A stretch of 64,000 nt of DNA from Methyloversatilis sp. RAC08 (lineage in GTDB: Bacteria > Pseudomonadota > Gammaproteobacteria > Burkholderiales > Rhodocyclaceae): assembly GCF_001713355.1 (NCBI RefSeq), contig NZ_CP016448.1:1178001-1242000 (forward strand). The letters are read 5' to 3'. The notes under the pieces were generated by a model. The model was given only the letters and a program-made list of their open reading frames with translations. It had not been told where the DNA came from and made no database searches. The position numbers were made by a program, and so were the translations under genes. The first letter of the stretch is position 1; the number at the start of each line of letters is the position of its first letter. Positions 1-64,000 of this stretch are shown here, one piece after another.

Positions 1-312
1 CTCGAGTTGCAGCTGTGCAAACTGCGGATACATCGCAAAGGATGTCGTCAGACACATCCATAGGATGAATACCAAGAGCAGTCGTGTCTCGCGAGTCCAC
101 ATCATCCGCTTTGGCTCTTTTGACACCATCAGCCCAACCAGGGTGGTCAGTGAAACGATCATCGCAAAAGGGAAATTCAGCGAAAAGCCAAAGGCCAGCC
201 GATGAGGATTCATCAAACCAAGCCATGTGAACATGAGTATGCCGAGCCACGGAGAACGGAAAATGAAAGGCAAGGCACCGAAAACGACGGCGCTGATCAA
301 TAGGTCACGCAT
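1..312 (-). CDS. Exosortase A-associated O-glycosylation ligase / Wzy-like polymerase (N-terminal part)
   Basis: Only the first 104 residues lie in the window; the reading frame is open to base 1. The protein begins MRDLLISAVVFGALPFIF and continues with WLGLMNPHRLAFGF, a pattern I recognise from the putative O-ligase family of exosortase A loci (TIGR03097-like). Three hydrophobic segments are visible (about residues 4-20, 25-35 and 46-64) and a fourth starts near 78, as expected for a polytopic inner-membrane protein. Such proteins are thought to polymerise or ligate the lipid-linked polysaccharide on the periplasmic side. The start codon lies 15 bases beyond the stop of the upstream ligase gene, so it is probably the next gene of the same operon. 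The function is by family analogy only. Confidence 0.75.
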   Translation of the reverse strand, partial: MRDLLISAVVFGALPFIFRSPWLGILMFTWLGLMNPHRLAFGFSLNFPFAMIVSLTTLVGLMVSKEPKRMMWTRETRLLLVFILWMCLTTSFAMYPQFAQLQLE

Positions 313-327
313 GCGCTCGGGCTCCGC

Positions 328-1680
328 TCATGCCTGAACACGGCTCACGACATACCGAAATTTGCCCGATCCTTCGGCCTCGATCTGCGCTACATGTTCG
401 ACTTCGACCTCGACCGACGCTCCGAGCCTTGCCTTCATGCCATCGCGGATGCGTGCATCGCCATCCGCCGGGAAATCCGCTTCGCTGACCACCTTCACGC
501 GGGTCAGGTCCAGACTTTCCTGTTCGATGCGAAAGCCCGCCACGCCCGGCATGTCGCGCACGATGTAGATCAGCGCCAGCCCGTGCATCACCGTCCCGTC
601 CTTCGCGACGATGAAGTCGGTGCTGCGCCCCTGGACTTCGCTGAGCACCGGCAGGGTACGTCCACAGGTACAGGGCTGCGCGCCCAGCACGCCGACGTCG
701 CCGGTGCGATAGCGCACGAAGGGAAATTCACCCGTCGCCAGGTGCGTGACGACGATTTCGCCGGATTCGCCGGGCGGCAGCACGCGACCTTCACGATCGA
801 TGATCTCGAGCACGATATCTTCGGCCGTGATGTGCATGGCGCCAGCCGGGCACTGGTGTGCGATGAAGCCCGCATCGCGGCCGCCGTAACCGTTGGCCAC
901 CGGACAACCGAAGGTCTGTTCGATCAGTTCGCGCTGATGGTCGTACAGCCTCTCCGAGGTGACGAAGACGACCTTGATCCCGACATCGTCGAGCGATCGA
1001 CCGGTGCGCCGCGCATACGAAGCGATGTGCGCAAAAGCTGACGGATAGCCGAAAAGCATGCGTGGGCGCGCCCTGCGGATATGGTCGATGAACTGTCCGA
1101 CCTTTGCGTCCGACATTTCGAATGCCGGCAACAGGCTGGTCCGCATCAGGGCGTCGCGCATCCGGCGCACGCGATCCTGCGCGCCGAGCTCGATCGGACT
1201 GCCCCACAGCACCACCTCCGGATCGCCGATGTCGACGCCCCACCAGCGCGTCGCCCGCCACTTCGCGGCGACGTCACGGCTGACACGCTCGCGGCCGATG
1301 TAGAAGATGAGCGGGGCACCACTTGAGCCACCGGTATTGAACCGGGCCAACCCACGTGCATTGTCCGCCTTCAGCGCGTCGGTATTCGCGCGGATGAGCG
1401 GTTTGTCCAGGAAGGGAAGTTTCTGCAGATCGTCCAGCGAAGTCACCGCGGCAGGGTCGAAGCCGATGCGGGCAAACAGCGCTCGGTAATAAGGGACATG
1501 CGCGCCAGCCTGCACGAGCAGCGAGCAGAGGCGATCCACGCGCAGCTGCTGCAATCGCTCGTGCGGCCACCACTGCGAGGCCTCCAGCGCCTGCCGATCG
1601 GCCACCGTCGTGTGCTTCTTCAGCCTTTCCTGCAAAGGAAAAACGACGTGCGACACCAGGCTGGTACGAAGATCAGCCAT
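328..1680 (-). CDS. CapK/PaaK-type AMP-dependent ligase
   Basis: 450-residue member of the phenylacetate-CoA ligase/CapK branch of adenylate-forming enzymes. The AMP-binding P-loop reads TGGSSGAPLIFY near residue 115, followed by GYGGRDAG and the YRTGDVG hinge region typical of the fold. CapK homologues occur in capsule and exopolysaccharide loci, where they are suspected of activating a carboxylate that decorates the glycan; the substrate is unknown. I chose the ATG that has AGGAG five bases upstream; an in-frame GTG lies two codons earlier. The start overlaps the sulfotransferase stop by 8 bases, so the two are translationally coupled inside the exosortase A operon. Confidence 0.8.
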   Translation of the reverse strand: MADLRTSLVSHVVFPLQERLKKHTTVADRQALEASQWWPHERLQQLRVDRLCSLLVQAGAHVPYYRALFARIGFDPAAVTSLDDLQKLPFLDKPLIRANTDALKADNARGLARFNTGGSSGAPLIFYIGRERVSRDVAAKWRATRWWGVDIGDPEVVLWGSPIELGAQDRVRRMRDALMRTSLLPAFEMSDAKVGQFIDHIRRARPRMLFGYPSAFAHIASYARRTGRSLDDVGIKVVFVTSERLYDHQRELIEQTFGCPVANGYGGRDAGFIAHQCPAGAMHITAEDIVLEIIDREGRVLPPGESGEIVVTHLATGEFPFVRYRTGDVGVLGAQPCTCGRTLPVLSEVQGRSTDFIVAKDGTVMHGLALIYIVRDMPGVAGFRIEQESLDLTRVKVVSEADFPADGDARIRDGMKARLGASVEVEVEHVAQIEAEGSGKFRYVVSRVQA

Positions 1681-2503
1681 GCGCACTCCTGACTGCGGAA
1701 AAGCGCTGCATCAGCTCATCACACAATCGTGCCACCTCGTCGGCTACGGGTGGTGGGTTCTTCTTGCTGATCGAACTGGCGAACACCTTGCTCGTGATGA
1801 AAGGCGAAAAGGGCAGACCGAGAAAATCGAACACCTGTTCGCATTCCTTGGCGGGCTCGGTCACCAGTGCCTCATAGGACAGGAGCTTGACTCGCGGATC
1901 GCGATCCAGCCCCATCTGGAAATACAGCAGATTGCGGAAATACCAGATCAACGCGCCGGCCGTCGCTTCATTCATGTCGGCATGCCATAGCTCGCGCACG
2001 AGGCGCTTCGTTTCATCGGACATGCCGCCGGCAAACCATTCGCCGTCGGCCTGACCCTTGGCGACCCGTTCGACCTGCTGCGTGAAGCGGCTGAAGGACA
2101 CCAGTGCCGAATTCACCGCATCGCGATACTCGCGGACGATCCACAAGCCCTTCGAGGGCGTGAACTCGTCCATCAGCGCAGGCAAGCGATCGAGCTCGCA
2201 CAGGCACTTGATGACGAAATGCGGCGCGCGCGACTGATTGATCAGCGAACGGATCACAGCCGGATCACGCATGATGTAGTTGTCGAATGCGCGCGGATCT
2301 CGCTCGTGGAAGACATCGGTCTGCATGCTGCGCTCGATCAGATCCATCAGCATGTTGGTACCGGAGCGCTGCATGCCGCCCACGAAAACGTGCCGACGTG
2401 GCTGTGCCGCGCGCGGCACGCGGTGCGCCAGCCATTTCCGGGCGAGCAGCGCACGATACTCGATCTGTTCGCACGCATTTTTCCAGTAGGACGCTTCAGC
2501 CAA
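1673..2503 (-). CDS. Sulfotransferase family protein
   Basis: About 276 residues. The 5'-phosphosulfate-binding loop is clear: FVGGMQRSGTNMLMDLI, with RSGTN as the core; a second region, WIVREYRDAVNSALVSF, fits the 3'-phosphate-binding strand and helix of PAPS-dependent sulfotransferases. Genes of this type in exopolysaccharide loci probably sulfate a sugar or the protein-linked glycan. No ATG gives a sensible start: the frame is open upstream into the preceding glycosyltransferase. I chose a TTG that overlaps that gene's stop by 8 bases and has AGGGAG upstream; a GTG 24 bases earlier is the alternative. The choice of start is uncertain, the family is not. Confidence 0.72.
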   Translation of the reverse strand: MAEASYWKNACEQIEYRALLARKWLAHRVPRAAQPRRHVFVGGMQRSGTNMLMDLIERSMQTDVFHERDPRAFDNYIMRDPAVIRSLINQSRAPHFVIKCLCELDRLPALMDEFTPSKGLWIVREYRDAVNSALVSFSRFTQQVERVAKGQADGEWFAGGMSDETKRLVRELWHADMNEATAGALIWYFRNLLYFQMGLDRDPRVKLLSYEALVTEPAKECEQVFDFLGLPFSPFITSKVFASSISKKNPPPVADEVARLCDELMQRFSAVRSAHG

Positions 2504-3740
2504 CTCCGATGTCTCCCTGTGTGCCACGCGCGTTTCGATCGGCGAACAGCGCGCGGAACGCTGCAACCAGCGTCGCGACGCGTCCGTCCCATTCGTTGTC
2601 TTTTGCGTAGGCAAGAATGCGCTCACGGTCCCAGTCGCGCGCCAGCGCCCGGCTCAATGCGTCCTGCAGCGCCGGTCCGTCGTCAAAGGGCACGATTTCG
2701 CCCAGGTCATCGCGGCACACCACCTCGCGATTGCCTCCGACATCGGTCGCCACGACCGGCAGACGGCAGGCCATGGCTTCCAGAAACACATTGGCCCATC
2801 CTTCGTTGCGGGTCGCCAGCACGAATACATCGGCCGCCGACAAGGGTTGCTTTAGCGCTTCCGGCGGCAGGGTGCCCAGAAAGCGCACACAGTCCGCCAG
2901 ACCCAGTTCGGCCACTTGCGCCTTGAGGCGCGGCCCCCAGTCGCCTTCCGCGCTGGCACCACCGACGATCAGGAACAGCAGACCCGGAAACTCGCGTCGC
3001 AAGGCCGGCAACTGTTCGATCACCCGATGAAAGCCCTTGCGTTCGGTGAGGCCGCCGACGCTGATCAATACGTTTGCATCGTCCGGAACCGACAGTTCGC
3101 GTCGCGCTGAGGCCTTGTCGATCGGATAGAACTTTCCGGTATCGACGCCGTTGCCCACCACCTGCAGTTTCGCCCGGTCGACGCCGATCCCGGCCGCAAT
3201 TTCGATCAGGGACGCGGAGACCGAAAACACGCGGTCGGCGCGATCGAGCGCCTGACGCAATCTGGACGACAGCCCGGGCGTGCGGGCGTGGCGCGTTTCG
3301 GTGCCACGCAGCGTGACGGTGAAAGGACAATCGAGCCAGCGTGCCAGCAGGCTGGCGGCGTAGCCATCCGGATAGCCGAAATGCGCATCGAGCACATCGA
3401 GCCGGCCCTGCTTCTGCAGGCGGCCCAGCGCACGGTAGGCGCCGAGCGCCAGAAAAAGACCGTCGAGTCGCTTGAACAGGCCGGGTACCGACAGAAAGCG
3501 CGGATGCAGCACGGTCACGCCCTGCTGCACCTCGACTGCCGGTACATCCGGCCGGAAATGCGGACGCAGATATCGCAACAGCGACTGCAGCGGAAACCAG
3601 GGTACCGGCGCCACGACCGTCAATGGCAACTGGCGACCGACCCGGAACATGCGCTCGCGAATGAACACACCGGCCTGCGGCTGCGCGGCGTTCGGAAAAA
3701 GGGTCGAGAACACGACGAGGTGCGGCCGCGCCTGCGTCAT
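2496..3740 (-). CDS. GT4-type glycosyltransferase
   Basis: 414 residues, GT-B fold. The N-terminal acceptor domain begins MTQARPHLVVFSTLFPN; the donor domain carries the retaining GT4 signature NEGWANVFLEAMACRLP with the E-x7-E pair, followed by VVATDVGGNREVV. Enzymes of this class transfer a nucleotide-activated hexose to the growing repeat unit on the cytoplasmic face. ATGA overlap with the stop of the upstream gene (3737) shows tight coupling. The sugar specificity cannot be read from the sequence. Confidence 0.85.
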   Translation of the reverse strand: MTQARPHLVVFSTLFPNAAQPQAGVFIRERMFRVGRQLPLTVVAPVPWFPLQSLLRYLRPHFRPDVPAVEVQQGVTVLHPRFLSVPGLFKRLDGLFLALGAYRALGRLQKQGRLDVLDAHFGYPDGYAASLLARWLDCPFTVTLRGTETRHARTPGLSSRLRQALDRADRVFSVSASLIEIAAGIGVDRAKLQVVGNGVDTGKFYPIDKASARRELSVPDDANVLISVGGLTERKGFHRVIEQLPALRREFPGLLFLIVGGASAEGDWGPRLKAQVAELGLADCVRFLGTLPPEALKQPLSAADVFVLATRNEGWANVFLEAMACRLPVVATDVGGNREVVCRDDLGEIVPFDDGPALQDALSRALARDWDRERILAYAKDNEWDGRVATLVAAFRALFADRNARGTQGDIGVG

Positions 3741-4951
3741 GCAGCCGCCCGGCCGGTGAGCGACGCATAGACATCGCGATAGCGCGCGACCGATGCTGCC
3801 CAAGTACGCTCGCTCTCGACGAAACGTCGGCCGGCTGCACGCAGCCGCGGCCAGCTTTCATGCATGCCGAGCAGGCGCAGCACGCTGCGTGCGAGATCGT
3901 CGGCGTCACCGGCGCGGAACAGGATGCCGGTCTCGCCGTCCTGAATGAGTTCGCGGTGGCCGCCGACATCGGACGCCACCAGCAGCCGTCCCTGGGCCAT
4001 CGCCTCGAGCGGCTTGAGCGGTGTGACGAGCTCGGTCAGGCGCATCGAATGGCGCGGATAGACCAGTACATCGACCAGGTTGTAATAGCGCTGCACATCG
4101 GCGTGCGGTACCCGGCCGGTGAAGATCACGTGTTTCTGCAGACCGAGTTCCCCGGCCAGTTGCTTCAGATTGGCTTCCTGCGGGCCGCCGCCGGTCAGCA
4201 GCAACGCCACATCGGGCGCCTTCTGCAGGATGGCGGGCAACGCGCGCAGCAGCAGGTCCAGCCCCTCGTAGGCGTAGAAGGAACCGATGAAGCCGAGCAC
4301 GCGCTTGCCGACCAGGCCAAGTTCGGCGCGCAGCGCCTCGTCGCCCGCGACGCCGAAGGCGAAATTCTCGACATCGACGGCGTTGGGAATGACAGTGATC
4401 TTCGACGCGGGTATGCCCCGCCCGGCGAGATCGAGCCGCAGGCCTTCGCAGATGGTCGTCACCGCATCGACCGCACGCACGGCGCGCGTTTCCATTGCGC
4501 GGGTGGCGCGATAGCGCAGGCTGCCTTCGGTGGTGGTGCCGTGATCGACGGCCGCATCTTCCCAGAAGGCACGGATTTCATAGACCACGGGGATGCCCAG
4601 TTGCCGGCCGACGCGTAATGCCGGAAAGGCATTGAGCACAGGTGAGTGCGCGTGCAGCACATCAGGCCTGAGGTCGCGCGCGACCTCGAGCAGCCGCTGT
4701 TCCAGCGCGCGCATCTGTGCGCGCTCACGCAGCACCGGTACGCGTTCGAGCGTGCCCGGCGACCACGGCGTGCGATGAAAGATCAGACCGTCGACTTCTT
4801 CCACCAGCGGCCCGGGCGCCGTGTGCTTGACCCCGGTGACATGGTGTGTGTCCCAGCCCAGCTTGCGCTGCTCTCGCAGTATGGCGGCGGTGCGGAAGGT
4901 GTAGCCGCTGTGCAGCGGAATGGAATGATCGAGTACGTGCAGGATGCGCAT
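3737..4951 (-). CDS. Exosortase A-associated glycosyltransferase, Daro_2409 family
   Basis: 404 residues beginning MRILHVLDHSIPLHSGYTFR, a start I associate with the family modelled as TIGR04063, which is confined to genomes with the exosortase A/PEP-CTERM system. The C-terminal half has the GT4 donor-binding features GFIGSFYAYEGLDLLL and VTPLKPLEAMAQGR. It probably adds a sugar to the exopolysaccharide repeat unit. It sits 13 bases downstream of the amidotransferase gene and overlaps the next glycosyltransferase by an ATGA junction, in the middle of the operon. Confidence 0.85.
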   Translation of the reverse strand: MRILHVLDHSIPLHSGYTFRTAAILREQRKLGWDTHHVTGVKHTAPGPLVEEVDGLIFHRTPWSPGTLERVPVLRERAQMRALEQRLLEVARDLRPDVLHAHSPVLNAFPALRVGRQLGIPVVYEIRAFWEDAAVDHGTTTEGSLRYRATRAMETRAVRAVDAVTTICEGLRLDLAGRGIPASKITVIPNAVDVENFAFGVAGDEALRAELGLVGKRVLGFIGSFYAYEGLDLLLRALPAILQKAPDVALLLTGGGPQEANLKQLAGELGLQKHVIFTGRVPHADVQRYYNLVDVLVYPRHSMRLTELVTPLKPLEAMAQGRLLVASDVGGHRELIQDGETGILFRAGDADDLARSVLRLLGMHESWPRLRAAGRRFVESERTWAASVARYRDVYASLTGRAAA

Positions 4952-4964
4952 CGCGATGAAATCC

Positions 4965-6878
4965 TCAGGCGGCGTCGCGCAGGGTCTGACGCTCCTGATT
5001 GCGCAGGAAGGCGTCGAACATCAGCAGGGTCCACAGCGATGCGCTGTAGTCGCTGCGTCCGGATTGATGTGCGTCCACCAGATGTTCCAGATACGGGCGG
5101 TTGAACCAGCCGGTGTCGGCCAGCCGGCTGCCGAGCACCGCGTCGCGCACGCGCTGCTTCAGCGGACCGCGGAACCAGCGCGCAAGCGGCACCGAAAAGC
5201 CCATCTTCGGGCGATACATGATGTCGTGCGGCAGATGCGGCTCCAGCGACTTCTTCAGCAGATACTTGCCTTCCTGGCCGCGTATCTTCATCGATGCGGG
5301 CAGCGTGGCCAGCCATTCCACCAGCGGATGGTCCATCAGCGGTTCGCGCACTTCGAGCGAATGCGCCATGCTCGCGCGGTCCACCTTGGTGTTGATGTCG
5401 CCCACCAGATAGGTGTTCAGGTCGAGGTACTGGATCAGCGACAGCGGCTCGTCCGAACGGTGCCGCGCCGCGTGGCGGTGAAACACCTCCACCGCGTTGT
5501 AGCCGCCGAGTTCCGCTTTCATGCGCGGACTGAAGAGCTGTCGGCGCATCGGATCGCGCAGGATGGAAACGGAATGGAAATACGCCTCGACGGACGTTCG
5601 CGCCAGCGATTCGAAGGTGCTTTTGGCGCGGAACATACGCGGCGCCCAGTCCGCCTTCGGATAAAGCTGACCAAGGGTGCCGAACAGCGGGCGCCGCAGC
5701 CCCAGCGGCAGGCGCGAGCGCAGCTGTTCTTCCATCATGTGCAGCCGGTAGCGGCGGTAGCCACCGAAGCTCTCGTCACCGCCATCACCTGACAGTGCAA
5801 CGGTGACGTGCTTGCGCGCGAGCTGGCACACGCGATAGGTCGGCAGCGCTGAACTGTCGGCATATGGCTCGTCGTACAGCCAGGCGAGCGTGTCGATGAG
5901 ATCGAAGTCGTCGGACGCCACCATTTCGACGCGATGATTCGTGTGGTAGCGGTCAGCCACCTGCTGAGCGAAGCGCGATTCGTCGAACGCCGGATCGTCG
6001 AAGGCGATGGCGCAGGTGTTGACGGGTGTGTCCGAGGCCTGGGCCATCATTGCAACCACGGCACTCGAATCGACACCACCCGACAGGAATGCACCCAGCG
6101 GCACTTCGGAAATCATGCGCAGGCCGACCGATTCGCGCAGGCGGCGGATCAGCTCTTCCTCCGCTTCCACCTCGTCGATGGCGATGACCGAGCCGAAATC
6201 CACGTCCCAGTAGCGACGCGGCGCCGGTGCGACTTCACCGCGCCGGATGCACAGGCTGTGGGCCGGTTCCAGCTTGAACGCCTGGCGATAGATGGTGCGC
6301 GGATCGGCGACATAACCGAGTGCGAAGTATTCCTCGACCGCATGCGGATCGAGCGCGAGCGACAGACCGCCATGCGCGGTCAGGGCCTTCAGCTCCGATC
6401 CGAAGATCAGCTGGCCATCCGGCAGCAAGGCATAGAACAGCGGCTTGACGCCGAGCCGATCTCGGGCGAGGAAAAGCGTGCCGGTGTTCCGGTCGAACAG
6501 CGCGAACGCGAACATGCCGCGAAAGCGCTGCACGCAGTCTTCGCCCCATTGCTCCCACGCATGCACGATCACTTCGGTATCGCTGCGCGTGCGGAAGGTG
6601 TGTCCGAGCGCCGTCAGTTCCGGAATCAGCGTCTGGAAGTTGTAGATTTCGCCGTTGAACACGACGATGACCGAGCCGTCTTCGTTGGCCAGCGGCTGCT
6701 GGCCGCTCGCGACGTCGATGATGGACAGGCGGCGATGCCCGAGCCCGACACCGGGCTCGATGTGCAGGTCACCTTCGTCGGGGCCGCGGTGATGCTGCGA
6801 CTCGTTCATCCGGTGCAGTACGTCGCGCACGATGTCACGACGGTTGCGCGTGTCGAAAATGCCAACGAAACCGCACAT
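4965..6878 (-). CDS. Exosortase A system amidotransferase (asparagine synthase-like)
   Basis: 637 residues. The N-terminus MCGFVGIFDT supplies the class II glutamine amidotransferase nucleophile Cys2, followed by the glutaminase domain (about 1-190). The synthetase domain has the ATP-pyrophosphatase loop FLSGGVDSSAV near residue 265 and LSGDGGDESFGGY near 365. The length and the start match the exosortase/PEP-CTERM family (TIGR03108-like) rather than housekeeping AsnB. In these loci it is thought to amidate a carboxylated sugar of the exopolysaccharide; this is not proven. Its stop lies 13 bases from the next gene and its start 14 bases after the preceding stop. Confidence 0.88.
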   Translation of the reverse strand: MCGFVGIFDTRNRRDIVRDVLHRMNESQHHRGPDEGDLHIEPGVGLGHRRLSIIDVASGQQPLANEDGSVIVVFNGEIYNFQTLIPELTALGHTFRTRSDTEVIVHAWEQWGEDCVQRFRGMFAFALFDRNTGTLFLARDRLGVKPLFYALLPDGQLIFGSELKALTAHGGLSLALDPHAVEEYFALGYVADPRTIYRQAFKLEPAHSLCIRRGEVAPAPRRYWDVDFGSVIAIDEVEAEEELIRRLRESVGLRMISEVPLGAFLSGGVDSSAVVAMMAQASDTPVNTCAIAFDDPAFDESRFAQQVADRYHTNHRVEMVASDDFDLIDTLAWLYDEPYADSSALPTYRVCQLARKHVTVALSGDGGDESFGGYRRYRLHMMEEQLRSRLPLGLRRPLFGTLGQLYPKADWAPRMFRAKSTFESLARTSVEAYFHSVSILRDPMRRQLFSPRMKAELGGYNAVEVFHRHAARHRSDEPLSLIQYLDLNTYLVGDINTKVDRASMAHSLEVREPLMDHPLVEWLATLPASMKIRGQEGKYLLKKSLEPHLPHDIMYRPKMGFSVPLARWFRGPLKQRVRDAVLGSRLADTGWFNRPYLEHLVDAHQSGRSDYSASLWTLLMFDAFLRNQERQTLRDAA

Positions 6879-6892
6879 GCAGGAAGGTCCGA

Positions 6893-8041
6893 TCAGGTGG
6901 TGGATGCGTCGGGGCGAGCTTGCCTGCCCGACAGCGTGAGATAGGTATTACGGTAAGCCGCAACCATCGCTTCAATGCTAAAGGAGGACTCGATTTTCTG
7001 CCGTGACGCACTGCCGTGCGCGGCGAGCAGCGTGGGGTCGGCTGCGTAATCGACGATGATCGACGACAAGGCGATGACATCGCCGGGCGCGAACAGACGA
7101 CCATTGACCGCGTCGTCGACCAGTTCCGGCGTGCCGCCGACCCGAGTCGATACGATGGGCAGACCGCACGCCATGGCTTCGAGTATCGTGTTCGAAATGC
7201 CTTCACCCAGCGAAGGCAGCACGAACAGATCGAAGCACGTCATCAGTGCAGCAATATCGTTGCGTTCGCCGGGAAACCACACCTGCGCAGCCAGCCCGGC
7301 GTCGTCGACCATCCGCTGGCAGGGCTGGCGAGCAACGCCATCCCCGATGATCACCAGGCGCAAGGCATCACCGCCCGGCTGCGCACAGGCACGGATGAAG
7401 GCCGACACGAGCGTCGGATAGTCCTTGACGCCCACCATGCGCCCCACACTGCCGATCACGAAGCAGTCCTGCCCGAAGCCTTCCGGCAACAGGTCGCGCG
7501 ATCGGACGGCAGGTGGACTGAAACGCTGCTTGTCGACTCCGTTGTAGATCTGCGTCACGCGCGACGCATCGACGCCGATGGCGTCAATCAGCCAATTCTG
7601 CAGATCGCGGCTGACCGTCAGATATCGGTGCACGAACGGACGCGCGATGCGGCGCAGGCGGTTGTAGCGCGCATTGCTGCCATCGAGGTCGAACACGTCG
7701 CGGCCATGCTCGCCATGCACACGAATCGGCACCCCGGCCAGCCAACCCACCAGCACAGCTTCGATCGCAGACAGGTTGCGGGTGTGCAGGATATCGGGGC
7801 GAAGCGCACGCAGCGTGCGCCACAGGCGGAAGTAATGCGCCGGATCCTTGCCCGGCTTTTTCTTCACGTCATGGAAGATCACGCGGCCCGGGCGGATGCG
7901 CTCCGCAAAATGGGAATGACCCTGCAGGCACACCACATGGTGCTCGAAGTCGCCTTCGGGGAAATTGTTGAGAAGGTTGACCATGCCGTTCTCGAGGCCA
8001 CCTGTGCCGAAATGATGAACGACATGAACAATACGGGTCAC
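6893..8041 (-). CDS. Exosortase A-associated sugar transferase (TIGR03088-like)
   Basis: 382-residue GT4 enzyme. The N-terminal pattern IVHVVHHFGTGGLENGMVNL is characteristic of the PEP-CTERM/EpsH1-linked transferase family (stp2). The donor site motif is LPSLGEGISNTILEAMACGL with the paired glutamates, followed by STRVGGTPELVDD. Its ATG overlaps the stop of the exosortase gene (ATGA), an arrangement conserved in exosortase A loci. It probably contributes a sugar to the matrix polysaccharide. Confidence 0.88.
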   Translation of the reverse strand: MTRIVHVVHHFGTGGLENGMVNLLNNFPEGDFEHHVVCLQGHSHFAERIRPGRVIFHDVKKKPGKDPAHYFRLWRTLRALRPDILHTRNLSAIEAVLVGWLAGVPIRVHGEHGRDVFDLDGSNARYNRLRRIARPFVHRYLTVSRDLQNWLIDAIGVDASRVTQIYNGVDKQRFSPPAVRSRDLLPEGFGQDCFVIGSVGRMVGVKDYPTLVSAFIRACAQPGGDALRLVIIGDGVARQPCQRMVDDAGLAAQVWFPGERNDIAALMTCFDLFVLPSLGEGISNTILEAMACGLPIVSTRVGGTPELVDDAVNGRLFAPGDVIALSSIIVDYAADPTLLAAHGSASRQKIESSFSIEAMVAAYRNTYLTLSGRQARPDASTT

Positions 8042-9582
8042 GGCGAAACAGCTTTCTCGAGCCCGGGTTCCAGCAGGGCCGCGAATTCGCGCAGAAGCGC
8101 CTGGGACTTCGCGCGATCCTCAAGTTTCTTTGTGTACAGCACGACCGCGTAACCCGCATCATCACCGGTCAGCAGCAGATTGCGTGCGAACAGCAGCTTC
8201 GCGATGACGCCGTTTGCGGTCGGCGTATCACCCACCACATACCAGTCATGGATCAGCAGACGCAACCGCGATGAGCGCAGTTCCGTCTCCCGCAGCGCAT
8301 GTGGCGTAACCGGAAGAATGCGTTCGCCGACGTTCGACCACACGTCATGCTCCTGCTCGATCATGTAGTTGCCGGAATTGATCAGTTCGGCATCCTGACG
8401 CTGCCGTCCGTACCACGCGAGGTGAACGACGATCACTTCGTCGTTGCGGCGGTACTGCAGCGTGGTTTCCCGGTCGGGATTCTGGAACGTTGGACGCCAG
8501 TCGGTCAGCGCCACCTCCTGATCCAGCGTCCAGCCGGCACCCGGTTCGACCGGCAGAACCAGTCCGGGCAAAGGCGGCAGCTGACGCTGCGCGAGTTGAG
8601 CCACGTAGAGCAGCGGACCCGCCAACAGTGCTGCAGCGGCGATGCCGACCGCTGCTGTCCGAAACGCCGACACCGGTCGCCACGCGGCCGAACCGGCCTC
8701 CGGCGGAACATCCTCTGCCTCGCGTTCCTGCCAGAATGATCCGACCCAGAACAGCAACAACATGATGACGCCGAAGAATACCCAGCCGTAGATGATGTGA
8801 TCTACACCGGTGGCGATCTTCATGTCTGAGTAGTGGGCGAGCAGCACGATCATCAGCGCCCGGAAACCGTTGGCGATGATGGGCACAACGAAGGACGCAG
8901 CGATGAAGGCTGCACGTCGCCATATCGAGCGATAACTCACATAGGCGTACAGCGCGCCGACGGTAACCGACGAAATGAGATAGCGCAGCCCGCTGCAGGC
9001 CTCGACTACCGACCAGCTGCCTGAAGGCAGTTCAAAGAAGGTGCCTTCGCGATAGACCGGGAAGTTCAGCAGCTGCAGCGCACCCACGGTGAAGTCGGCC
9101 GTGAAGTTCATCAGCGGCAGCATCAGATTTTCGCCCATCGGCACGCCGAGGAACAGGAAGGCCAGCGGATAGGCGATCACCCACGCGATGCGCCAGCCCA
9201 GCACGGCGATGACCAGAGCCGGAATGGACGCAACGAAAGCAAGCTGGCGCACCACCTGCACGCCGGCGACCTCCGCTGCCAGCCAGCCTGCGAGACTCAA
9301 CGCGAGGGCAGCCAGTCCCCAGAGACACGGCTGCGGCGACACGTTCGACAGCGCCCCCCGTTTGCGCCAGACCAGCCAGGCAAAGATGGGCACCACCAGA
9401 AGGCCGTGGGCGAAGGTTTCGGATCGCAGCCAGATTTCGACCATGGAACTGGCCGTGTCCCAGTACAGGGCAAGCAGAACCGCGAGCAGCAGCAGAAACA
9501 GCGGGCCCGCGCTGCGCCACGCACCGGTGACCGGGCGCACTTCAGCCACGCGAGTGGAGGATGCCGGGTTCAGCATTGACAT
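8038..9582 (-). CDS. xrtA: Exosortase A fused to an EpsI domain
   Basis: About 514 residues. The N-terminal half is a polytopic membrane protease/transpeptidase with the exosortase triad: Cys in EACSGLRYL (about residue 196), Arg in NGFRALMIV (about 241) and His in DHIIYGW (about 262). It is expected to cleave PEP-CTERM proteins at the inner membrane and pass them on. From about residue 320 there is a further hydrophobic segment and a periplasmic EpsI-type domain (VHLAWYGRQRQDAELI, ending with HDWYVVGDTP). Such fusion is usual in exosortase A. I used the ATG with AAGGA just upstream, which overlaps the preceding gene by 41 bases; a longer open frame upstream is antisense-free but lies inside that gene. 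Six candidate substrates are encoded in this window. Confidence 0.92.
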   Translation of the reverse strand: MSMLNPASSTRVAEVRPVTGAWRSAGPLFLLLLAVLLALYWDTASSMVEIWLRSETFAHGLLVVPIFAWLVWRKRGALSNVSPQPCLWGLAALALSLAGWLAAEVAGVQVVRQLAFVASIPALVIAVLGWRIAWVIAYPLAFLFLGVPMGENLMLPLMNFTADFTVGALQLLNFPVYREGTFFELPSGSWSVVEACSGLRYLISSVTVGALYAYVSYRSIWRRAAFIAASFVVPIIANGFRALMIVLLAHYSDMKIATGVDHIIYGWVFFGVIMLLLFWVGSFWQEREAEDVPPEAGSAAWRPVSAFRTAAVGIAAAALLAGPLLYVAQLAQRQLPPLPGLVLPVEPGAGWTLDQEVALTDWRPTFQNPDRETTLQYRRNDEVIVVHLAWYGRQRQDAELINSGNYMIEQEHDVWSNVGERILPVTPHALRETELRSSRLRLLIHDWYVVGDTPTANGVIAKLLFARNLLLTGDDAGYAVVLYTKKLEDRAKSQALLREFAALLEPGLEKAVSP

Positions 9583-10816
9583 GACTTTCCTTGATGAATG
9601 ACTGCGGACCTGCTTCGCGCGCGGGCGCATCGAGGCAAGTATCCAGCGCAGCCAGTGCGCTGTCCCAGCGATAGACCTGTTCGATACGCGCACGGGCACT
9701 CACGCCGATGGTGCCGGCATTCACCGGATCAAAACAAGAAAGCACTGCGTCGGCGAACGAGCGGGCATCCAACGCGACGGCGAAATCGCGCCCGGCTTCG
9801 GCATCAAGGCTGCCGGCGCAGGTTATCGACACAACGACCGGCCGCGCCATGGCCATCGCTTCAAGCACCTTGTTCTGGATACCACGCGCCACACGCAGCG
9901 GCGCCACGGCACAGGCTGCGTGCGCCACCCACGGCCGAACGTCGTCCACCCGCCCGGTCACCGTGACATGACCAAGACGTTCGAGATCACGCACTTCAGC
10001 CGCCGGATTCATGCCGACGATGTAGAAACGCGCCGAAGGCTGCACGGCGAGAATGAGCGGCATCACGTCAGTGGCGAACCAGCTGGCGGCGTCAATATTG
10101 GGCCAGTAGTCCATCGCGCCAGTGAATACGATCGCTTGCCCCGATGCGGGATACGGGTTGGCACCGGCCTGCGACGGGTGGAAGAAATCGACGTCCACGC
10201 CATTGGGCACGGCGGTCACGCGTCCTTTCATCGCCGGGGCAAGCGACTCGAACAACGCTACCTCGGCCGGCGTCACCAGCAGACTCATGTCCGAGGCATC
10301 GACCACCCTCGTTTCGTACTGCAAAAGGGTGCGCGCCTCTCGGCGGTAGAGCCAGGACATCGGCCAGCGATGACGTGCTGCGTACTCGGACCACTTCTCC
10401 GAGTCGACATCGACCAGATCGACGATGCGCCGCAATTGCGGATGACGATCGAGGTATTGCGCCATGGTCGAACAGAAGACGACCACCTTGCGGATATCGT
10501 GTCGCGCAATCGTGTCGTCGACCCAGCGCTGCATGGCCGACGATCGATAGTAGGCAACGCTCAGCGATTCCCCGGTTGCCAGCGCACGCAGCGATGCAGG
10601 TTTGCGGCTGCGAGGATCGATCTGCTCCGTGTGAAGCTGGGCACAGCTTGTCGCGAGCGTCGTCACATGCGGAAGATCTGCCGCGTCATCGACGAAAGTA
10701 CCCGCATGAATTTCGTAACGCCTGGCCAGATGCTTCAGCAGGTGATACGAGCGGATCTTGTCCCCCTTGTTGGGTGGAAAAGGCAGGCGATGAGCCAGAA
10801 AGAGCAGCGCTTCCAT
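9542..10816 (-). CDS. Exosortase A-associated sugar transferase (TIGR03087-like)
   Basis: 424 residues starting MEALLFLAHRLPFPPNKGDK, the hallmark of the stp1 family of PEP-CTERM/EpsH1 loci. Later segments FTGAMDYWPNIDAASWF and VAPLRVARGIQNKVLEAMAM are the GT4 donor-binding features. It starts 13 bases after the FemAB-like gene and its 3' end overlaps the start of exosortase A, so the genes are co-translated. Predicted role: a cytoplasmic glycosyltransferase for the exopolysaccharide. Confidence 0.88.
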   Translation of the reverse strand: MEALLFLAHRLPFPPNKGDKIRSYHLLKHLARRYEIHAGTFVDDAADLPHVTTLATSCAQLHTEQIDPRSRKPASLRALATGESLSVAYYRSSAMQRWVDDTIARHDIRKVVVFCSTMAQYLDRHPQLRRIVDLVDVDSEKWSEYAARHRWPMSWLYRREARTLLQYETRVVDASDMSLLVTPAEVALFESLAPAMKGRVTAVPNGVDVDFFHPSQAGANPYPASGQAIVFTGAMDYWPNIDAASWFATDVMPLILAVQPSARFYIVGMNPAAEVRDLERLGHVTVTGRVDDVRPWVAHAACAVAPLRVARGIQNKVLEAMAMARPVVVSITCAGSLDAEAGRDFAVALDARSFADAVLSCFDPVNAGTIGVSARARIEQVYRWDSALAALDTCLDAPAREAGPQSFIKESHVNAEPGILHSRG

Positions 10817-10829
10817 GAGGCCGCCCGAC

Positions 10830-11870
10830 TCAGCCGAGATTGCGAACGATGAATGGCCCAAGGACGTTGGCGAAGCTGCGCGGCATGCGGCGCCAGACTT
10901 CGATCATCAGCTTGTACTTGGGATTGGACGGGTTGTTGCGAGGCAGGCTGTCGCGCTTGTAAAGGCAGTATTCGTAGTGCAGCGGTGCCGGCTCGAAACC
11001 CCAGTTCTTCTTGAACGAATACGAACCCGTGCCCTGCTTGCTGCGGCCGTAGTCGAATACCCGGATGCCGCGTTCGCAGGCGTGACGCATCAGTTCCCAG
11101 TACTTGAAATCGTTCGCGGCCAGATCGCGCGCGGCCTCCGCGTCGCCTGCGTAATAGGGCAGGATTTCGTCGCGGAAGTAGAAGCTCATGACGCTGCTCA
11201 GCAGCGCACCGTCTGGGCCTTCGACCGTCATGACCGAGCAGCGCTCGCCGAAGGTGGCGCGCAGCGTGTCGAAGTAGCGACGCGACATCGCAGGCGTGCC
11301 GTGACGATGCACGTTGTCCGAATAGAGCTCGAAGAAGCGGGCGTTGTCGGCGTCGAACTTCGCGACCAGACCGTTCTTGATGCCCTTGCGCACCATCGCG
11401 CGCTGCTTGCGCGGAATGGCGTTCATGTTCGCCTCGACGTCCGGTGACAGTTCCTTGCGGAAGGTGACGTAGAGGTCTTCGGTCGGCCAGTCGGTGTGGC
11501 GCGCGCTGACGTTGCGGAATTCGAGATGGTCGACGTCGAGCGACTGTGCAATGCGTTGCGCTTCGGTTTCCAGCGCCAGCGCAGCGGATTCGTTGTCCGC
11601 CGCCACGCCGCCATAGACGCCGAACGGCAGCGACACCAGAGAGTGTCCGAACAGCCGGCTCTTGACCTGCGCCAACGGCAGCACGCCACAGACACGCCCG
11701 GCCTGTTCGGCCAGCAGGTAGTGCGTGCGGTGGCCGAAAACATTGCGCATGATGTCGCGCCACTCGAACAGGTGAAAGAAGCTCGCCGCCGGACTCGCTT
11801 CCACGAAGGCGTTCCAGTTCGCGCGGTCCGCATCGGTGGCGGCGCGCACGCTCACGCTGACAGCTGTCAT
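10830..11870 (-). CDS. FemAB-like protein, exosortase A system-associated
   Basis: 346 residues. The double GNAT-like fold of the FemAB group is suggested by FFHLFEWRDIMRNVFGH near the N-terminus and FDYGRSKQGTGSYSFKKNWG near residue 280; both are typical of the TIGR03019 family. Classical FemAB proteins transfer amino acids from aminoacyl-tRNA to a cell-wall precursor. In exosortase loci the acceptor is unknown and may be an amino sugar of the polysaccharide. The ATG has GGCGGA upstream and lies 10 bases after the deacetylase stop. Confidence 0.85.
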   Translation of the reverse strand: MTAVSVSVRAATDADRANWNAFVEASPAASFFHLFEWRDIMRNVFGHRTHYLLAEQAGRVCGVLPLAQVKSRLFGHSLVSLPFGVYGGVAADNESAALALETEAQRIAQSLDVDHLEFRNVSARHTDWPTEDLYVTFRKELSPDVEANMNAIPRKQRAMVRKGIKNGLVAKFDADNARFFELYSDNVHRHGTPAMSRRYFDTLRATFGERCSVMTVEGPDGALLSSVMSFYFRDEILPYYAGDAEAARDLAANDFKYWELMRHACERGIRVFDYGRSKQGTGSYSFKKNWGFEPAPLHYEYCLYKRDSLPRNNPSNPKYKLMIEVWRRMPRSFANVLGPFIVRNLG

Positions 11871-11880
11871 GAATTCCGCC

Positions 11881-12726
11881 TCAGGTCGCACGGGCTATCT
11901 CCGGAAACACCTCGTCCATCCGGCCCCAGCGGAAATCGCGCATCAGACGCGCCAGCCGGCCTTCGGTGCGGTCGAGGTTGATGTAGTGACGAAAGCGCGA
12001 TTTCGCATCGACACCGGCGACACGCGGCTGCGCGGCGTCGATTTCCCACGGATGGCAATAGAACATGGCCGGTCGGCCGTCGCGCCGGTTCACCTGCTGC
12101 AGCAGCCAGCGCGACGCTGCATAGGGCAGCAGCCTGAAATAGCCGCCGCCCCCGGCCGGCAGATTGCGACTGCCGACACGTACGGTGGTGACCGGCACTT
12201 CCATCAGGCCGTCGCGCGAGGCGAACGGAAAACGCGGCGCATCCGGCATGCCATAGTGATCATGCTTGACCGGGTAGATGCTGGAACTGTAGCGGTAGCC
12301 CGCTTCGGCCACGCAATCGAGCGCCCACGGATTGGCATGGCCGATCGAAAAGCTCGGGGCACGATAGCCACGCACTTCCACGCCGGTAATGTCTTCAAGC
12401 AGCTTCTTGGCACGCGAAATGTCGTCGAGGAAATCGGCCGGCGTCTGGTCGGTGGCACGCAGGTGTGCACTGCCGTGGCTGGCGATTTCGTGCCCGGCTC
12501 GCGCAATGCGTTGCACCATGGCCGGGTGGCGCTGCGCGATCCAGCCCAGCGTGAAGAAGGTGGCGCGGTTGCCCGATTCATCGAGCAGCGCAAGGATGCG
12601 ATCCACGTTGCGCTCGACACGGCACTCGATGCGGTCCCAATCGGCCCGCGCGATGTAGGGCGCCAGCGCCGACACCTGGAAGTAATCTTCCACGTCGACG
12701 GTAAAGGCGTTGCGGATGGTCGTCAC
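11881..12726 (-). CDS. Polysaccharide deacetylase, exosortase A-associated
   Basis: 281 residues with NodB homology. IRNAFTVDVEDYFQVSAL opens the domain and contains the catalytic/metal Asp pair (DVED); the zinc histidines are in EIASHGSAHLR (H-x3-H), and the C-terminal catalytic region is FYCHPWEID. This N-terminal pattern is typical of the TIGR03006 family of exosortase loci. It probably removes N-acetyl groups from the exopolysaccharide. No ATG fits; I chose a GTG placed 10 bases after the stop of the epimerase gene, giving the usual family length. The Shine-Dalgarno sequence is weak. Confidence 0.87.
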   Translation of the reverse strand: MTTIRNAFTVDVEDYFQVSALAPYIARADWDRIECRVERNVDRILALLDESGNRATFFTLGWIAQRHPAMVQRIARAGHEIASHGSAHLRATDQTPADFLDDISRAKKLLEDITGVEVRGYRAPSFSIGHANPWALDCVAEAGYRYSSSIYPVKHDHYGMPDAPRFPFASRDGLMEVPVTTVRVGSRNLPAGGGGYFRLLPYAASRWLLQQVNRRDGRPAMFYCHPWEIDAAQPRVAGVDAKSRFRHYINLDRTEGRLARLMRDFRWGRMDEVFPEIARAT

Positions 12727-12736
12727 GGCGTCCGGC

Positions 12737-13891
12737 TCACGATGCGGCGCGTGCCTGCAGCCAGGCATAGAGGTCGGCAGCAATGCGCGGGGCGGCTGCA
12801 CCGTCCCAGTATTCGGGGACGCGTCCGCGTTTGCCGCCGGTCGCCAGCGTGTCATCGAGGCAGCGCACGAACAGTGTTTCGTCGGAACCCACAACGGTAT
12901 TGGTGCCCTGCTCCGCCGTGATCGGCCGCTCGGTGTTTTCGCGCAGGGTGATGCACGGCACCGACAGCGCGGTCGTTTCCTCCTGCAGGCCACCGGAGTC
13001 GGTGATCATGACCGTCGCGCCATCCATCAGGCCGAGCATTTCCAGGTAACCCAGCGGCGGCAGCAGCGCGATGCGCGGGTTGTCCAGCAGGGCGCCCAAC
13101 CCGAACTTTTCGAGATTGCTGCGGGTGCGCGGATGGATGGCGAACACCAGCGGCAGCCGTTCTGCAGCCTTGGACAGCATGCCGGCAAGGCGCTTGAGCT
13201 GTTCCGGATCGTCGACATTGCTCGGGCGATGCAGTGTCACGACGCCGTAACGGCCACCGGCAATCAGCGCCGGATCGATGCCGTGCTCGTTCAATGTCGC
13301 CACCGGGGGCACCGCCAGCGAGCGGCTCGACAGCAGCGAGTCGATCATGACATTGCCGGCGAAATGCACCCAGGACGCATCGACGCCTTCACCCACCAGG
13401 TTTGCCAGCGCGCTGCGCTCGGTCGTGTACAACCGGTCGGCAATGCGGTCGACCAGGATGCGGTTGATTTCTTCCGGCATCGCGCGGTCTCCGCTGCGCA
13501 GCCCGGCTTCGACATGCACCACGGCGATGTGCTTCTTCACCGCGACCAGCGCACAGGCCAATGTGGAATTCACGTCGCCGACAACCAGCACGCACGACGG
13601 CTTGATGTCGTCGACCAGCGGCTCGAAGCGCTTCATGATTTCGGCCGTCTGCACCGCATGCGTGCCGGAACCCACTTCGAGGTTGTGCTGCGGCGTCGGC
13701 AGGCGCAGTCCGCTGAACAGGCGCTCATTCATCGCATGGTCGTAGTGCTGACCGGTATGCACCAGCACCCACGGAATCGCAGGCACGTGCTCATCGAAGG
13801 CGCGCAGGATGGGCGCCATCTTCATGTAGTTCGGGCGGGCGCCGACAATGCACAGCACCGTCGTGATGGACACCGAGTGCGCAATAGTCAT
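12737..13891 (-). CDS. wecB: UDP-N-acetylglucosamine 2-epimerase (non-hydrolysing)
   Basis: 384 residues. The opening TTVLCIVGARPNYMKMAPIL and later HVEAGLRSGDRAMPEEINR, VTLHRPSNVDD and ITDSGGLQEE are canonical WecB/RffE motifs. It interconverts UDP-GlcNAc and UDP-ManNAc in the cytoplasm, and so should supply ManNAc-type precursors to this locus. Its ATG overlaps the stop of the AAA ATPase gene (ATGA). Confidence 0.93.
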   Translation of the reverse strand: MTIAHSVSITTVLCIVGARPNYMKMAPILRAFDEHVPAIPWVLVHTGQHYDHAMNERLFSGLRLPTPQHNLEVGSGTHAVQTAEIMKRFEPLVDDIKPSCVLVVGDVNSTLACALVAVKKHIAVVHVEAGLRSGDRAMPEEINRILVDRIADRLYTTERSALANLVGEGVDASWVHFAGNVMIDSLLSSRSLAVPPVATLNEHGIDPALIAGGRYGVVTLHRPSNVDDPEQLKRLAGMLSKAAERLPLVFAIHPRTRSNLEKFGLGALLDNPRIALLPPLGYLEMLGLMDGATVMITDSGGLQEETTALSVPCITLRENTERPITAEQGTNTVVGSDETLFVRCLDDTLATGGKRGRVPEYWDGAAAPRIAADLYAWLQARAAS

Positions 13892-15003
13892 TCTGCGTCC
13901 TTCCCGTTGTCGAGCGAACGGTCGGCAAGCTCGCGCAGCATCGAAATGGTCTGTTCGAGCGAACGCTCGATACGCAACAATCGATCTTCGAGGTAACCGG
14001 CCTGCTGCGCATTGACGAAATCCCGCACGCGCTGCGCCGAAGGCGCATCGAGCTTGAATTGGGAAAGATCCATATCGAACAGCTCGGGCGTGCCGATCAT
14101 GTGGGAGCCACCAAAGGACGCCCGGCCGGACGATGCCAGAGGAACACCCGAATCGCCATGCTTGGCAACGGCAGCCGCTGCGGCCGCATCTCCTGCTTCA
14201 TCGCGGATTTCGCTGACCACCACCGCAACCTCATCCGGCGAGAACGAGGTGGCGCCGGTTAGGAATCCCGCCAGCATGAGCCGGTCGCACAGCGTATTGA
14301 TGCGGCGCGGCACCCCGTCTGTGGCTTTGAAGATCGCCTCGTGCGTGCCGGCCAGAAAGGCCGGTGACCCGCGCCAGCCGACATGCTTGAGCCGGTGTTC
14401 GATGTAGGCCTCGGTTTCGGCCGGGTCCATCGGCCCGAGGTGGTAGGACGCGATCACCCGTTGCCGCAGCTGCTGCATGTCCGGGCTCTGCATCGTTTCC
14501 CGAAATTCAGGCTGACCGACCAGAAAACTCTGCAACAACGCATGCTCGCCAAGCTGGAAGTTGGACAGCATGCGCAATTCTTCGATGGCGCGCGGCGTCA
14601 GGTTCTGTGCCTCGTCGACGATCAGCAACGCGCGCTTGCCTGCTGCGGTCAGCGACAGCAGGAACATTTCGATCGACAGCAGCAGGTCGGCCTTCTTCAG
14701 TTGCTTGTTCGGCAGGCCAAAAGCGGCCGCAACCAGACGCAAGGTGTCTTCAGCATCAAGATGCGTACTGACCAACTGCGCCGCCACGACCTTCTTGACA
14801 TCGAGTTTCTGCAGCAGGCTGCGCACCAGCGTGGTCTTGCCGGCACCGATTTCACCCGTGATGACGATGAAGCCCTCGCTCTGGTGCAGCCCGTACTCAA
14901 GGTAGGCGAGCGCGCGGCGGTGCCCCTTGCTGCCAAAGAAGAAGGACGGATCGGGGTTGAGCTGGAAAGGCTTGCCGGAGAGGCCGTAAAAGGATTCGTA
15001 CAT
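13888..15003 (-). CDS. XrtA-associated AAA ATPase (ExeA/MshM-like)
   Basis: 371 residues. MYESFYGLSGKPFQLNPDPS at the N-terminus is shared by ExeA/GspA-type ATPases and the exosortase A family TIGR03015. Walker A is GEIGAGKTTLV (about 46-56) and Walker B is LLIVDEAQNL (about 128). The C-terminal 90 residues are Ala-rich with a predicted helical end (ERSLEQTISMLREL). These ATPases are invariably found beside the kinase and barrel genes and may energise polysaccharide export or assembly; the partner is unknown. A 67-base gap separates it from the barrel gene. Confidence 0.88.
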   Translation of the reverse strand: MYESFYGLSGKPFQLNPDPSFFFGSKGHRRALAYLEYGLHQSEGFIVITGEIGAGKTTLVRSLLQKLDVKKVVAAQLVSTHLDAEDTLRLVAAAFGLPNKQLKKADLLLSIEMFLLSLTAAGKRALLIVDEAQNLTPRAIEELRMLSNFQLGEHALLQSFLVGQPEFRETMQSPDMQQLRQRVIASYHLGPMDPAETEAYIEHRLKHVGWRGSPAFLAGTHEAIFKATDGVPRRINTLCDRLMLAGFLTGATSFSPDEVAVVVSEIRDEAGDAAAAAAVAKHGDSGVPLASSGRASFGGSHMIGTPELFDMDLSQFKLDAPSAQRVRDFVNAQQAGYLEDRLLRIERSLEQTISMLRELADRSLDNGKDAE

Positions 15004-15070
15004 TAAGCAGGCGAAATGAGGTGGAGCGACCTGTCCGACTGAAACACTTCACCTGGCACGCCCCGTGCAA

Positions 15071-16666
15071 TCAGTTGAAACGTGTAGTCAAGGTTGCGAT
15101 GAGCGCATTTTCGTCCACATCTCCGCTGATGACTGTGGCACGTGTCATGCGCAAACCTATCGAACCATTCGTGCGGGCGCCTAACGGGGTCGACAGCGTC
15201 AGATTCAGGACATCCCTGTTGCTGCTCAACCCGGACAGGGAGTTCGATCGACCGTTCGACTGGGTGGATGTGTAGTTGAGCACCAGCGATGAAGTTGATC
15301 CAACGCGATGCGACAGGGTCGCGTTCCAGCCATGCTGCCGGATCACGCTGGCGAGATCGAAGTCATCCCCACCCGTGATGCCGCCCGAGCCAATTCCCCT
15401 GTCGCTCTCGTTCAAAAAGACACTCAGCAACAGAGTGCTGCGAGCACCTGTGCGTGTAATCGAAAACTGCGATCGAGTCTGGAGAAATTCGAGATCAGTA
15501 AGGATGGGGCTGAGTCCGACGACAAAGCGATCGAGTCCTCGACTTAAGAGAAACTCGTTCATCAATTGCTCGCGCTGAATCGTGTCCGTGACACTGGCGA
15601 AGGGCTCAATCTGTGAAAGGCTGTCAAAAAGATCGGACACGCCTGTCGGCTCGAGAAGTTGCTGCGCGCGATTGGTCAGCGTGCGCGTATGCGTTGCGGT
15701 GAAAGCCATCTGCGCCATCCGATGCGTGGCATTCAGCAAACTCGTTGTGGCAAAGGGTCGCTTGTCGATATCGGCCCTGATGGAGGTGCGAGGGGTCGGT
15801 GTCCAGACCAGACCGAGGCCATAGGTATCCTGATATCCCTGCGCGGAAGGATTTCGCCCGGCATTGAAAGCATTACCTTTCTCGAATCCATAGCGCACCG
15901 ACAGTTGCAGCGATGCATCCGGGCGGAAGATGAGGGAACCCGTGATGCGATCGCGCTTGGTGTTGCCACGATCCGAATCGGTCGACGTCGAACTGACGTC
16001 CGCCCGCCAACCGATCTTGGCCGGCTTACTTTCAAGCGCTCCGGTGAAAGTTTCGGTGCTGACGCTGCCCAGATTACGGGACGATTCAGTTCGAGCCGAC
16101 GAGAAGCTGGAAGACCAGGTGGCGATATCACCCAGCCTCAACTTGCCGCGGAAAGAAGGCGTAACCGAAAAGGTTCTAGTGTTGTTGAGCTGGTTCGCGG
16201 AAAGTACGTTATCGGTGGGTACCGCATTGAAGACCGACCTGTTTTGCTGACTTGAAATGGCACGCACATCAATGAAGAACAGATCATCGACAACTTCGAA
16301 GCGACCATTCACGTTGTAGGCATGCGACAGCCTGGACGAGAAAGTTTCATCCACATAATGAAAGTAGCGCGGCGTGTAGGCAGCCGCCAGATTGATCCGG
16401 GGGCTCACCCGTCGAACGCTGATCCCCGGGTTCACCTCAAATACGGTATCAGACTGCGGATCTGTCGCAGAAAAGCTGATGTTGTCGGATGAAACCATCC
16501 GGGTCGACAACGTGGGCGTAACCCTCCAGTTCTCTGCCTGCGCAACCGGCGCATCCAGGCCGCTCAAGGCGACGAGGAGCGCAGCAGCAAAAAAACGCCC
16601 TCCGCGGAAGCTTTGCCGACTAATCAACAACCTTCTCGCCCGGCACTCGGTTCCGGTCAGACTCAT
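15071..16666 (-). CDS. PEP-CTERM system-associated outer-membrane beta-barrel protein
   Basis: About 530 residues. A hydrophobic signal sequence (FFAAALLVALSGLDAPVAQA) is followed by ENWRVTPTLSTRMVSSDNIS and many alternating amphipathic strands, and the C-terminal residues are LTTRFN, a typical barrel end. The pattern fits the TIGR03016 family, proposed to form the outer-membrane exit for exosortase A exopolysaccharide. The start is uncertain: the ATG I used overlaps the kinase gene by 47 bases and has no clear ribosome site; two in-frame TTG codons at 16630 and 16627, directly after AGAAGG, would give 519 or 518 residues with the same signal peptide. Confidence 0.82.
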   Translation of the reverse strand: MSLTGTECRARRLLISRQSFRGGRFFAAALLVALSGLDAPVAQAENWRVTPTLSTRMVSSDNISFSATDPQSDTVFEVNPGISVRRVSPRINLAAAYTPRYFHYVDETFSSRLSHAYNVNGRFEVVDDLFFIDVRAISSQQNRSVFNAVPTDNVLSANQLNNTRTFSVTPSFRGKLRLGDIATWSSSFSSARTESSRNLGSVSTETFTGALESKPAKIGWRADVSSTSTDSDRGNTKRDRITGSLIFRPDASLQLSVRYGFEKGNAFNAGRNPSAQGYQDTYGLGLVWTPTPRTSIRADIDKRPFATTSLLNATHRMAQMAFTATHTRTLTNRAQQLLEPTGVSDLFDSLSQIEPFASVTDTIQREQLMNEFLLSRGLDRFVVGLSPILTDLEFLQTRSQFSITRTGARSTLLLSVFLNESDRGIGSGGITGGDDFDLASVIRQHGWNATLSHRVGSTSSLVLNYTSTQSNGRSNSLSGLSSNRDVLNLTLSTPLGARTNGSIGLRMTRATVISGDVDENALIATLTTRFN

Positions 16667-17615
16667 AGCCATAGCCGTATCCGTAATAACCATAGTAGCC
16701 ATCCGTACGCGCATAGCGCGCCTTATTGAGAACCACCATCTTGACCGGGCAGTTGCGAACTCGTGACAGTGCCTGCTTGAGCGTTGCGTGCGTGGTACGC
16801 CCCGCCTCGACGATAACCACGATTTGACCCATCGATTGAGCAAGAACAGGCGCTTCGGTTGTCACCATCAGCGGCGGAGAATCAAAAATGATGATCCGGT
16901 CCGAATAACGATGCGCGAGTTCGACGAGAAGCGCATGCATCGCTCCGCTCGCAAGCAGTTCCGTTGCGTTCTTGTGTGGCATGCCCGCCGGCAATATCGT
17001 CAGCTTTTCGACATTTGTACGCAAAAGCACATCCGGCAAACTGACCGCATCATCGAGGAGAACATCCATCAAGCCTTTTGCAGGAGGCAATCCAAGCAGG
17101 TTGAGCACGGATGGACGGGCTACATCCGCATCCACGAGCAAAACCCGGTTGTCGAGTTCCATCGCGATGCTCATCGCCAGATTAATGGAATTGAAGCTCT
17201 TGCCTTCACCGGGGACAGAACTTGTCACCATGATGAGATTGCCGTTATCCACCGGCGCTGCGCCTTTGCCGTGGGCGTTTGCAAGAATTGGCCGCTTGAT
17301 GACCCGAAACTCTTCTGCAACCTGGGATCGCGGCGAAGAGGGCACCACCAGGCCCATCGAATCCAGCCGATTCAGGTCAAGTTCAACCAGACGCGATGTC
17401 GCGTCCGGCATCGTGTCGACAGGCCGCAACTCACCCGGTGCTTTACCAGCTGGGGCACGTGCAGCCGTGCCCCCTGCGCTTGAGCGCTCCAGAGGCTCAT
17501 CTTCCTCCGGCTTGTTGATCGCCTCGTGCAGATCGATTTCCTCAATGGAACCGATCTCGACGCCTGCTCGCTTGAGCAGCCCCATCCGTGCAACAGCTTG
17601 TTCAATGATGCTCAT
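16620..17615 (-). CDS. XrtA-associated tyrosine autokinase (BY-kinase)
   Basis: 331 residues. Walker A is SSVPGEGKSFNSINLA, Walker A' is VLLVDADVARPSVL and Walker B is RIIIFDSPPLMVTTEA, the three motifs of bacterial tyrosine kinases (TIGR03018 type, without its own transmembrane part). The C-terminus is a tyrosine cluster, DGYYGYYGYGYGYESDR, the probable autophosphorylation tail. It should act with the Wzz-like protein encoded just upstream (10 bases between them) to control chain length and export. The ATG has AGGA at good distance. Confidence 0.92.
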   Translation of the reverse strand: MSIIEQAVARMGLLKRAGVEIGSIEEIDLHEAINKPEEDEPLERSSAGGTAARAPAGKAPGELRPVDTMPDATSRLVELDLNRLDSMGLVVPSSPRSQVAEEFRVIKRPILANAHGKGAAPVDNGNLIMVTSSVPGEGKSFNSINLAMSIAMELDNRVLLVDADVARPSVLNLLGLPPAKGLMDVLLDDAVSLPDVLLRTNVEKLTILPAGMPHKNATELLASGAMHALLVELAHRYSDRIIIFDSPPLMVTTEAPVLAQSMGQIVVIVEAGRTTHATLKQALSRVRNCPVKMVVLNKARYARTDGYYGYYGYGYGYESDRNRVPGEKVVD

Positions 17616-17624
17616 GATTTTTCC

Positions 17625-19232
17625 TCACGCACTGCGCATCACAAGCGAGACGAACGCAAGCATGGCAACGTAGGCCGCAACCAGACCGCCAACGCCACCG
17701 AGGAACACGATGCGACGTCGCCGCTCATATCGCTTGCGTTCATCGGCCAGCAGCATCGAAATCGAGCCAAGGACCGGCAAACCAGCAACGTCAGCGAGTG
17801 TTTGTCCGTCGTGAAACACGGGGCGTATCTGGGAAACGACAACTGAAGACGCGATGCCCACAACGAGCGCCGCGACGATCACGACTGTCAGCAGAATGAG
17901 GCGGTTGGGTGCCACAGGCTCGGGGGAAACCCGCGGGGGTTCGATAAGCCGGAACTCCGCTACGCCGGTCGCGTCCATCTCTTCCGACATCGATGCAGAC
18001 TCACGCCGCGATACGAGGTTGTTGTAGTTGGTCTGGTGAACCTCGTAATCCCGATTCAGTTGCGTGAATTCGGCCTCGAGCTCAGGCACGAGCCGGGAAG
18101 ATTGACGTAGTTTTTCAAGGCGACTTTGATACTCCGCGACGCGGGCACCCAGCGAAGCAACCGAGGCTTCGGCCGATGCCAATGCAACCTTGATCTGCAA
18201 ATAAACGGGATTAGGTATTTGTTGAGCACCGGCCACCATCTTCTTTGCAGCCGCCGGTTCCTTGCTCGACTCTGCCTCCTTGGCCTCCTCGGCATACTGC
18301 TCAACAATCTTTTTCCGCTCGGCTTCGAGTGTCCGTATGCGCGAACGCAGCTGAACGATATCCGGATGACGATCGGTATACCGCTGCAAAAGCGCTTCAA
18401 TGTCGTTGTTCATCGACGCAATGCGGCTGTCAATCTCCGCTGTTGAAGGCCCGCCGCTCGACGAGGTCATGCCCGGGAACGTAGACTCTGACGCAATCGT
18501 CGGTTCTTCGCCGAGCAGTTGTCTGGCGAGTGCATCTCGCGAATTCGATGCTTCACGAAGTTCCAGCTGTGCTTGGTTAAGCTGCTGCTGGGCATCTCCG
18601 AGACTGCCGTAAAAATCTTTTTGCCCGCCGCCTGGACGCTCGAGGTTTTTCAGCTTGAACTCCTTGAGGCGATTTTCGGCTTCGAAAAGTTTGGCTTCAT
18701 ACGCCTTGATCTGCTCTTCGATGAATTTGCGAGCCTGGTCTGAATCCTGTCTTTTGCCACCAAGACCCGATTCGACGAACAGCGTCACGATTGCCTGAAC
18801 GACCTTTTGCGCGCGAGCAGGCTTCTCGTCGCGAAAAGACACGAAATAGAGGTTGTCTCGTCCCGATCCTGACAGGACGACCTTCTTGATCAGTTCATCG
18901 ACCAGCGCTTCCTTTTCGGCTTTTGTCTTCGCCTCCAGATCAAGATCGGCCATCCGGATCAGTTTCTCAATGCTGGGGCGACTGATGAGCGTCCGGCTAA
19001 GCATGTTGATCTGCTGATCGACGTTCGGCTGTATGGCCAAACCGGACATCAGCGGCCGCAGGATCGATTGCGTATCGACATAAATCTTCGCCGAGGCCTG
19101 ATACTGATCCGGCAGGATGAGCACGACGCCCATGCCTATCGTTCCGACCAACCAAGCCGTCAGCAGACCTACCCAACGGTAGCCCCACGCCTGCCTTATG
19201 TAACCGGACAACTGGCGTAGAAGATCATCCAC
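17625..19232 (-). CDS. XrtA system polysaccharide chain-length determinant (Wzz/GumC-like)
   Basis: 535 residues. An N-terminal Wzz domain with a membrane helix (about 22-42), PDQYQASAKIYVDTQSILRPL after it, long coiled-coil segments (about 170-240 and 290-420), and a second membrane helix near the C-terminus (FLGGVGGLVAAYVAMLAF). This is the TIGR03007 pattern. It forms the inner-membrane/periplasmic part of the exopolysaccharide co-polymerase and pairs with the BY-kinase downstream. I took the GTG with GGAGG nine bases upstream, which yields the family-typical start VDDLLRQLSGYIRQAW; a TTG two codons earlier is too close to the ribosome site. Confidence 0.9.
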   Translation of the reverse strand: MDDLLRQLSGYIRQAWGYRWVGLLTAWLVGTIGMGVVLILPDQYQASAKIYVDTQSILRPLMSGLAIQPNVDQQINMLSRTLISRPSIEKLIRMADLDLEAKTKAEKEALVDELIKKVVLSGSGRDNLYFVSFRDEKPARAQKVVQAIVTLFVESGLGGKRQDSDQARKFIEEQIKAYEAKLFEAENRLKEFKLKNLERPGGGQKDFYGSLGDAQQQLNQAQLELREASNSRDALARQLLGEEPTIASESTFPGMTSSSGGPSTAEIDSRIASMNNDIEALLQRYTDRHPDIVQLRSRIRTLEAERKKIVEQYAEEAKEAESSKEPAAAKKMVAGAQQIPNPVYLQIKVALASAEASVASLGARVAEYQSRLEKLRQSSRLVPELEAEFTQLNRDYEVHQTNYNNLVSRRESASMSEEMDATGVAEFRLIEPPRVSPEPVAPNRLILLTVVIVAALVVGIASSVVVSQIRPVFHDGQTLADVAGLPVLGSISMLLADERKRYERRRRIVFLGGVGGLVAAYVAMLAFVSLVMRSA

Positions 19233-19268
19233 GTGCAAAGACCTCCCTCTTATCGTGGCTCATGGAGC

Positions 19269-19895
19269 TCAGAACCAGCTCTGCGGAATGATCAGGATGT
19301 CGCCAGGCTTGACATCCACATTCGCGCTGACGTCACCACGCCGGATGAGGTCTTTCAGACGCACGTTGTATTGCTTGTCACCTTCGGAGGTGCGCAGGAT
19401 GGTCGCCGCGTTGCCATCGGCGAAGTCGGTGATGCCGCCCACCGCAATCATCACGTCAAGCAGGGTCATTTTCTGCTTGTAGGCCAGCGCCTGCGGCTTG
19501 GCCGCTTCGCCGATGACCCGGATCTGTTCGCTGTAGGGACCGATGCCGCCCGCCACGATCACGCTGACAATGGGATCACGGATGTACTTGGACAGAACCT
19601 GCTCGATTTCGCGCGCCAGTGTCGTGGGATCGCGACCCGCGGCCGGCAGGTCCTCGAACAGCGTACCGGTGATCTTGCCGTCCGGCCGGATGGTGACCGT
19701 CGACGAGATTTCGGGGTTGCGCCAGACGACGATATTGACCGAGTCGCCCGGGCCCAGGATGTAGTTGTAACCATCACTGTAAGCCTGCGTCGGGGCGGCC
19801 GGGTACGGTGACGAGGTGCAGGCCACCAGCGCAAGCGGCGCCAGGAGCAACGCACATTTGCGCAGGGCGGACATCAGAAAGATCGAACGAAGCAT
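19269..19895 (-). CDS. XrtA-associated polysaccharide export lipoprotein (Wza-like)
   Basis: 208 residues. The signal peptide ends in a lipobox LALVAC (Cys26), so the mature protein should be a lipoprotein. Poly_export and SLBB-type segments follow: YILGPGDSVNIVVWRNPEIS and ITDFADGNAATILRTSEG. The family is TIGR03027-like; it would form or cap the outer-membrane channel for the exopolysaccharide. GGAGG lies five bases before the ATG, the strongest ribosome site of the operon. It is the first gene of the exopolysaccharide run after an 85-base gap. Confidence 0.9.
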   Translation of the reverse strand: MLRSIFLMSALRKCALLLAPLALVACTSSPYPAAPTQAYSDGYNYILGPGDSVNIVVWRNPEISSTVTIRPDGKITGTLFEDLPAAGRDPTTLAREIEQVLSKYIRDPIVSVIVAGGIGPYSEQIRVIGEAAKPQALAYKQKMTLLDVMIAVGGITDFADGNAATILRTSEGDKQYNVRLKDLIRRGDVSANVDVKPGDILIIPQSWF

Positions 19896-19980
19896 TGCAT
19901 CCTCCAGAAGGACAGCGGCGAAACAAGCCGCGAATCATAGCCAATGCACCCGAAAGTGCGCTCTATTCCGTCACGGCTCA
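19896..19980 (-). promoter_or_regulatory. Gap ahead of the exopolysaccharide operon, possible sigma-70 promoter
   Basis: This 85-base gap separates the two permease genes from the export lipoprotein gene, all on the minus strand. Read on the minus strand it contains TATGAT (19939-19934), a good -10 match 39 bases ahead of the ATG, but no convincing -35 hexamer at 16-18 bases. A small inverted repeat GCAC...GTGC lies just upstream. It may be a weak or activator-dependent promoter, or the operon may be read through from the permeases. Confidence 0.3.
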
Positions 19981-21192
19981 TCAGATGTTGTAGCGCAGCG
20001 CATCGACGATTGGCGTGCGCGACACCCGGTGGGCCGGCAAAAGCGCGGCCACCAGGGTGGCGATCAGACCGACCCCGAATGCCAGTAACACCGTATTGGG
20101 CAGCACCCTGACGGTAGCGGTGTAGGCGACGTTGGAATTCGGCGGCGGCGGCATCGGGATGCCGACCTCGCTGATCGCCAGCGCCGCGAGCGTACCCAGC
20201 ACGACACCCACCACGGCGCCAAACAGACCCAACATTGCGTTCTCCACCATCACCAACCTGAACACATAGCCACGCGTGTTGCCCAGCGCCATCAGCGTAC
20301 CGAATTCTCCCACACGCTCGAAAACGCTCATGTTTACCGTGTTGAACACGCTGAGCAGCACCATGATCAGCACAATCCACTGCAGCACGCCGAACTGCGT
20401 GCGATACAGCTCGACCGTCTTCGCGTAGAAATCAGACAGCTCCACCCAGTCGCGGATATCGAACCCCAGCGACTGCAACCGCGGAATCAGCAAATCCTTC
20501 ACCAGCGCAGTATCGGCCGTGCGGTGCAGCAACAACACGATCGAATTGGCGCCGTCGCGCGCCAGCAGCTCCCTCGCTGCCGCAATGGGAATTCTTACGG
20601 CACGGGTATCGAAATCTTTCGAAAAGCTTTGAAAAACGCCTACCACGTTCAGTTCGGTCGTGTTCAGGGCGCCGTCCGCAGTATTCATGATCAGCGTGAC
20701 GGTATCTCCGGGCTCGAGCGCCAGCGCCTTCGCCACACCGTCGCCGATCAGCACGCCCGACGTGTCTTCGTCCTTCAATTGCCGGCCCGCAGTGATCCGG
20801 ACAAACGTACCGAGGTGATTTTCCTTGTCCGGCTCGACGCCCTCGCCGACGATGGCCCAGTCCGCCTTGCCGTTGTTGAGCAGGCCGGCGAACCGGATAC
20901 GCTGAAGCACGGTATCCGCTTCGGGCATCTTGGCCGCGAAGCGCGCGATCTGGTCGGCGTCGTCGATGACGTACTTTTCCGGCGAACGCGAGCCCTTCTC
21001 GTAGAAACCCTGCTTGAACACCTGCACGTGGCCGAGCTGACTGTGGATCGTGGCTTCGCCCAGCTGGGTCAGCACATCCGCCACGAAACCGCCGGTCAGA
21101 ATCAGACCGGATACGCCGAACACGATGGCAGCCAGAGTCATCGCGGTACGCGATTTCTGACGGAGGATGTTGCGCAGGGCAAGTTTGAACAT
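19981..21192 (-). CDS. FtsX/LolC-type ABC transporter permease
   Basis: 403 residues. One N-terminal membrane helix (AMTLAAIVFGVSGLILTGGF), a large periplasmic MacB_PCD-like domain (about 45-260), then three C-terminal helices; ERVGEFGTLMALGNTRGYVF is the FtsX signature before the third helix. Proteins of this architecture work as mechanotransmitting halves with a MacB/LolD-type ATPase. No ATPase gene adjoins; the obvious partner is at 29595-30344. It is 6 bases downstream of a paralogous permease, with which it likely forms a heterodimer. Confidence 0.85.
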   Translation of the reverse strand: MFKLALRNILRQKSRTAMTLAAIVFGVSGLILTGGFVADVLTQLGEATIHSQLGHVQVFKQGFYEKGSRSPEKYVIDDADQIARFAAKMPEADTVLQRIRFAGLLNNGKADWAIVGEGVEPDKENHLGTFVRITAGRQLKDEDTSGVLIGDGVAKALALEPGDTVTLIMNTADGALNTTELNVVGVFQSFSKDFDTRAVRIPIAAARELLARDGANSIVLLLHRTADTALVKDLLIPRLQSLGFDIRDWVELSDFYAKTVELYRTQFGVLQWIVLIMVLLSVFNTVNMSVFERVGEFGTLMALGNTRGYVFRLVMVENAMLGLFGAVVGVVLGTLAALAISEVGIPMPPPPNSNVAYTATVRVLPNTVLLAFGVGLIATLVAALLPAHRVSRTPIVDALRYNI

Positions 21193-21198
21193 GGCGGC

Positions 21199-22428
21199 TC
21201 AGCGACTCTGGCGCAAGGCGTCGACGATGTTCATGCGCGACGCTCTCCAGGCGGGATACAGGCTCGACACGAAGCTGCTGACCACCGCAACCAGCATGGC
21301 CTGCGCCACGATATTGAAGGTCAGCATGATCTTGCCGTCAAACCCTTCCTCCATGCCGGGTGGCGGCGGCAACGGGATGCCCACCGCGGAGATTCCGACC
21401 GCCAGCAGGCAACCCAGCACCACGCCCAAGCCACCGCCCACGACACCCAACATCAGGCCCTCGGACACGAAGATGCGCAGGATGCGACTGCGCGTGAGGC
21501 CCAGTGCCATGCAGGTACCGATCTCGCTGACCCGCTCCATGACGCTCATGGACAGCGTATTCGAAATGCTCAGTACGATGATCATCAAAATGATCAGCCG
21601 CACCACATTGATCTGACTGGAGAAGAGGTCGCGCGTCTTGTTGTAGAAGTCGGCCAGTTGGTACCACGGCACGAGCTCAAGCCTGGCGGCCGGAAGCACC
21701 TTGCGCAACTCCTCGATCTTGCTGTCAGTGGCGTCGGTGCGCTCAAGCAGCACCAGCCACTGCTGTGCACCGGTCACCTTGACCAGCTGTTGAGCCAGCG
21801 CAATCGGCATGCGCAGCGCAGAATCGTCGTATTCCTTGCTGACCGAAGTGAACAGACCAACGATGGGCGCCTCGATCGCATTGATGCTGCCGCCGGCTGT
21901 CGTGGTCAGCAGCACGATGGTGTCGCCGACCTGGGCATCGAGATTGATCGCCAGGCCACGCCCCATGATCATCTCGTTCGCACTGTCCACGGCGAGGTTA
22001 CGCCCGCGACTGATGCGGATCGAACTCGACAGCACGGCCTCGGCCTGCGGCGACACGCCCTGCCCGAGGAAGGCAAAGGTGTTTTCGCCCTTGCTCGCCA
22101 GGCCGTTGAAACTGAGTCGTGGTGCGATCACCTTCACGCCGGCGCTGGATTGCACCGCCGCACGCGCCGCCTCCTCGCCTTCGATGATGAAGCCGAACGG
22201 ATCCGATGTACCGCGTTCAACGTACCCTGGCCTGACGACCTGGATGTGACCGAGCTGTGACTTGATCGTCGATTCGCGCATCCCGTCCATCAACCACTCG
22301 ATGAAGCCGGCCGAAAGGATCATGGCGACAACGCCGAAGCTGACCGCTCCGATCGCAATCATCGTGCGCCGCCCCTGTCGCAGCACGCTACGCATGGCCA
22401 GTCGCAGATCAAGCAGCCAAAACTTCAT
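21199..22428 (-). CDS. FtsX/LolC-type ABC transporter permease
   Basis: 409 residues, similar in layout to the next gene: N-terminal helix (MIAIGAVSFGVVAMILSAGF), extracytoplasmic domain and three C-terminal helices with ERVSEIGTCMALGLTRSRIL as the FtsX motif. Both halves share QLGHIQV/QLGHVQV early in the periplasmic domain, which indicates an ancient duplication. It is the first gene of the permease pair and is divergent from the ThiF-like gene. Likely role: export or envelope trafficking of a lipid-like or lipoprotein substrate, in line with the LolA-like protein encoded at 30399. Confidence 0.85.
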   Translation of the reverse strand: MKFWLLDLRLAMRSVLRQGRRTMIAIGAVSFGVVAMILSAGFIEWLMDGMRESTIKSQLGHIQVVRPGYVERGTSDPFGFIIEGEEAARAAVQSSAGVKVIAPRLSFNGLASKGENTFAFLGQGVSPQAEAVLSSSIRISRGRNLAVDSANEMIMGRGLAINLDAQVGDTIVLLTTTAGGSINAIEAPIVGLFTSVSKEYDDSALRMPIALAQQLVKVTGAQQWLVLLERTDATDSKIEELRKVLPAARLELVPWYQLADFYNKTRDLFSSQINVVRLIILMIIVLSISNTLSMSVMERVSEIGTCMALGLTRSRILRIFVSEGLMLGVVGGGLGVVLGCLLAVGISAVGIPLPPPPGMEEGFDGKIMLTFNIVAQAMLVAVVSSFVSSLYPAWRASRMNIVDALRQSR

Positions 22429-22447
22429 GCGGATTCGAGGGGTAAGA

Positions 22448-22463
22448 TGCTAAGGTACTGCCA
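22448..22463 (-). promoter_or_regulatory. Weak sigma-54-like site ahead of the permease pair
   Basis: Read on the minus strand the bases are TGGCAGTACCTTAGCA, which keep the invariant GG and GC at the correct 10-base spacing and match 9 or 10 of the 12 defined positions of TGGCACGN4TTGCW. The predicted start of transcription would lie only about 9 bases before the ATG, leaving no room for a ribosome site, so the match may be fortuitous. Confidence 0.2.
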
Positions 22464-22546
22464 GCATAACAGTTTTTTACTTTCCAGCAGCCGTGAGCCT
22501 TCAGGGCAAAAACGCGCTGGAGCGATTGCCGAATGGCAGGACGAAG

Positions 22547-23422
22547 ATGAATCACTCCGCATTTGACTATAACGAAGCATTCAGCAGGAATCTTGGGTGG
22601 TTTACCGAGGTTGAGCAGCAAAAACTGCGCACCAGCACGGTCGCCATCGCCGGGCTGGGCGGTGTTGGAGGGATCCACCTGCTGACGTTGGCGCGACTCG
22701 GGGTCGGTCGCTTCCACATCGCGGACTTCGACACCTTCGACGTCGCCAACTTCAACCGGCAGGTAGGCGCCACGATGAGTACGCTGGGGCAACGCAAGCT
22801 TGACGTACTGGCCGCCCAGGCGCGAGACATCAACCCTGAAGTCGAGCTGAAGCTTTTTCCTCTGGGCGTTTCGGCCGAATCTCCCGACGACTTCCTGCGC
22901 GGTGCGGATATATATATAGACGGGCTCGATTTCTTCGCCTTTTCGGCGCGCCGCGCGACCTTTGCAGCCTGTCATCGGCTGCGCATTCCGGCTGTCACTG
23001 CAGCGCCGCTTGGCATGGGTTCGGCCCTGCTCGTCTTCCTGCCCGACCGGATGAGTTTCGAAGCGTACTTCCGGCTCGAAGGGTGCGACGAAACCGAACA
23101 GGCGCTGCGCTTTCTCGTCGGTCTGGCGCCGGCAGGCCTGCACCGCCCGTATCTGGTCGAACCCTCGCGCATCGATCTGGCAGCGCGACGAGGCCCGTCG
23201 ACCATGATTGCGTGCAACCTGTGCGCGGGTTTTGCCGCCGCCGAAGGCATCAAGCTGCTGCTTGGCCGCGGCGAGGTGCGCGCTGCACCCTGGGGCCTGC
23301 AGTACGACGCCTTCCGCAACAAGCTGGTGCGCACCTGGCGGCCGGGCGGCAACAACCACCCGCTGCAACGGCTGATCATGTCCATCGGTCGTCGTCAGCT
23401 CGCACGCAAACCTTCGGTCTGA
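22547..23422 (+). CDS. ThiF/MoeB/HesA-family adenylyltransferase (E1-like)
   Basis: 291 residues. The nucleotide-binding core is AIAGLGGVGGIHLLTLARLG (about 34-53), followed by DFDTFDVANFNRQVG (about 60-74) with the Asn/Arg residues that contact ATP in E1 enzymes, and LGQRKLDVL. E1-like enzymes adenylate a carboxyl terminus or small carboxylate. The usual pair of CxxC zinc motifs is absent and I see no clear catalytic Cys, so it is not a normal MoeB or ThiF. It is followed after 26 bases by a nitroreductase. The two resemble the halves of the fused mycobacterial 'MoeY' (Rv1355c). I chose the ATG preceded by AGGA; a GTG 54 bases upstream is possible. Confidence 0.78.
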   Translation: MNHSAFDYNEAFSRNLGWFTEVEQQKLRTSTVAIAGLGGVGGIHLLTLARLGVGRFHIADFDTFDVANFNRQVGATMSTLGQRKLDVLAAQARDINPEVELKLFPLGVSAESPDDFLRGADIYIDGLDFFAFSARRATFAACHRLRIPAVTAAPLGMGSALLVFLPDRMSFEAYFRLEGCDETEQALRFLVGLAPAGLHRPYLVEPSRIDLAARRGPSTMIACNLCAGFAAAEGIKLLLGRGEVRAAPWGLQYDAFRNKLVRTWRPGGNNHPLQRLIMSIGRRQLARKPSV

Positions 23423-23448
23423 CTCCCCACCCCACGCGAGGCACCTCC

Positions 23449-24516
23449 ATGCGCGTCATCGAACAGATCCTCGACCTGGCCCGATGGGCTCCGAGCGGCG
23501 ACAACACCCAGCCCTGGCGCTTCGAAATCCTGGCCGACGACCATGTACTGATCCACGGCTTCGACACGCGCCACGACTGCGTGTATGACCTGGAAGGCCA
23601 CGCCAGCCAGCTTGCGCACGGCGCACTGCTCGAAACACTGCGCATCGCCGCCACCCGGCACGGCCTGCGGGCCGGGTGGACTCGCCGGGCCGGCACGCCG
23701 GATACCCATCTGCTGTACGACGTACGACTGCAGCCCGACCCGACATTGAGGGAAGATCCACTCCTTGCATATATAGAGAAGCGAAGCGTGCAGCGACGCC
23801 CCATGCCAGGCGCCCGCCTGACACATGCCGAGCGCACTGCACTGGAAAGCGCGGCGCTTCCGCTCAAGGTACGCTGGTTCGAATCAAGATCGGAACGCTG
23901 GTCGATCGCCCGTTTGAATTTCGCCAACGCCAAGATCCGCCTGACCATCCGCGAAGCGTACGAAGTCCACAAGCGGGTGATCGATTGGGGCGCGCGGTTC
24001 AGCGAGGATCGCATTCCCGAAGCGGCTGTCGGTGTGGACCCGATGACGGCGAAAATGATGAAGTGGGTCATGCACAGCTGGCCGCGTGTCGAGTTTTTTA
24101 ACGCGTGGCTCGCCGGTACCTTCGCGCCGCGCGTCCAGCTCGACCTGATTCCCGGCATCGCATGCTCGGCGCACGCCTGCCTGATCGCGCCGGAGCCCAT
24201 GGAAACAGTCGAGCAGCGGGTGAACGCCGGCGCCGCGGTTCAACGCTTCTGGCTGACCTGCGAACAGCTCGGCCTGCAGCACCAGCCGGAAATGACACCC
24301 CTCATTTTCAGCCACTACACGCGCAGCGGGCTGCGCTTCACGACGTCCGACAGCGCACTGACCAGCGCTCGTGCGCTGAGCGATACGCTTGAATCCATGC
24401 TCGGCAAGGGTGATCTTGATCGCGCGGCATGGCTATGCCGTGTGGGCCGGTCCCGCGGCGCCCCGGGACGCTCATTGCGCAAGACCTTGCAACGTCTTCG
24501 AGCGGGCTTGACGTGA
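23449..24516 (+). CDS. Nitroreductase-family protein (MoeY C-terminal-like)
   Basis: 355 residues. The opening IEQILDLARWAPSGDNTQPW is the FMN-binding start of nitroreductases (Arg/Ser/Asn contacts), with HGALLETLRIAATRHGL after it. The C-terminal half, with IPGIACSAHACLIAP and VNAGAAVQRFWLTCEQLGLQHQP, completes the fold. Paired with an E1-like enzyme it may carry out an FMN-dependent oxidation or reduction on an activated intermediate, as in azole-forming dehydrogenases, but the substrate is unknown. Genes of this kind have been seen near exosortase systems; here the exosortase-linked acyltransferase is 7 kb away. Confidence 0.75.
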   Translation: MRVIEQILDLARWAPSGDNTQPWRFEILADDHVLIHGFDTRHDCVYDLEGHASQLAHGALLETLRIAATRHGLRAGWTRRAGTPDTHLLYDVRLQPDPTLREDPLLAYIEKRSVQRRPMPGARLTHAERTALESAALPLKVRWFESRSERWSIARLNFANAKIRLTIREAYEVHKRVIDWGARFSEDRIPEAAVGVDPMTAKMMKWVMHSWPRVEFFNAWLAGTFAPRVQLDLIPGIACSAHACLIAPEPMETVEQRVNAGAAVQRFWLTCEQLGLQHQPEMTPLIFSHYTRSGLRFTTSDSALTSARALSDTLESMLGKGDLDRAAWLCRVGRSRGAPGRSLRKTLQRLRAGLT

Positions 24517-24525
24517 GTGGCTCAC
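24513..24525. promoter_or_regulatory. Perfect inverted repeat GTGAG-N3-CTCAC
   Basis: The 13 bases GTGAGTGGCTCAC overlap the nitroreductase stop codon and lie about 170 bases upstream of the predicted sigma-54 transcription start of the PEP-CTERM gene. An identical half-site arrangement, GTGAGCCGCTCAC, occurs at 45435-45447. The distance is typical for enhancer sites of sigma-54 activators. Assignment to a particular activator is guesswork. Confidence 0.35.
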
Positions 24526-24664
24526 AACATCGCGGGAGCCGGCATAAAAGACCTGTCGAAATACTTTACAAATCTGAAGCAGAGCCTGACCGAACCGCTT
24601 CAGACGCCTCTTTGGAAAAAATAAAATTCATTTAATTCATTGACTTAAAATAAATCAAACAAAC

Positions 24665-24680
24665 TGGCTCGTAGATTGCT
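24665..24680 (+). promoter_or_regulatory. Sigma-54 (RpoN) promoter of a PEP-CTERM gene
   Basis: The bases TGGCTCGTAGATTGCT match the sigma-54 consensus TGGCACGN4TTGCW at every defined position but one (A to T in the -24 block). The GG and GC pairs are exactly 10 bases apart. Transcription would begin near 24691, giving a 34-base leader with GGAG before the ATG at 24725. The 60 bases upstream are AT-rich, unlike the rest of the window. PEP-CTERM genes of the exosortase A type are known to depend on RpoN and the PrsK/PrsR two-component system, so the site fits its context. Confidence 0.75.
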
Positions 24681-24724
24681 TATCGGTACTCGTGGTTCTA
24701 GTCACCTACCAGTCGGAGTTCAAA

Positions 24725-25735
24725 ATGATCAAATTTTCGAAGCTTGCAATAGCAGCAGCGCTCGCCGGTGGTTTTTCGATGGCGGCGCAAGCCGATCCCG
24801 TGTCGATCACTACCCCCAACGGCGTTGTCAGTGGTATCACGGCATTTGACTGGGCACCGTCGCCGGTTCTCGCCCAGAATGGCAATCAAGCGTTTGTCGA
24901 TCTGGCAAACGGTATCAACGACGGTGTTGCCGGCGCTCGCGGGAATACATTCGGCAACCAATTCACGGTTTATTCGCAGGGTCGCCTGTCCGCCTTCCTC
25001 GGCGGCACTGGCGCAACGGCGCAATTGTTCAATGGCTCGGGCAGCACGGCCAACAAGTACGAAATCACCTTCGAGCTTGCTTACGACGAGATCGTTTACC
25101 TGGCGATCCCGGATGGTGGCGAGAACCTCGCACGGTTCGACCTGGCTGCGACCCAGACGAATAATTTCTTCCGTATTTTCGTGAAGGATCTGGACGCTAC
25201 TGCAGCGTCCAACTACGCCGCCGGCACGGGTTTTAACACCGGTACGCTGGTGTTTGAAGGCACGATCGGAGCCGGAGGTGCAGGCACGACTTCGACCTTC
25301 ACTGCCAGTACCACGCTGGGCGTGGTTGGTGGTGACAATGATGCCTCGAATGGTACCGGCCCGTTTCAGGGTACCCCGTCGGTTACCGGCTCAGGTGCGA
25401 CTCCCGAATTTGATCTGCTGACGGTCACTCCGACTGTCTATGATCTTAATTTTTGGAACGTCGAGCTCACCTCGTTCGTGATCACGAACATCAGCCAGAA
25501 TCTCCCGTTCCAGTCGGTGGATGCCTCTGCGGTGATCGTTGGACAGGTCCCGAATATCGGCTTGGTCAATGGCGGTACGGTTATTATTAACGACCGTTTG
25601 GTCGCTGCGGGTCCGGACATCCTGTTCCAGACTGACTTCAACGGGGTTGCTCAAGGCATTCCGGAACCCGGCACGCTGGCACTGGCTGGCCTCGCTCTGG
25701 GCGCTCTCAGCCTGGCACGTCGCCGCAAGGCCTGA
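24725..25735 (+). CDS. PEP-CTERM sorting domain protein (exosortase A substrate)
   Basis: 336 residues. Signal peptide (FSKLAIAAALAGGFSMAAQA), a Gly/Thr/Asn-rich extracellular domain, and a C-terminal sorting signal: IPEPGTLALAGLALGALSLARRRKA, that is the PEP motif, a short hydrophobic helix and an Arg cluster. Exosortase A should cut near PEP. The mature part has no catalytic motif I recognise and is probably a matrix or floc protein. It has its own sigma-54 promoter and a strong terminator, so it is a single-gene unit, and its low-Lys, Asn/Thr-rich composition is typical of the class. Confidence 0.9.
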   Translation: MIKFSKLAIAAALAGGFSMAAQADPVSITTPNGVVSGITAFDWAPSPVLAQNGNQAFVDLANGINDGVAGARGNTFGNQFTVYSQGRLSAFLGGTGATAQLFNGSGSTANKYEITFELAYDEIVYLAIPDGGENLARFDLAATQTNNFFRIFVKDLDATAASNYAAGTGFNTGTLVFEGTIGAGGAGTTSTFTASTTLGVVGGDNDASNGTGPFQGTPSVTGSGATPEFDLLTVTPTVYDLNFWNVELTSFVITNISQNLPFQSVDASAVIVGQVPNIGLVNGGTVIINDRLVAAGPDILFQTDFNGVAQGIPEPGTLALAGLALGALSLARRRKA

Positions 25736-25754
25736 TCGGTTAAAACCGATTGAG

Positions 25755-25786
25755 AAAAACGGGAGCGCGAGCTCCCGTTTTTTTTC
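25755..25786. terminator. Rho-independent terminator between convergent genes
   Basis: The stem AAAAACGGGAGC / GCTCCCGTTTTT closes on a GCGA-type loop and is followed by a run of T on the plus strand. A T-run also follows on the minus strand, so it can serve both the PEP-CTERM gene (stop at 25735) and the glycosyltransferase gene converging from the right (stop at 25837). Confidence 0.85.
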
Positions 25787-25836
25787 GTCCTGAAATCGCA
25801 GGCAGATCGAATCCCGCCTTCTTCAAGGTGGGTGAT

Positions 25837-27045
25837 TCAGACCCTGATATGTGCCCTGATCAGGTCGTGCAATCGCATGCCTGCATTGAAACCGGCGAAA
25901 TCGGCGCGTACGCGCGTAGCTGCATCCCTGAAGCCCGGTTCGCCGACCATGCGATCAACGGCGGCCCGCAACTCATCACTGTTCACCGTCCCTGCACGAA
26001 GACAGATGCCGGCTCCCGCATCCTGCACCCGCGACATGGTGAGGAACTGGTCCATGTTCGAGCACAGCCCGATCACCGGCCGACCTTCCGATAGCGCCTG
26101 ATAGACGGTCGCACTGCCACCATTGCAGATGACGAAATCCGCGCGCGCGGCCGCCGCAGCACCGGGCAGATAGTCCGCGACGAAGCATGATGCACTGCTG
26201 GCGGCGATGTTCGAGCGCCCGGCCGTGGCGGTCATGCACCGGACGCCCTGCTGCTCCAGCACTTCGAACAGTGCCGGCAGGAGGTCAACACGTCCGGTCG
26301 ACCCCAGGGTCACATAAGCCAGCGGCCCAACGGGAATCTGCGTCCACCACTCGGGCAACGGCGTATCCGGTGACCAGACGATGGGGCCGATGAAGTGATG
26401 ATTCAACGGGCAGTCTGCGCTGACCGGCACCAGGGAGGGCGTGTCGGCATACAGCGTGAAATCGCCATCGGTATAGGCGTATCGGACATCGGAAAAGGTC
26501 GACAAGCCATGTTTGCGCCGCAGTGCATTGAGCGGTCGGGCATGCAGGCGGAACGCGATGGGCTGCGCCATCCGGAAAATGGGTGTGGCCAGGGCCGGGC
26601 CGAGCAGGCGGGTGAGCGTGATGTCGGGCAGAGGAAAGCGCCGATGCACAGACCACGGACTCCAGTGCGCATTGCACAACGCCATGTAAGGAATGCCCGC
26701 CACCCGCGCCGACACACTGAGCGACAGCCGGAAGTCGCCGACCACGACATCGGGCTTTTCGCGCTGGAGCAGATCGACATCCTGCTCGATGTAGCGCGCG
26801 AGTTCGGCCTGGGTGTACAACGGCGCACCTTCGGCAAGACGCTCGAGGAAAAGCGCGGGCGGAATGCTGTCGAGGCCGATGCGCGACAGACCCGTACCGC
26901 GCAGGCACAGGTCGAAAGCCCCGGCCGACGCAATACTGACGTCACATTCTGGCGCGAGCGCCTGAGCGAGCACGACCGGGCGGGCGACGTGCGCCAGCGA
27001 CACCGCTTCCGCCACGAACAGCACGCGGCGGCGCGCCGTCATCAT
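25837..27045 (-). CDS. UGT/MurG-type glycosyltransferase
   Basis: 402 residues, GT-B fold. RVLFVAEAVSLAHVARPVVL resembles the N-terminal acceptor domain of GT1/GT28 enzymes. The C-terminal donor domain has PLAYVTLGSTGRVDLLP, then FVADYLPGAAAAARADFVIC and NGGSATVYQALSEGRPVIGL, the usual GGxxT...GxPxI nucleotide-sugar site. It overlaps the epimerase stop by an ATGA junction, so the epimerase probably makes its donor sugar. The acceptor might be a lipid or small hydrophobic molecule, judging from relatives, but this is inference. Confidence 0.82.
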   Translation of the reverse strand: MMTARRRVLFVAEAVSLAHVARPVVLAQALAPECDVSIASAGAFDLCLRGTGLSRIGLDSIPPALFLERLAEGAPLYTQAELARYIEQDVDLLQREKPDVVVGDFRLSLSVSARVAGIPYMALCNAHWSPWSVHRRFPLPDITLTRLLGPALATPIFRMAQPIAFRLHARPLNALRRKHGLSTFSDVRYAYTDGDFTLYADTPSLVPVSADCPLNHHFIGPIVWSPDTPLPEWWTQIPVGPLAYVTLGSTGRVDLLPALFEVLEQQGVRCMTATAGRSNIAASSASCFVADYLPGAAAAARADFVICNGGSATVYQALSEGRPVIGLCSNMDQFLTMSRVQDAGAGICLRAGTVNSDELRAAVDRMVGEPGFRDAATRVRADFAGFNAGMRLHDLIRAHIRV

Positions 27046-28175
27046 GCGCCTCCGGCGCGACCGAACAGTCCGAAACGGGTCAGCTCGGAAACTGTCTGTT
27101 GATAACGATCTTCGGACGCCTGCGTACGCGCCCAGGTCTCGAATTCGGCCATGCCGGCATCGAGTGTGCAGGCCGGCTCATAGCCGAGCTGCGCGCGCGA
27201 GATGCTCAGATCTGCGACGCAACCGAAGATGTCGCCCACCCGGAACTCGCCCTTGTCTTCCATCGACACCGGCTTTCCGGCGGCGCGGGCGAGCGCGTTC
27301 GCGATGTCTGCGATGGTGCTGGAAACCCCCGCACCCACATTGAAGACGGCGCCGGGCGCCACGTCCTGCGTGAGCGACAGCAGGTTGGCAGCCACCACAT
27401 CCGATACATGCACGAAGTCGCGCACTGGCAGGCCACCTTCGTAGACCGAGATCGGCTGACCGGCACAGATGCGCGAGTAAAAGATCGACACCACGCCGGT
27501 GTACGGATTGCGCAGGGACTGGCGTGAGCCGAACACATTGAAGTAACGCAGGATGGTGGCCGGTATACCGAAGGTCGATGCGGCGTACCGCACATAATCT
27601 TCCTGCTGCTTCTTGGTGATCGCGTAGACCGAAAACGGCTCTGACAGCTTGTTTTCGGGCGTCGGAATTACTTCGAGGTCAGCCCCGCACACCGGACAGG
27701 GCATGGCGAACCGGCCCGCCTGCAGACGCTCCCGGGCACGGGCGCCAGGAAACTGCACGCCATGTTCGGCGCACCGGTAGGCGCCCTCGCCGTAGATGGC
27801 CCGCGACGATGACAGCAGGAAGCGCTTGAGCTTGTGTCCGCCCTTCACGATGCCCTCGATCAGGGTCGTCGTGCCGAGGCAATTCACGCGCACATAGTGG
27901 GCCATGTCGTACATGCTCTGCCCGACGCCGGTCAGCGACGCGAAGTGAAACACGGCATCCACGCCTTCCAGTGCGCGTGCGACATCGGCTGCATCACACA
28001 CGTCTCCGACCATCAACTCGACTTCAGGCGCGAGGTAGACCGGTCGTTGTCGGTCCTCTCCGTGTATCTGCGGATCCAGGATGTCGAGCGCACGCACGCT
28101 GTGACCGCATGCGAGAAGCGCATCGGCGGTATGCGAGCCGATGAAACCCGCGCCACCCGTAATCAGTACTCGCAT
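27042..28175 (-). CDS. NAD-dependent NDP-sugar epimerase/dehydratase with Cys-rich insertion
   Basis: 377 residues, extended SDR fold. The NAD site is ITGGAGFIGSH (6-15) and the catalytic pair is Tyr184 and Lys188 in YAITKKQ, with Ser123/124 before it. Between the catalytic Ser and Tyr lies an insertion of about 45 residues with Cys135, His138, Cys160 and Cys163 (CAEH and CPVC), which could bind zinc. I recall this insertion in enzymes annotated as dTDP-L-rhamnose 4-epimerase, but that is a weak basis. The gene starts 19 bases after the outer-membrane barrel gene and overlaps the glycosyltransferase gene. Confidence 0.82.
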   Translation of the reverse strand: MRVLITGGAGFIGSHTADALLACGHSVRALDILDPQIHGEDRQRPVYLAPEVELMVGDVCDAADVARALEGVDAVFHFASLTGVGQSMYDMAHYVRVNCLGTTTLIEGIVKGGHKLKRFLLSSSRAIYGEGAYRCAEHGVQFPGARARERLQAGRFAMPCPVCGADLEVIPTPENKLSEPFSVYAITKKQQEDYVRYAASTFGIPATILRYFNVFGSRQSLRNPYTGVVSIFYSRICAGQPISVYEGGLPVRDFVHVSDVVAANLLSLTQDVAPGAVFNVGAGVSSTIADIANALARAAGKPVSMEDKGEFRVGDIFGCVADLSISRAQLGYEPACTLDAGMAEFETWARTQASEDRYQQTVSELTRFGLFGRAGGA

Positions 28176-28194
28176 TGACGACCCCGCTTTCGGC

Positions 28195-29595
28195 TCAGAA
28201 TGAGTAGCGCATTTCGCCGTAGTAGCGATCCGATTCTCCGTAACGACCGAAGAAACCGTTCGAGTTGCCGCCGAACAGGTCGGCGCCGAACATGGCACGC
28301 AGATTCGACTGCACGCGCCAGATGACCTTCGGCCGGAACATGTAGTCGTTGCGCACCAATGACTGCACCCACAGCACCTCGCCTTCCACGCGTTCGCCGA
28401 ACTTGTGGTGATACAGCAGCGACATGCCGTTCTCGCGCTTGGACGCCAGCAGTTCCGGTGGGCGATCGTTGTGATATCGCTCGAAGTACTGGACGTTGAA
28501 ACGTGCTTCGTTCTCGAGCGGGAAGTCGAGGCCGACCGCGTAGTCGACCATGTTCTGCTTGACGAGACCGTCCGCGCCGGGCAGCGACGTCGGCACGCGA
28601 CGGTCCAGCGTCAGCACGCCTTCTGCACGCAGCAGTACGCGGCCGAAATCCTTGCTCAGCGTCGAGCCGTACTGATGTATCCAGTCATGTTCCGGCGTAT
28701 AGACCGCGGTCGGACCGACGATCTGGCGGGCAAAGGTCGGATTGACGTCGAGGCTGCGGTAATAGAAGGCCGAAAGGTCCCAGCCCTTGACCAGCGTGCT
28801 GACGCGCAAGCCGTAATTGGAATTGCTCAGCTTGCGATCCGGTCGCACCTGATCGTTGTAGACCGCCGTCAGCCCGGAGATCTCAGGCTGGACAGGGTAG
28901 TAGTCGCCGCCGAAACGCCCGATGTTGTCGACGCTGACATAGGGTATCCACACGATTTCGGCGTGCACGTTGCCCATGAAATACTCGGCGCGCGCGGCCC
29001 ACTGTGGAATGCGCAACTGGTCGAATTCCGGGTTGAAGAACTCGCGGGTGTCCTTGGCGGATACGACGTCGGCGAAGAACAGACCGACCATTTCCCCCCA
29101 CACGATGTGCTGGCGGCCGAGCCGAAGCTCCATGTTGCCGAGCGGCACGTCGACGAACACTTCGCGCCACTGGAACTCGCTGCGCTTGTCGTCGCGCACG
29201 TTCGCGTTATAGAAGTCGTCTTCCCAGCCATAGGCGAAGTCGTAATCGACGCGCCCGAAAGCCTTCCACTTGATGCCCTGTCCGAAGCTGCCGCTACGCC
29301 CCAGTTCATTGCGCCAGCGTGCCTTCGACCAGTGACTTTCGCCGGCGACCGTGCGAGCCAGCTCAAACTGCGTGAAACCCTTCCAGCCGGAGGTCGCGGG
29401 CGCCGACGCTTCGCCCAGATCAGGCAATGCATTGCCGGCTTCCGACTTCGCCGGCGTGTCTGCAGCCGGCGCGTCGAGGAACAGGTCATCCAGCGGATCT
29501 GCGGCGTGCGCCGGCGCAAATGCAGCAAGCAGCGCGACAGCCAGCAACGATAGGACCGCGTTCCGCTTCATCGGGGACTTGACTCGGGACATCAT
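28195..29595 (-). CDS. Outer-membrane beta-barrel protein (DUF1302-like)
   Basis: 466 residues. Signal peptide (AVLSLLAVALLAAFAPAHA) followed by a short acidic linker and a barrel with RLGRQHIVWGEMVGLFFADV, FNPEFDQLRIPQW and a C-terminal GEMRYSF ending in Phe, as required for BAM-dependent insertion. The layout resembles DUF1302-type porin-like proteins, which often sit beside transport systems for lipids or hydrophobic compounds. The ATG overlaps the ABC ATPase stop, so it should belong to the same export system. The family name is tentative; the outer-membrane location is firm. Confidence 0.75.
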   Translation of the reverse strand: MMSRVKSPMKRNAVLSLLAVALLAAFAPAHAADPLDDLFLDAPAADTPAKSEAGNALPDLGEASAPATSGWKGFTQFELARTVAGESHWSKARWRNELGRSGSFGQGIKWKAFGRVDYDFAYGWEDDFYNANVRDDKRSEFQWREVFVDVPLGNMELRLGRQHIVWGEMVGLFFADVVSAKDTREFFNPEFDQLRIPQWAARAEYFMGNVHAEIVWIPYVSVDNIGRFGGDYYPVQPEISGLTAVYNDQVRPDRKLSNSNYGLRVSTLVKGWDLSAFYYRSLDVNPTFARQIVGPTAVYTPEHDWIHQYGSTLSKDFGRVLLRAEGVLTLDRRVPTSLPGADGLVKQNMVDYAVGLDFPLENEARFNVQYFERYHNDRPPELLASKRENGMSLLYHHKFGERVEGEVLWVQSLVRNDYMFRPKVIWRVQSNLRAMFGADLFGGNSNGFFGRYGESDRYYGEMRYSF

Positions 29596-30344
29596 CACGC
29601 CGCCTTGTTGGCAGCCGGCTTCGGCGGCTTCACATAAGACCACTCACCCGGCGATTTCTGTACGCCCAGTGCGGTCAATTCGCCGTCCTCGATGCGAACC
29701 AGACGGTCGGCCATCGACATGACGCGCTTGTCGTGCGTGGAAAAAATGAAGGTTGTCTTCAAGGTACGGTTGATCTCACGCATCAATTCAAGAATGGCGT
29801 CACCCGTCTTGCGATCAAGGTTCGCGGTGGGTTCGTCTGCCAGCACGATGGTGGGCTGCACGGCCAGCGCACGGGCGATCGCCACGCGCTGGCGCTGGCC
29901 GCCGGACAGTTCGTTCGGCCGATTATTCATTTTTTTGCCCAGTCCGACCACGTCCAGAAAATAGCGGACGCGACGGTCACGTTCTTCCTTGCCGACTTCC
30001 GGCAGCTGAAGCAGCGGATACTCGACGTTTTCGTAGGCGGTCAGAACCGGCAGCAGATTGAAGGTCTGAAAGATGAAACCGATGGTGCGTGCGCGCAGAC
30101 CGGCCAGCTGATCCGGCGTCTGCCCGGACACATCCTGACCGTTTATCAGTATCTGCCCGCTGGTCGGTGTATCGATGCAACCGATCAGATTGAGCAGGGT
30201 CGACTTGCCGCTGCCGGACGGGCCGGCGATGGCGATGAAGACGCCGTCCTCAATATCGAGCGTGATATTCTTCAAAGCGGTCACCAGCTGGCCGCCCAGC
30301 ATGTAACTGCGGCTCACGTTCCGGATCTGGACGACGTTATTCAT
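29595..30344 (-). CDS. ABC transporter ATP-binding protein (LolD/MacB type)
   Basis: 249 residues. Walker A is IAGPSGSGKSTLLNLIG, the signature is NELSGGQRQRVAIARAL, Walker B is TIVLADEPTANLD and the switch His is in FSTHDKRVM. The LolD/MacB group normally pairs with FtsX-type permeases, and the only two in the window are at 19981-22428, 7 kb away and without an ATPase. It is divergent from the LolA-like gene with 54 bases between the starts, and coupled to the downstream barrel gene. Confidence 0.92.
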   Translation of the reverse strand: MNNVVQIRNVSRSYMLGGQLVTALKNITLDIEDGVFIAIAGPSGSGKSTLLNLIGCIDTPTSGQILINGQDVSGQTPDQLAGLRARTIGFIFQTFNLLPVLTAYENVEYPLLQLPEVGKEERDRRVRYFLDVVGLGKKMNNRPNELSGGQRQRVAIARALAVQPTIVLADEPTANLDRKTGDAILELMREINRTLKTTFIFSTHDKRVMSMADRLVRIEDGELTALGVQKSPGEWSYVKPPKPAANKAA

Positions 30345-30398
30345 CAATACGCCCGGCTAGAGTTGAGGGCGAAACGCCCGCCACTGGAGACATCACGA

Positions 30399-31220
30399 AT
30401 GGCATTGCTTTCCTGCATCCGTCCGGCTGCACGGCCGACATGCTTCCTGCACCCTGCAGCCGTCCCGAATCGCCTGGCATCGCTTGCGCGCGCCGTACTC
30501 GCTTCTGTCGCACTCGGTTCGGCATTTCTTGTTGCCCAGCCTGCCTTTGCTCAGGATGCCGCGAGTATAGTGGAAAAGGCCGACTCGATCCGCTTCCCGC
30601 GTGAGGCCTTCCAGGTCGAAGTCAGCATCACGTCGAACAGCGCGAGCGGTGAAGAATTCCGCAAGTTCAGGATTCTGTCCAAGGGCAGCAGCAACACGAT
30701 CATCCAGACCATCGAACCGGCGTCCGAGCGCGGACAGATACTGCTGATGAAGGAACGCGACCTGTGGGCATTCCTTCCGACCGTGTCGCAGCCCGTACGC
30801 CTGTCCCTCGCCCAGCGGCTGACCGGTCAGGTTGCCAACGGTGACTTGGCGCGTGCCAATTTTTCCGGTGACTACACGCCCAGACTGATCGGCGTCGAGA
30901 AGATCGACGGCGTCGATCACCACGCACTGGAGCTCACGGCAGTGGATCGCTCGGTGACCTACGCCCGCGTTCTGTACTGGGTCCGTGCGAACAATGGCGC
31001 GCCGCACAAGGCTGAATTCTATTCAGTCTCCGGAAAGCTGCTGAAAACCTGTATTTACGACGAGTACAAGACCTTGGGCGGAAAATTGCGTCCGACGCGA
31101 CTGGTCATGCAGGATGCCCTCAGGGAAGGCGATCAATCTGTGCTTGAATACAGTGCATTGCAGTTGCGCGAACTCCCGGACAAGATATTCACAAAGGAAT
31201 ATCTGAAGAAGGTGGAGTAG
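30399..31220 (+). CDS. Outer membrane lipoprotein-sorting protein (LolA-like)
   Basis: 273 residues. A signal sequence with a long n-region ends at AFAQ (about residue 50), followed by a LolA/LolB-type half-barrel: FRKFRILSKGSSNTIIQTIE, RGQILLMKERDLWAFLPTVS and YARVLYWVRANNGAPHKAEF. These match the LolA_like domain (PF17131) found with FtsX-type ABC exporters and RND pumps. The predicted role is a periplasmic shuttle that takes a hydrophobic ligand from the permease pair to the barrel protein. GGAG lies ten bases before the ATG. The exosortase-linked acyltransferase is next, 60 bases on. Confidence 0.85.
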   Translation: MALLSCIRPAARPTCFLHPAAVPNRLASLARAVLASVALGSAFLVAQPAFAQDAASIVEKADSIRFPREAFQVEVSITSNSASGEEFRKFRILSKGSSNTIIQTIEPASERGQILLMKERDLWAFLPTVSQPVRLSLAQRLTGQVANGDLARANFSGDYTPRLIGVEKIDGVDHHALELTAVDRSVTYARVLYWVRANNGAPHKAEFYSVSGKLLKTCIYDEYKTLGGKLRPTRLVMQDALREGDQSVLEYSALQLRELPDKIFTKEYLKKVE

Positions 31221-31280
31221 CCGCATACTGCCGTCACGTCGCGGAACGCATCCAGCGTCGTCTTTCGTGGTCAGATCATC

Positions 31281-32030
31281 ATGTTTCTGCTCGAAGTCGG
31301 AAACCTAAAAGAGAATTTCGCGAAGTATTTTTCGGTGGAAGCGGCCGTCACCGAGGAACTCAAGCACGAGGTGTTTCGCGTCAGGCACGCGGTGTATTGC
31401 GAAGAGCTCGGCTACGAAAACACCAATCCCGACCACCAGGAAACCGACAGCTACGATGCGCGTTCGCTGCACATTGCGTTGCGCGCTCAGGCACACGGCC
31501 GCATCGTCGGCTGTGTCCGGCTGGTCCAGTGCGATCCCGATACGCCGGAAAAGCTGCTGCCATTCGAGAAGCTCTGCACCGACGCCATAGACCGGTCGAT
31601 CATCGATCCGGCGCAGGTGGATCGACGTGCCATAGTCGAAATTTCGCGCCTGGCGGTGTTGTCCGACTACCGCAAGCGGAAGGGCGACAGCGGCAGCCCG
31701 ATGGCGATTTCCGAAGAAGACATGGGCACGCGCGATCAGCCGCGTTTCCCCTACATACCGGTGGGTCTGTATCTGGGCCTGCTCGTAGCCGCGGAACTGC
31801 ACGGCATAGAACACCTGTTCACGCTCACCGAAGCGCGGCTGGCACGGCACCTGTCCGCGCTGGGCTTCCGCATCCATCTGATCGGCCGGGCGATCGAACA
31901 TCGCGGCAAGCGCGTGCCTTCGGTCATCTACCGCACCGAGCTGATGGCACACCTGCCGCCCTTCATGCAGCCGCTGTACGACCAGATGAAACAGGACATG
32001 TCGCGCCAGTACGCGTGCGAGCCGGCCTGA
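31281..32030 (+). CDS. PEP-CTERM/exosortase-associated acyltransferase (N-acyl amino acid synthase-like)
   Basis: 249 residues with a GNAT fold related to LuxI and FeeM. ELKHEVFRVRHAVYCEELGY near the N-terminus, IVEISRLAVLSDYRKRKGD and the YIPVGLYLGLLVAAELHGIEH segment match the TIGR03694 family. Relatives in exosortase-bearing bacteria have been shown to make long-chain N-acyl amino acids from acyl-ACP. It follows the LolA-like gene on the same strand, which suggests that its product is the cargo of the ABC/LolA/barrel system encoded around it. The ribosome site is weak. Confidence 0.85.
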   Translation: MFLLEVGNLKENFAKYFSVEAAVTEELKHEVFRVRHAVYCEELGYENTNPDHQETDSYDARSLHIALRAQAHGRIVGCVRLVQCDPDTPEKLLPFEKLCTDAIDRSIIDPAQVDRRAIVEISRLAVLSDYRKRKGDSGSPMAISEEDMGTRDQPRFPYIPVGLYLGLLVAAELHGIEHLFTLTEARLARHLSALGFRIHLIGRAIEHRGKRVPSVIYRTELMAHLPPFMQPLYDQMKQDMSRQYACEPA

Positions 32031-32061
32031 ATTCGGCAGCCCTCAATCGGCGGCGAGCCTG

Positions 32062-32673
32062 CTACTGCCTGATCGCCTCCAGCTCGAAGGTCAGTGCCAC
32101 TTCATCGCCGACCAGCCCCTTTTCCACGCCGTAGGTCATGCCCCATTCGCTTCGCCGTATCGCCGTGCGCGCCGAAATGCCCAGCGTGTGCTTCTTGTGG
32201 CCGAACGGATAACTGGCGGCCTTGTTCAGCGTCACGTCCAGCGTGACCGGCCGGGTCTGGCCGAGCAGCGTGAGCTTTCCGGCCAGCTTGCCGGCGGTCG
32301 GGCCGGTCGTCTCGTAGCCCGTCGCTTCGAACACGATGTCCGGATGCTGCTTGGCATCCAGAAAATCGTTCTCGCGAATGTGGTTGTCGCGCGCCTTGTG
32401 ATTGCTGAACACGCTGTCGGCCGACACCACCACGCGGCCCGAGCTCAGCTTGCGGGTCTGTTCGTCATAGACGAAGCTGCCCTTGCCCTTCAGGAACATA
32501 CCGAGGATGTCGGCGTAGCCGATGTGCGCAACCCCGAAGCCGATCGAGAAGTGATCGGGATCGATGTCATAGGTCCGCGGTTCGGCCTGTGCCGTAGTGC
32601 CGAATGTGCCGCAGGCCAGCGCGACGAGCAGCGGGCGATACAGATGCTGCAGCAGCGGATGCGTCGTTTTCAT
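32062..32673 (-). CDS. YceI family periplasmic protein
   Basis: 203 residues. Signal peptide ending TTAQA, then the lipocalin-like YceI barrel: TYDIDPDHFSIGFGVAHIGY, VVVSADSVFSNHKARDNHIR and LTLLGQTRPVTLDVTLN. YceI proteins bind polyisoprenoids such as octaprenyl compounds in the periplasm. The ATG overlaps the stop of the CDP-alcohol phosphatidyltransferase gene, so the two are coupled; a role in handling the lipid made or used by that enzyme is possible but unproven. Confidence 0.88.
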   Translation of the reverse strand: MKTTHPLLQHLYRPLLVALACGTFGTTAQAEPRTYDIDPDHFSIGFGVAHIGYADILGMFLKGKGSFVYDEQTRKLSSGRVVVSADSVFSNHKARDNHIRENDFLDAKQHPDIVFEATGYETTGPTAGKLAGKLTLLGQTRPVTLDVTLNKAASYPFGHKKHTLGISARTAIRRSEWGMTYGVEKGLVGDEVALTFELEAIRQ

Positions 32674-33494
32674 GGGAAGCCCTCCCGGTTGGCGTCGGAA
32701 ATCCGACGAAAATCAGTGTGCATCCGCCGGCGGTACAGCCAGCGGATGTCGATGAAGAACGATGCCGCGAGCGCCAGCAGCGCGAACCCCAGCAGTGCGG
32801 CGGTGCTGCGCGCATCGACCACCGGCAGCAGGCACACCAGCAGGCAGGCCACCTGCGCGACGCACACTGCCTTGCGCCGCAGGCTGTCCGGCAGCGGCTG
32901 GTCGAGCCAGCGCCAGACCGGCATCGCGGCGACGAACACGTAGCGCATCGCGCCGATCGCCAACACCCAGGGCCCGACCTTGCCGAGCAGCACCGGCGCC
33001 AGGCACAACACTGCGATCAGGAAGGCGTCGAGTTCCATGTCGAAGCGCGCACCGAAATCGCTGGCCGAATCGAAGCGGCGCGCGACCCAGCCATCGACCC
33101 CGTCGAGCAGCAACGCAGCGAGCGCCAGCACAGCGAATGGCGTCGCCTGCGCTGCCAGCGCATCCGGGCTCGACAGCGTGCCGGCCAGCAATGCCACCAG
33201 CAGCGCGCGAAACAGCGTCACGCGGTTCGCCGCGCCCAACGGCCGACGCCTGTCCGGCCAGTGGCGCAGCAGCAGCGTAGCCATCGCAATATATACAAAC
33301 ACAACGGCAAAGCCGACCCGCGGCGGCTGATCGAATGCATGCGTGAAGGTGGCTGCCAGAATGGCGAGCAACGCCCCGCCCGCCAGCAGATCCACCCACA
33401 TCGGCGGCACCGCGTTCCGCGGTCGCGCATCGTCCAGTCCTGCTGCCACGCCGATCTCCCAGAGTGCTGTCCCGAGGTCTGCAGAGTCGGACAT
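32670..33494 (-). CDS. CDP-alcohol phosphatidyltransferase family membrane protein
   Basis: 274 residues with about six membrane helices. The CDP-OH signature DG-x2-AR-x8-G-x3-D-x3-D is complete in LLLDGVDGWVARRFD followed by FGARFDMELD. Such enzymes swap CMP of a CDP-alcohol for another alcohol and make phospholipids or related lipids in the inner membrane. It is longer at the N-terminus than PgsA, with a hydrophilic leader of about 35 residues. I chose the third in-frame ATG because AAGG precedes it. It is divergent from the dehydrogenase gene of the next cluster, 101 bases away. Confidence 0.85.
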   Translation of the reverse strand: MSDSADLGTALWEIGVAAGLDDARPRNAVPPMWVDLLAGGALLAILAATFTHAFDQPPRVGFAVVFVYIAMATLLLRHWPDRRRPLGAANRVTLFRALLVALLAGTLSSPDALAAQATPFAVLALAALLLDGVDGWVARRFDSASDFGARFDMELDAFLIAVLCLAPVLLGKVGPWVLAIGAMRYVFVAAMPVWRWLDQPLPDSLRRKAVCVAQVACLLVCLLPVVDARSTAALLGFALLALAASFFIDIRWLYRRRMHTDFRRISDANREGFP

Positions 33495-33595
33495 CGTGCA
33501 ACCTTCAGTCATGGCGGCACGTCCATCGGACTGCATACTTCAACTCGCGTTTCGATACCCTGACGCACCGAATCGTTCGCTCACGATGAAAAACC

Positions 33596-34603
33596 ATGTC
33601 TACTGACACGCCCATCGACCAGACGTCTGCATTCTGGACCGTCGCGCCCGGCACCGGCGAACTGCGCACCGAAGTACTGCCGGCGCTGCGCGCCGGTGAG
33701 GTGCGCGTACGCGCGCTTTACAGCGGCATCAGCCGCGGCACCGAAAGCCTAGTGTTCCGCGGCGAAGTGCCGGCGAGCGAATACCAGCGCATGCGTGCAC
33801 CCTTCCAGCAGGGTGATTTCCCCGCTCCGGTGAAATACGGCTACATCAGCGTCGGCGTCGTCGAAGACGGCATGGACGATCAGGCTGCGGCGCTGCGCGG
33901 CCGCACCGTGTTCTGCCTGCATCCGCATCAGCAGCGCTATGTGGTGCCGGCCGACGCAGTCGTGCCGCTGCCCAACGGCCTGCCGGCTGCGCGCGCCGTG
34001 CTGGCCGCCAATATGGAAACCGCGATCAACGCGGTGTGGGACGCTGCGCCATCGGTCGGCGATCGCATTGCGGTGATCGGCGCCGGCGTGGTCGGCACGC
34101 TGGTCGCCTGGCTGTGTGCGCGCATCCCGGGCACGCAGGTCGAACTGTTCGACATCGACCCGGGCCGCGCCGCGCCGGCTGCCGCGCTCGGCCTCGTCTT
34201 GCGCACGCCGGATGCTGCGGCCACGGAATGTGATCTGGTCATCCACGCCAGCGGCAGCGCCGCCGGCCTGCGCAGCGCGCTGGCGATGGCCGGCTTCGAA
34301 GCCACCGTGATCGAAATGAGCTGGTTCGGCCAGCAGGCGGTCGCATTGCCGCTTGGCGAGGCCTTCCACGCGAAGCGCCTCACGCTGCGTTCCAGCCAGG
34401 TCGGTCATCTGCCGCCTGCGCGGCTGCCGCGCTGGTCTTATCGGCGGCGCATGGAACTCGCGCTGTCGCTGCTCGTCGACGACAGGCTCGATGTACTGAT
34501 CAGCGGTGAAAGCGATTTCGCCGATCTGCCCCACCTGATGCCCGCGCTGGCCTCCGATGGCGCCGGTGTGCTGTGCCACCGCATCCGTTACGCATCCGCC
34601 TGA
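33596..34603 (+). CDS. Medium-chain dehydrogenase (zinc-type alcohol dehydrogenase-like, probably zinc-free)
   Basis: 335 residues. The GroES-like N-terminal half ([20 protein letters not shown]) and the Rossmann half with [20 protein letters not shown] are clear. The position that holds the catalytic Cys in zinc enzymes reads SGISRGTES, as in BchC-type dehydrogenases, and no structural four-Cys zinc lobe is present. It opens a run of five plus-strand genes (dehydrogenase, PTPS-like, glycosyltransferase, methyltransferase, flippase-like) with short gaps or overlaps, and so probably oxidises or reduces an intermediate of the same pathway. The substrate is unknown. Confidence 0.75.
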
Positions 34604-34638
34604 GTATTCATTCACGCATCCGTTACCAAGGAACTCCC

Positions 34639-35037
34639 ATGTACAGCCTTACCGTCCGCGACCACATCATGATTGCACACAGCTTCCAGGGCGAAATCTT
34701 CGGCCCGGCGCAGCGCATGCACGGCGCCACCTACCTGATCGATGTGTGCTTTCAGCGGGCCGAACTCGACGCCGACGGACTGGTGATCGACATCGGCCTC
34801 GCCAGTACCGTGCTGCACGAGGTGCTGGCCGACCTGAACTTCCGCAATCTCGACGAAGAGCCGGCCTTCAAGGGCCGCAACACAACGACCGAATTCATGG
34901 CGCGCGTGGTGTTCGACCGCATTGCGGCCGCCACGCGCGAGGGCCGGCTGGGCGACAGCGGTCGCGGGCTGGACCGACTGAAGGTGACGCTGCACGAATC
35001 GCATGTCGCCTGGGCCGGCTACGAAGCGGATCTGTGA
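34639..35037 (+). CDS. 6-pyruvoyl-tetrahydropterin synthase-fold protein, active site degenerate
   Basis: 132 residues with the tunnelling fold of PTPS/QueD. Aligned by eye to QueD, His14 (IAHSF) and His28 (MHGAT) of the zinc site remain but the second His of the HGH motif is Ala30; the catalytic Cys before it is replaced (GPAQRMHG), and the Asp-His pair of LDHxxLN is Asn67-Phe68 (LNFRNLDE). The substrate-anchoring Glu near the C-terminus ([11 protein letters not shown]) is kept. Canonical synthase activity is therefore unlikely. AAGGA precedes the ATG by seven bases. The stop overlaps the start of the glycosyltransferase (GTGA). It may bind a pterin or pyrimidine without the usual chemistry. 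Confidence 0.75.
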
Positions 35038-36095
35038 CGCTGCATTTCATCGTCGCGGGCAACCCGGCGCAGCACACCGGCGGCTACCACTACGACGCGC
35101 GCATCGTGGCCGCGCTGCGCGCACGCGGCTGGACGGTCGAGGTGACCGGCCTGCCCGGCCGCTTCCCCGACGCCGACGACAGCGCGCGCCGCGCGCTGCA
35201 GCGCACGCTGGCCGCGCTGGCCGATGGCAGCGCCGTGGTGATCGACGGTCTGGCGCTGGGTGGTCTGCCTGAAGTTGCGGCCGCGCACGCGCAGCGGCTG
35301 CGGTTGATCGCGCTGATCCATCATCCGCTGGCCGACGAAACCGGTCTCAACGCCGACCGACGCAGCGCCCTGCTCCGCAGCGAATGCACAGCGCTGTCAC
35401 ACATGGCGGGCCTGATCGCCAGCAGTGCCTTCACCGCGCGCCGGCTGGTCCACCTTGGCGTCGAAGGCAAAGCGATCGCAGTGGTCGAACCCGGTGTCGA
35501 TGCCGCGCCACTGGCCGCTGCCGACCACGAACCGCCGCGCCTGCTGTGCGTCGCCACGGTGACTCCGCGCAAGGGCCACGATGTACTGGTGGCGGCGCTG
35601 GCATCGATCGCCGACCTCGACTGGACCTGCGACTGCATCGGCTCGACCACCCGCACGCCAGACCATGCGACGCGTGTCGCCGCGCAGATTTCCGGCACCG
35701 GCCTCGACTCGCGCATCCGCCTGCACGGCGAATGCAGCGATGCCGCACTGGGCGCCGCCTGGCGGGCGGCCGACCTGTTCGTGCTGCCATCGCATTACGA
35801 AGGCTACGGCATGGTGATCACCGAAGCGCTGGCGCATGGCCTGCCGGTGCTCACGACGACCGGCGGCGCGCTGGCCGACACCCTGCCGCCGGGTGCAGGT
35901 GTCGCCGTAGCACCGGGTGATGCGGCGGCGCTGGCGGCTGCGCTGCGTCACTTGATCAGCGACGCCCCGGCTCGTCACGCGCTGCGCGTCGGCGCACGCG
36001 CCGCGCGCGACGGCCTGCCGGACTGGACTGCCGCGGGTGACGCCTTCGCCAGCGCACTGCGGGATCTGCTCGCCGTGGAAAGGCACGCCGCATGA
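35034..36095 (+). CDS. GT4-type glycosyltransferase in the pterin-like cluster
   Basis: 353 residues, GT-B fold. The start is GTG in a GTGA overlap with the preceding gene; the protein opens [20 protein letters not shown]. The donor-site motif is [20 protein letters not shown] with the two Glu of GT4, then [16 protein letters not shown]. It should transfer a sugar from a nucleotide donor to a product of this cluster. Translational coupling on both sides (ATGA at 36092) makes a shared pathway very likely. Confidence 0.85.
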
Positions 36096-37006
36096 GCGCC
36101 CCGCTTCGGCAATATGACGCGCCGCACCCGGACACGATTTTCGACGCCGGCTGGCTCGCACTGCGCTGCCCAGCCGACACAGCCGCCCGTGCCGACACAC
36201 TGAACCGGCTGGCGCACGACTGGTTGCGCGCCCGGGCCGGCCGGCCGCTGCGACTGATCGATCTGGGCAGCGGCAGCGGCGCCAATCCGCACTACCTGGC
36301 GCCCCGGCTGCCCGGACCGCAGCACTGGCTGCTGGTCGATCACGACCCGGCGCTGCTCGAGCTGGCACGAGGCAGCTGCGGCGCGTTGTGCGACAGCGAC
36401 GGCCAGCCGATCGGGGTCGACACCCGGCTGCGTACGCTGAACGGGCTGGCCGAGGACGACTTTGCCGGCAGCGATCTGGTCAGCGCTTCGGCGCTGATCG
36501 ATCTGGTCGACGAGGGCTGGCTGGTCCGCTTTGCCGACGCCTGTACTTACGCCGGCTGTGCGGTGCTGATCGTGCTCAGCGTGGATGGTCACTGGGTGAT
36601 CGACGATGGCGAGGTGGCCGATCCGGACGACGCCTTCGTGCGCACTGCGTTCAACGCGCACCAGCAAAGAAACAAGGGCGCTGGCGATGGTGGTGTGGGC
36701 AGGAAGTCAGGGCCGGCGCTCGGCGCCCGCGCCGCGCCGCGGCTGGCGACGCTGCTCGAAGCGCAGGGTTTTGTCGTCACGCTGGCCTACAGTCCCTGGG
36801 TCATTCACATGGTCGATATCGGCCAGCGCGCGCTCGCGGCCGCACTGCTCGACGGCTGGCGCGCCGCAGCCGTCGAGCAGTGCCCGCACGCGGCCGCGCG
36901 CATCGAAGCCTGGCACGCGCGCCGGCAACTGGCACTGGCGCATGACTCGACCCGGATCGAAGTGGGCCATTTCGATCTGTACGCCGAGCCGGGCGCACGC
37001 ACATGA
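36092..37006 (+). CDS. Class I SAM-dependent methyltransferase
   Basis: 304 residues. Motif I is LIDLGSGSGANPHYLAPRL (about 54-72), followed by HWLLVDHDPALLELA with the acidic ribose-binding residue. The C-terminal half is less conserved and I cannot predict the methyl acceptor. It lies between the glycosyltransferase and the flippase-like gene with 4-base overlaps at both ends, so it likely methylates the same compound that is glycosylated. Confidence 0.82.
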   Translation: MSAPLRQYDAPHPDTIFDAGWLALRCPADTAARADTLNRLAHDWLRARAGRPLRLIDLGSGSGANPHYLAPRLPGPQHWLLVDHDPALLELARGSCGALCDSDGQPIGVDTRLRTLNGLAEDDFAGSDLVSASALIDLVDEGWLVRFADACTYAGCAVLIVLSVDGHWVIDDGEVADPDDAFVRTAFNAHQQRNKGAGDGGVGRKSGPALGARAAPRLATLLEAQGFVVTLAYSPWVIHMVDIGQRALAAALLDGWRAAAVEQCPHAAARIEAWHARRQLALAHDSTRIEVGHFDLYAEPGART

Positions 37007-37947
37007 TCACAGGCCGCGCCGTACGGCGCTACGCGCTCGGTGCCGCGCTGCTGATCGGCCTGGCTCTGACGCTGGACAGCGCGGCGATCGGCGCCGCCAT
37101 CGCCAGTGCATCGCCCGGCTGGCTGATCGCCGCACTGCTGCTGAGCGTGCCGCAGGTGGCGCTGTCGGCCTGGCGCTGGCGCTACACCGCCGCCCGGCTG
37201 GGCGCGCCGCTGGGCCGGCGGCAGGCGTACGCCGAGTACTACCTCGCCACCTTTCTGAACCAGGTGCTGCCGGGTGGCGTGGCTGGCGATGCGGCGCGTG
37301 CATGGCGACATGCGCGAGAGAGCGATGCCGGCCACGCCGCCTGGCAGGCGGTGGTGATCGAGCGCGCATCCGGCCAGTTCGTGCTGCTGCTGTGCGCCCT
37401 GGCAGGGCTGGCCGCGTCGGCGCCACTGCAGTTTGCGCTGGTGCGCGCAGTCGACGGCAGGGCCGGCTGGATCATCGCCGCGCTGCTCTCCGCCGCCGTG
37501 GCGGTGGCTGTGCTGCTGCGCCGCCGTGCTCAGCTGTCCGGGCGCATCGGTGCAGTGCTCAGGCGCAGCCTGCTGGCGCGCGAGGTGTGGCCGGTGCAGC
37601 TTGTGGCGTCGGCCGGCGTCGTGCTGAGCTACATCACCGTATACATATGCTGTGCGCGCATGATCGGCGTGACGCTGCCGACGGCCGAACTGTGGCCGCT
37701 GCTGCCCTGGGTGCTGTTCGCGATGGCGATTCCGCTGTCGGTCGCCGGCTGGGGCGTGCGCGAAGGCGCAGCCGCCCTGATCTGGGCGGCCGCCGGGCTG
37801 GACCCGGCGCAGGGCGTGGCGATTTCCGTGACCTACGGTCTGGTGGTGCTGCTGTCCAGCCTGCCCGGCGCGTGGATGCTGCTGCGTCAGCGCACCCGCA
37901 TCGGGTCGAATTCGAGATCGAACAACGTATCGCTGCCGCAGGCATAG
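37003..37947 (+). CDS. Flippase-like membrane protein (LPG synthase TM / YbhN family)
   Basis: 314 residues with about seven to eight hydrophobic helices. YYLATFLNQVLPGGVAGDAAR is the signature loop of the lysylphosphatidylglycerol synthase transmembrane family (PF03706), and the C-terminal AIPLSVAGWGVREGAAALIW is also typical. Members are suspected lipid flippases or polyprenyl-linked transporters. Its presence at the end of the run suggests a membrane-bound or exported product. The last 61 bases overlap the 3' end of the converging reductase gene. Confidence 0.82.
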   Translation: MITGRAVRRYALGAALLIGLALTLDSAAIGAAIASASPGWLIAALLLSVPQVALSAWRWRYTAARLGAPLGRRQAYAEYYLATFLNQVLPGGVAGDAARAWRHARESDAGHAAWQAVVIERASGQFVLLLCALAGLAASAPLQFALVRAVDGRAGWIIAALLSAAVAVAVLLRRRAQLSGRIGAVLRRSLLAREVWPVQLVASAGVVLSYITVYICCARMIGVTLPTAELWPLLPWVLFAMAIPLSVAGWGVREGAAALIWAAAGLDPAQGVAISVTYGLVVLLSSLPGAWMLLRQRTRIGSNSRSNNVSLPQA

Positions 37948-38747
37948 CTGCGAGATCGCGGCCGCAGCGCCTCGTCGAGCGTGCCGATCGGCGGCAAGGT
38001 CAGACCGGGCCGGCCGGAGCCGATCAGCAGTGGCGCGACCATTATGTGCAGCCGGTCGAGTGCGCCGGCCTGCAGGAAGCGCGATACCGTCACCCCGCCC
38101 CCCTCGATCAACACCCGCTTCAGCCCGCGCGAGGCGAGCAGCGCGAGCATTGCCTGCGGCGCGAACCCGCAGTCGGTGGCGGCCAGATGGACACACTCGA
38201 CGTGCGCGGACGCCCGCGACGCTACGCTGTCGTGACCGTCTGCGACCACATGCAGCGTTGGCGCATCGGCCTGTTCGAACAGCGGTCCGCTGCGCTGCGC
38301 GCGTCCGCGCGGGTCGAGTACGACGCGCACCGGATGCGGCCCGGCGACGTGGCGCACCGTCAGCTGCGGTCGATCGGCATCCGCGGTGCCGACGCCCACC
38401 ACGACCGCATCGACCACCGCACGCAGCCGGTGCAGGTGGCGACGCGCCTCGTCGCCATTTATATAGTGCGAATGACCGCTGTCGGTGGCGATGCGTCCGT
38501 CCAGGCTCTGGCCGATCTGCGCGATGGCGAGCAGCCCGCCACGCGCCACCAGCGGCAGGAAGATGTCGAACAGCGCCGCCGCTGCTGGGCCGGCCGGCGG
38601 GGTACTCGTCCACCCGCCGCCCTGCGCCACGTCGAGCGTGACGTGCTCATGACGGAAACTTGTCAGCGCGATTGCGGACCAATCGACGCAACGGGCCTGA
38701 AGGACGAGGGCCCACGCTTCATCTTCGGCGACTTCGGTCAGCGACAT
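37887..38747 (-). CDS. Stand-alone RibD-type reductase (dihydrofolate reductase fold)
   Basis: About 286 residues. The reductase domain starts near residue 75: LAIAQIGQSLDGRIAT, then HSHYINGDEARRHLHRLRA, VVGVGTADADRPQLTVR and VLIEGGGVTVSRFLQAG, all as in the C-terminal half of RibD or in ArfC/Rib7. The deaminase half is missing; instead about 70 unrelated residues precede it. In archaea and fungi such stand-alone enzymes reduce the ribosylamino-pyrimidinone made from GTP. Here it is divergent from a GTP cyclohydrolase II gene, which suggests a dedicated branch. The start is uncertain (a GTG three codons upstream is possible). Confidence 0.8.
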   Translation of the reverse strand: MSLTEVAEDEAWALVLQARCVDWSAIALTSFRHEHVTLDVAQGGGWTSTPPAGPAAAALFDIFLPLVARGGLLAIAQIGQSLDGRIATDSGHSHYINGDEARRHLHRLRAVVDAVVVGVGTADADRPQLTVRHVAGPHPVRVVLDPRGRAQRSGPLFEQADAPTLHVVADGHDSVASRASAHVECVHLAATDCGFAPQAMLALLASRGLKRVLIEGGGVTVSRFLQAGALDRLHIMVAPLLIGSGRPGLTLPPIGTLDEALRPRSRSYACGSDTLFDLEFDPMRVR

Positions 38748-38844
38748 CCGCAACACATTCCTTCATGGGGTGACTGCCTCGACACGACAACGGACGGGCA
38801 GCGGGCGTCTTCGAACAACATCCATATCGAATCGGAAACACGAC

Positions 38845-39969
38845 ATGCGCCAAGCCGAACGAGCCCTGTTTGACCTGCGACGCGGCGTCCCGGTGCTGCT
38901 GGCCGACGCCGGCAGCGACACCCTGATCCTGCCGGTCGAAGCGCTGACCGACGACGCGCTGGCCGACGCACAGCTGCTGACCGGCAGCGTGCCGCAACTT
39001 GTGCTGTCGCGCCATCGCCTGGCCTCACTTGGCCACCTTATCAGCGATGAGGCGCAGGCGCTGACATCGACCGGCGTGACCGACAGCGCGCTGCTGCGCC
39101 GGCTGGCCAGTGCGCGCGACGCCCGGCTGCCCGATGGTCTGCGGCGCGCGCCGGCCAGCGCGGCCGCTGCAGCCGCGCTGCGCCTGCTCGGACGCGCACA
39201 GCTCTTGCCGGCAGCGGTCGCCTTCCCGGTGCTGTCGGCGCGCGCCGCGCTGGTCGCCGGCGAAATCGCCTGCGGCAATCTGCTGTCGGTCAGTACGGCC
39301 GACGTGCTGGCGCTGTGCGACGGCGGTCACGGCGTACTCACGCGCATCAGCGAAGCACGCATTCCGCTGGCCGACGCCGAAGAAGCACGCTTCGTGCTGT
39401 TCCGCGAGGCCGACGGCGTGCGCGAGCACGTCGCCATCGTCATCGGCGAGCCGGACGACTGGGCCGAACCGGTGCCGGTGCGGCTGCATTCGTCCTGCCT
39501 GACCGGCGATCTGTTCGGCAGTCTGCGCTGCGACTGCGGCGAACAGCTGCGCCGCGGCGTCGCGGCAATCAATTCGCAGGGCGGCGGCGTACTGCTCTAC
39601 CTGTCGCAGGAAGGGCGTGGCATCGGGCTGGCGAACAAGCTGCGCGCCTACGCGCTGCAGGACGACGGCCTCGACACCATCGATGCCGACCAGGTCATCG
39701 GTTTCGGCGACGACGAGCGCGATTTCCGCATCGCGCACCAGATCCTCGATCAGCTGGGCGTGTCGCGCGTGCTGCTGCTGACCAACAATCCGGGCAAGAT
39801 CGACGCGCTGCGCCATGCCGGCATCAATGTGGTGGCGCGACAGGCTATCTACGGTGACCTCACGTCGCAGAACCAGCGCTACCTGGAAACCAAGGCGCGC
39901 CGGCAGGGGCACAGCCTGGGCGAGCTGCTCGGCATGCGGCCGCTGGCCGACGGCGCCGGCCGTGCCTGA
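38845..39969 (+). CDS. GTP cyclohydrolase II paralogue with degenerate RibB-like N-terminal domain
   Basis: 374 residues. The C-terminal 200 residues are a complete GTP cyclohydrolase II: zinc ligands in CLTGDLFGSLRCDCGEQL, LSQEGRGIGLANKLRAY, and DERDFRIAHQILDQLGV followed by LLTNNPGKIDAL. The N-terminal 160 residues align in outline with DHBP synthase (DLRRGVPVLLADAGSDTLIL against the RibB start) but lack the acidic DDEDRENEGD catalytic segment, so that half should be inactive. The cell should also have a housekeeping RibA; this copy sits among pterin/flavin paralogues and probably feeds a special pathway from GTP. Confidence 0.85.
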   Translation: MRQAERALFDLRRGVPVLLADAGSDTLILPVEALTDDALADAQLLTGSVPQLVLSRHRLASLGHLISDEAQALTSTGVTDSALLRRLASARDARLPDGLRRAPASAAAAAALRLLGRAQLLPAAVAFPVLSARAALVAGEIACGNLLSVSTADVLALCDGGHGVLTRISEARIPLADAEEARFVLFREADGVREHVAIVIGEPDDWAEPVPVRLHSSCLTGDLFGSLRCDCGEQLRRGVAAINSQGGGVLLYLSQEGRGIGLANKLRAYALQDDGLDTIDADQVIGFGDDERDFRIAHQILDQLGVSRVLLLTNNPGKIDALRHAGINVVARQAIYGDLTSQNQRYLETKARRQGHSLGELLGMRPLADGAGRA

Positions 39970-39985
39970 GCACGCCGCGGCCCGC

Positions 39986-40822
39986 TCAGCGTGGCACCGG
40001 CTTGAGCGGTGCCGGATCGAAGTCATGCGCCTCGTCGATCAGCTGCGCCAGCCGGGCGGCGTAGTGATCGACCAGCCGGGCGCCCAGTGCGGCGCTGGCG
40101 TGCTGCGCGTTGCCGGTGGCGCCCGAGATGTGCAGGTCCTGCGCCATCCAGCCAAAGCCCGCTTCACCTTCCGGTCCGAGCAGGCAGCCGTCGGCCGCCA
40201 TGCGCGCACCCAGACTGCGGAAGTCGCCGAGCGCCTCGCGGCGCACCGCGTGCGGCAACAGATGCAGCATCATCGAGGTTTCCAGCGCGCCGCCGTGCAG
40301 GCCATGCCGAAGTTCGTCTGCATCGAGCACGCCCGCCGGCAGTGCGAAGCGGAAGTAATGGGCACGCACCACCAGCATGCCGTGCGCGGCGCGCAGCTTC
40401 AGCGCGGCCAGATCGACCAGCGCCTTGTTGCCACCATGGCTGTTGAACAGCACCAGGCGCCGGAAACCGGCACGCGCCACGCTGTCGCCCAGTTCGCACA
40501 GCGCAGCCAGCGCGGTTTCGGGGCTCAGGCTCAGGGTGCCGGCGAAAGCGGTGTGTTCCAGACTGAGCCCGACGGTCAGCGGCGGCAGCACGCACACCGG
40601 CACACCGGCGCGCACACGCGGCAGCGCTGCGGCGACCAGTCCGTTCGCGATATCGAGATCGGTGCTCAGCGGCAGGTGTTCGCCATGCTGTTCGATCGCC
40701 GCCAGCGGCAGCACCGCCACGCCGCCGCGCGCGGCGCGCTGTGCGATACGCTGCGGCGTCAGGTCCTGCCACCAGGGGCTGTCGCCCGACTGCACTTCAC
40801 CTGCACCTGCACCGTCTGTCAT
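39986..40822 (-). CDS. Creatininase-family amidohydrolase (ArfB/MftE-like)
   Basis: 278 residues. Metal-binding motifs of the family are all visible: PLAAIEQHGEHLPLSTD (Glu, His, Asp), LFNSHGGNKALVD and GGALETSMMLHLLP. Members include creatininase, mycofactocin MftE and archaeal ArfB, which deformylates the first pyrimidine product of GTP ring opening. Placement next to a GTP cyclohydrolase II and a RibD-type reductase favours an ArfB-like role, but no residue allows me to separate these. GGAG lies seven bases upstream of the ATG. The gene converges with the cyclohydrolase gene (16-base gap). Confidence 0.82.
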   Translation of the reverse strand: MTDGAGAGEVQSGDSPWWQDLTPQRIAQRAARGGVAVLPLAAIEQHGEHLPLSTDLDIANGLVAAALPRVRAGVPVCVLPPLTVGLSLEHTAFAGTLSLSPETALAALCELGDSVARAGFRRLVLFNSHGGNKALVDLAALKLRAAHGMLVVRAHYFRFALPAGVLDADELRHGLHGGALETSMMLHLLPHAVRREALGDFRSLGARMAADGCLLGPEGEAGFGWMAQDLHISGATGNAQHASAALGARLVDHYAARLAQLIDEAHDFDPAPLKPVPR

Positions 40823-40974
40823 GCGCTGTCTCCGTTGAACGCTCTGGCGCCGCCTGTCCGGCCCGATACTACCGGGCTCGTCGACCGGCAGCGCACCCGC
40901 ACCGCGCCGACGGTCCCGACCCGGAAGTCGGAGCGCCGGAGTCCGAGCTTCTCTGAGCCATTTTGAGTCCTTTC

Positions 40975-42672
40975 ATGCCCCACGTTATCGCGACGCTTCA
41001 CAGCGTTCTTCGACTGCTGCTTGCGCTGATCGTGCTCAATGCGCTGCTCGCCTTCGGCAATCTGTGGCCGAGCGCCTGGCCGCGCCCCGAGGCGCGCCTG
41101 TCGGTCGAGTTGTTCGGCGCCCTCATTGTTCTGGTGCTGTGGGCGCGCTGGCGCGGTGGCGTATCGGCGCGGGTAATCGGCGGTGTCGCGGCGCTCGCCT
41201 GTCTGTGGGTGCTGCTGCACTACATCGACGTGACCATTCCGGCGCTGCTCGGCCGGCCGGTCAACGCTTACTGGGACGGCCAGCACCTGTGGCAGCTGGC
41301 GCGCATGGGTGGCGAATTCGCCGCCGGCTGGCAGATTGCCGCCGTACTGCTCGCCGCCTGTGCCGGGCTGGCACTGCTGTTCATGCTGGTGCGCGCCTGC
41401 GTGCGCGCGCTTGCCGCCGCGGCCGCCAGGCCACGCTGGCAGCTGCCGCTGGCCGCGCTCGGGACTGCCGTGTTGCTGACGCACGGCGCGGCGTCGGTCG
41501 CCCACCATGACCTGCAGCGGATGTTCGCGCCGCCGGTCGGTACGATGGTGGCGGCGCAGGCCAGCCTGCTGAGCCGTGCGCTGTCGCGCAGCGCAGGCGA
41601 ACAGCGGCTCGGCCCCGGACCGGTGTTCGACGGCGATATCGCTGCGCTCGGCGGCGCCGACGTGTTCGTGCTGTTCGCCGAAGCCTATGGCGCGATCACG
41701 TTCGACCGCCCGGAACTGGCCGCCGCGCTGGCGGAACGCCGCAGTGCGCTGCAGCACGCGCTCGACACCGGCGGCCGGCAGGTCGTGTCGGCGCGCGTCA
41801 CGTCGCCCACTTTCGGCGGTGCATCGTGGCTGGCGCACGCGGCACTGCTGTCCGGCATCGACACGCACGACCCGGACGACTACGCGCTGCTGCTCACCAC
41901 GCAGCGCCCGACACTGGTCAGCCACTTCGCGCAGCACGGCTACCGAACGATAGGCTGGATGCCCGGCCTGCAACGGCCCTGGCCCGAGGGTGCCTTCTAC
42001 GGTTTCGACCGTCTGGCGGACGCCGACAACACCGGCTATGCCGGCCTGCCCTTTGGCTACTGGCGCATTCCGGATCAGGTGTCGATCGCGCTGCTGCAGC
42101 AACAGGAGTTGCCGGGCGCAGGGCATGACGCCGCCAGCTACGGCCTGCGCACCGTGGCGCTGCATGCCGCCGACGCGTCGGCGCCGCGCACGCCGCGCTT
42201 CATCGTGTTCCCCACGCTCACCACGCACGCGCCGTTCCGGCCGGTGCCGCCGTATCTGGCCGACCCGCAGCGATTGCTCGCGGACGACGCGTTCTCCGAT
42301 GAGGATGTCAGCCGGGCGCTGAACGCACCCGTGTCGTGGACCGACCCGACGCCAGCCTACATCGATGCGATGCACTACCAGTTCGACTGGCTGACCCGCT
42401 GGCTGCGTGAAGAGGCGCCGCGGCACATGCTGCTCATCGTGATCGGCGACCACCAGCCGATCGGCGGCGTCACCGGGCCGAATGCGTCATGGGAGGTTCC
42501 GGTGCATGTGATCGGCACCGATGCGGCGTTGCTGGCGCGCCTGGAAACCGCCGGATTCCGTCGCGGGCTGCAGCCCGACGTGACGGCGATCGGGCCGATG
42601 CATGGCCTGACGCAAACGCTGATCGACGCGTTTGCCGGCGATCTCAGCCAGCGGAACGCCCGGACGCCCTGA
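40975..42672 (+). CDS. Membrane sulfatase-fold protein (LTA synthase/phosphoethanolamine transferase-like)
   Basis: 565 residues. Four to five membrane helices occupy about the first 170 residues; a large extracytoplasmic alkaline-phosphatase-superfamily domain follows. Its metal sites are suggested by VFVLFAEAYGAITFD and by VIGDHQPIGG near residue 500, and the nucleophile Thr or Ser by SPTFGGASWLAHAALLSG. Relatives transfer phospho-alcohols from lipids or hydrolyse sulfate esters. The ATG has no good ribosome site; an in-frame TTG four codons upstream is an alternative. It is divergent from the creatininase-type gene and its 3' end overlaps the AraC-type gene by 29 bases. Confidence 0.75.
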   Translation: MPHVIATLHSVLRLLLALIVLNALLAFGNLWPSAWPRPEARLSVELFGALIVLVLWARWRGGVSARVIGGVAALACLWVLLHYIDVTIPALLGRPVNAYWDGQHLWQLARMGGEFAAGWQIAAVLLAACAGLALLFMLVRACVRALAAAAARPRWQLPLAALGTAVLLTHGAASVAHHDLQRMFAPPVGTMVAAQASLLSRALSRSAGEQRLGPGPVFDGDIAALGGADVFVLFAEAYGAITFDRPELAAALAERRSALQHALDTGGRQVVSARVTSPTFGGASWLAHAALLSGIDTHDPDDYALLLTTQRPTLVSHFAQHGYRTIGWMPGLQRPWPEGAFYGFDRLADADNTGYAGLPFGYWRIPDQVSIALLQQQELPGAGHDAASYGLRTVALHAADASAPRTPRFIVFPTLTTHAPFRPVPPYLADPQRLLADDAFSDEDVSRALNAPVSWTDPTPAYIDAMHYQFDWLTRWLREEAPRHMLLIVIGDHQPIGGVTGPNASWEVPVHVIGTDAALLARLETAGFRRGLQPDVTAIGPMHGLTQTLIDAFAGDLSQRNARTP

Positions 42673-43537
42673 GTTTTGCCGGCGTCAGGCCGAGCCGGGC
42701 GTGCAGCACGCGGGTCATGTGCGCCTGATCGGAGAAACCGCACGAGGCCGCAACTTCCTTCACCGCCAGATCGCCTATCGTCAGCAGTTCGCGCGCCCGC
42801 TTCACGCGCTGGTCGATCACGAAGGCGTGCGGCGCGCGTCCCTGGGTTTCGCGGAACCGGCGACTGAAGGTGCACACGCCCAGCCCCGCCGCTACGGCCA
42901 TGTCTTCCAGCGTCAGCGCCTCGTGCAGCCGCGATTCGATCAGATCGAGCACGCGCCGCAACTGGGCGGACGACAACCGCCCCGGATCTTTCGATGACCG
43001 GAAGCGCACATCGGCGTAATTGCGCAGCAGGTGCACCGCAAGCTGGGTGCCGAGCGCCTCGACGTACAGCGGGCCGCCCATGCCGTGCTGCGTCGCTTCA
43101 CTGGTGATGGCGTCGGTGATGGCGACCAGCGTCGGGTCCTTGGCGCACAGCACATCGCGCAGCCTCACCTCGGCCACCGAGCGTTCGGTGACCTCGCTGG
43201 CCACACGGTCCATCAGGGTGTTCGACAGATAGACGTGCGACACATCGACATCCTGCGTCCAGTGCCAGTGCGACGCCTGCGACATCGTCAGCAGCGAGGC
43301 GTCGCCCGGCGCGCACTGGGCACGCGACCAGCGATCGTCGAAGCAGCGGTCCATCGGCGTCTGGCCGGCGGCGTAGCGCACGACCATGAAGTGGTCGAGC
43401 GGGGGGATGAATACGTCCAGCCCGGTGTAGTGATAGGCCCGGTGGGAAACCCCCTTCCAGCCGAGCTTGTCGCTCGACGACAGTATGGTTCCCGGTACCC
43501 AGTCAAGCAGTTCTTCCGGTGTGATGGCGCGTCCCAT
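42644..43537 (-). CDS. AraC-family transcriptional regulator
   Basis: 297 residues. The C-terminal 100 residues form two helix-turn-helix units: LTLEDMAVAAGLGVCTFSRR and VKEVAASCGFSDQAHMTRV, ending with a variant of the AraC signature. The N-terminal part (about 1-190) should be a cupin-type effector domain; its opening FIPPLDHFMVVRY segment is unlike AraC itself. GGAGGAG precedes the ATG. It lies 227 bases downstream of the Baeyer-Villiger monooxygenase gene on the same strand, beyond a terminator, and may regulate that gene. The effector is unknown. Confidence 0.88.
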   Translation of the reverse strand: MGRAITPEELLDWVPGTILSSSDKLGWKGVSHRAYHYTGLDVFIPPLDHFMVVRYAAGQTPMDRCFDDRWSRAQCAPGDASLLTMSQASHWHWTQDVDVSHVYLSNTLMDRVASEVTERSVAEVRLRDVLCAKDPTLVAITDAITSEATQHGMGGPLYVEALGTQLAVHLLRNYADVRFRSSKDPGRLSSAQLRRVLDLIESRLHEALTLEDMAVAAGLGVCTFSRRFRETQGRAPHAFVIDQRVKRARELLTIGDLAVKEVAASCGFSDQAHMTRVLHARLGLTPAKLRASGRSAG

Positions 43538-43715
43538 CGTTTTCTCCTCCTGCCGGTCCGGTGCGGCTGATCGCCTGCCCTGAACATTATCGTCGGGGCT
43601 TAGTCTGCGTTCGACATGTGCCGACGCGTTGCATTCCCTGGGCCGAGCTTACCAGAGCGTCGCCGGCCCGGCTGTGACCGGGTCGCGACCGGAGCGTGCC
43701 GCAGCCGACATGAAA

Positions 43716-43737
43716 ACGGGGGCCCCAAGGCCCCCGT
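43716..43737 (-). terminator. Rho-independent terminator after the monooxygenase gene
   Basis: The inverted repeat ACGGGGGCC...GGCCCCCGT forms a nine-base-pair GC-rich stem. On the minus strand it is followed by TTTTCA. It lies 26 bases beyond the stop of the monooxygenase gene and should end its transcript before the AraC-type gene. Confidence 0.75.
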
Positions 43738-43763
43738 CCCGTGCGTCCGCGACCGGCGGTGCG

Positions 43764-45410
43764 TTACTGCAGATTGAATCCGGCGTAGTTCGACGCCGTC
43801 ACCTCATCGCACTTCTGGCGATAGGTGCCGACCCCACCGATGTAGGACAACAGTCGGCGCGGCTTGCCTTCGATGTTCGAACCCATGTACCAGGAGTCGG
43901 TCTTGGTCACCAGCGTCGCGTTGGCGATCTCGTCATGGTGCGCCACCCACTTGTCTTCCGTCTCCCGGGTCGGCTCGATCACCTTCAGGTCATGGCTTTC
44001 CATGTACTTGATGCAGTCGGTCACCCAGTCGACCTGCTGCTGCAGGCAGGTGGTCATGTTGCAGAACGCCGCCGACGGCGCCAGCGGCGCAGCCGTGGTG
44101 AACAGGTTGGGATAGCCGTTCACCATCAGGCCCATGGTGCTGCGGATGTCCCTGTTCCAGTCTTCGGTCAGCGAGCGGCCGCCGCGACCCCGGATGTCCA
44201 TGCGCGTCAGCGCGCCGGTGCCGGCGTCGAAACCGGTGGCCAGGATGAGCACATCCAGTTCGTGGATCTTGCCGTCGGCCGTCTTTACACCTTCCGGCGT
44301 CACGCACACGATGGGCGAGGCCTTCACGTCGACGATCTCGACATTCGGCCGCAGGAAGGCTTCGAGGAACTGCGTTTCCAGCGGCACGCGATGGGTGCCG
44401 AAACCGTAACTGGTCGGGATCAGCTTTTCGGCCAGCACCGGATCCTTGATGCGTTCGCGCATCTTCTCGCGCACGAATTCCGACACCTCGTCATTCACCT
44501 TCTGGTCGGTGAACATTTCCGGGTACAGCGTGAGCCAGAAGCTGAGCGAGCCGTCGGCCCATACCTTTTCCATCAGTTCGCGACGCGCTTCCGGCGTCAT
44601 GTCGTAGAAACTGTCGCCGGCGAAGTCGTAGTCGAACCCGGCGAAGGTGCCCTGCACGCGCTTGCGCATGTCCTGGAAACCTTGCTTCTGCGCGGCGCGG
44701 TCGCTGTCGGCGTACTTCGGGTTGCGCATCGGAATGATGTACTGCGGCGTACGCAGGAACACCTTCATGTGACCGACCTGGCTGGCAATGGTCTGGATCA
44801 CCTGGATGCCGGTCGCGCCCGTGCCGACGACGCCGACGCGCTTGCCGGCGAGCTCGACCGGCTCCTTCGGCCAGCGCGCGGTATGGAAGATCGGGCCCTT
44901 GAAGGTTTCCTGCCCCGGGAAGGTCGAGGTCAGCGGCGCCGACAGCATGCCGGCGCACGAAACGAAATACTTGGTATCGAGCACGTCGCCGGCATCGGTA
45001 CGGATCTGCCAGCGGTTCGTCGCTTCGTCGAAGCGGGCGCCGACGACGCGGGTGTTGAAGCGGATGTCCTTGCGCAGGTCGCAGCGGTCGGCGATGAAGT
45101 TCAGGTAAGCCTCGGTTTCCGGCTGGGCCGGGAAGCGCTCGCTCCAGTTCCACTCCTTCGCCAGGTCTTCCGAGAACCAGTACTGATAGATGTAGGCCTG
45201 CGAATCGACGCGTGCGCCGGGATAGCGGTTCCAGTACCAGGTGCCGCCCACGGCCGAGCCGGCTTCGATGGCCACCACGTTCAGACCCTGCTGGCGCAGC
45301 CGGTACAGCTGGTACATGCCGGCCACGCCTGCGCCGATCACCACTGCATCGAAGGTCGTTACCTTGCCCTGCACATCGGCTGCCCTGGCAGCCACGGTAG
45401 ATGTGTTCAT
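43764..45410 (-). CDS. Baeyer-Villiger monooxygenase (class B flavoprotein)
   Basis: 548 residues. The FAD site is VVIGAGVAGMYQLYRL, the NADPH site is VGVVGTGATGIQVIQT, and between them lies the Baeyer-Villiger fingerprint F-x-G-x3-H-x3-W-P in FKGPIFHTARWP. ILATGFDAGTG near the C-terminus is also typical. It should insert oxygen next to a ketone using NADPH and O2; relatives act on cyclohexanone, phenylacetone or acetone, and the substrate cannot be called here. It is transcribed as a single gene ending at a terminator. A 13-base palindrome lies 25 bases ahead of its ATG. Confidence 0.92.
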   Translation of the reverse strand: MNTSTVAARAADVQGKVTTFDAVVIGAGVAGMYQLYRLRQQGLNVVAIEAGSAVGGTWYWNRYPGARVDSQAYIYQYWFSEDLAKEWNWSERFPAQPETEAYLNFIADRCDLRKDIRFNTRVVGARFDEATNRWQIRTDAGDVLDTKYFVSCAGMLSAPLTSTFPGQETFKGPIFHTARWPKEPVELAGKRVGVVGTGATGIQVIQTIASQVGHMKVFLRTPQYIIPMRNPKYADSDRAAQKQGFQDMRKRVQGTFAGFDYDFAGDSFYDMTPEARRELMEKVWADGSLSFWLTLYPEMFTDQKVNDEVSEFVREKMRERIKDPVLAEKLIPTSYGFGTHRVPLETQFLEAFLRPNVEIVDVKASPIVCVTPEGVKTADGKIHELDVLILATGFDAGTGALTRMDIRGRGGRSLTEDWNRDIRSTMGLMVNGYPNLFTTAAPLAPSAAFCNMTTCLQQQVDWVTDCIKYMESHDLKVIEPTRETEDKWVAHHDEIANATLVTKTDSWYMGSNIEGKPRRLLSYIGGVGTYRQKCDEVTASNYAGFNLQ

Positions 45411-45767
45411 CTCTTCTCCTCCTCTTATGGGTCTGTGAGCCGCTCACTGGCGCGCCGCAGGTGGTGCAAGACTAACCGTACCACCGGACGAATGCCATTG
45501 AAGCCGGACTGTAGCGGCCCTGCGCGCCGCACGGCATGACCACAAGAGGCGATCGCTTGAACGAACCGGGCGGCGATGTTTCACGCAGCCGGCGTACGAA
45601 CATATGCGTATTGCCTCGCAGTACATCCTCTGAACACAATGCACACGGCAGGCATGGCGCATATTCGGCCCCGATCCGGGCACCGTGACGACCGGGTACC
45701 TGCACGATCCGCTGCACAAAGGCTGGCGGCATCGGTCACCGTTCCTTATGCCGCCGGAGATGCCGAC
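45411..45767. other. Divergent intergenic region between monooxygenase and PEP-CTERM genes
   Basis: 357 bases without a gene. It holds the palindrome at 45435-45447, and on the plus strand TGGCGCATATTCGGCC (45655-45670), which keeps the GG-N10-GC spacing of sigma-54 promoters but has a poor -12 block. GGAG precedes the PEP-CTERM ATG by nine bases. I see no RNA gene. Open frames in it are short and lack coding character. Confidence 0.5.
45435..45447. promoter_or_regulatory. Perfect inverted repeat GTGAG-N3-CTCAC upstream of the monooxygenase
   Basis: GTGAGCCGCTCAC is a perfect 6+1+6 palindrome, 25 bases upstream of the monooxygenase start and about 320 bases upstream of the PEP-CTERM gene at 45768. 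Its outer half-sites are identical to those at 24513-24525 near another PEP-CTERM gene. It could be an operator for the monooxygenase or a distant activator site for the PEP-CTERM gene. Confidence 0.4.
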
Positions 45768-46553
45768 ATGAAATCGATCACCTTGATGGTCTGCCTTGCA
45801 TGCACCCTGGCCGGCGCAGTGCGCGATGCAGCCGCTGCGCCCATCGTCGTCAGCACCCTGCCGTCGTGGAACGGCAGCGCCAGCATCGGCGACTTCGGCT
45901 CTTCAGGGTTCTCCGCGTGGGGACAGTTCTTCGTCGCACCGACGGGCACCAACCGCCTCATCGACTTCACCTTCCTGCTGAGTGACGGGGTCCACGGCAG
46001 CAACACGAATCCGGTGCCGGTCGTGATGCAGGCGCATCTGGTGCAGTACAACCCGCTCACCCGCTTCATCGTCGGCCCGACGCTGTACAGCAGCGCCGAG
46101 ATCACTGTCCCGGTCACGTCCGCACTGCAGTTCGAACTGTACAGGTTCGACATCGATGCGGCGATCATCGCCGGCAGCACCTACATGATGTTTCTGTTCG
46201 CGAACAATTTCGAGCTGGAGATCCCCGACGATTCGCGACTGCGGCTGGCCACCGCAGGCAGCGACCTCCCAGGCGGCTCCTACAACATTCCGGCTTCCGC
46301 ATTCGCCGACCTCGACACCGCACTCGCCTCACAGTGGCGATTCACCGCAGGAACCGACCTCGCCTTCTCGGCAACCTTCGACAATCGCCCGACCGCCCCG
46401 ATACCGGAACCCGACGGCCTGTTGCTGCTGGCAACGGCGGGCGCGGCAGGACTGTGGGCAGCGCGGCGGCGGCCGGCTCGCGCGAAGGGACCGTCCACAT
46501 CGGTGGCGCCGGATGAGCCTGACCGCGCGGTCGCAGGAGCGCCTTCGAAATGA
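45768..46553 (+). CDS. PEP-CTERM sorting domain protein with extended C-terminal tail
   Basis: 261 residues. Signal peptide (ITLMVCLACTLAGAVRDAAAA), a beta-rich domain of about 180 residues (choice-of-anchor type by appearance), then IPEPDGLLLLATAGAAGLWAARRRP. Unlike most members it does not stop at the Arg cluster but runs on for about 24 more residues (ARAKGPSTSVAPDEPDRA and beyond). The start has GGAG nine bases upstream. The stop overlaps the ATG of the next PEP-CTERM gene (ATGA), so the two are made together. No enzymatic motif seen. Confidence 0.85.
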   Translation: MKSITLMVCLACTLAGAVRDAAAAPIVVSTLPSWNGSASIGDFGSSGFSAWGQFFVAPTGTNRLIDFTFLLSDGVHGSNTNPVPVVMQAHLVQYNPLTRFIVGPTLYSSAEITVPVTSALQFELYRFDIDAAIIAGSTYMMFLFANNFELEIPDDSRLRLATAGSDLPGGSYNIPASAFADLDTALASQWRFTAGTDLAFSATFDNRPTAPIPEPDGLLLLATAGAAGLWAARRRPARAKGPSTSVAPDEPDRAVAGAPSK

Positions 46554-48271
46554 CTCAAGCACACTGGCTGCGGCGCCTGCTTGCCGTGGCACTGCTCCAG
46601 GCAGCAGGTTCGGCGGCGCTGGCCGCCGATGTCACGTGGGCCACGCCCGGCAGCGGCTTCTGGGACGATCCGGCCCACTGGCCGGGCGCGGCGCTGCCGA
46701 CCGGCGCCGACGACGTCACGGTCGATCTCGGCAGCGCGGTCGCCGTCGTGCGGCAGCTGCCGGGAGCGCCGTCCTCCCCCCTGTCCCGCTACACCGTCGC
46801 CAGCCTGCTGGCGAAGTCGCCGTTCGAACACGCCGGGGGCTCGCTGCTGGTCAGGGGCGACGCCACCTTCGAGGACACCTTCAACTGGAGCGGCGGTGTC
46901 ATTCATGTGGACAGCTCGATTCCGAGCGGTACCTGGACCTTCCGGAAGGGCCTGCACCTGACTGCACCCGGGCTGGTGGGCATGAACGCAGGCGCGGTCG
47001 AACTGCAGGGCACGTCGATCATCGAAGGCGGCGTCGGCATCCTGTTCGGCGCCGTGCCGGTGCACATCGCATCGGGCGCGACCCTGGACATCCGGTCGGG
47101 CGACCGGTTTGCCGTGCAGAGCAGCCTGATCAACGACGGCACCATCGACCGCAGCGCCGGCACCGGCACATTCGAAATCTTCCTACGCGGCGGCGGCAAT
47201 CAGGGCGCGGTGCGCAACCGCACCGGCGTGCTGTCCTTCATCAGCGGATTCGATACGCTCACGCACGCAGGCAGCTTCTCGGTCGATGCCGGCGCGGAAC
47301 TGCGCTTCTCGGGCGCGCACAGCTTCGCGAACACCCTCTCCGGTACGGGAAACGTCACCTTCTCCCAGTTCCAAGACTTCACCGTTGACGCCGCCCGCTT
47401 CGCGCTCGACGGGACGGTCACGCTGGAGAACGGCGCCAAGGGCATCTGGAGCGGTGACGGCAGCATCCGGAACCTGCGCTTCAATAGCGCGAACTTCCTG
47501 CCGCAGGGGCAGGTGACCGTCATCAACCGGGCACGGGTCGACGGCATCGGTTTCGTCATCGGCGGCGCGGGCAGCCGCACACGGTTTGCCGACGGACTGG
47601 ACCTTCATGGCAACTTCATCGTCAATTCGGGGCTGGTCGAACTGGGCGGCGATACCGTGGTGCAAGGCAATGTGGGGCTCGGCGTCGGCAATGACGCCAC
47701 GCTGACCGTGCTGTCCGGCGCCTCGCTGCGGGTCACCAACGATGCCACGCCCACCGGCACCGGTGGCATCTTCGGCCCCGGGCGGTTCGTCAATCAGGGT
47801 ATCGTCCAGCGCGACACGGGCACCGGCGAGTTTGCATTCAGCATGAGCGAGTTCGTCAATGAGGGCCGCCTCGTGCTGAAGTCCGGCCGGGTGTCTGCGG
47901 CCGTCGATTTCCAGCAGACCGCCGACGGCACGCTGGCGGTGGATCTGGGCGGCTTCGCGGGGCCGTTTGCCGTGGCCGGCGATGCCCGTCTCGACGGCCT
48001 GCTCGAAGTCCGCTTCGCCGACGGATTCCTGCCCGCACTCGGTGACACCTTCGAACTGATGACCTTCGGTGCGCGCAGCGGCGCCTTCGCGCTCTCCACC
48101 GCGGGCGAAGCGGCGCGCGCCGGCTACACCTATGCGCTGCACTTCGGCGAGCACACGCTGGGTCTTGAAGTCACCGGTCTGGCAGCGCCGATTCCCGAGC
48201 CGGCGACCCATGCGCTGTTCGCGGCGGGGTTGGCGCTGGTGCTTGGGATAAAGCGTCGGTCGAGCGGGTGA
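46550..48271 (+). CDS. PEP-CTERM sorting domain protein, beta-helical repeats
   Basis: 573 residues. Signal peptide (LLAVALLQAAGSAALAA), then about 500 residues rich in Gly, Thr and Val with repeated short strands of the kind GDATFEDTFNWSGGVIHVD and GSFSVDAGAELRFSGAHSF, suggesting a beta-helix or passenger-like rod. The C-terminus IPEPATHALFAAGLALVLGIKRRSSG is a full sorting signal. It probably forms an extended surface or matrix protein. It is translationally coupled to the preceding PEP-CTERM gene. Confidence 0.88.
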   Translation: MTQAHWLRRLLAVALLQAAGSAALAADVTWATPGSGFWDDPAHWPGAALPTGADDVTVDLGSAVAVVRQLPGAPSSPLSRYTVASLLAKSPFEHAGGSLLVRGDATFEDTFNWSGGVIHVDSSIPSGTWTFRKGLHLTAPGLVGMNAGAVELQGTSIIEGGVGILFGAVPVHIASGATLDIRSGDRFAVQSSLINDGTIDRSAGTGTFEIFLRGGGNQGAVRNRTGVLSFISGFDTLTHAGSFSVDAGAELRFSGAHSFANTLSGTGNVTFSQFQDFTVDAARFALDGTVTLENGAKGIWSGDGSIRNLRFNSANFLPQGQVTVINRARVDGIGFVIGGAGSRTRFADGLDLHGNFIVNSGLVELGGDTVVQGNVGLGVGNDATLTVLSGASLRVTNDATPTGTGGIFGPGRFVNQGIVQRDTGTGEFAFSMSEFVNEGRLVLKSGRVSAAVDFQQTADGTLAVDLGGFAGPFAVAGDARLDGLLEVRFADGFLPALGDTFELMTFGARSGAFALSTAGEAARAGYTYALHFGEHTLGLEVTGLAAPIPEPATHALFAAGLALVLGIKRRSSG

Positions 48272-48277
48272 AGCGGC

Positions 48278-48293
48278 TGGCGTCGTGGCTGCA
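48278..48293 (+). promoter_or_regulatory. Possible sigma-54 promoter ahead of a PEP-CTERM gene
   Basis: TGGCGTCGTGGCTGCA has TGGC and TGCA blocks at the exact sigma-54 spacing but differs at four other consensus positions. Transcription would start near 48305, leaving a long leader of about 138 bases before the ATG at 48443. It is listed because two other PEP-CTERM genes here have better matches. Confidence 0.25.
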
Positions 48294-48442
48294 TCGGCGA
48301 CGGACTTCGGCTGCGGGCAAGCGCCATTTTCGCGGGACGGTGGGCGGTGATGCGACGATCGGATGCATGTGATCGACCACATTCCTGTACATGTCGTGGC
48401 GGTGACCTACACTGAAGTCAGTCAGTCCGGGGAGTCGCCAGC

Positions 48443-49366
48443 ATGCGAATTGCCATTGCAAGCTCGTCCATCGCGGCCCTCTTCGCGATTGCCAGCCCGA
48501 CCGTACATGCCGCAACCGCCTCCGTGTATGCGCACGTCGAGACGAAATACGAGCCGAACGTCATCGGTCCCGGCAACACGTCCTGCACCACCAACAACGA
48601 CACGCGCGAGTGCAATCGCTTGCTCGACCAGCCGCTGCTGGTCAGCGACCCGGATGGCGTATCGACCGGCAGCCAGCTGCTGCGCGAAGTGTATGCACCG
48701 GGCAATACCAGCGGCTCTCCGAACTTCCGGCTGACCGGCGATGCCTTCGCACTCGCGCTGCCGGGTTCGCTGCACGCCTCGGTCATGGTCGAAGTCACCG
48801 GCACGGGTGGCGCCTTCGTGCCCGGCATCAGCGGCTACGGTTATGCGGCGGTCGAAGACCGCATCAGGATCCGGTCTTCGACACTCGCCAACGGAACGGC
48901 CGTCACACTGAGCACCGTATTCAACATCACCGGCATCGGCGAGGGCACGCTGTATCTGAACGTGGTCGCCAGACGCGACGGCATCGAGACGGTCCTGTTC
49001 GGCGATACCGAATCGTCCAACAGCGCGCAAAGAAGCATTGCGGGCATGGGTGGCTCGTTCATCGCCTACATCGGAGAAACGCTGGACGTCGACTACAGCC
49101 TGCGCGCCTCGACCGGTGTCAGCACTGCCGCCTGGCAGGCGGACGAAGTGGCGAACGGTCGCACATCGCATTCGAGCTATGGCAACTCCGCGTACCTGTA
49201 TTTCGCTTCGGCCGACCCCGCCGTCGATGTCTACATCGATGGCGTGGGCGGCTACGACTACGTGCAGCCGCCCGCCATTCCCGAGCCGCACATGGCACTG
49301 CTCATGCTGCTGGGCCTGGCCGTAGTGGGCACGCGCGCGCTGCAGCGCCGGCGCAACACACCCTGA
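48443..49366 (+). CDS. PEP-CTERM sorting domain protein
   Basis: 307 residues. Signal peptide (IAIASSSIAALFAIASPTVHA), a beta-rich domain with two Cys (NTSCTTNNDTRECNR, possible disulfide) and the sorting signal IPEPHMALLMLLGLAVVGTRALQRRRN. The ATG has GGGGAG eight bases upstream. It lies 171 bases after the preceding PEP-CTERM pair and converges with a further PEP-CTERM gene. No function can be assigned beyond a probable exosortase A substrate. Confidence 0.87.
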   Translation: MRIAIASSSIAALFAIASPTVHAATASVYAHVETKYEPNVIGPGNTSCTTNNDTRECNRLLDQPLLVSDPDGVSTGSQLLREVYAPGNTSGSPNFRLTGDAFALALPGSLHASVMVEVTGTGGAFVPGISGYGYAAVEDRIRIRSSTLANGTAVTLSTVFNITGIGEGTLYLNVVARRDGIETVLFGDTESSNSAQRSIAGMGGSFIAYIGETLDVDYSLRASTGVSTAAWQADEVANGRTSHSSYGNSAYLYFASADPAVDVYIDGVGGYDYVQPPAIPEPHMALLMLLGLAVVGTRALQRRRNTP

Positions 49367-49500
49367 CCTTGCCCGGACACGGTGCCCGATCGGCGCGCTG
49401 TGATCGCCTCAGGCGCGCTTCGGAGTGGGACGAACCTCTTTACCGGCACTGCGTTGCTGCAACGTTCGGCGCCGGACGGATGTCCTGCTGGAAACCCGGG

Positions 49501-50967
49501 TCAGATCCGTTGTCTGCGCACCGCCAGCCCCAGCACGAGCAGACCCGCGCACAGCAGGCCTGCTGTGCGGGGCTCCGGCACCGCACTCAGCACGAAAGTG
49601 CCGCCGTCGACCGACTGGAAACCGCCCAGCGCGAATTCGTTGTCGAACACGGGGATTTCCAGTGCGTTGGAGGCGGACGACCACTGAAACACGGGGCCGT
49701 ACCGGGCATTGAGGAACTGCCCGCGACGATCGGATCCGAAATAGGACACGTCATAGCTCGCGCGGGCGAACAGCTCCAGCAAGGTCAGATCGAGGGACGC
49801 GCCGAACGTGATGCCGGTCCGGTTGGACAGCGTCGCATCGACAAGGAACCGGGCATCCACCGTCACATCGCCCCCCAGCACGGCGATCGCCGGGAGTTCG
49901 TCGATCCGGCCGATCCATTGCGTCATTTCGCCGATATTCTCCAGCCGCACAGCCTCACTGAAGCTGAGCTGCATGAGCACGTCGCCGGACACCTCGAAGC
50001 TCTGTTGCAGCCCGACGGTCAGTGCAGCGTCCAGATCCACAACTTCGTAACCGAAATCGATGTCGATGACGCCGAAATCCCTGCGCAGCCGCGTCCCCAG
50101 TACGTCCGATCCGCTCAGCAGAAACTGGTCCACGTCGATATCCGCGGTGAGCAGCGTTGTCTGGCCTGCACCGGTCAGCGTATCGGTGCCGAGCGCACCG
50201 TTCGCCGACACCCGCCAGTCGCCGGCGGTCACGTTCGTGGAGCCGTTCAGGGCGGCAGCAGGCAGCGTGTAGACACTGCCGACGCCGCCCACGTCTCCGG
50301 CTCCGATGATGCGCAGTCGGCCGCTGTCATCGCGGTTGAAGGACACGATTTCCTTGCGCACATCGACATTGGCCAGCGTGGTGGTCAGGCGATAGTCGTG
50401 GTCGCCGAGATCACGTGCAGTCTCAAACCGGATGAAACTCTGCGCATACGCGTCCAGAATACCATCCACCCAGGCCGATGCGTTGGCCGGGCGGGTCGCA
50501 AAGGCGCTGCTGCCGCGGGTGCTGGCGACCGCCTCGAGCTGGAAATATTCACCCCGGACGATCGGCCCGGGCGCGGAAATGGCGATGGCGTAGTCAAGGT
50601 TCGCATCGATGGAGCCGCCATGAATGTTGGCGCCGACTTCGATGCCCGCCGTCAGCTCCGTGGTGAGGGAAAAGTACGGATTCACGTACCAGTCGAAGTC
50701 GGGCAGCACCTTGATTTCAACCTTGCCCGACACCGCATTCGGGTTGTAGACATTGGTCTTGCGCGGTGATGTGGCGCCGAAGAACTGGGCGTAGCTGAAA
50801 TCGAACGCATCGCCTTCGCTCCAGATGCTCTGGCCGGCGGTGTTGAACGACACGTTCTGTGTGAGCAGTTCAAGCGCTCGGGCGTCGGATGCCGCGACGC
50901 CTGCAAGCAGTCCGGCCATCAGCGTCGCAAGGGCGCGACTGCGGCTGCATAAAGGATTGATCTTCAT
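49501..50967 (-). CDS. PEP-CTERM sorting domain protein, large beta-rich
   Basis: 488 residues. Signal peptide ending ASDARA, then ELLTQNVSFNTAGQSIWSEG and a long domain with many aromatic-alternating strands; the C-terminus VPEPRTAGLLCAGLLVLGLAVRRQRI is the sorting signal. GGAG lies seven bases before the ATG. It is the only one of the four clustered PEP-CTERM genes on the minus strand and lies downstream of the BTAD-type regulator gene, with a tandem 11-base repeat in between. Confidence 0.87.
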   Translation of the reverse strand: MKINPLCSRSRALATLMAGLLAGVAASDARALELLTQNVSFNTAGQSIWSEGDAFDFSYAQFFGATSPRKTNVYNPNAVSGKVEIKVLPDFDWYVNPYFSLTTELTAGIEVGANIHGGSIDANLDYAIAISAPGPIVRGEYFQLEAVASTRGSSAFATRPANASAWVDGILDAYAQSFIRFETARDLGDHDYRLTTTLANVDVRKEIVSFNRDDSGRLRIIGAGDVGGVGSVYTLPAAALNGSTNVTAGDWRVSANGALGTDTLTGAGQTTLLTADIDVDQFLLSGSDVLGTRLRRDFGVIDIDFGYEVVDLDAALTVGLQQSFEVSGDVLMQLSFSEAVRLENIGEMTQWIGRIDELPAIAVLGGDVTVDARFLVDATLSNRTGITFGASLDLTLLELFARASYDVSYFGSDRRGQFLNARYGPVFQWSSASNALEIPVFDNEFALGGFQSVDGGTFVLSAVPEPRTAGLLCAGLLVLGLAVRRQRI

Positions 50968-51045
50968 TGTGGTCTCCAGAGTCCGGTGGGCACATCGACC
51001 GAGCAGACGACAGCGCGGTGCGGGATTCAACAATGAAGCACAGGT

Positions 51046-51068
51046 CGTTAGTTGCGCGTTAGTTTGCG
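51046..51068. repeat. Tandem 11-12 base direct repeat upstream of a PEP-CTERM gene
   Basis: CGTTAGTTGCG is followed at once by CGTTAGTTTGCG, about 80-100 bases ahead of the PEP-CTERM start at 50967. In the direction of that gene the unit reads CGCAAACTAACG. A related 12-mer, CGCTAACTAAAG (10 of 12 identical), lies 70 bases upstream of the PYP gene at 57573 in the same orientation. SARP-type regulators bind direct repeats with a period of about 11 bases, and such a regulator is encoded next door. Confidence 0.4.
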
Positions 51069-51102
51069 GAGATCGCGCTGTTATTTTTTTATCTCATTGA
51101 TT

Positions 51103-54100
51103 TTATTTGCTTCCTTCTCGGGGCAAATGCAGTCCGGCCGAGAATCCGGCACGATCGATGTCGGCCGGCAGATCATTCAGCACCCGCGCCAGCCGACGTT
51201 CGCCGCGTGTGCGGCGACCGCTCGCCATCCACCACAGCGCCTGCAGATACCTCACGCGCGGCCGTGCGGCTGGCAGCAGGCGCGCAAACCGCAAGGCACG
51301 CCCGATCAGGCCTTCGCCGGCCGCGACCAGGGCGCGTCGATCGCCGGTCTCATGATGCGCCACCACCACCAGCGCCATGGCACAGCCGGTGAAGCCGTTC
51401 AGGGCATAGATGGACGTCATCGTTGCCCGGTCGAACACGCGGCAGAAGGTGTCGATCGATGACAGCGCCTCTGCCTTGCGCCCGGTTCGCGCAAACCACC
51501 AGGCGAGCACGCCGTGGCGGAGAAGCTGGGTATTCGGGTCCACCACCCTGGCCGCCAGCCTGTCGATGGTGTGCAGGTCCACATGCGGCGTCGAGGCCGC
51601 GACGCGAAGGTCCATCGTGCACAAGGCGAGCAGCCCCCAGAGTTCAGACGCGGCCTCGCGGACACGCCGTCCTTCCTCGCACAGCGTGAGCATATGCGTG
51701 CGGGCCGTTTCGAGCCGACCTGCGAAATCGTTGGCATAGGACATCAGGGCCGTGCATTCGCCCCAGTTCCTGTACTGACGCAGCCGCCAGAAGATGTCGG
51801 CACCCGTCTGTCCGTGCCCCCGAGCGGCGTCCAGGTCGCCACCGGCAAGCCGGTAGAGACAGAGCTGCTCGTGGGTCCACGCCTGCTCGGCCATTCCGGC
51901 TTGATCCAGGCACCGCTCCGCCCTGGCCGCATAGCGCGCGGCCTCTGACTTGAACGGCGTGTAACTGAGCACGAGCGCACCGGAGGCAAGATGCTCGGGG
52001 CGACTGCCGGCGCGCACGATGTTGATCGAACGCAGGGAGCTTGCGACGAATCTCGGCCTGTCGCCTTCGAAGAAATAGACCTGCGCAAGCCTGTTGTGGG
52101 CACGGGAAACGAGCACTTCGGCGTCGGCATCGAGGTTCCCGTGCCGCCACCAGCGACCGTTCAGCGTACGCGCGAACTCTCGCAGCATGTGCCGGTTCGG
52201 CGAGCCCTGCTCCATGTCGATGTCACCCTGCCGGGCCAGGCACTCGAGCGCCGCGGCGCGGCACTCCGCATGACGACCGAGCTGGAAGAAAACATCGCTG
52301 AGCCAGAGTTGCCAGCTCGAAGCGCAAGCCGATGGCAATCCCTGCATGGCGAGTGCCCGCTGCAGCAGACCGGCAAGTTCGTCGAACCAGCCCTGCATCC
52401 GGTACAGGGCACACAGCCCGGGCAGCAGGCGCGCAAGCGCGTCAATGGCCCCGGAACTCACGAGATGGTCGAACACCACTCGCAGATTGCCTTGTTCCGC
52501 GCGCAGCGCGTCCAGCGCGACGGTGTCCGCATGGGCCTCGAATCGCTGATGGCCAGCCTGCAGAAGCGCCAGAAAGTGCCGCGCATGGGCATCACGCACG
52601 GCTCCGTTCGCCCCGGAATGCAGCAACTTGCGCTCCCCGAAATCGCGCAGCAGCGGATGTACGTCGAGCCGCCCATGGCGAGCGGGCTGCAGCAGCGACT
52701 TGGCGGTGAGGCCCGCGAGGATCGTGAGCGTGCCACCACAGAAAGCCAGGGCGGAGTCAGGCGTGAAGCCACCCCGGCACATGCACAGGGCGCTGAGTAC
52801 TTGCTGCTCCGCCGGTTCCAGCAGACGCCACGAATGATCGAACACCGAAGCCATGTCGCTGTGGCGGGGATTCTCCGGCAACGTGGCCGGCGCCTCGCCG
52901 AGCACGTGAGCGCCCGCACAAAGTCGATCGGCCACGTCCCGGCACGACAGGGTTGCGAGCCAGCGGGCCGCCAGCACCAGACCGAGCGGATACCCCTCGA
53001 CTGCGCGGCATATCCGCAGGACGTGAACGCCGTCTGCGTCCGCATCGAAGCCGGGCTGCTGGCGACGCGCGAGTTCGCAGAACAGGCTGGGTGCGGGCGC
53101 GCTGCGCAGTTCCGGTGTCCAACGCTCGGTATCCGGGAACGGCAGGCCGCAAAGCCTGACGATCCACTCGGTCGCCAGCCCCAACTGATGCCGGCTGGTG
53201 ACCAGAATGCGCAGGCCGGTGGCATGGCGGGCAAGCGTCGCCACCAGATCGCGTGCGTCGGCCACCTGCTCGAAGTTGTCGAGAATCAGCAGCTGCCGAC
53301 CTGGTGCGAGCACTTCAAGCAACGATTCGCGCTCGCGCCCCGCTGGCAGGGCGATGCCCAGCGCAGCCGCCACCCGGTGCGCGACCAGCGCCGCGCACTC
53401 GGCACCGGTCTGCGGCGCCAGATCGGACAGGTCCACGAAGCACGCGCCATCCGCAAAATGCGCGGACAGCAGCGCACCCACGGCCAGTGCAAGATGTGTC
53501 TTGCCGATACCGCCCGGGCCGACCAGGGTGACCACACGCGCCTCGGCGCTGGACAGCAACGATACGATGCGCGCCTGCTCTTCGCTACGCCCGACCCACG
53601 GGAGGGTTTCGTCCAGCGTCACCCTGCGCACTGGCAGCGTCTGCGCGCCAGACGTGCCGACGGCCGTCATGCAGGCCGCGGGTGCGGCATCGACAGCGCT
53701 GTCCGCATGCAGCGCAGACTCGTAAAGTGCGAGCGTGTCGGCATCGGGCGCCGCATCGAGCTCGCGCCGCAAGGCCTTTGCACACGCCTCGTACTGGGCA
53801 ATCGCCGACGCCGGCTGCCCCATGTCGATGTAGCTCCGGATCAACGCCTGATGATGGGGTTCGGACCAGGGCGCAATCGACAGGCAGCGCCGAAGCACCT
53901 CCGCCTCGCCCCGATGATCGCCGGCGGCACGCAGCGCAGTGGCGGCTTCATCGAGACGTCCAAGATATTTACCGCCCAGGGTTTCGCGCTGCAGTGAAAG
54001 CCAGTCCTCGAAATCCGGCGCCTTTCGCAGACGCAATCCACCCAGGAAATTCTCGATGCGCAGCGCAAGCAACGTGGGGATGCTCTCCCCGACTGCGGAC

Positions 54101-54411
54101 AGCGGGGCATCCAGCGCGAAAAGATCGAGGTTCCAGCCCGCATCCGCGGGCACACGGACTGTCGTGCGATCAGCCTGGACATAAGCGGGAAGCTCCTGCC
54201 GCAAACGGGTCAGAACGAAGCGCAGGTTGGCGCGTGAGGCGGCTTCGTCGAGTTCACCCCAGAACATCCGGCACAGCAGGGCGCGCGAACACGCCCCACC
54301 GGTCAGCGCAACGTACAACCAGAGCGCCGCCGCCTTCGAATTGGTCAGCGAGGGAACGGCAACGCCGTCCACGACCACCGTCAGGTCTCCAAGGGACTGC
54401 AATTGCAGCAT
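51103..54411 (-). CDS. BTAD/SARP-type ATPase regulator with TPR region
   Basis: 1102 residues. The N-terminal 95 residues form an OmpR-like winged helix (LTNSKAAALWLYVALTGGA, then ANLRFVLTRLRQELP); a bacterial transcriptional activator domain follows (about 100-240, ALIRSYIDMGQPASAIAQY). The NB-ARC ATPase has Walker A VTLVGPGGIGKTHLALAV (about 292-309) and Walker B QLLILDNFEQV (about 373). The C-terminal half is helical, TPR-like. This is the AfsR/large-SARP design, less common in proteobacteria. The start was set at the ATG where the winged helix begins; the open frame continues upstream but is antisense to the ammonia-lyase gene. It is divergent from the PYP operon and may control it. Confidence 0.85.
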   Translation of the reverse strand: MLQLQSLGDLTVVVDGVAVPSLTNSKAAALWLYVALTGGACSRALLCRMFWGELDEAASRANLRFVLTRLRQELPAYVQADRTTVRVPADAGWNLDLFALDAPLSAVGESIPTLLALRIENFLGGLRLRKAPDFEDWLSLQRETLGGKYLGRLDEAATALRAAGDHRGEAEVLRRCLSIAPWSEPHHQALIRSYIDMGQPASAIAQYEACAKALRRELDAAPDADTLALYESALHADSAVDAAPAACMTAVGTSGAQTLPVRRVTLDETLPWVGRSEEQARIVSLLSSAEARVVTLVGPGGIGKTHLALAVGALLSAHFADGACFVDLSDLAPQTGAECAALVAHRVAAALGIALPAGRERESLLEVLAPGRQLLILDNFEQVADARDLVATLARHATGLRILVTSRHQLGLATEWIVRLCGLPFPDTERWTPELRSAPAPSLFCELARRQQPGFDADADGVHVLRICRAVEGYPLGLVLAARWLATLSCRDVADRLCAGAHVLGEAPATLPENPRHSDMASVFDHSWRLLEPAEQQVLSALCMCRGGFTPDSALAFCGGTLTILAGLTAKSLLQPARHGRLDVHPLLRDFGERKLLHSGANGAVRDAHARHFLALLQAGHQRFEAHADTVALDALRAEQGNLRVVFDHLVSSGAIDALARLLPGLCALYRMQGWFDELAGLLQRALAMQGLPSACASSWQLWLSDVFFQLGRHAECRAAALECLARQGDIDMEQGSPNRHMLREFARTLNGRWWRHGNLDADAEVLVSRAHNRLAQVYFFEGDRPRFVASSLRSINIVRAGSRPEHLASGALVLSYTPFKSEAARYAARAERCLDQAGMAEQAWTHEQLCLYRLAGGDLDAARGHGQTGADIFWRLRQYRNWGECTALMSYANDFAGRLETARTHMLTLCEEGRRVREAASELWGLLALCTMDLRVAASTPHVDLHTIDRLAARVVDPNTQLLRHGVLAWWFARTGRKAEALSSIDTFCRVFDRATMTSIYALNGFTGCAMALVVVAHHETGDRRALVAAGEGLIGRALRFARLLPAARPRVRYLQALWWMASGRRTRGERRLARVLNDLPADIDRAGFSAGLHLPREGSK

Positions 54412-54699
54412 GTTCGTCTCGCCTGTCCCTCGAGCGAGGGCGCGGGGCGTTTGCTGTCTGCACGCGGTCGATGATAACGAGACGATATGCCGCGGACAAG
54501 TCACGGACCGACTTCGAGCGGCGCCAATCCCGATGACATGACAGCGCCTTGCCTCGTGGACGCGATGCCTGCCCTCGCGCGGAAACTGCCCGGCCTCGCG
54601 CATGTCCATGCAGATTCCGGCGGGCACACACGGAGGGCGATAGGCATCCCGGCCGACAGATGCCATGCTTTCCCCCTGCACACATCCGAACCTGCTTTC

Positions 54700-56265
54700 A
54701 TGACCGCAGCTGCACAGCACCCGGAGGCCGTTGTTTTCGACGGTCAGCCACTCGACATCGAAGCCATCGATGCCATCGCGCACGGCACGCGGCGCGCCGA
54801 ATTGTCCACCGATCAGCGGTTCCGCGAACGCATCGATGCCGGCGCCCGGGCCGTGCTGCAACTGCTTACCGACGACGGCGTGATCTATGGCGTCACCACC
54901 GGCTATGGCGAATCGTGCACGGTGCCGGTACCGCCCGCCCAGATCGCCGAACTGCCTCATCACCTCTACGCCTATCACGGTGTCGGCATGGGACGCCTGC
55001 TCGACGCCGAAGAGACGCGCGCCGTGCTGGCGGTGCGGCTGGCGTCGCTGTGCCAGGGCATGTCGGGCGTGCGCCATGCACTGCTGCAGCAAATCGAGGT
55101 TTTTCTGCAGCACGACATCCTGCCGTGCATTCCGGCCGAAGGTTCGGTCGGCGCCAGCGGCGATCTGACGCCGCTGTCGTATGTCGCCGCCGCACTGTGC
55201 GGCGAGCGCGACGTGCTGTGGCAGGGCCGGCGGATGCCGGCGAAAGAGGCGCTGGAACAGGCCGGTGTCGAGCCGCTGGCGCTGCAGCCGAAGGAAGGTC
55301 TGGCGATCATGAACGGGACCGCCGTCATGACCGCGCTGTCCTGCCTCGCCTGGCAGCGGGCACAACGGTGCAGCCGCATCGCCACCCGTCTGACGGCGCT
55401 GAACGTGTTCGCGACGGCGGGCAATCCGCACCACTTCGACACACTGCTGTTCGACGCCAAACCGCATCCGGGCCCGCGCGCGGTCGCGCGCTGGCTGCGC
55501 CGCGACCTGGCCTGTGCGGATGAAGCCGCCGGACGCAATCCGGCGCGACTGCAGGACCGCTATTCACTGCGCTGCGCACCGCACGTGATCGGCGTGCTGG
55601 AAGACGCCTTGCCGTTCACCCGTTCGTTGATCGAGAACGAACTGAACAGCGCCAACGACAATCCGCTGATCGACCCCGAGTCGGGTCGTGTGCTGCACGG
55701 CGGCCATTTCTACGGCGGTCACGTGTCGTTCGCGATGGACTGCCTGAAAACCGCGGTGGCCAACGTGCTCGACCTGCTGGACCGGCAACTGGCACTGCTG
55801 GTGGACAGCCGCTTCAGCCACGGCCTGCCCGACAACCTGTCGGCCGCCACCGCCGACCGCAGCGCGATCAACCACGGGCTGAAAGCGCTGCAGATCGCGG
55901 TGTCGGCGTGGACCGCCGAAGCGCTGAAGATGACGATGCCGGCGTCGGTGTTCTCGCGCTCGACCGAGTGCCACAACCAGGACAAGGTGAGCATGGGCAC
56001 GATCGCGGCGCGCGACTGCCAGCGCACCCTCGATCTGGGCGACCAGGTGCTGGCCGCCATGCTGATCGCGGCGCGGCAGGCCGTCACGCTGCGACTGCGC
56101 ATCGACGGCGGCAGCTTGCCGCCGGTGCTGGCGGACACGCAGGCATGGCTCGAAGCACACATTCCGCTGGTCGTCGAAGACCGCGCACTTGATCAGGAAC
56201 TGATGCATCTGGTCAGTGCGCTGCGCGGAAACAGCGCCGGCAACGTGCTGGAGTCGGGTGAATGA
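54700..56265 (+). CDS. Tyrosine ammonia-lyase (aromatic amino acid lyase)
   Basis: 521 residues. The MIO prosthetic group would form from Ala152-Ser153-Gly154 in GSVGASGDLTPLSYV; the catalytic Tyr63 is in VIYGVTTGYG. The selectivity loop reads ELPHHLYAYHGVG, in which His88-Leu89 align with the His-Leu pair that marks tyrosine-specific lyases, rather than Ser-His of HutH or Phe-Leu of phenylalanine lyases. It should convert tyrosine to p-coumarate, the precursor of the PYP chromophore. The stop overlaps the ligase ATG. The ATG chosen has a weak ribosome site; the frame is open 213 bases upstream without lyase homology. Confidence 0.9.
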   Translation: MTAAAQHPEAVVFDGQPLDIEAIDAIAHGTRRAELSTDQRFRERIDAGARAVLQLLTDDGVIYGVTTGYGESCTVPVPPAQIAELPHHLYAYHGVGMGRLLDAEETRAVLAVRLASLCQGMSGVRHALLQQIEVFLQHDILPCIPAEGSVGASGDLTPLSYVAAALCGERDVLWQGRRMPAKEALEQAGVEPLALQPKEGLAIMNGTAVMTALSCLAWQRAQRCSRIATRLTALNVFATAGNPHHFDTLLFDAKPHPGPRAVARWLRRDLACADEAAGRNPARLQDRYSLRCAPHVIGVLEDALPFTRSLIENELNSANDNPLIDPESGRVLHGGHFYGGHVSFAMDCLKTAVANVLDLLDRQLALLVDSRFSHGLPDNLSAATADRSAINHGLKALQIAVSAWTAEALKMTMPASVFSRSTECHNQDKVSMGTIAARDCQRTLDLGDQVLAAMLIAARQAVTLRLRIDGGSLPPVLADTQAWLEAHIPLVVEDRALDQELMHLVSALRGNSAGNVLESGE

Positions 56266-57500
56266 CGGCGCCCTGGTACGCCGACGAAGCGGCGGTCGCG
56301 CGCGTGCTGGCCGACCTGATCGCCGAAGAAATCCGTCGCCTTAGACCGGGCGGCAGCGCCCCGCCGCCGCCTTGGCCGGCGCACATGGCGCTGGATGAGA
56401 CCGGTTTCGGACTCGACTCGCTCGAACGCTACACGGTGGCCGCAGCGATCGCCGAAATGCTGCAGCTTCACGAATCTTCGGTGATCGATGCACTGCCCGG
56501 GGTACAGCAGTTCGGACAGTGGTGTGCGCTGGCGGCGGAAGGGCTCGCGCAGGCGGACACGCACCTGACCTTCCGCACGTCCGGCAGTACCGGCACGCCA
56601 AAACCCTGCCGGCATGCGCTGAACACACTCGAAGCCGAAGCCGACGCGCTGGCGGACTGCATCGGGCCGCGCAGGCGGGTGCTGCTGGCCGTACCGGTTC
56701 ATCACATCTACGGCTTCATTTTCGGGGTGCTGCTTCCGCCCCGGCTGGGCGCCACCGGCACGGAAGACATCCGGCAGCTGTCGCCGCTGGCGCTGGAAGG
56801 TCGGCTGCACGCGGGTGACCTGATCGTCAGCCACCCGGCACACTGGGCACTGGTCGACCGCTTCTGCCCGCGTCTGCCCGCCGACATCGTCGGCATCACG
56901 TCGACGGCGCCCTGCCCGGACGCCCTCGCCGACGCGCTGATCGCGAAAGGTCTGGCGCGCCTGATCCAGATCTACGGCAGTTCGGAAACGGCGGGCGTCG
57001 GCTGGCGCGATGCCGCAGGCGCGCCCTATGAATTGATGCCGCACTGGCGGCGCACGGAAGGTGACGCACACAACGGCGACACAGTGCTGACACGGGCGAC
57101 GGCCGACGGCACGCCGGTTCAGGCCCTGCTGCAGGACGTCCTCGAATGGGTGCCTGACGGCGACCGGCGCTTCCGGCTTGGTGGCCGGCGGGACGAGGCG
57201 GTGCAGGTGGCCGGCGTGAATGTGTTTCCGGCCCGGGTGCGCGCCGTGCTGCTGGAACATCCGCAGGTCGAGGCCTGCGCAGTGCGCCGCATGTCGGCTG
57301 GAGAAGGCGAGCGGTTGAAGGCCTTCGTCGTGGCGCGCGCGGGCACGGCCCCCGCTGCCTTGCTGCCCGAGCTTGAGGCGTGGGTGAAAGAGCGGCTGAC
57401 AGCCCCGGAATGCCCGCGCGGATGGACCTTCGGCGACCGGCTTCCGAGGGACGAACGCGGCAAGCTTGCAGACTGGTCCATCGCACCGCAGGCGCGCTGA
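56262..57500 (+). CDS. Short aromatic acid:AMP ligase with N-terminal carrier-like domain (p-coumarate ligase)
   Basis: 412 residues. Residues about 10-95 look like an acyl carrier domain: helix VLADLIAEEIRRL, then GFGLDSLERYTVAAAIAEML with Ser53 as the phosphopantetheine site. An adenylate-forming domain follows, with P-loop FRTSGSTGTPK (107-114), IYGSSETAG near 240 and the FRLGGRRDEAVQVAGVNVFP hinge. The domain is shorter than CoA ligases, like ligases of aryl polyene and dialkylresorcinol clusters. It sits in an ATGA overlap with the lyase gene and 154 bases before PYP, so it should activate p-coumarate for attachment to PYP, perhaps via its own carrier rather than CoA. Confidence 0.85.
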   Translation: MTAPWYADEAAVARVLADLIAEEIRRLRPGGSAPPPPWPAHMALDETGFGLDSLERYTVAAAIAEMLQLHESSVIDALPGVQQFGQWCALAAEGLAQADTHLTFRTSGSTGTPKPCRHALNTLEAEADALADCIGPRRRVLLAVPVHHIYGFIFGVLLPPRLGATGTEDIRQLSPLALEGRLHAGDLIVSHPAHWALVDRFCPRLPADIVGITSTAPCPDALADALIAKGLARLIQIYGSSETAGVGWRDAAGAPYELMPHWRRTEGDAHNGDTVLTRATADGTPVQALLQDVLEWVPDGDRRFRLGGRRDEAVQVAGVNVFPARVRAVLLEHPQVEACAVRRMSAGEGERLKAFVVARAGTAPAALLPELEAWVKERLTAPECPRGWTFGDRLPRDERGKLADWSIAPQAR

Positions 57501-57549
57501 TGCGGGGGCTGGGTAGCACCGGGCTCCGCTCAGATCCGCTCAAGTTTGG

Positions 57550-57584
57550 CGGCAAAATGCCGATATTTAGAACGCTAACTAAAG
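57550..57584 (+). promoter_or_regulatory. Candidate operator elements upstream of the PYP gene
   Basis: Two elements lie in the 153-base gap before the PYP gene. CGGCAAAATGCCG (57550-57562) is a perfect five-base inverted repeat with an AAA centre. CGCTAACTAAAG (57573-57584) matches at 10 of 12 bases the direct-repeat unit found upstream of the PEP-CTERM gene at 50967. No clear -35/-10 pair was found, so a separate promoter for PYP is possible but not shown. Confidence 0.3.
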
Positions 57585-57653
57585 TAGCCATCACCCACGC
57601 TTTGGCATCCGGTGCGCCTCGTCGCAGCCGGAGATTCAGACCCAAGGAGCACC

Positions 57654-58046
57654 ATGAACACTGAACATACCGTGTCCTTTGCAGACGCAGCCATCCTCGA
57701 CTTTCTTGAGCGCGCCAGCGATGCCGAACTGGACGGACTGGATTTCGGCGTCATCGGCATGGATGACGCCGCGCGCGTGACGCGCTACAACCGTTTCGAA
57801 TCGACCGCTGCAGGCCTGTCGCCTGATCGCGTGCTCGGCCATGCGCTGTTCACGGTCGTCGCGCCGTGCATGAACAACTTCATGATCGCCCAGCGCTTCG
57901 AGGATGCGCAGCAGGATGGCAGCGCGCTCGACGACATCATCGATTACGTCCTGACGCTGCGCATGCGGCCGGTCAAGGTGAAGCTCAGATTGCTCGCCCG
58001 ACCCGGCAGCGCTTTGCGCTACGTGCTGGTTCATCGTCAGGCCTGA
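57654..58046 (+). CDS. pyp: Photoactive yellow protein (blue-light receptor)
   Basis: 130 residues, close to the usual 125. Aligned by eye with the Halorhodospira protein, LDGLDFGVIGMDD matches the start of the PAS core, and all chromophore contacts keep register with a constant offset of three: Tyr45 (for Tyr42) and Glu49 (Glu46) in RYNRFE, and Cys72 (Cys69) in VVAPC, the thioester site for p-coumarate. RPVKVKL matches the TPTKVKV strand. Arg52 and Thr50 of the reference are Leu55 and Ala53 here, which should alter the lid and the colour or kinetics. AAGGAG precedes the ATG. The lyase and ligase upstream make its chromophore; two cyclic-di-GMP enzymes follow directly. Confidence 0.93.
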   Translation: MNTEHTVSFADAAILDFLERASDAELDGLDFGVIGMDDAARVTRYNRFESTAAGLSPDRVLGHALFTVVAPCMNNFMIAQRFEDAQQDGSALDDIIDYVLTLRMRPVKVKLRLLARPGSALRYVLVHRQA

Positions 58047-58059
58047 GGCGGAGCCCAGC

Positions 58060-59370
58060 ATGAGCGCACCGGTAGAACAGGAATACGAAGCGCTGCTGCA
58101 GTTCATGTACATGGCGCCGATCGGCCTGGTACAGACGCTGGCGGACGGCGAAATCACCATGGTCAATCCGCTCTGTGCGCAGCTGCTGATGCCGCTGTCC
58201 CCGGATGGCCAGCTGGCCAACCTGTTTACGGCACTCGAAGCCGTCGTGCCCGACCTGCGCCAGCGCGTGAGGGAATTTCCGGATGCGCACGGCACCATCT
58301 GCGACGCCCAGCAAGTGCCGATCTCGACTGGCCAGGCGGGCCGCAGGCAGCACCAGGTGCTGTCGCTGACCTTGCTCAAGCTGGACGCCGAACGTCTGAT
58401 GGCCGTGCTTTCGGACGTGACGCAGTCGGTCCGCCGGGAGCGCGAACTGCGCCAGAGCCAGGCCTGGATCAACACCCTGGCCATCGGCCTGAGCGACTAC
58501 GCCCTGGTTTCACTCGACCACCGCGGCTGCGTGCAGGGCTGGAACCCGAGCATCAGCCGGATCAGCGGCTTCAGCCGGGAGCAGGTCGAAGGTCACAGCC
58601 TGTCGATGTTCTACCCGGCCGATGCCATGTCCGGCCAGCGCGTGCTGGACCGCCTGCACGAGGCCGATCTGACAGGCTGGAGCCTGGACGAAGGATGGTG
58701 CATACGCGCCGATGGCAGCCGCTACTGGGGCAGCTGCCTCATTGCCCCGCTGCACGACAGCGATGACACCCCGTCGGACGAACATGCCTACAGCCTCATC
58801 ATCCGCGACGTGTCGGATCGGCGCGAGGCGGCCGAAGCGATGCTGACGGCCGTGTCCTGCGACCACCTGACCGGGCTGTTCAATCGCCGCGCCTTCGTCG
58901 AAGCGGCCGAACTGGAAATGCAGCGCTGGGCCCGCTCGCCGCGACCGCTGTCGCTGGTCATGATCGACGCCGATCACTTCAAGCGGATCAACGACCAGTA
59001 CGGACACGTCATCGGCGACGGCGTGCTGCGCCATCTGGCCGCCAGCATGACCGCCACCTTCCGGGCAATGGATGTGCTGGCGCGCTTCGGTGGCGAGGAA
59101 TTCATCGTGCTGCTGCCGGACACGTCCCTGGAAGGCGCAGAGCAGGTCGCACAGCGACTGTGTCGCCTGATCGAGGCCACACCGGCCGTGGTCGGCGAGC
59201 ACATGGTGCGGTACACCGTCAGCGCCGGCGTGGCGGCCATGGATGCCGACGCGACCGATTTCGACGCGCTGGTGCAGCGTGCCGACGAGGCGCTCTACGC
59301 CGCCAAGGCCAAAGGTCGCAACCGGGTCGAACGCTGGCAACCTGCCACCCTGCCGGCTGCCGTGCGATGA
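58060..59370 (+). CDS. Diguanylate cyclase with two N-terminal PAS domains
   Basis: 436 residues. A first PAS-like domain (about 1-125, FMYMAPIGLVQTLADGEITM) is nearly duplicated at the N-terminus of the next protein. A second PAS (about 140-260, LVSLDHRGCVQGWNPSISRI, ending IIRDVSDRREAAEAML) leads into a GGDEF domain: DHLTGLFNRRAFVEA, VMIDADHFKRINDQYGH and FGGEEF. The product-inhibition site R-x-x-D is present five residues before GGEEF (RAMD). It should make cyclic di-GMP. It begins 13 bases after the PYP stop, so PYP is its most likely input; there is no membrane segment. Confidence 0.9.
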   Translation: MSAPVEQEYEALLQFMYMAPIGLVQTLADGEITMVNPLCAQLLMPLSPDGQLANLFTALEAVVPDLRQRVREFPDAHGTICDAQQVPISTGQAGRRQHQVLSLTLLKLDAERLMAVLSDVTQSVRRERELRQSQAWINTLAIGLSDYALVSLDHRGCVQGWNPSISRISGFSREQVEGHSLSMFYPADAMSGQRVLDRLHEADLTGWSLDEGWCIRADGSRYWGSCLIAPLHDSDDTPSDEHAYSLIIRDVSDRREAAEAMLTAVSCDHLTGLFNRRAFVEAAELEMQRWARSPRPLSLVMIDADHFKRINDQYGHVIGDGVLRHLAASMTATFRAMDVLARFGGEEFIVLLPDTSLEGAEQVAQRLCRLIEATPAVVGEHMVRYTVSAGVAAMDADATDFDALVQRADEALYAAKAKGRNRVERWQPATLPAAVR

Positions 59371-61151
59371 GCGCAGACCTTGATGCGGAGGCGCTCCAGC
59401 CGCCCAATCTCGAAGCGCTGATCCAGTTCCTATACCAGGCGCCGACCGGCCTGCTGCAGATCCGGCCCGACGGCTCGGTAACGATGATGAATCCGCGCTC
59501 TGCGCAGCTGCTGATGCCGCTCGCGCGACAGGGCAATCTGGACAATCTGTTCGAGGTGCTGGCCGAAGTCGCGCCCGACCTGCGCGCAATGGTCGCCGCC
59601 GCAGCCGAACCGGGCGCGCTGGTGTGCGAAGGACTGCGCATGCCCGTGCTGCCGCCGACCCGCAGCAGACGCGTGCTCGGCCTCAGCCTGCTGCGACTCG
59701 ATGCCCACACCATCATGGGCTGCGTCAACGATGTGACGCACGAGGTGGAACTGGAGCAGCAGCGGCTGGCATCGCGGATGCGCGACGCGTCGCGCACCGA
59801 CAGCCTCACCCAGATGCCGAACCGTGCCGCCGTGCTCGAACGCATACAGCAGGCGCTCGCGCGTTCGGAAGGTGAGGCCCCGCCCCACTTCGCGGTGCTG
59901 TTCATCAACTTCGACCGCTTCAACAGGGTCAATCTGACGCTCGGACAGGAAGGTGGCGACCGGCTGCTGCGCATGGTCGCCGAGCGGCTGAACAGCACCG
60001 TCCGGCAGCGCGATGCGGTCGGCTCGCCGCACGAATCCCTGCATACGACGGCGCGACTCGGCGGCGATGAATTCGTGCTTCTGCTCGACGGGATGCGCGA
60101 CAGCGAAGATGTGCACAGCGTCGCGCAGCGGCTGATCGACACCCTGTCGCGCCCGTATCTGATCAATGGCGTCGAAGTCCATGTATCAGCCAGCATCGGT
60201 GTCGTAGCCGGCGTGCATACCGCATCGCTCGCCAACACGGTGCTGCAGGACGCGAGCCTCGCCATGCAGGAAGCAAAGCGCGCCGGCGGCGGACGCCACG
60301 TGCTGTTCAACCCGTCGATCAAGGACAGGGCGACCCGACTCGGCGTCATGGAGCATGAGCTCCGGCGCGCGCTCGAACAGAAGGAACTGTTCGTCGTCTA
60401 TCAGCCCATCGTCGAACTGCCCGATGGCCGCGTCGCGGGCTTCGAGGCGCTGGTGCGCTGGCAGCACCCGGAACGCGGTGTCGTGTCGCCGATCGAGTTC
60501 ATCGAAATCGCCGAAGAGTGCGGCCTGATCGGCGCACTCGGCGAATTCGTCCTGCATTCGGCATGCCGCCAGCACATGGCATGGCAAAGACAGTTCGGCC
60601 CCGGCATGCCCCGCATGATTTCGGTCAACCTCTCGCGCGCCCAGCTGAATGATGCCGACATCGCCCGTCAGGTCGAGCGCGTGCTGCGCACGACCCGCAT
60701 GCCGGCCACGTCACTGCAGCTCGAAGTGACCGAGAGCATGGCCGCCCAGGGCGATGACATCCGCACCCGCCTGCTCGAACTGAAGGCGCTCAGCATCGCC
60801 CTGGCGCTGGACGATTTCGGCACCGGCTACTCATCGCTCGCCTGTCTCGGCCAGCTGCCGATCGACGTCGTCAAGATCGACCGTTCATTCGTTGCCGACG
60901 CCGAAACCAATCTGCACAAGCGCGTCCTGATCGAAGCCACCGTACGCGTCGCCCGCAGCCTCGGCATGAGCACCACCGCCGAGGGGGTCGAAACCGACGG
61001 TCAGGCCACCCTGCTCACCACGCTGGGCTGCGACAAGGGCCAGGGCTACCTGTGGTCCCGCCCCATGACCGCCCGCGACGCCACGCAGTGGCTCGCAGCG
61101 CAGAGCGAAGCGAGCCGGCCGGTTGAAGCCGTGCCGGCTGCGGTGCGTTGA
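59367..61151 (+). CDS. PAS-GGDEF-EAL protein (cyclic-di-GMP turnover)
   Basis: 594 residues. The N-terminal PAS-like domain (about 1-130, FLYQAPTGLLQIRPDGSVTM, then SAQLLMPLARQGNLDNLFEV) is a paralogue of that in the preceding protein. The GGDEF domain (about 150-320) has RLGGDEF but no R-x-x-D inhibitory site. The EAL domain (about 335-585) keeps FEALVRW, the metal and catalytic residues in SVNLSRAQL, EVTESMA, LDDFGTGYSSL, VVKIDRSFV, TAEGVET and GQGYLWSRP, so phosphodiesterase activity is expected. ATGA overlap with the cyclase gene gives coupled production of opposing or bifunctional enzymes in the PYP operon. It is soluble. Confidence 0.9.
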   Translation: MSADLDAEALQPPNLEALIQFLYQAPTGLLQIRPDGSVTMMNPRSAQLLMPLARQGNLDNLFEVLAEVAPDLRAMVAAAAEPGALVCEGLRMPVLPPTRSRRVLGLSLLRLDAHTIMGCVNDVTHEVELEQQRLASRMRDASRTDSLTQMPNRAAVLERIQQALARSEGEAPPHFAVLFINFDRFNRVNLTLGQEGGDRLLRMVAERLNSTVRQRDAVGSPHESLHTTARLGGDEFVLLLDGMRDSEDVHSVAQRLIDTLSRPYLINGVEVHVSASIGVVAGVHTASLANTVLQDASLAMQEAKRAGGGRHVLFNPSIKDRATRLGVMEHELRRALEQKELFVVYQPIVELPDGRVAGFEALVRWQHPERGVVSPIEFIEIAEECGLIGALGEFVLHSACRQHMAWQRQFGPGMPRMISVNLSRAQLNDADIARQVERVLRTTRMPATSLQLEVTESMAAQGDDIRTRLLELKALSIALALDDFGTGYSSLACLGQLPIDVVKIDRSFVADAETNLHKRVLIEATVRVARSLGMSTTAEGVETDGQATLLTTLGCDKGQGYLWSRPMTARDATQWLAAQSEASRPVEAVPAAVR

Positions 61152-61210
61152 GGGTTTGGGGGGATGCGGACGCTGCACTAGAGCCTGTCGGCTGACGTGA
61201 CCGTACGATG

Positions 61211-61231
61211 TGGTGCCTTGGTCTGGCACCA
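61211..61231. terminator. Hairpin after the PYP operon
   Basis: TGGTGCC and GGCACCA form a seven-base-pair stem with a seven-base loop, 60 bases after the stop of the last gene. No T-run follows on either strand, so it may be a weak or Rho-assisted terminator, or only a stable hairpin. Confidence 0.35.
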
Positions 61232-61348
61232 TTCGCAGCGCGCGCCATCGCCCTGCTTTTGTGCGTGAAAGTGTCTAGAAAACCCGGGGCGATTCAACGC
61301 CTGATGAGTGGACAGCAGACACCATCACCCTCAATCGTCCTATCGGCG

Positions 61349-62008
61349 TTAGGAACGGCTTCGACGTGCGAATGATACGACCGCACCGAACCCGAGGATC
61401 ATCATCGCCGCTGAAGACGGCTCAGGAACGACCGACACCGTGATTGTGCTATTTGGCGTAGAGATCGCGCTCCCGTACAGAGCCCGACCGTCTTCAAACT
61501 GAAACCCGATCCCGTACGCGGCAAATGGAATGTTGTTTAATCCCGATTCCGCGGGTGACTGAACATCCGGGATCAGCACAATGCGTTCGGCAAGTGTTTT
61601 TGCTCCTGCAAAGTGGTAATTGAATCCGTAAAACGTTTCCGTTAGCGGCACCATCGGCGAACCGCTTTCATGCATGCTCGACGTGAAGCCGAACGCATTG
61701 GGTGTGAAGTAGAGATACGGAACATTCACGATCCTGACGTCAATCGCCCCAATCGACTCTTGAGTGAATGTCAGACTGGTCAAGGCGTACAAGCTGCTGA
61801 GCTCGACTGGGGATAGATCCTCCCCATCAGCTTCCAGCGTCGCCCTGAAGATCCAATCGCCGGTCGGTATCTCTCCGAAGCCGATGCCTGCGCCGAAGTC
61901 GGAATACATCAGGTCATTGAAGGTCTGCGTGATCGTGTAGGTCGCTGCATTGGCAGTGGCAGCGGCAGTGAGCAAAAGAAGAGCCACAAGAGACTTATTG
62001 ATCGGCAT
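61349..62008 (-). CDS. PEP-CTERM sorting domain protein
   Basis: 219 residues. Signal peptide (SLVALLLLTAAATANA), a compact beta-rich domain (TYTITQTFNDLMYSDFGAGI and on) and the sorting signal VVPEPSSAAMMILGFGAVVSFARRSRS. GGGGAA lies ahead of the ATG. It converges with the PYP operon and has a sigma-54-like site 58-73 bases upstream. No catalytic motif seen. It lies well apart from the other four clustered PEP-CTERM genes. Confidence 0.87.
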   Translation of the reverse strand: MPINKSLVALLLLTAAATANAATYTITQTFNDLMYSDFGAGIGFGEIPTGDWIFRATLEADGEDLSPVELSSLYALTSLTFTQESIGAIDVRIVNVPYLYFTPNAFGFTSSMHESGSPMVPLTETFYGFNYHFAGAKTLAERIVLIPDVQSPAESGLNNIPFAAYGIGFQFEDGRALYGSAISTPNSTITVSVVPEPSSAAMMILGFGAVVSFARRSRS

Positions 62009-62065
62009 CGGTTTTTCCCCGGGAAAGTTATCTAATGCACGGAACTGAACTTGGAATCACAGATA

Positions 62066-62081
62066 AGCAAGTCCTAGACCA
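62066..62081 (-). promoter_or_regulatory. Probable sigma-54 promoter of the PEP-CTERM gene at 61349-62008
   Basis: Read on the minus strand: TGGTCTAGGACTTGCT. The TGG and TTGCT blocks match the consensus with the exact GG-N10-GC spacing; the CACG part of the -24 block is not kept. Transcription would begin near 62055, giving a 47-base leader. It is weaker than the site at 24665 but is placed at a natural distance from another PEP-CTERM gene. Confidence 0.45.
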
Positions 62082-62303
62082 TTAATGACGTTGGTCTTCA
62101 TAAACAAGCTTCTAGACAATAGAGATCATCGCAAAGAACGAAAGTGTAAATTTCATCGACGGCGAATCATCATTGAATTGCTGCGCTTTGAGGATGTGGT
62201 GGACGGCCACTGGGTGGCTACGAGCGACGACGGAGCGCGCGTTTCTTTTCGCGTCGTTTCGCCTGTCGCGTTGCGCCAGTGTTCTGACGCCTAACAAGCC
62301 GAA

Positions 62304-62334
62304 ACGAAAACGGCCCGCCGTGATGGCGAGCCGT
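62304..62334 (-). terminator. Rho-independent terminator of tRNA-Phe
   Basis: ACGGCCCGCC pairs with GGCGAGCCGT around a five-base loop (one mismatch). On the minus strand the stem is followed by TTTCGTTTC. It lies 10 bases beyond the 3' end of the tRNA. Confidence 0.7.
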
Positions 62335-62343
62335 CTGAAGGGG

Positions 62344-62419
62344 TGGTGGCCTGGGGCGGAATCGAACCACCGACACGCGGATTTTCAATCCGCTGCTCTA
62401 CCAACTGAGCTACCAGGCC
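62344..62419 (-). tRNA. tRNA-Phe (anticodon GAA)
   Basis: 76 bases including an encoded CCA. The acceptor stem pairs GGCCTGG with CCAGGCC; the D arm has TAGCTCAGTTGGTAGAGCA, the anticodon loop is TTGAAAA with GAA in the middle of a GCGGA/TCCGC stem, and the T arm contains GGTTCGATTCC. The layout is that of bacterial tRNA-Phe. No integrated element is seen at its 3' end. Confidence 0.97.
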
Positions 62420-62475
62420 ACGCGAGGCCGCGATGGTAATGCGTCGGGCAGGCAGTGTCAAAGAGTTTGGCGTAT

Positions 62476-62802
62476 TCAGGCGGCGGGGCGGGCCTGCAGT
62501 TCGAGCACGAGGCTGATCTTGGCGATGATGAGCAGCAGTTCGGCGAGCAGCAGCCAGAACAGTGCGACCGCCGGCAGGTGGCGGTCGGGCACGAAGGCGG
62601 GGGTGATGCGGCGGGTGATGGCGAGGATGCGCGCGCCGACCAGGTTGAAGGCGTTGTAGATCAGGTTGTGCTGGCGCTGGCTGCCGGCGAGCAGCCACAG
62701 CGCACCCTGGGCGATGAAGGTGAGCAGCAGCAGCTCGTTGAGCCCCTTCAGGACGACGAAGACGCGCAGGGCCAGTTCGAGCGTATCGGCGCCGGCGCTC
62801 AT
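62476..62802 (-). CDS. Small membrane protein of unknown function
   Basis: 108 residues. Two to three hydrophobic segments (about 10-40, LRVFVVLKGLNELLLLTFIA; and about 78-100, VALFWLLLAELLLIIAKISL) flank a basic loop with RQHNLIYNAFNLVGARILAI. I do not recognise a family. The ATG overlaps the stop of the sensor kinase gene (ATGA), so it is made with the kinase and could modulate it or be its accessory protein. Confidence 0.7.
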   Translation of the reverse strand: MSAGADTLELALRVFVVLKGLNELLLLTFIAQGALWLLAGSQRQHNLIYNAFNLVGARILAITRRITPAFVPDRHLPAVALFWLLLAELLLIIAKISLVLELQARPAA

Positions 62803-64000
62803 GCCGGCCGTCCGGCACCGGCAGGGGCGGCGTGCCAGCTCGGCGCGTCGTCGTCGCGCGGCGCTTCTGTTTCGGGCATGACGCGCGGGAAGGACACGCG
62901 CACCAGCAGGCCGAACTCGCTGCGCGCGTCGAGCAGTTCGACGTCGGCGCGGTGCAGTTCGGCGATTTCGCGCACGATGGGCAGCCCCAGGCCGGAGCCT
63001 TCGACCTGGGTACCGAGCACGCGGTAGAAGCGCTCGAACACGCGCTGACGATCTTCTGCCGGCACGCCCGGGCCGGAATCCTCGACTTCGAACAGCGCGC
63101 GGATGTCGGCGCGCAGACGCACGGTGACCATGCCGCCGATCGGTGTGTACTTGATGGCGTTGTCGATCAGGTTCTTGAACATTTCGTTCAGCAGCACCGG
63201 ATTGCCATCGACATGCAGCGGGACGTGTGCGCGCTCGAAGCCGATGTCGATGCGGCGCAGGCGGGCGGCGGGAACCCAGTCGGCCACCAGCCGCTCGACC
63301 AGGCCGTTCAGTTCCAGCCGCTCGACCACATGCACCTTTTCGGTACTGGATTCGGCACGCGCCAGCGCGAGCAGCTGGTTGATCAGGTGGGCCGAGCTGG
63401 TGGCGCTGACGAAAATCTGTTCCATGCAGGCGCGGATCTGCGCCGGGTCGTTTTCCAGCAGCGCCAGTTCAGCCTGGCTCTTGAGCCCGGTCAGCGGGGT
63501 GCGCATCTGGTGCGCGGCGTCGGCGATGAAGCGTCGCTGCGCCGCCAGATTCAGTTCGAGCCGCAGCATCATGTCGTTGAGCGCACTGATCAGCGGCCGC
63601 AGTTCTTCTGGCGCGCGCCGGACTTCGATCGGCGACAGGTCGGTCGGGCGGCGCTTTTCGATCATGCGCTGCAGCCGGTTGAGCGGCCGCAGGCCGCGCG
63701 CCAGACCGAAATACACCAGCACCACGGCGATCGGGATGATGACGAACTGCGGCAGCAGCACGCCGGACAGGATGCGCGACGTCAGCGCCTCGCGCTTGTT
63801 CAGCGTTTCGGCGACCTGCACGGTCACGTAGGAATCCGGAAGGGTGGTGACCGGCTGGAACATGTAGGCGATGCGCACGTCTTCGTTGTTCACGCGGCCT
63901 TCGCGGAAATACAGCTCGCCGGCTTTCCACGGCAGGTGCTGCGGCACGTCGGGAATTTCGGCGTCGCCCGCCAGCAGGCGGCCGCTGCCGTCGAGCACCT
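62799..64000 (-). CDS. Sensor histidine kinase (TctE-like), C-terminal part
   Basis: The frame is open to the window edge, so the N-terminus is missing; about 400 residues are visible. A periplasmic stretch is followed by one membrane helix (VLLPQFVIIPIAVVLVYFGL) and a HAMP-like linker, then the H-box IADAAHQMRTPLTGLKSQAE with the phosphorylated His, the N-box LIDNAIKYTPIG, G1 EDSGPGVPAE and G2 GSGLGLPIVREIA. The arrangement and the RGLRPLNRLQ segment resemble TctE-type kinases, which respond to carboxylates. The partner regulator gene should lie upstream, outside the window. Confidence 0.88.
   Translation of the reverse strand, partial: VLDGSGRLLAGDAEIPDVPQHLPWKAGELYFREGRVNNEDVRIAYMFQPVTTLPDSYVTVQVAETLNKREALTSRILSGVLLPQFVIIPIAVVLVYFGLARGLRPLNRLQRMIEKRRPTDLSPIEVRRAPEELRPLISALNDMMLRLELNLAAQRRFIADAAHQMRTPLTGLKSQAELALLENDPAQIRACMEQIFVSATSSAHLINQLLALARAESSTEKVHVVERLELNGLVERLVADWVPAARLRRIDIGFERAHVPLHVDGNPVLLNEMFKNLIDNAIKYTPIGGMVTVRLRADIRALFEVEDSGPGVPAEDRQRVFERFYRVLGTQVEGSGLGLPIVREIAELHRADVELLDARSEFGLLVRVSFPRVMPETEAPRDDDAPSWHAAPAGAGRPA

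Follow-up and report, generated by a model that had tools for sequence, protein, structure and literature searches.

Both cyclic-di-GMP proteins encoded downstream of a photoactive yellow protein (PYP) gene in Methyloversatilis begin with what looks to be a previously undescribed PAS-fold domain, here termed NPAS, which is found almost only beside this kind of sensor and is thus a strong candidate for the receiver of its light signal. With a probability of roughly 0.6, NPAS is a dedicated PYP-receptor domain serving a whole PYP clade, a plug-in on cyclases, phosphodiesterases, and histidine kinases that reaches both arms of cyclic-di-GMP turnover and is in some lineages placed under flagellar control. 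The locus, part of a 64-kb window (the whole stretch of DNA that was analysed), consists of five genes on the + strand:

54700..56265, + strand: TAL, aromatic amino acid lyase (Pfam and NCBIfam profiles, ASG motif)
56262..57500, + strand: pCL, PYP-associated type of 4-coumarate-CoA ligase (TIGR02372 score)
57501-57653: 153-bp gap between pCL and pyp
57540..57566, + strand: sigma-28 (FliA) promoter-like element, TCAAGTTT-N11-GCCGATAT, ending 87 bases 5' of the pyp ATG
57654..58046, + strand: PYP, single domain, clade C (profile, PDB match, residues)
58060..59370, + strand: NPAS-PAS-GGDEF diguanylate cyclase (intact active-site motifs and RxxD site)
58075..58473, + strand: cyclase NPAS, a candidate receptor for PYP
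59367..61151, + strand: NPAS-GGDEF-EAL protein, predicted phosphodiesterase (EAL catalytic set complete; Asn in place of the GGDEF metal Asp)
59409..59777, + strand: NPAS of the phosphodiesterase

The ATGA overlaps at 56262 (TAL/pCL) and 59367 (cyclase/GGDEF-EAL) and the 13-base spacing between pyp and the cyclase gene (58047-58059) all lie where the original prediction had placed them. Its single five-gene operon is doubtful across the 153-bp gap between pCL and pyp, which had been omitted; a five-gene operon is not established, because that gap contains a promoter-like element. The arrangement is of an already known kind, PYP genes beside GGDEF/EAL genes and beside TAL/pCL having been published, and the full set was fairly described as rare. 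Among related loci (the best 80 of 165 PYP relatives), pCL is present in 37/80 and TAL in 8/80, and the 113 inferred pyp operons of Dohmen et al. (2025; PMC12826048) include, in the available part of that account, GGDEF in 29, EAL in 22, pCL in 42, and TAL in 7. A divergent BTAD/NB-ARC regulator was rejected as a conserved part of the locus, its tblastn match recurring in one of the same best 80 loci (L045), and an Rfam scan of 54000-62600 returned a tRNA as the sole match.

The original prediction of a PAS domain at the start of both cyclic-di-GMP proteins survives at the level of fold, by structure prediction, but not as a domain recognized by Pfam: none of 100 NPAS members matches a Pfam PAS model at E<=0.01, and searches of PDB sequences and NCBIfam likewise found no PAS match. 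The AlphaFold2 model (pLDDT 86.9, pTM 0.75) has 24 matches among PDB structures at E<=0.001, nearly all of them PAS-containing proteins, with TM-scores by query length of only 0.40-0.61, and on this model NPAS would belong to the PAS superfamily by fold. It is the one domain common to the GGDEF, GGDEF-EAL, and HisKA-HATPase partners of PYP. Except for one fusion, the GGDEF-EAL partners have no second PAS, and neither do the four histidine kinases that were checked. Two partners without GGDEF (L102, L113) still hold NPAS-PAS, and that of L101 is an NPAS-PAS-NPAS-GGDEF-EAL fusion. Two of the aligned NPAS genes carry a stop.

The association of NPAS with PYP was followed in related loci, in whole genomes, and on plasmids. 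In loci picked by PYP similarity alone (the best 80 of 165 matching relatives, not independent of one another, so that hypergeometric figures overstate the significance), NPAS starts 12-283 bp (median 36) 3' of pyp in 80/80, its host protein being a cyclase, a phosphodiesterase or, at some loci, a histidine kinase; together with the common NPAS, this supports the proposal that PYP is coupled to both of the cyclic-di-GMP proteins encoded after it. Across 399 genomes of the order, 11 carry a clade C PYP (E<=3.4e-33), and these 11 and no others have strong NPAS (best E<=1.5e-38), the PYP and NPAS scans (399 genomes each) being taken as one set whose handles agree where listed. Of the NPAS copies scoring at least 86 bits, 22/23 sit in the gene run immediately 3' of pyp; since most of the large genome scans scored only the top 10-16 candidates in each genome, weaker NPAS copies may have escaped them. 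A tblastn search of 72,556 plasmid records found PYP in 13 and NPAS in 11, all of them among those 13; each of the 13 records was inspected, and in 11/11 the gene immediately 3' of pyp begins with NPAS, Alphaproteobacteria being represented. No NPAS match was obtained in any of four genomes with a clade A-like PYP that keeps Phe96 and Trp119 (G487, G518, G543, and G645). The association has exceptions: a divergent NPAS-PAS-GGDEF gene occurs on a contig without PYP (G164:C41) in a genome that is 68% complete, and one plasmid with a clade C PYP (L158) is without NPAS, as judged from the plasmid record alone. Among EAL neighbours on plasmids NPAS is present only in Caballeronia M1242; the NPAS-bearing phosphodiesterase is not universal.

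The PYP itself had been correctly recognized from its pocket residues, Tyr45, Glu49, and Cys72 aligning with Tyr42, Glu46, and Cys69 of Halorhodospira PYP, and phmmer searches of the PDB match it to 1mzu (E 2.2e-16) and 1gsv (E 2.4e-14). Its score against TIGR02373, 82.3 bits (E 2.8e-23), is under the NCBI cut-off of 143.05 for what is a narrow equivalog model, one that covers about 20% of PYP homologs according to the available text of PMC9664959. I96, L100, and Y123 replace Phe92, Phe96, and Trp119, and M104 corresponds to Met100, as expected of clade C, in whose alignment 89/89 sequences have the pocket Cys and Glu and 88/89 the Tyr. Homology makes a p-coumaroyl chromophore a sound expectation for this protein. 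Viral contigs searched for PYP relatives yielded none. The lyase scores 521.9 bits against Pfam Lyase_aromatic, contains the Ala-Ser-Gly triad from which the MIO group arises, and has Tyr-His as its selectivity pair, the combination seen in 9/10 aligned lyases (His-Leu in L163). Its best NCBIfam model is the BagA/FevW tyrosine ammonia-lyase, at 405.5 bits with a cut-off of 1000, and none of the NCBIfam tyrosine-lyase models reaches its cut-off; the product of 54700..56265 is probably a tyrosine ammonia-lyase for p-coumarate synthesis. The ligase falls 5.8 short of the 334.7 cut-off of TIGR02372 (328.9 bits, E 3.3e-98).

The two cyclic-di-GMP proteins differ in their catalytic residues. In the cyclase, the GGEEF motif, the metal Asp residues, and RxxD are all present. 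The protein at 59367-61151 has the full EAL catalytic set, which we take to be ExLxR, Asn, Glu, DDFGTG, Lys, Glu, and Gln, and in its GGDEF domain the metal-binding Asp of a diguanylate cyclase is replaced by Asn. The division is maintained among relatives: the metal Asp is kept in 62/64 cyclase-type partners, and in partners of the second type this position is Asn in 71/75 and the EAL catalytic residues are intact in 73-75/75. Motifs therefore predict an opposed pair, an intact cyclase beside an intact EAL domain with a degenerate GGDEF, and such a pair looks new for a PYP locus.

The promoter-like element upstream of pyp, which also looks new, agrees at 14/16 positions with the published E. 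coli sigma-28 consensus (TAAAGTTT-N11-GCCGATAA) and is conserved in congeners (L044-L046). Sites of at least 13/16 number 12 in 25.9 kb upstream of pyp (12/81 loci) vs 5 across 2,972 kb elsewhere, an enrichment of about 270-fold; the mean in 20 sets resampled by a first-order Markov model is 0.0, and the reverse strand has 0. A box of at least 12/16 occurs in only 17/81 loci, a sigma-70-like element takes its place in 23/81 (the Massilia/Oxalobacteraceae part), and 41 have neither. In the source genome, where fliA is present, the box also lies upstream of genes for YcgR, MotA, FliN, and a chemoreceptor, with 0 mismatches that are partly by construction, the genome IUPAC pattern having been relaxed at two positions to include the window's own box. 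A sigma-70 scan of 54300-61400 gave one minus-strand match, at chance level. Transcription of pyp may accordingly depend on FliA, and since motor, chemoreceptor, and YcgR genes share this promoter type, control of swimming is the likely output here.

On balance, we favour a mechanism in which PYP acts on the opposed pair through contact with NPAS and so tunes cyclic-di-GMP for swimming under sigma-28 control. TAL and pCL would provide p-coumaroyl-CoA that loads Cys72 of the clade C PYP, and blue light would drive its photocycle. The receptor would be the NPAS with which each of the two neighbours opens, reading PYP by direct, light-dependent contact, and since cyclase and phosphodiesterase would both be read in this way, light would shift the balance between making and breaking cyclic-di-GMP, with a sign that we can only infer. 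As a plug-in module, NPAS would convey the signal to a histidine kinase in some other loci. In Methyloversatilis and several relatives, a flagellar sigma-28 promoter would transcribe pyp and its partners.

PAS domains often bind ligands, and given its predicted fold NPAS might have one of its own. It is accordingly conceivable, if rather unlikely, that NPAS senses a ligand or redox state on its own account or simply serves these enzymes for dimerisation, that PYP acts on the cyclase via the second PAS or GGDEF, and that the link to pyp reflects only operon inheritance. Mirror-tree correlations with PYP over the 57/81 loci that hold all seven domains are compatible with this, all operon domains co-evolving about equally with PYP (NPAS_A 0.71, GGDEF_A 0.69, NPAS_B 0.67, GGDEF_B 0.71, EAL_B 0.67) and the second PAS slightly more (PASm_A 0.77, the highest); as a test for direct PYP contact, they do not single out NPAS. 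Against this alternative, the GGDEF-EAL and histidine-kinase partners lack the second PAS to the extent described above, only NPAS is present in all of the best 80 loci, and strong NPAS hardly occurs where a genome has no clade C PYP.

Biofilm formation is often controlled by cyclic-di-GMP, and the window holds an exosortase gene (at about 8731-9486), to which the original prediction had tentatively directed the pathway. That exopolysaccharide and biofilm are the main target seems improbable, even though the PYP of Idiomarina lowers biofilm under blue light (PMC12826048, available part): the gene lies on the opposite strand, 45-48 kb from the pyp locus, nothing beyond presence in the same 64 kb connects the two, no PilZ match was found in the window, and the promoter element is of a flagellar type, so this proposal gives way to the flagellar regulon. 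It is very improbable that the PYP is chromophore-free and its partners work without light. Phe92, Phe96, and Trp119 are missing from clade C, which is without any characterised member in the accessible portion of PMC9664959, but its pocket Cys, Glu, and Tyr are conserved almost throughout and the chromophore synthesis genes recur in the related loci.

Several known systems resemble this locus in part, insofar as their published descriptions were available. Xing et al. (2022; PMC9664959) proposed that PYP modulates adjacent GGDEF/EAL proteins, and their clade C PYPs, defined by Met100 and the non-conservation of Phe92, Phe96, and Trp119, belong to the same clade and have the same kind of neighbour; the text available mentions neither a domain common to the partners nor an opposed pair nor a promoter of the sigma-28 type. 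The corresponding text of Dohmen et al. (2025; PMC12826048) likewise analyses no partner-shared domain and no promoter. The pyp-pCL-TAL operon of Halorhodospira halophila (PMC12826048) similarly joins chromophore synthesis genes to pyp but differs in having pyp first, a clade A protein, and three genes, none for cyclic-di-GMP. Idiomarina loihiensis likewise has a single-domain PYP with a GGDEF neighbour, and blue light affects its biofilm (PMC9664959; PMC12826048); that PYP is of clade A, whereas the window PYP is of clade C. In the PYP-chemoreceptor pairs of Leptospira, likened to CetA/CetB, a free-standing sensor is also proposed to signal to its neighbour, but the chemoreceptor has no sensory domain (PMC9664959), while the partners described here carry a dedicated PAS-fold domain.

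PYP is among the best-studied photoreceptors, and yet its signalling partner or chain was still called unknown in 2022, 2025, and 2026 (PMC9664959; PMC12826048; PMC13250908, each in the part available). With NPAS, a small domain, all but restricted to the neighbourhood of a single PYP clade, the question of the signalling partner becomes a binding experiment between two soluble proteins. If the proposed contact is real, it would provide a blue-light tool of two components whose outputs can be swapped, and would show a single light sensor acting simultaneously on one enzyme of synthesis and one of degradation.

The genome containing the window is a single contig of 3.94 Mb, in which the photoactive yellow protein (PYP) locus and its surroundings are laid out as follows.

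51103-54411, minus strand: BTAD/NB-ARC transcriptional regulator, divergent from and adjoining the lyase gene; among the 80 related loci (best 80 of 165 PYP relatives) present only in L045
54700-61151, plus strand: PYP locus of five genes (lyase, ligase, PYP, NPAS-PAS-GGDEF, and NPAS-GGDEF-EAL)
61349-62008, minus strand: gene encoding a small PEP-CTERM protein and converging on the PYP locus
62347-62419, minus strand: tRNA gene

The lyase gene encodes an aromatic amino acid lyase, probably a tyrosine ammonia-lyase (TAL), and is followed by genes for a 4-coumarate-CoA ligase (pCL) and a single-domain PYP. Both c-di-GMP proteins encoded downstream start at their N termini with an undescribed PAS-fold domain of approximately 130 residues, here termed NPAS, which is a candidate PYP receptor domain. 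The original prediction of five plus-strand genes agrees in its positions, and the gene overlaps and 13-base gap are as it described; a 153-bp intergenic gap between the ligase gene and pyp was missing from it. The closest named relatives of this PYP lie in four Methyloversatilis records (96, 95, 89, and 86% identity), indicating Methyloversatilis as the probable genus.

The chromophore-pocket residues Tyr, Glu, and Cys were also correctly predicted to be kept; among 89 clade C sequences, aligned with three clade A-like ones, they are found in 88/89, 89/89, and 89/89, respectively. In clade C PYPs, the one here included, other residues take the place of Phe92, Phe96, and Trp119 (Halorhodospira numbering), and Met100 is present in 89/89; PMC9664959 gives this combination as the clade C signature and states that no member of the clade had been characterised. 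The placement of PYP beside GGDEF/EAL and TAL/pCL genes is an arrangement already published (PMC9664959; PMC12826048). Some plasmids carry two PYP types: on an Indioceanicola plasmid (L163, 2465-7622), a clade A-like pyp, pcl, lyase, clade C pyp, and NPAS-GGDEF gene are consecutive, such that one chromophore supply is adjoined by both, and the Caballeronia SBC1/SBC2 plasmids (L160, L202, and L203) carry a clade C pyp with an NPAS cyclase plus a clade A-like pyp beside a ligase gene. SBC2 has two copies of this arrangement, and in its clade C PYPs Tyr42 is replaced by Phe.

When loci were retrieved by PYP alone, NPAS started 12-283 bp past the pyp stop codon (median 36) in 80/80 loci (best 80 of 165 relatives). 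The first NPAS gene in this set encodes NPAS-PAS-GGDEF in 62 loci, NPAS-GGDEF-EAL in 14, NPAS-PAS in three (one, L105, interrupted by a contig end), and a single fusion, NPAS-PAS-NPAS-GGDEF-EAL, in L101; the cyclase is followed by NPAS-GGDEF-EAL in 57/80. Two loci (L102 and L113) retain NPAS-PAS without GGDEF, and in four others (L040, L041, L054, and L071) NPAS heads a histidine kinase with confirmed HisKA and HATPase domains. NPAS is thus the constant element and the output domain the variable part. The NPAS tree follows output type, with one weakly supported group (0.10) holding the 76 EAL-type copies, a second (0.94) holding 64 of 74 cyclase-type copies plus an orphan, and a third (0.99) holding the four kinase-type copies.

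Across 399 genomes of the order, PYP matches occur in 16 (11 clade C, E ≤ 3.4e-33; five others, E ≥ 1e-10) and NPAS matches in 16 (11 strong; five at 21-26 bits), and the 11 clade C genomes and 11 strong NPAS genomes are identical sets. All but one of the 23 NPAS copies of at least 86 bits belong to the run of genes that follows pyp. The remaining copy, an NPAS-PAS-GGDEF gene in a 68%-complete genome (L153, contig G164:C41, 6209-7690, plus strand, 86 bits), is the sole strong orphan met, and its contig gave no PYP match. The window's own genome has 61 PAS-family matches, yet NPAS occurs only twice, both at the PYP locus. Among 319 genomes of the phylum, strong NPAS is confined to the two with clade C PYP, and among 274 genomes of the class, four whose PYPs keep Phe96 and Trp119 gave no NPAS match. 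In 72,556 plasmids, PYP was found in 13 records and NPAS in 11, all within the 13; inspection of the 13 showed that in these 11 (from Caballeronia, Rhizobium, Sphingomonas, Indioceanicola, Methylobacterium, and Polymorphobacter, and twice in Caballeronia SBC2) NPAS heads the gene directly after clade C pyp. The two PYP plasmids with no NPAS match are L166, with a clade A-like PYP, and L158, a Comamonadaceae plasmid on which genes for a PAS histidine kinase and a BLUF protein lie close to a clade C pyp (5986-6372, plus strand). Only Caballeronia M1242 has an NPAS-bearing EAL protein among the PYP plasmids, the remaining EAL neighbours being without NPAS; the double-NPAS pair is therefore typical of betaproteobacterial genomes, not universal.

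Pfam PAS models matched 0/100 NPAS members, and NCBIfam and PDB sequences gave no relevant match. AlphaFold2 predicted a PAS topology for NPAS alone (pLDDT 86.9, pTM 0.75) and within the full cyclase (pLDDT 85.5, pTM 0.65), and Foldseek retrieved PAS proteins, including LOV-PAS kinases, FixL, and DosP (E 4e-5 to 1e-3, modest TM-scores). NPAS is therefore, on its predicted structure, a PAS-fold family outside these sequence libraries. PYP distances correlate with those of every operon domain (0.67-0.77, 57 loci), most highly with the second PAS; co-evolution thus fails to distinguish NPAS from the other domains and counts against a unique role for it.

Of 64 cyclase-type proteins, 61-63 retain the metal Asp, GGEEF, and RxxD residues, depending on the position. 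In the second type, Asn replaces the metal Asp in 71/75 and 22/75 carry a change at the second Gly of GGDEF, with the EAL catalytic residues intact in 73-75 of 75. By motif, one partner is predicted to make and the other to break c-di-GMP.

The ligase-pyp gap holds a putative promoter.

57540-57566: sigma-28-like element TCAAGTTT-N11-GCCGATAT in the 153-bp gap, 14/16 to consensus

The consensus is TAAAGTTT-N11-GCCGATAA, as given in PMC2859248. Three congeners (L044-L046) still carry a recognisable form of the element, and the shorter gap of a fourth locus, L047, no longer contains it; the L047 site of at least 13/16 falls within the ligase gene. In approximately 320 bp upstream of pyp from 81 loci, sites of at least 13/16 occur in 12 loci, several of them sister species, and of at least 12/16 in 17, against means of 0.0 and 0.35 in resampled sequences and 0 and 0 on the reverse strand; the 12 in 25.9 kb compare with five in 2,972 kb elsewhere in the same loci, an approximately 270-fold lower density. 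FliA (sigma-28) is encoded in the window's genome, where a relaxed pattern with at most two mismatches gives 11 sites versus one for the reversed control. One lacks a clear gene; the others precede genes for PYP, a YcgR-type PilZNR protein, MotA, a chemoreceptor, FliN, two HDOD proteins, an Hpt protein, FimV, and an AP2-domain protein. The FliA-like boxes of the two HDOD-domain genes (L193/L199; C1:1936005 and C1:3102736) lie 30 and 42 bp before the start, making both candidate members of the flagellar regulon. In 23/81 loci, within the Massilia/Oxalobacteraceae part of the set, a sigma-70-like TTGACA-N17/18-CAACAT is present instead; no locus has both elements and 41/81 have neither, so flagellar coupling is lineage-specific. 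The sigma-70-like element is common to ten Oxalobacteraceae loci (L060, L065, L069, L070, L072, L079, L085, L092, L102, and L113), and in eight a TGTCAA half-site precedes it, which suggests another regulator between pcl and pyp.

We infer a contact between PYP and NPAS, the direction of the light effect, and a phenotype; on the best reading, light-driven PYP would alter its contact with the NPAS of both enzymes, the resulting c-di-GMP shift would change swimming, and YcgR, under the same sigma factor, is a plausible c-di-GMP receptor. A literature search across titles, opening lines of abstracts, and selected passages found no NPAS-like partner domain or FliA link named for PYP, and none of the papers searched pairs 'photoactive yellow protein' with 'FliA' or 'Methyloversatilis'. 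According to a 2026 abstract, no partner has been identified for Halorhodospira PYP (PMC13250908). Because that PYP belongs to clade A, NPAS, if the proposal is true, would be the PYP partner for clade C only and would settle the question for that clade alone.
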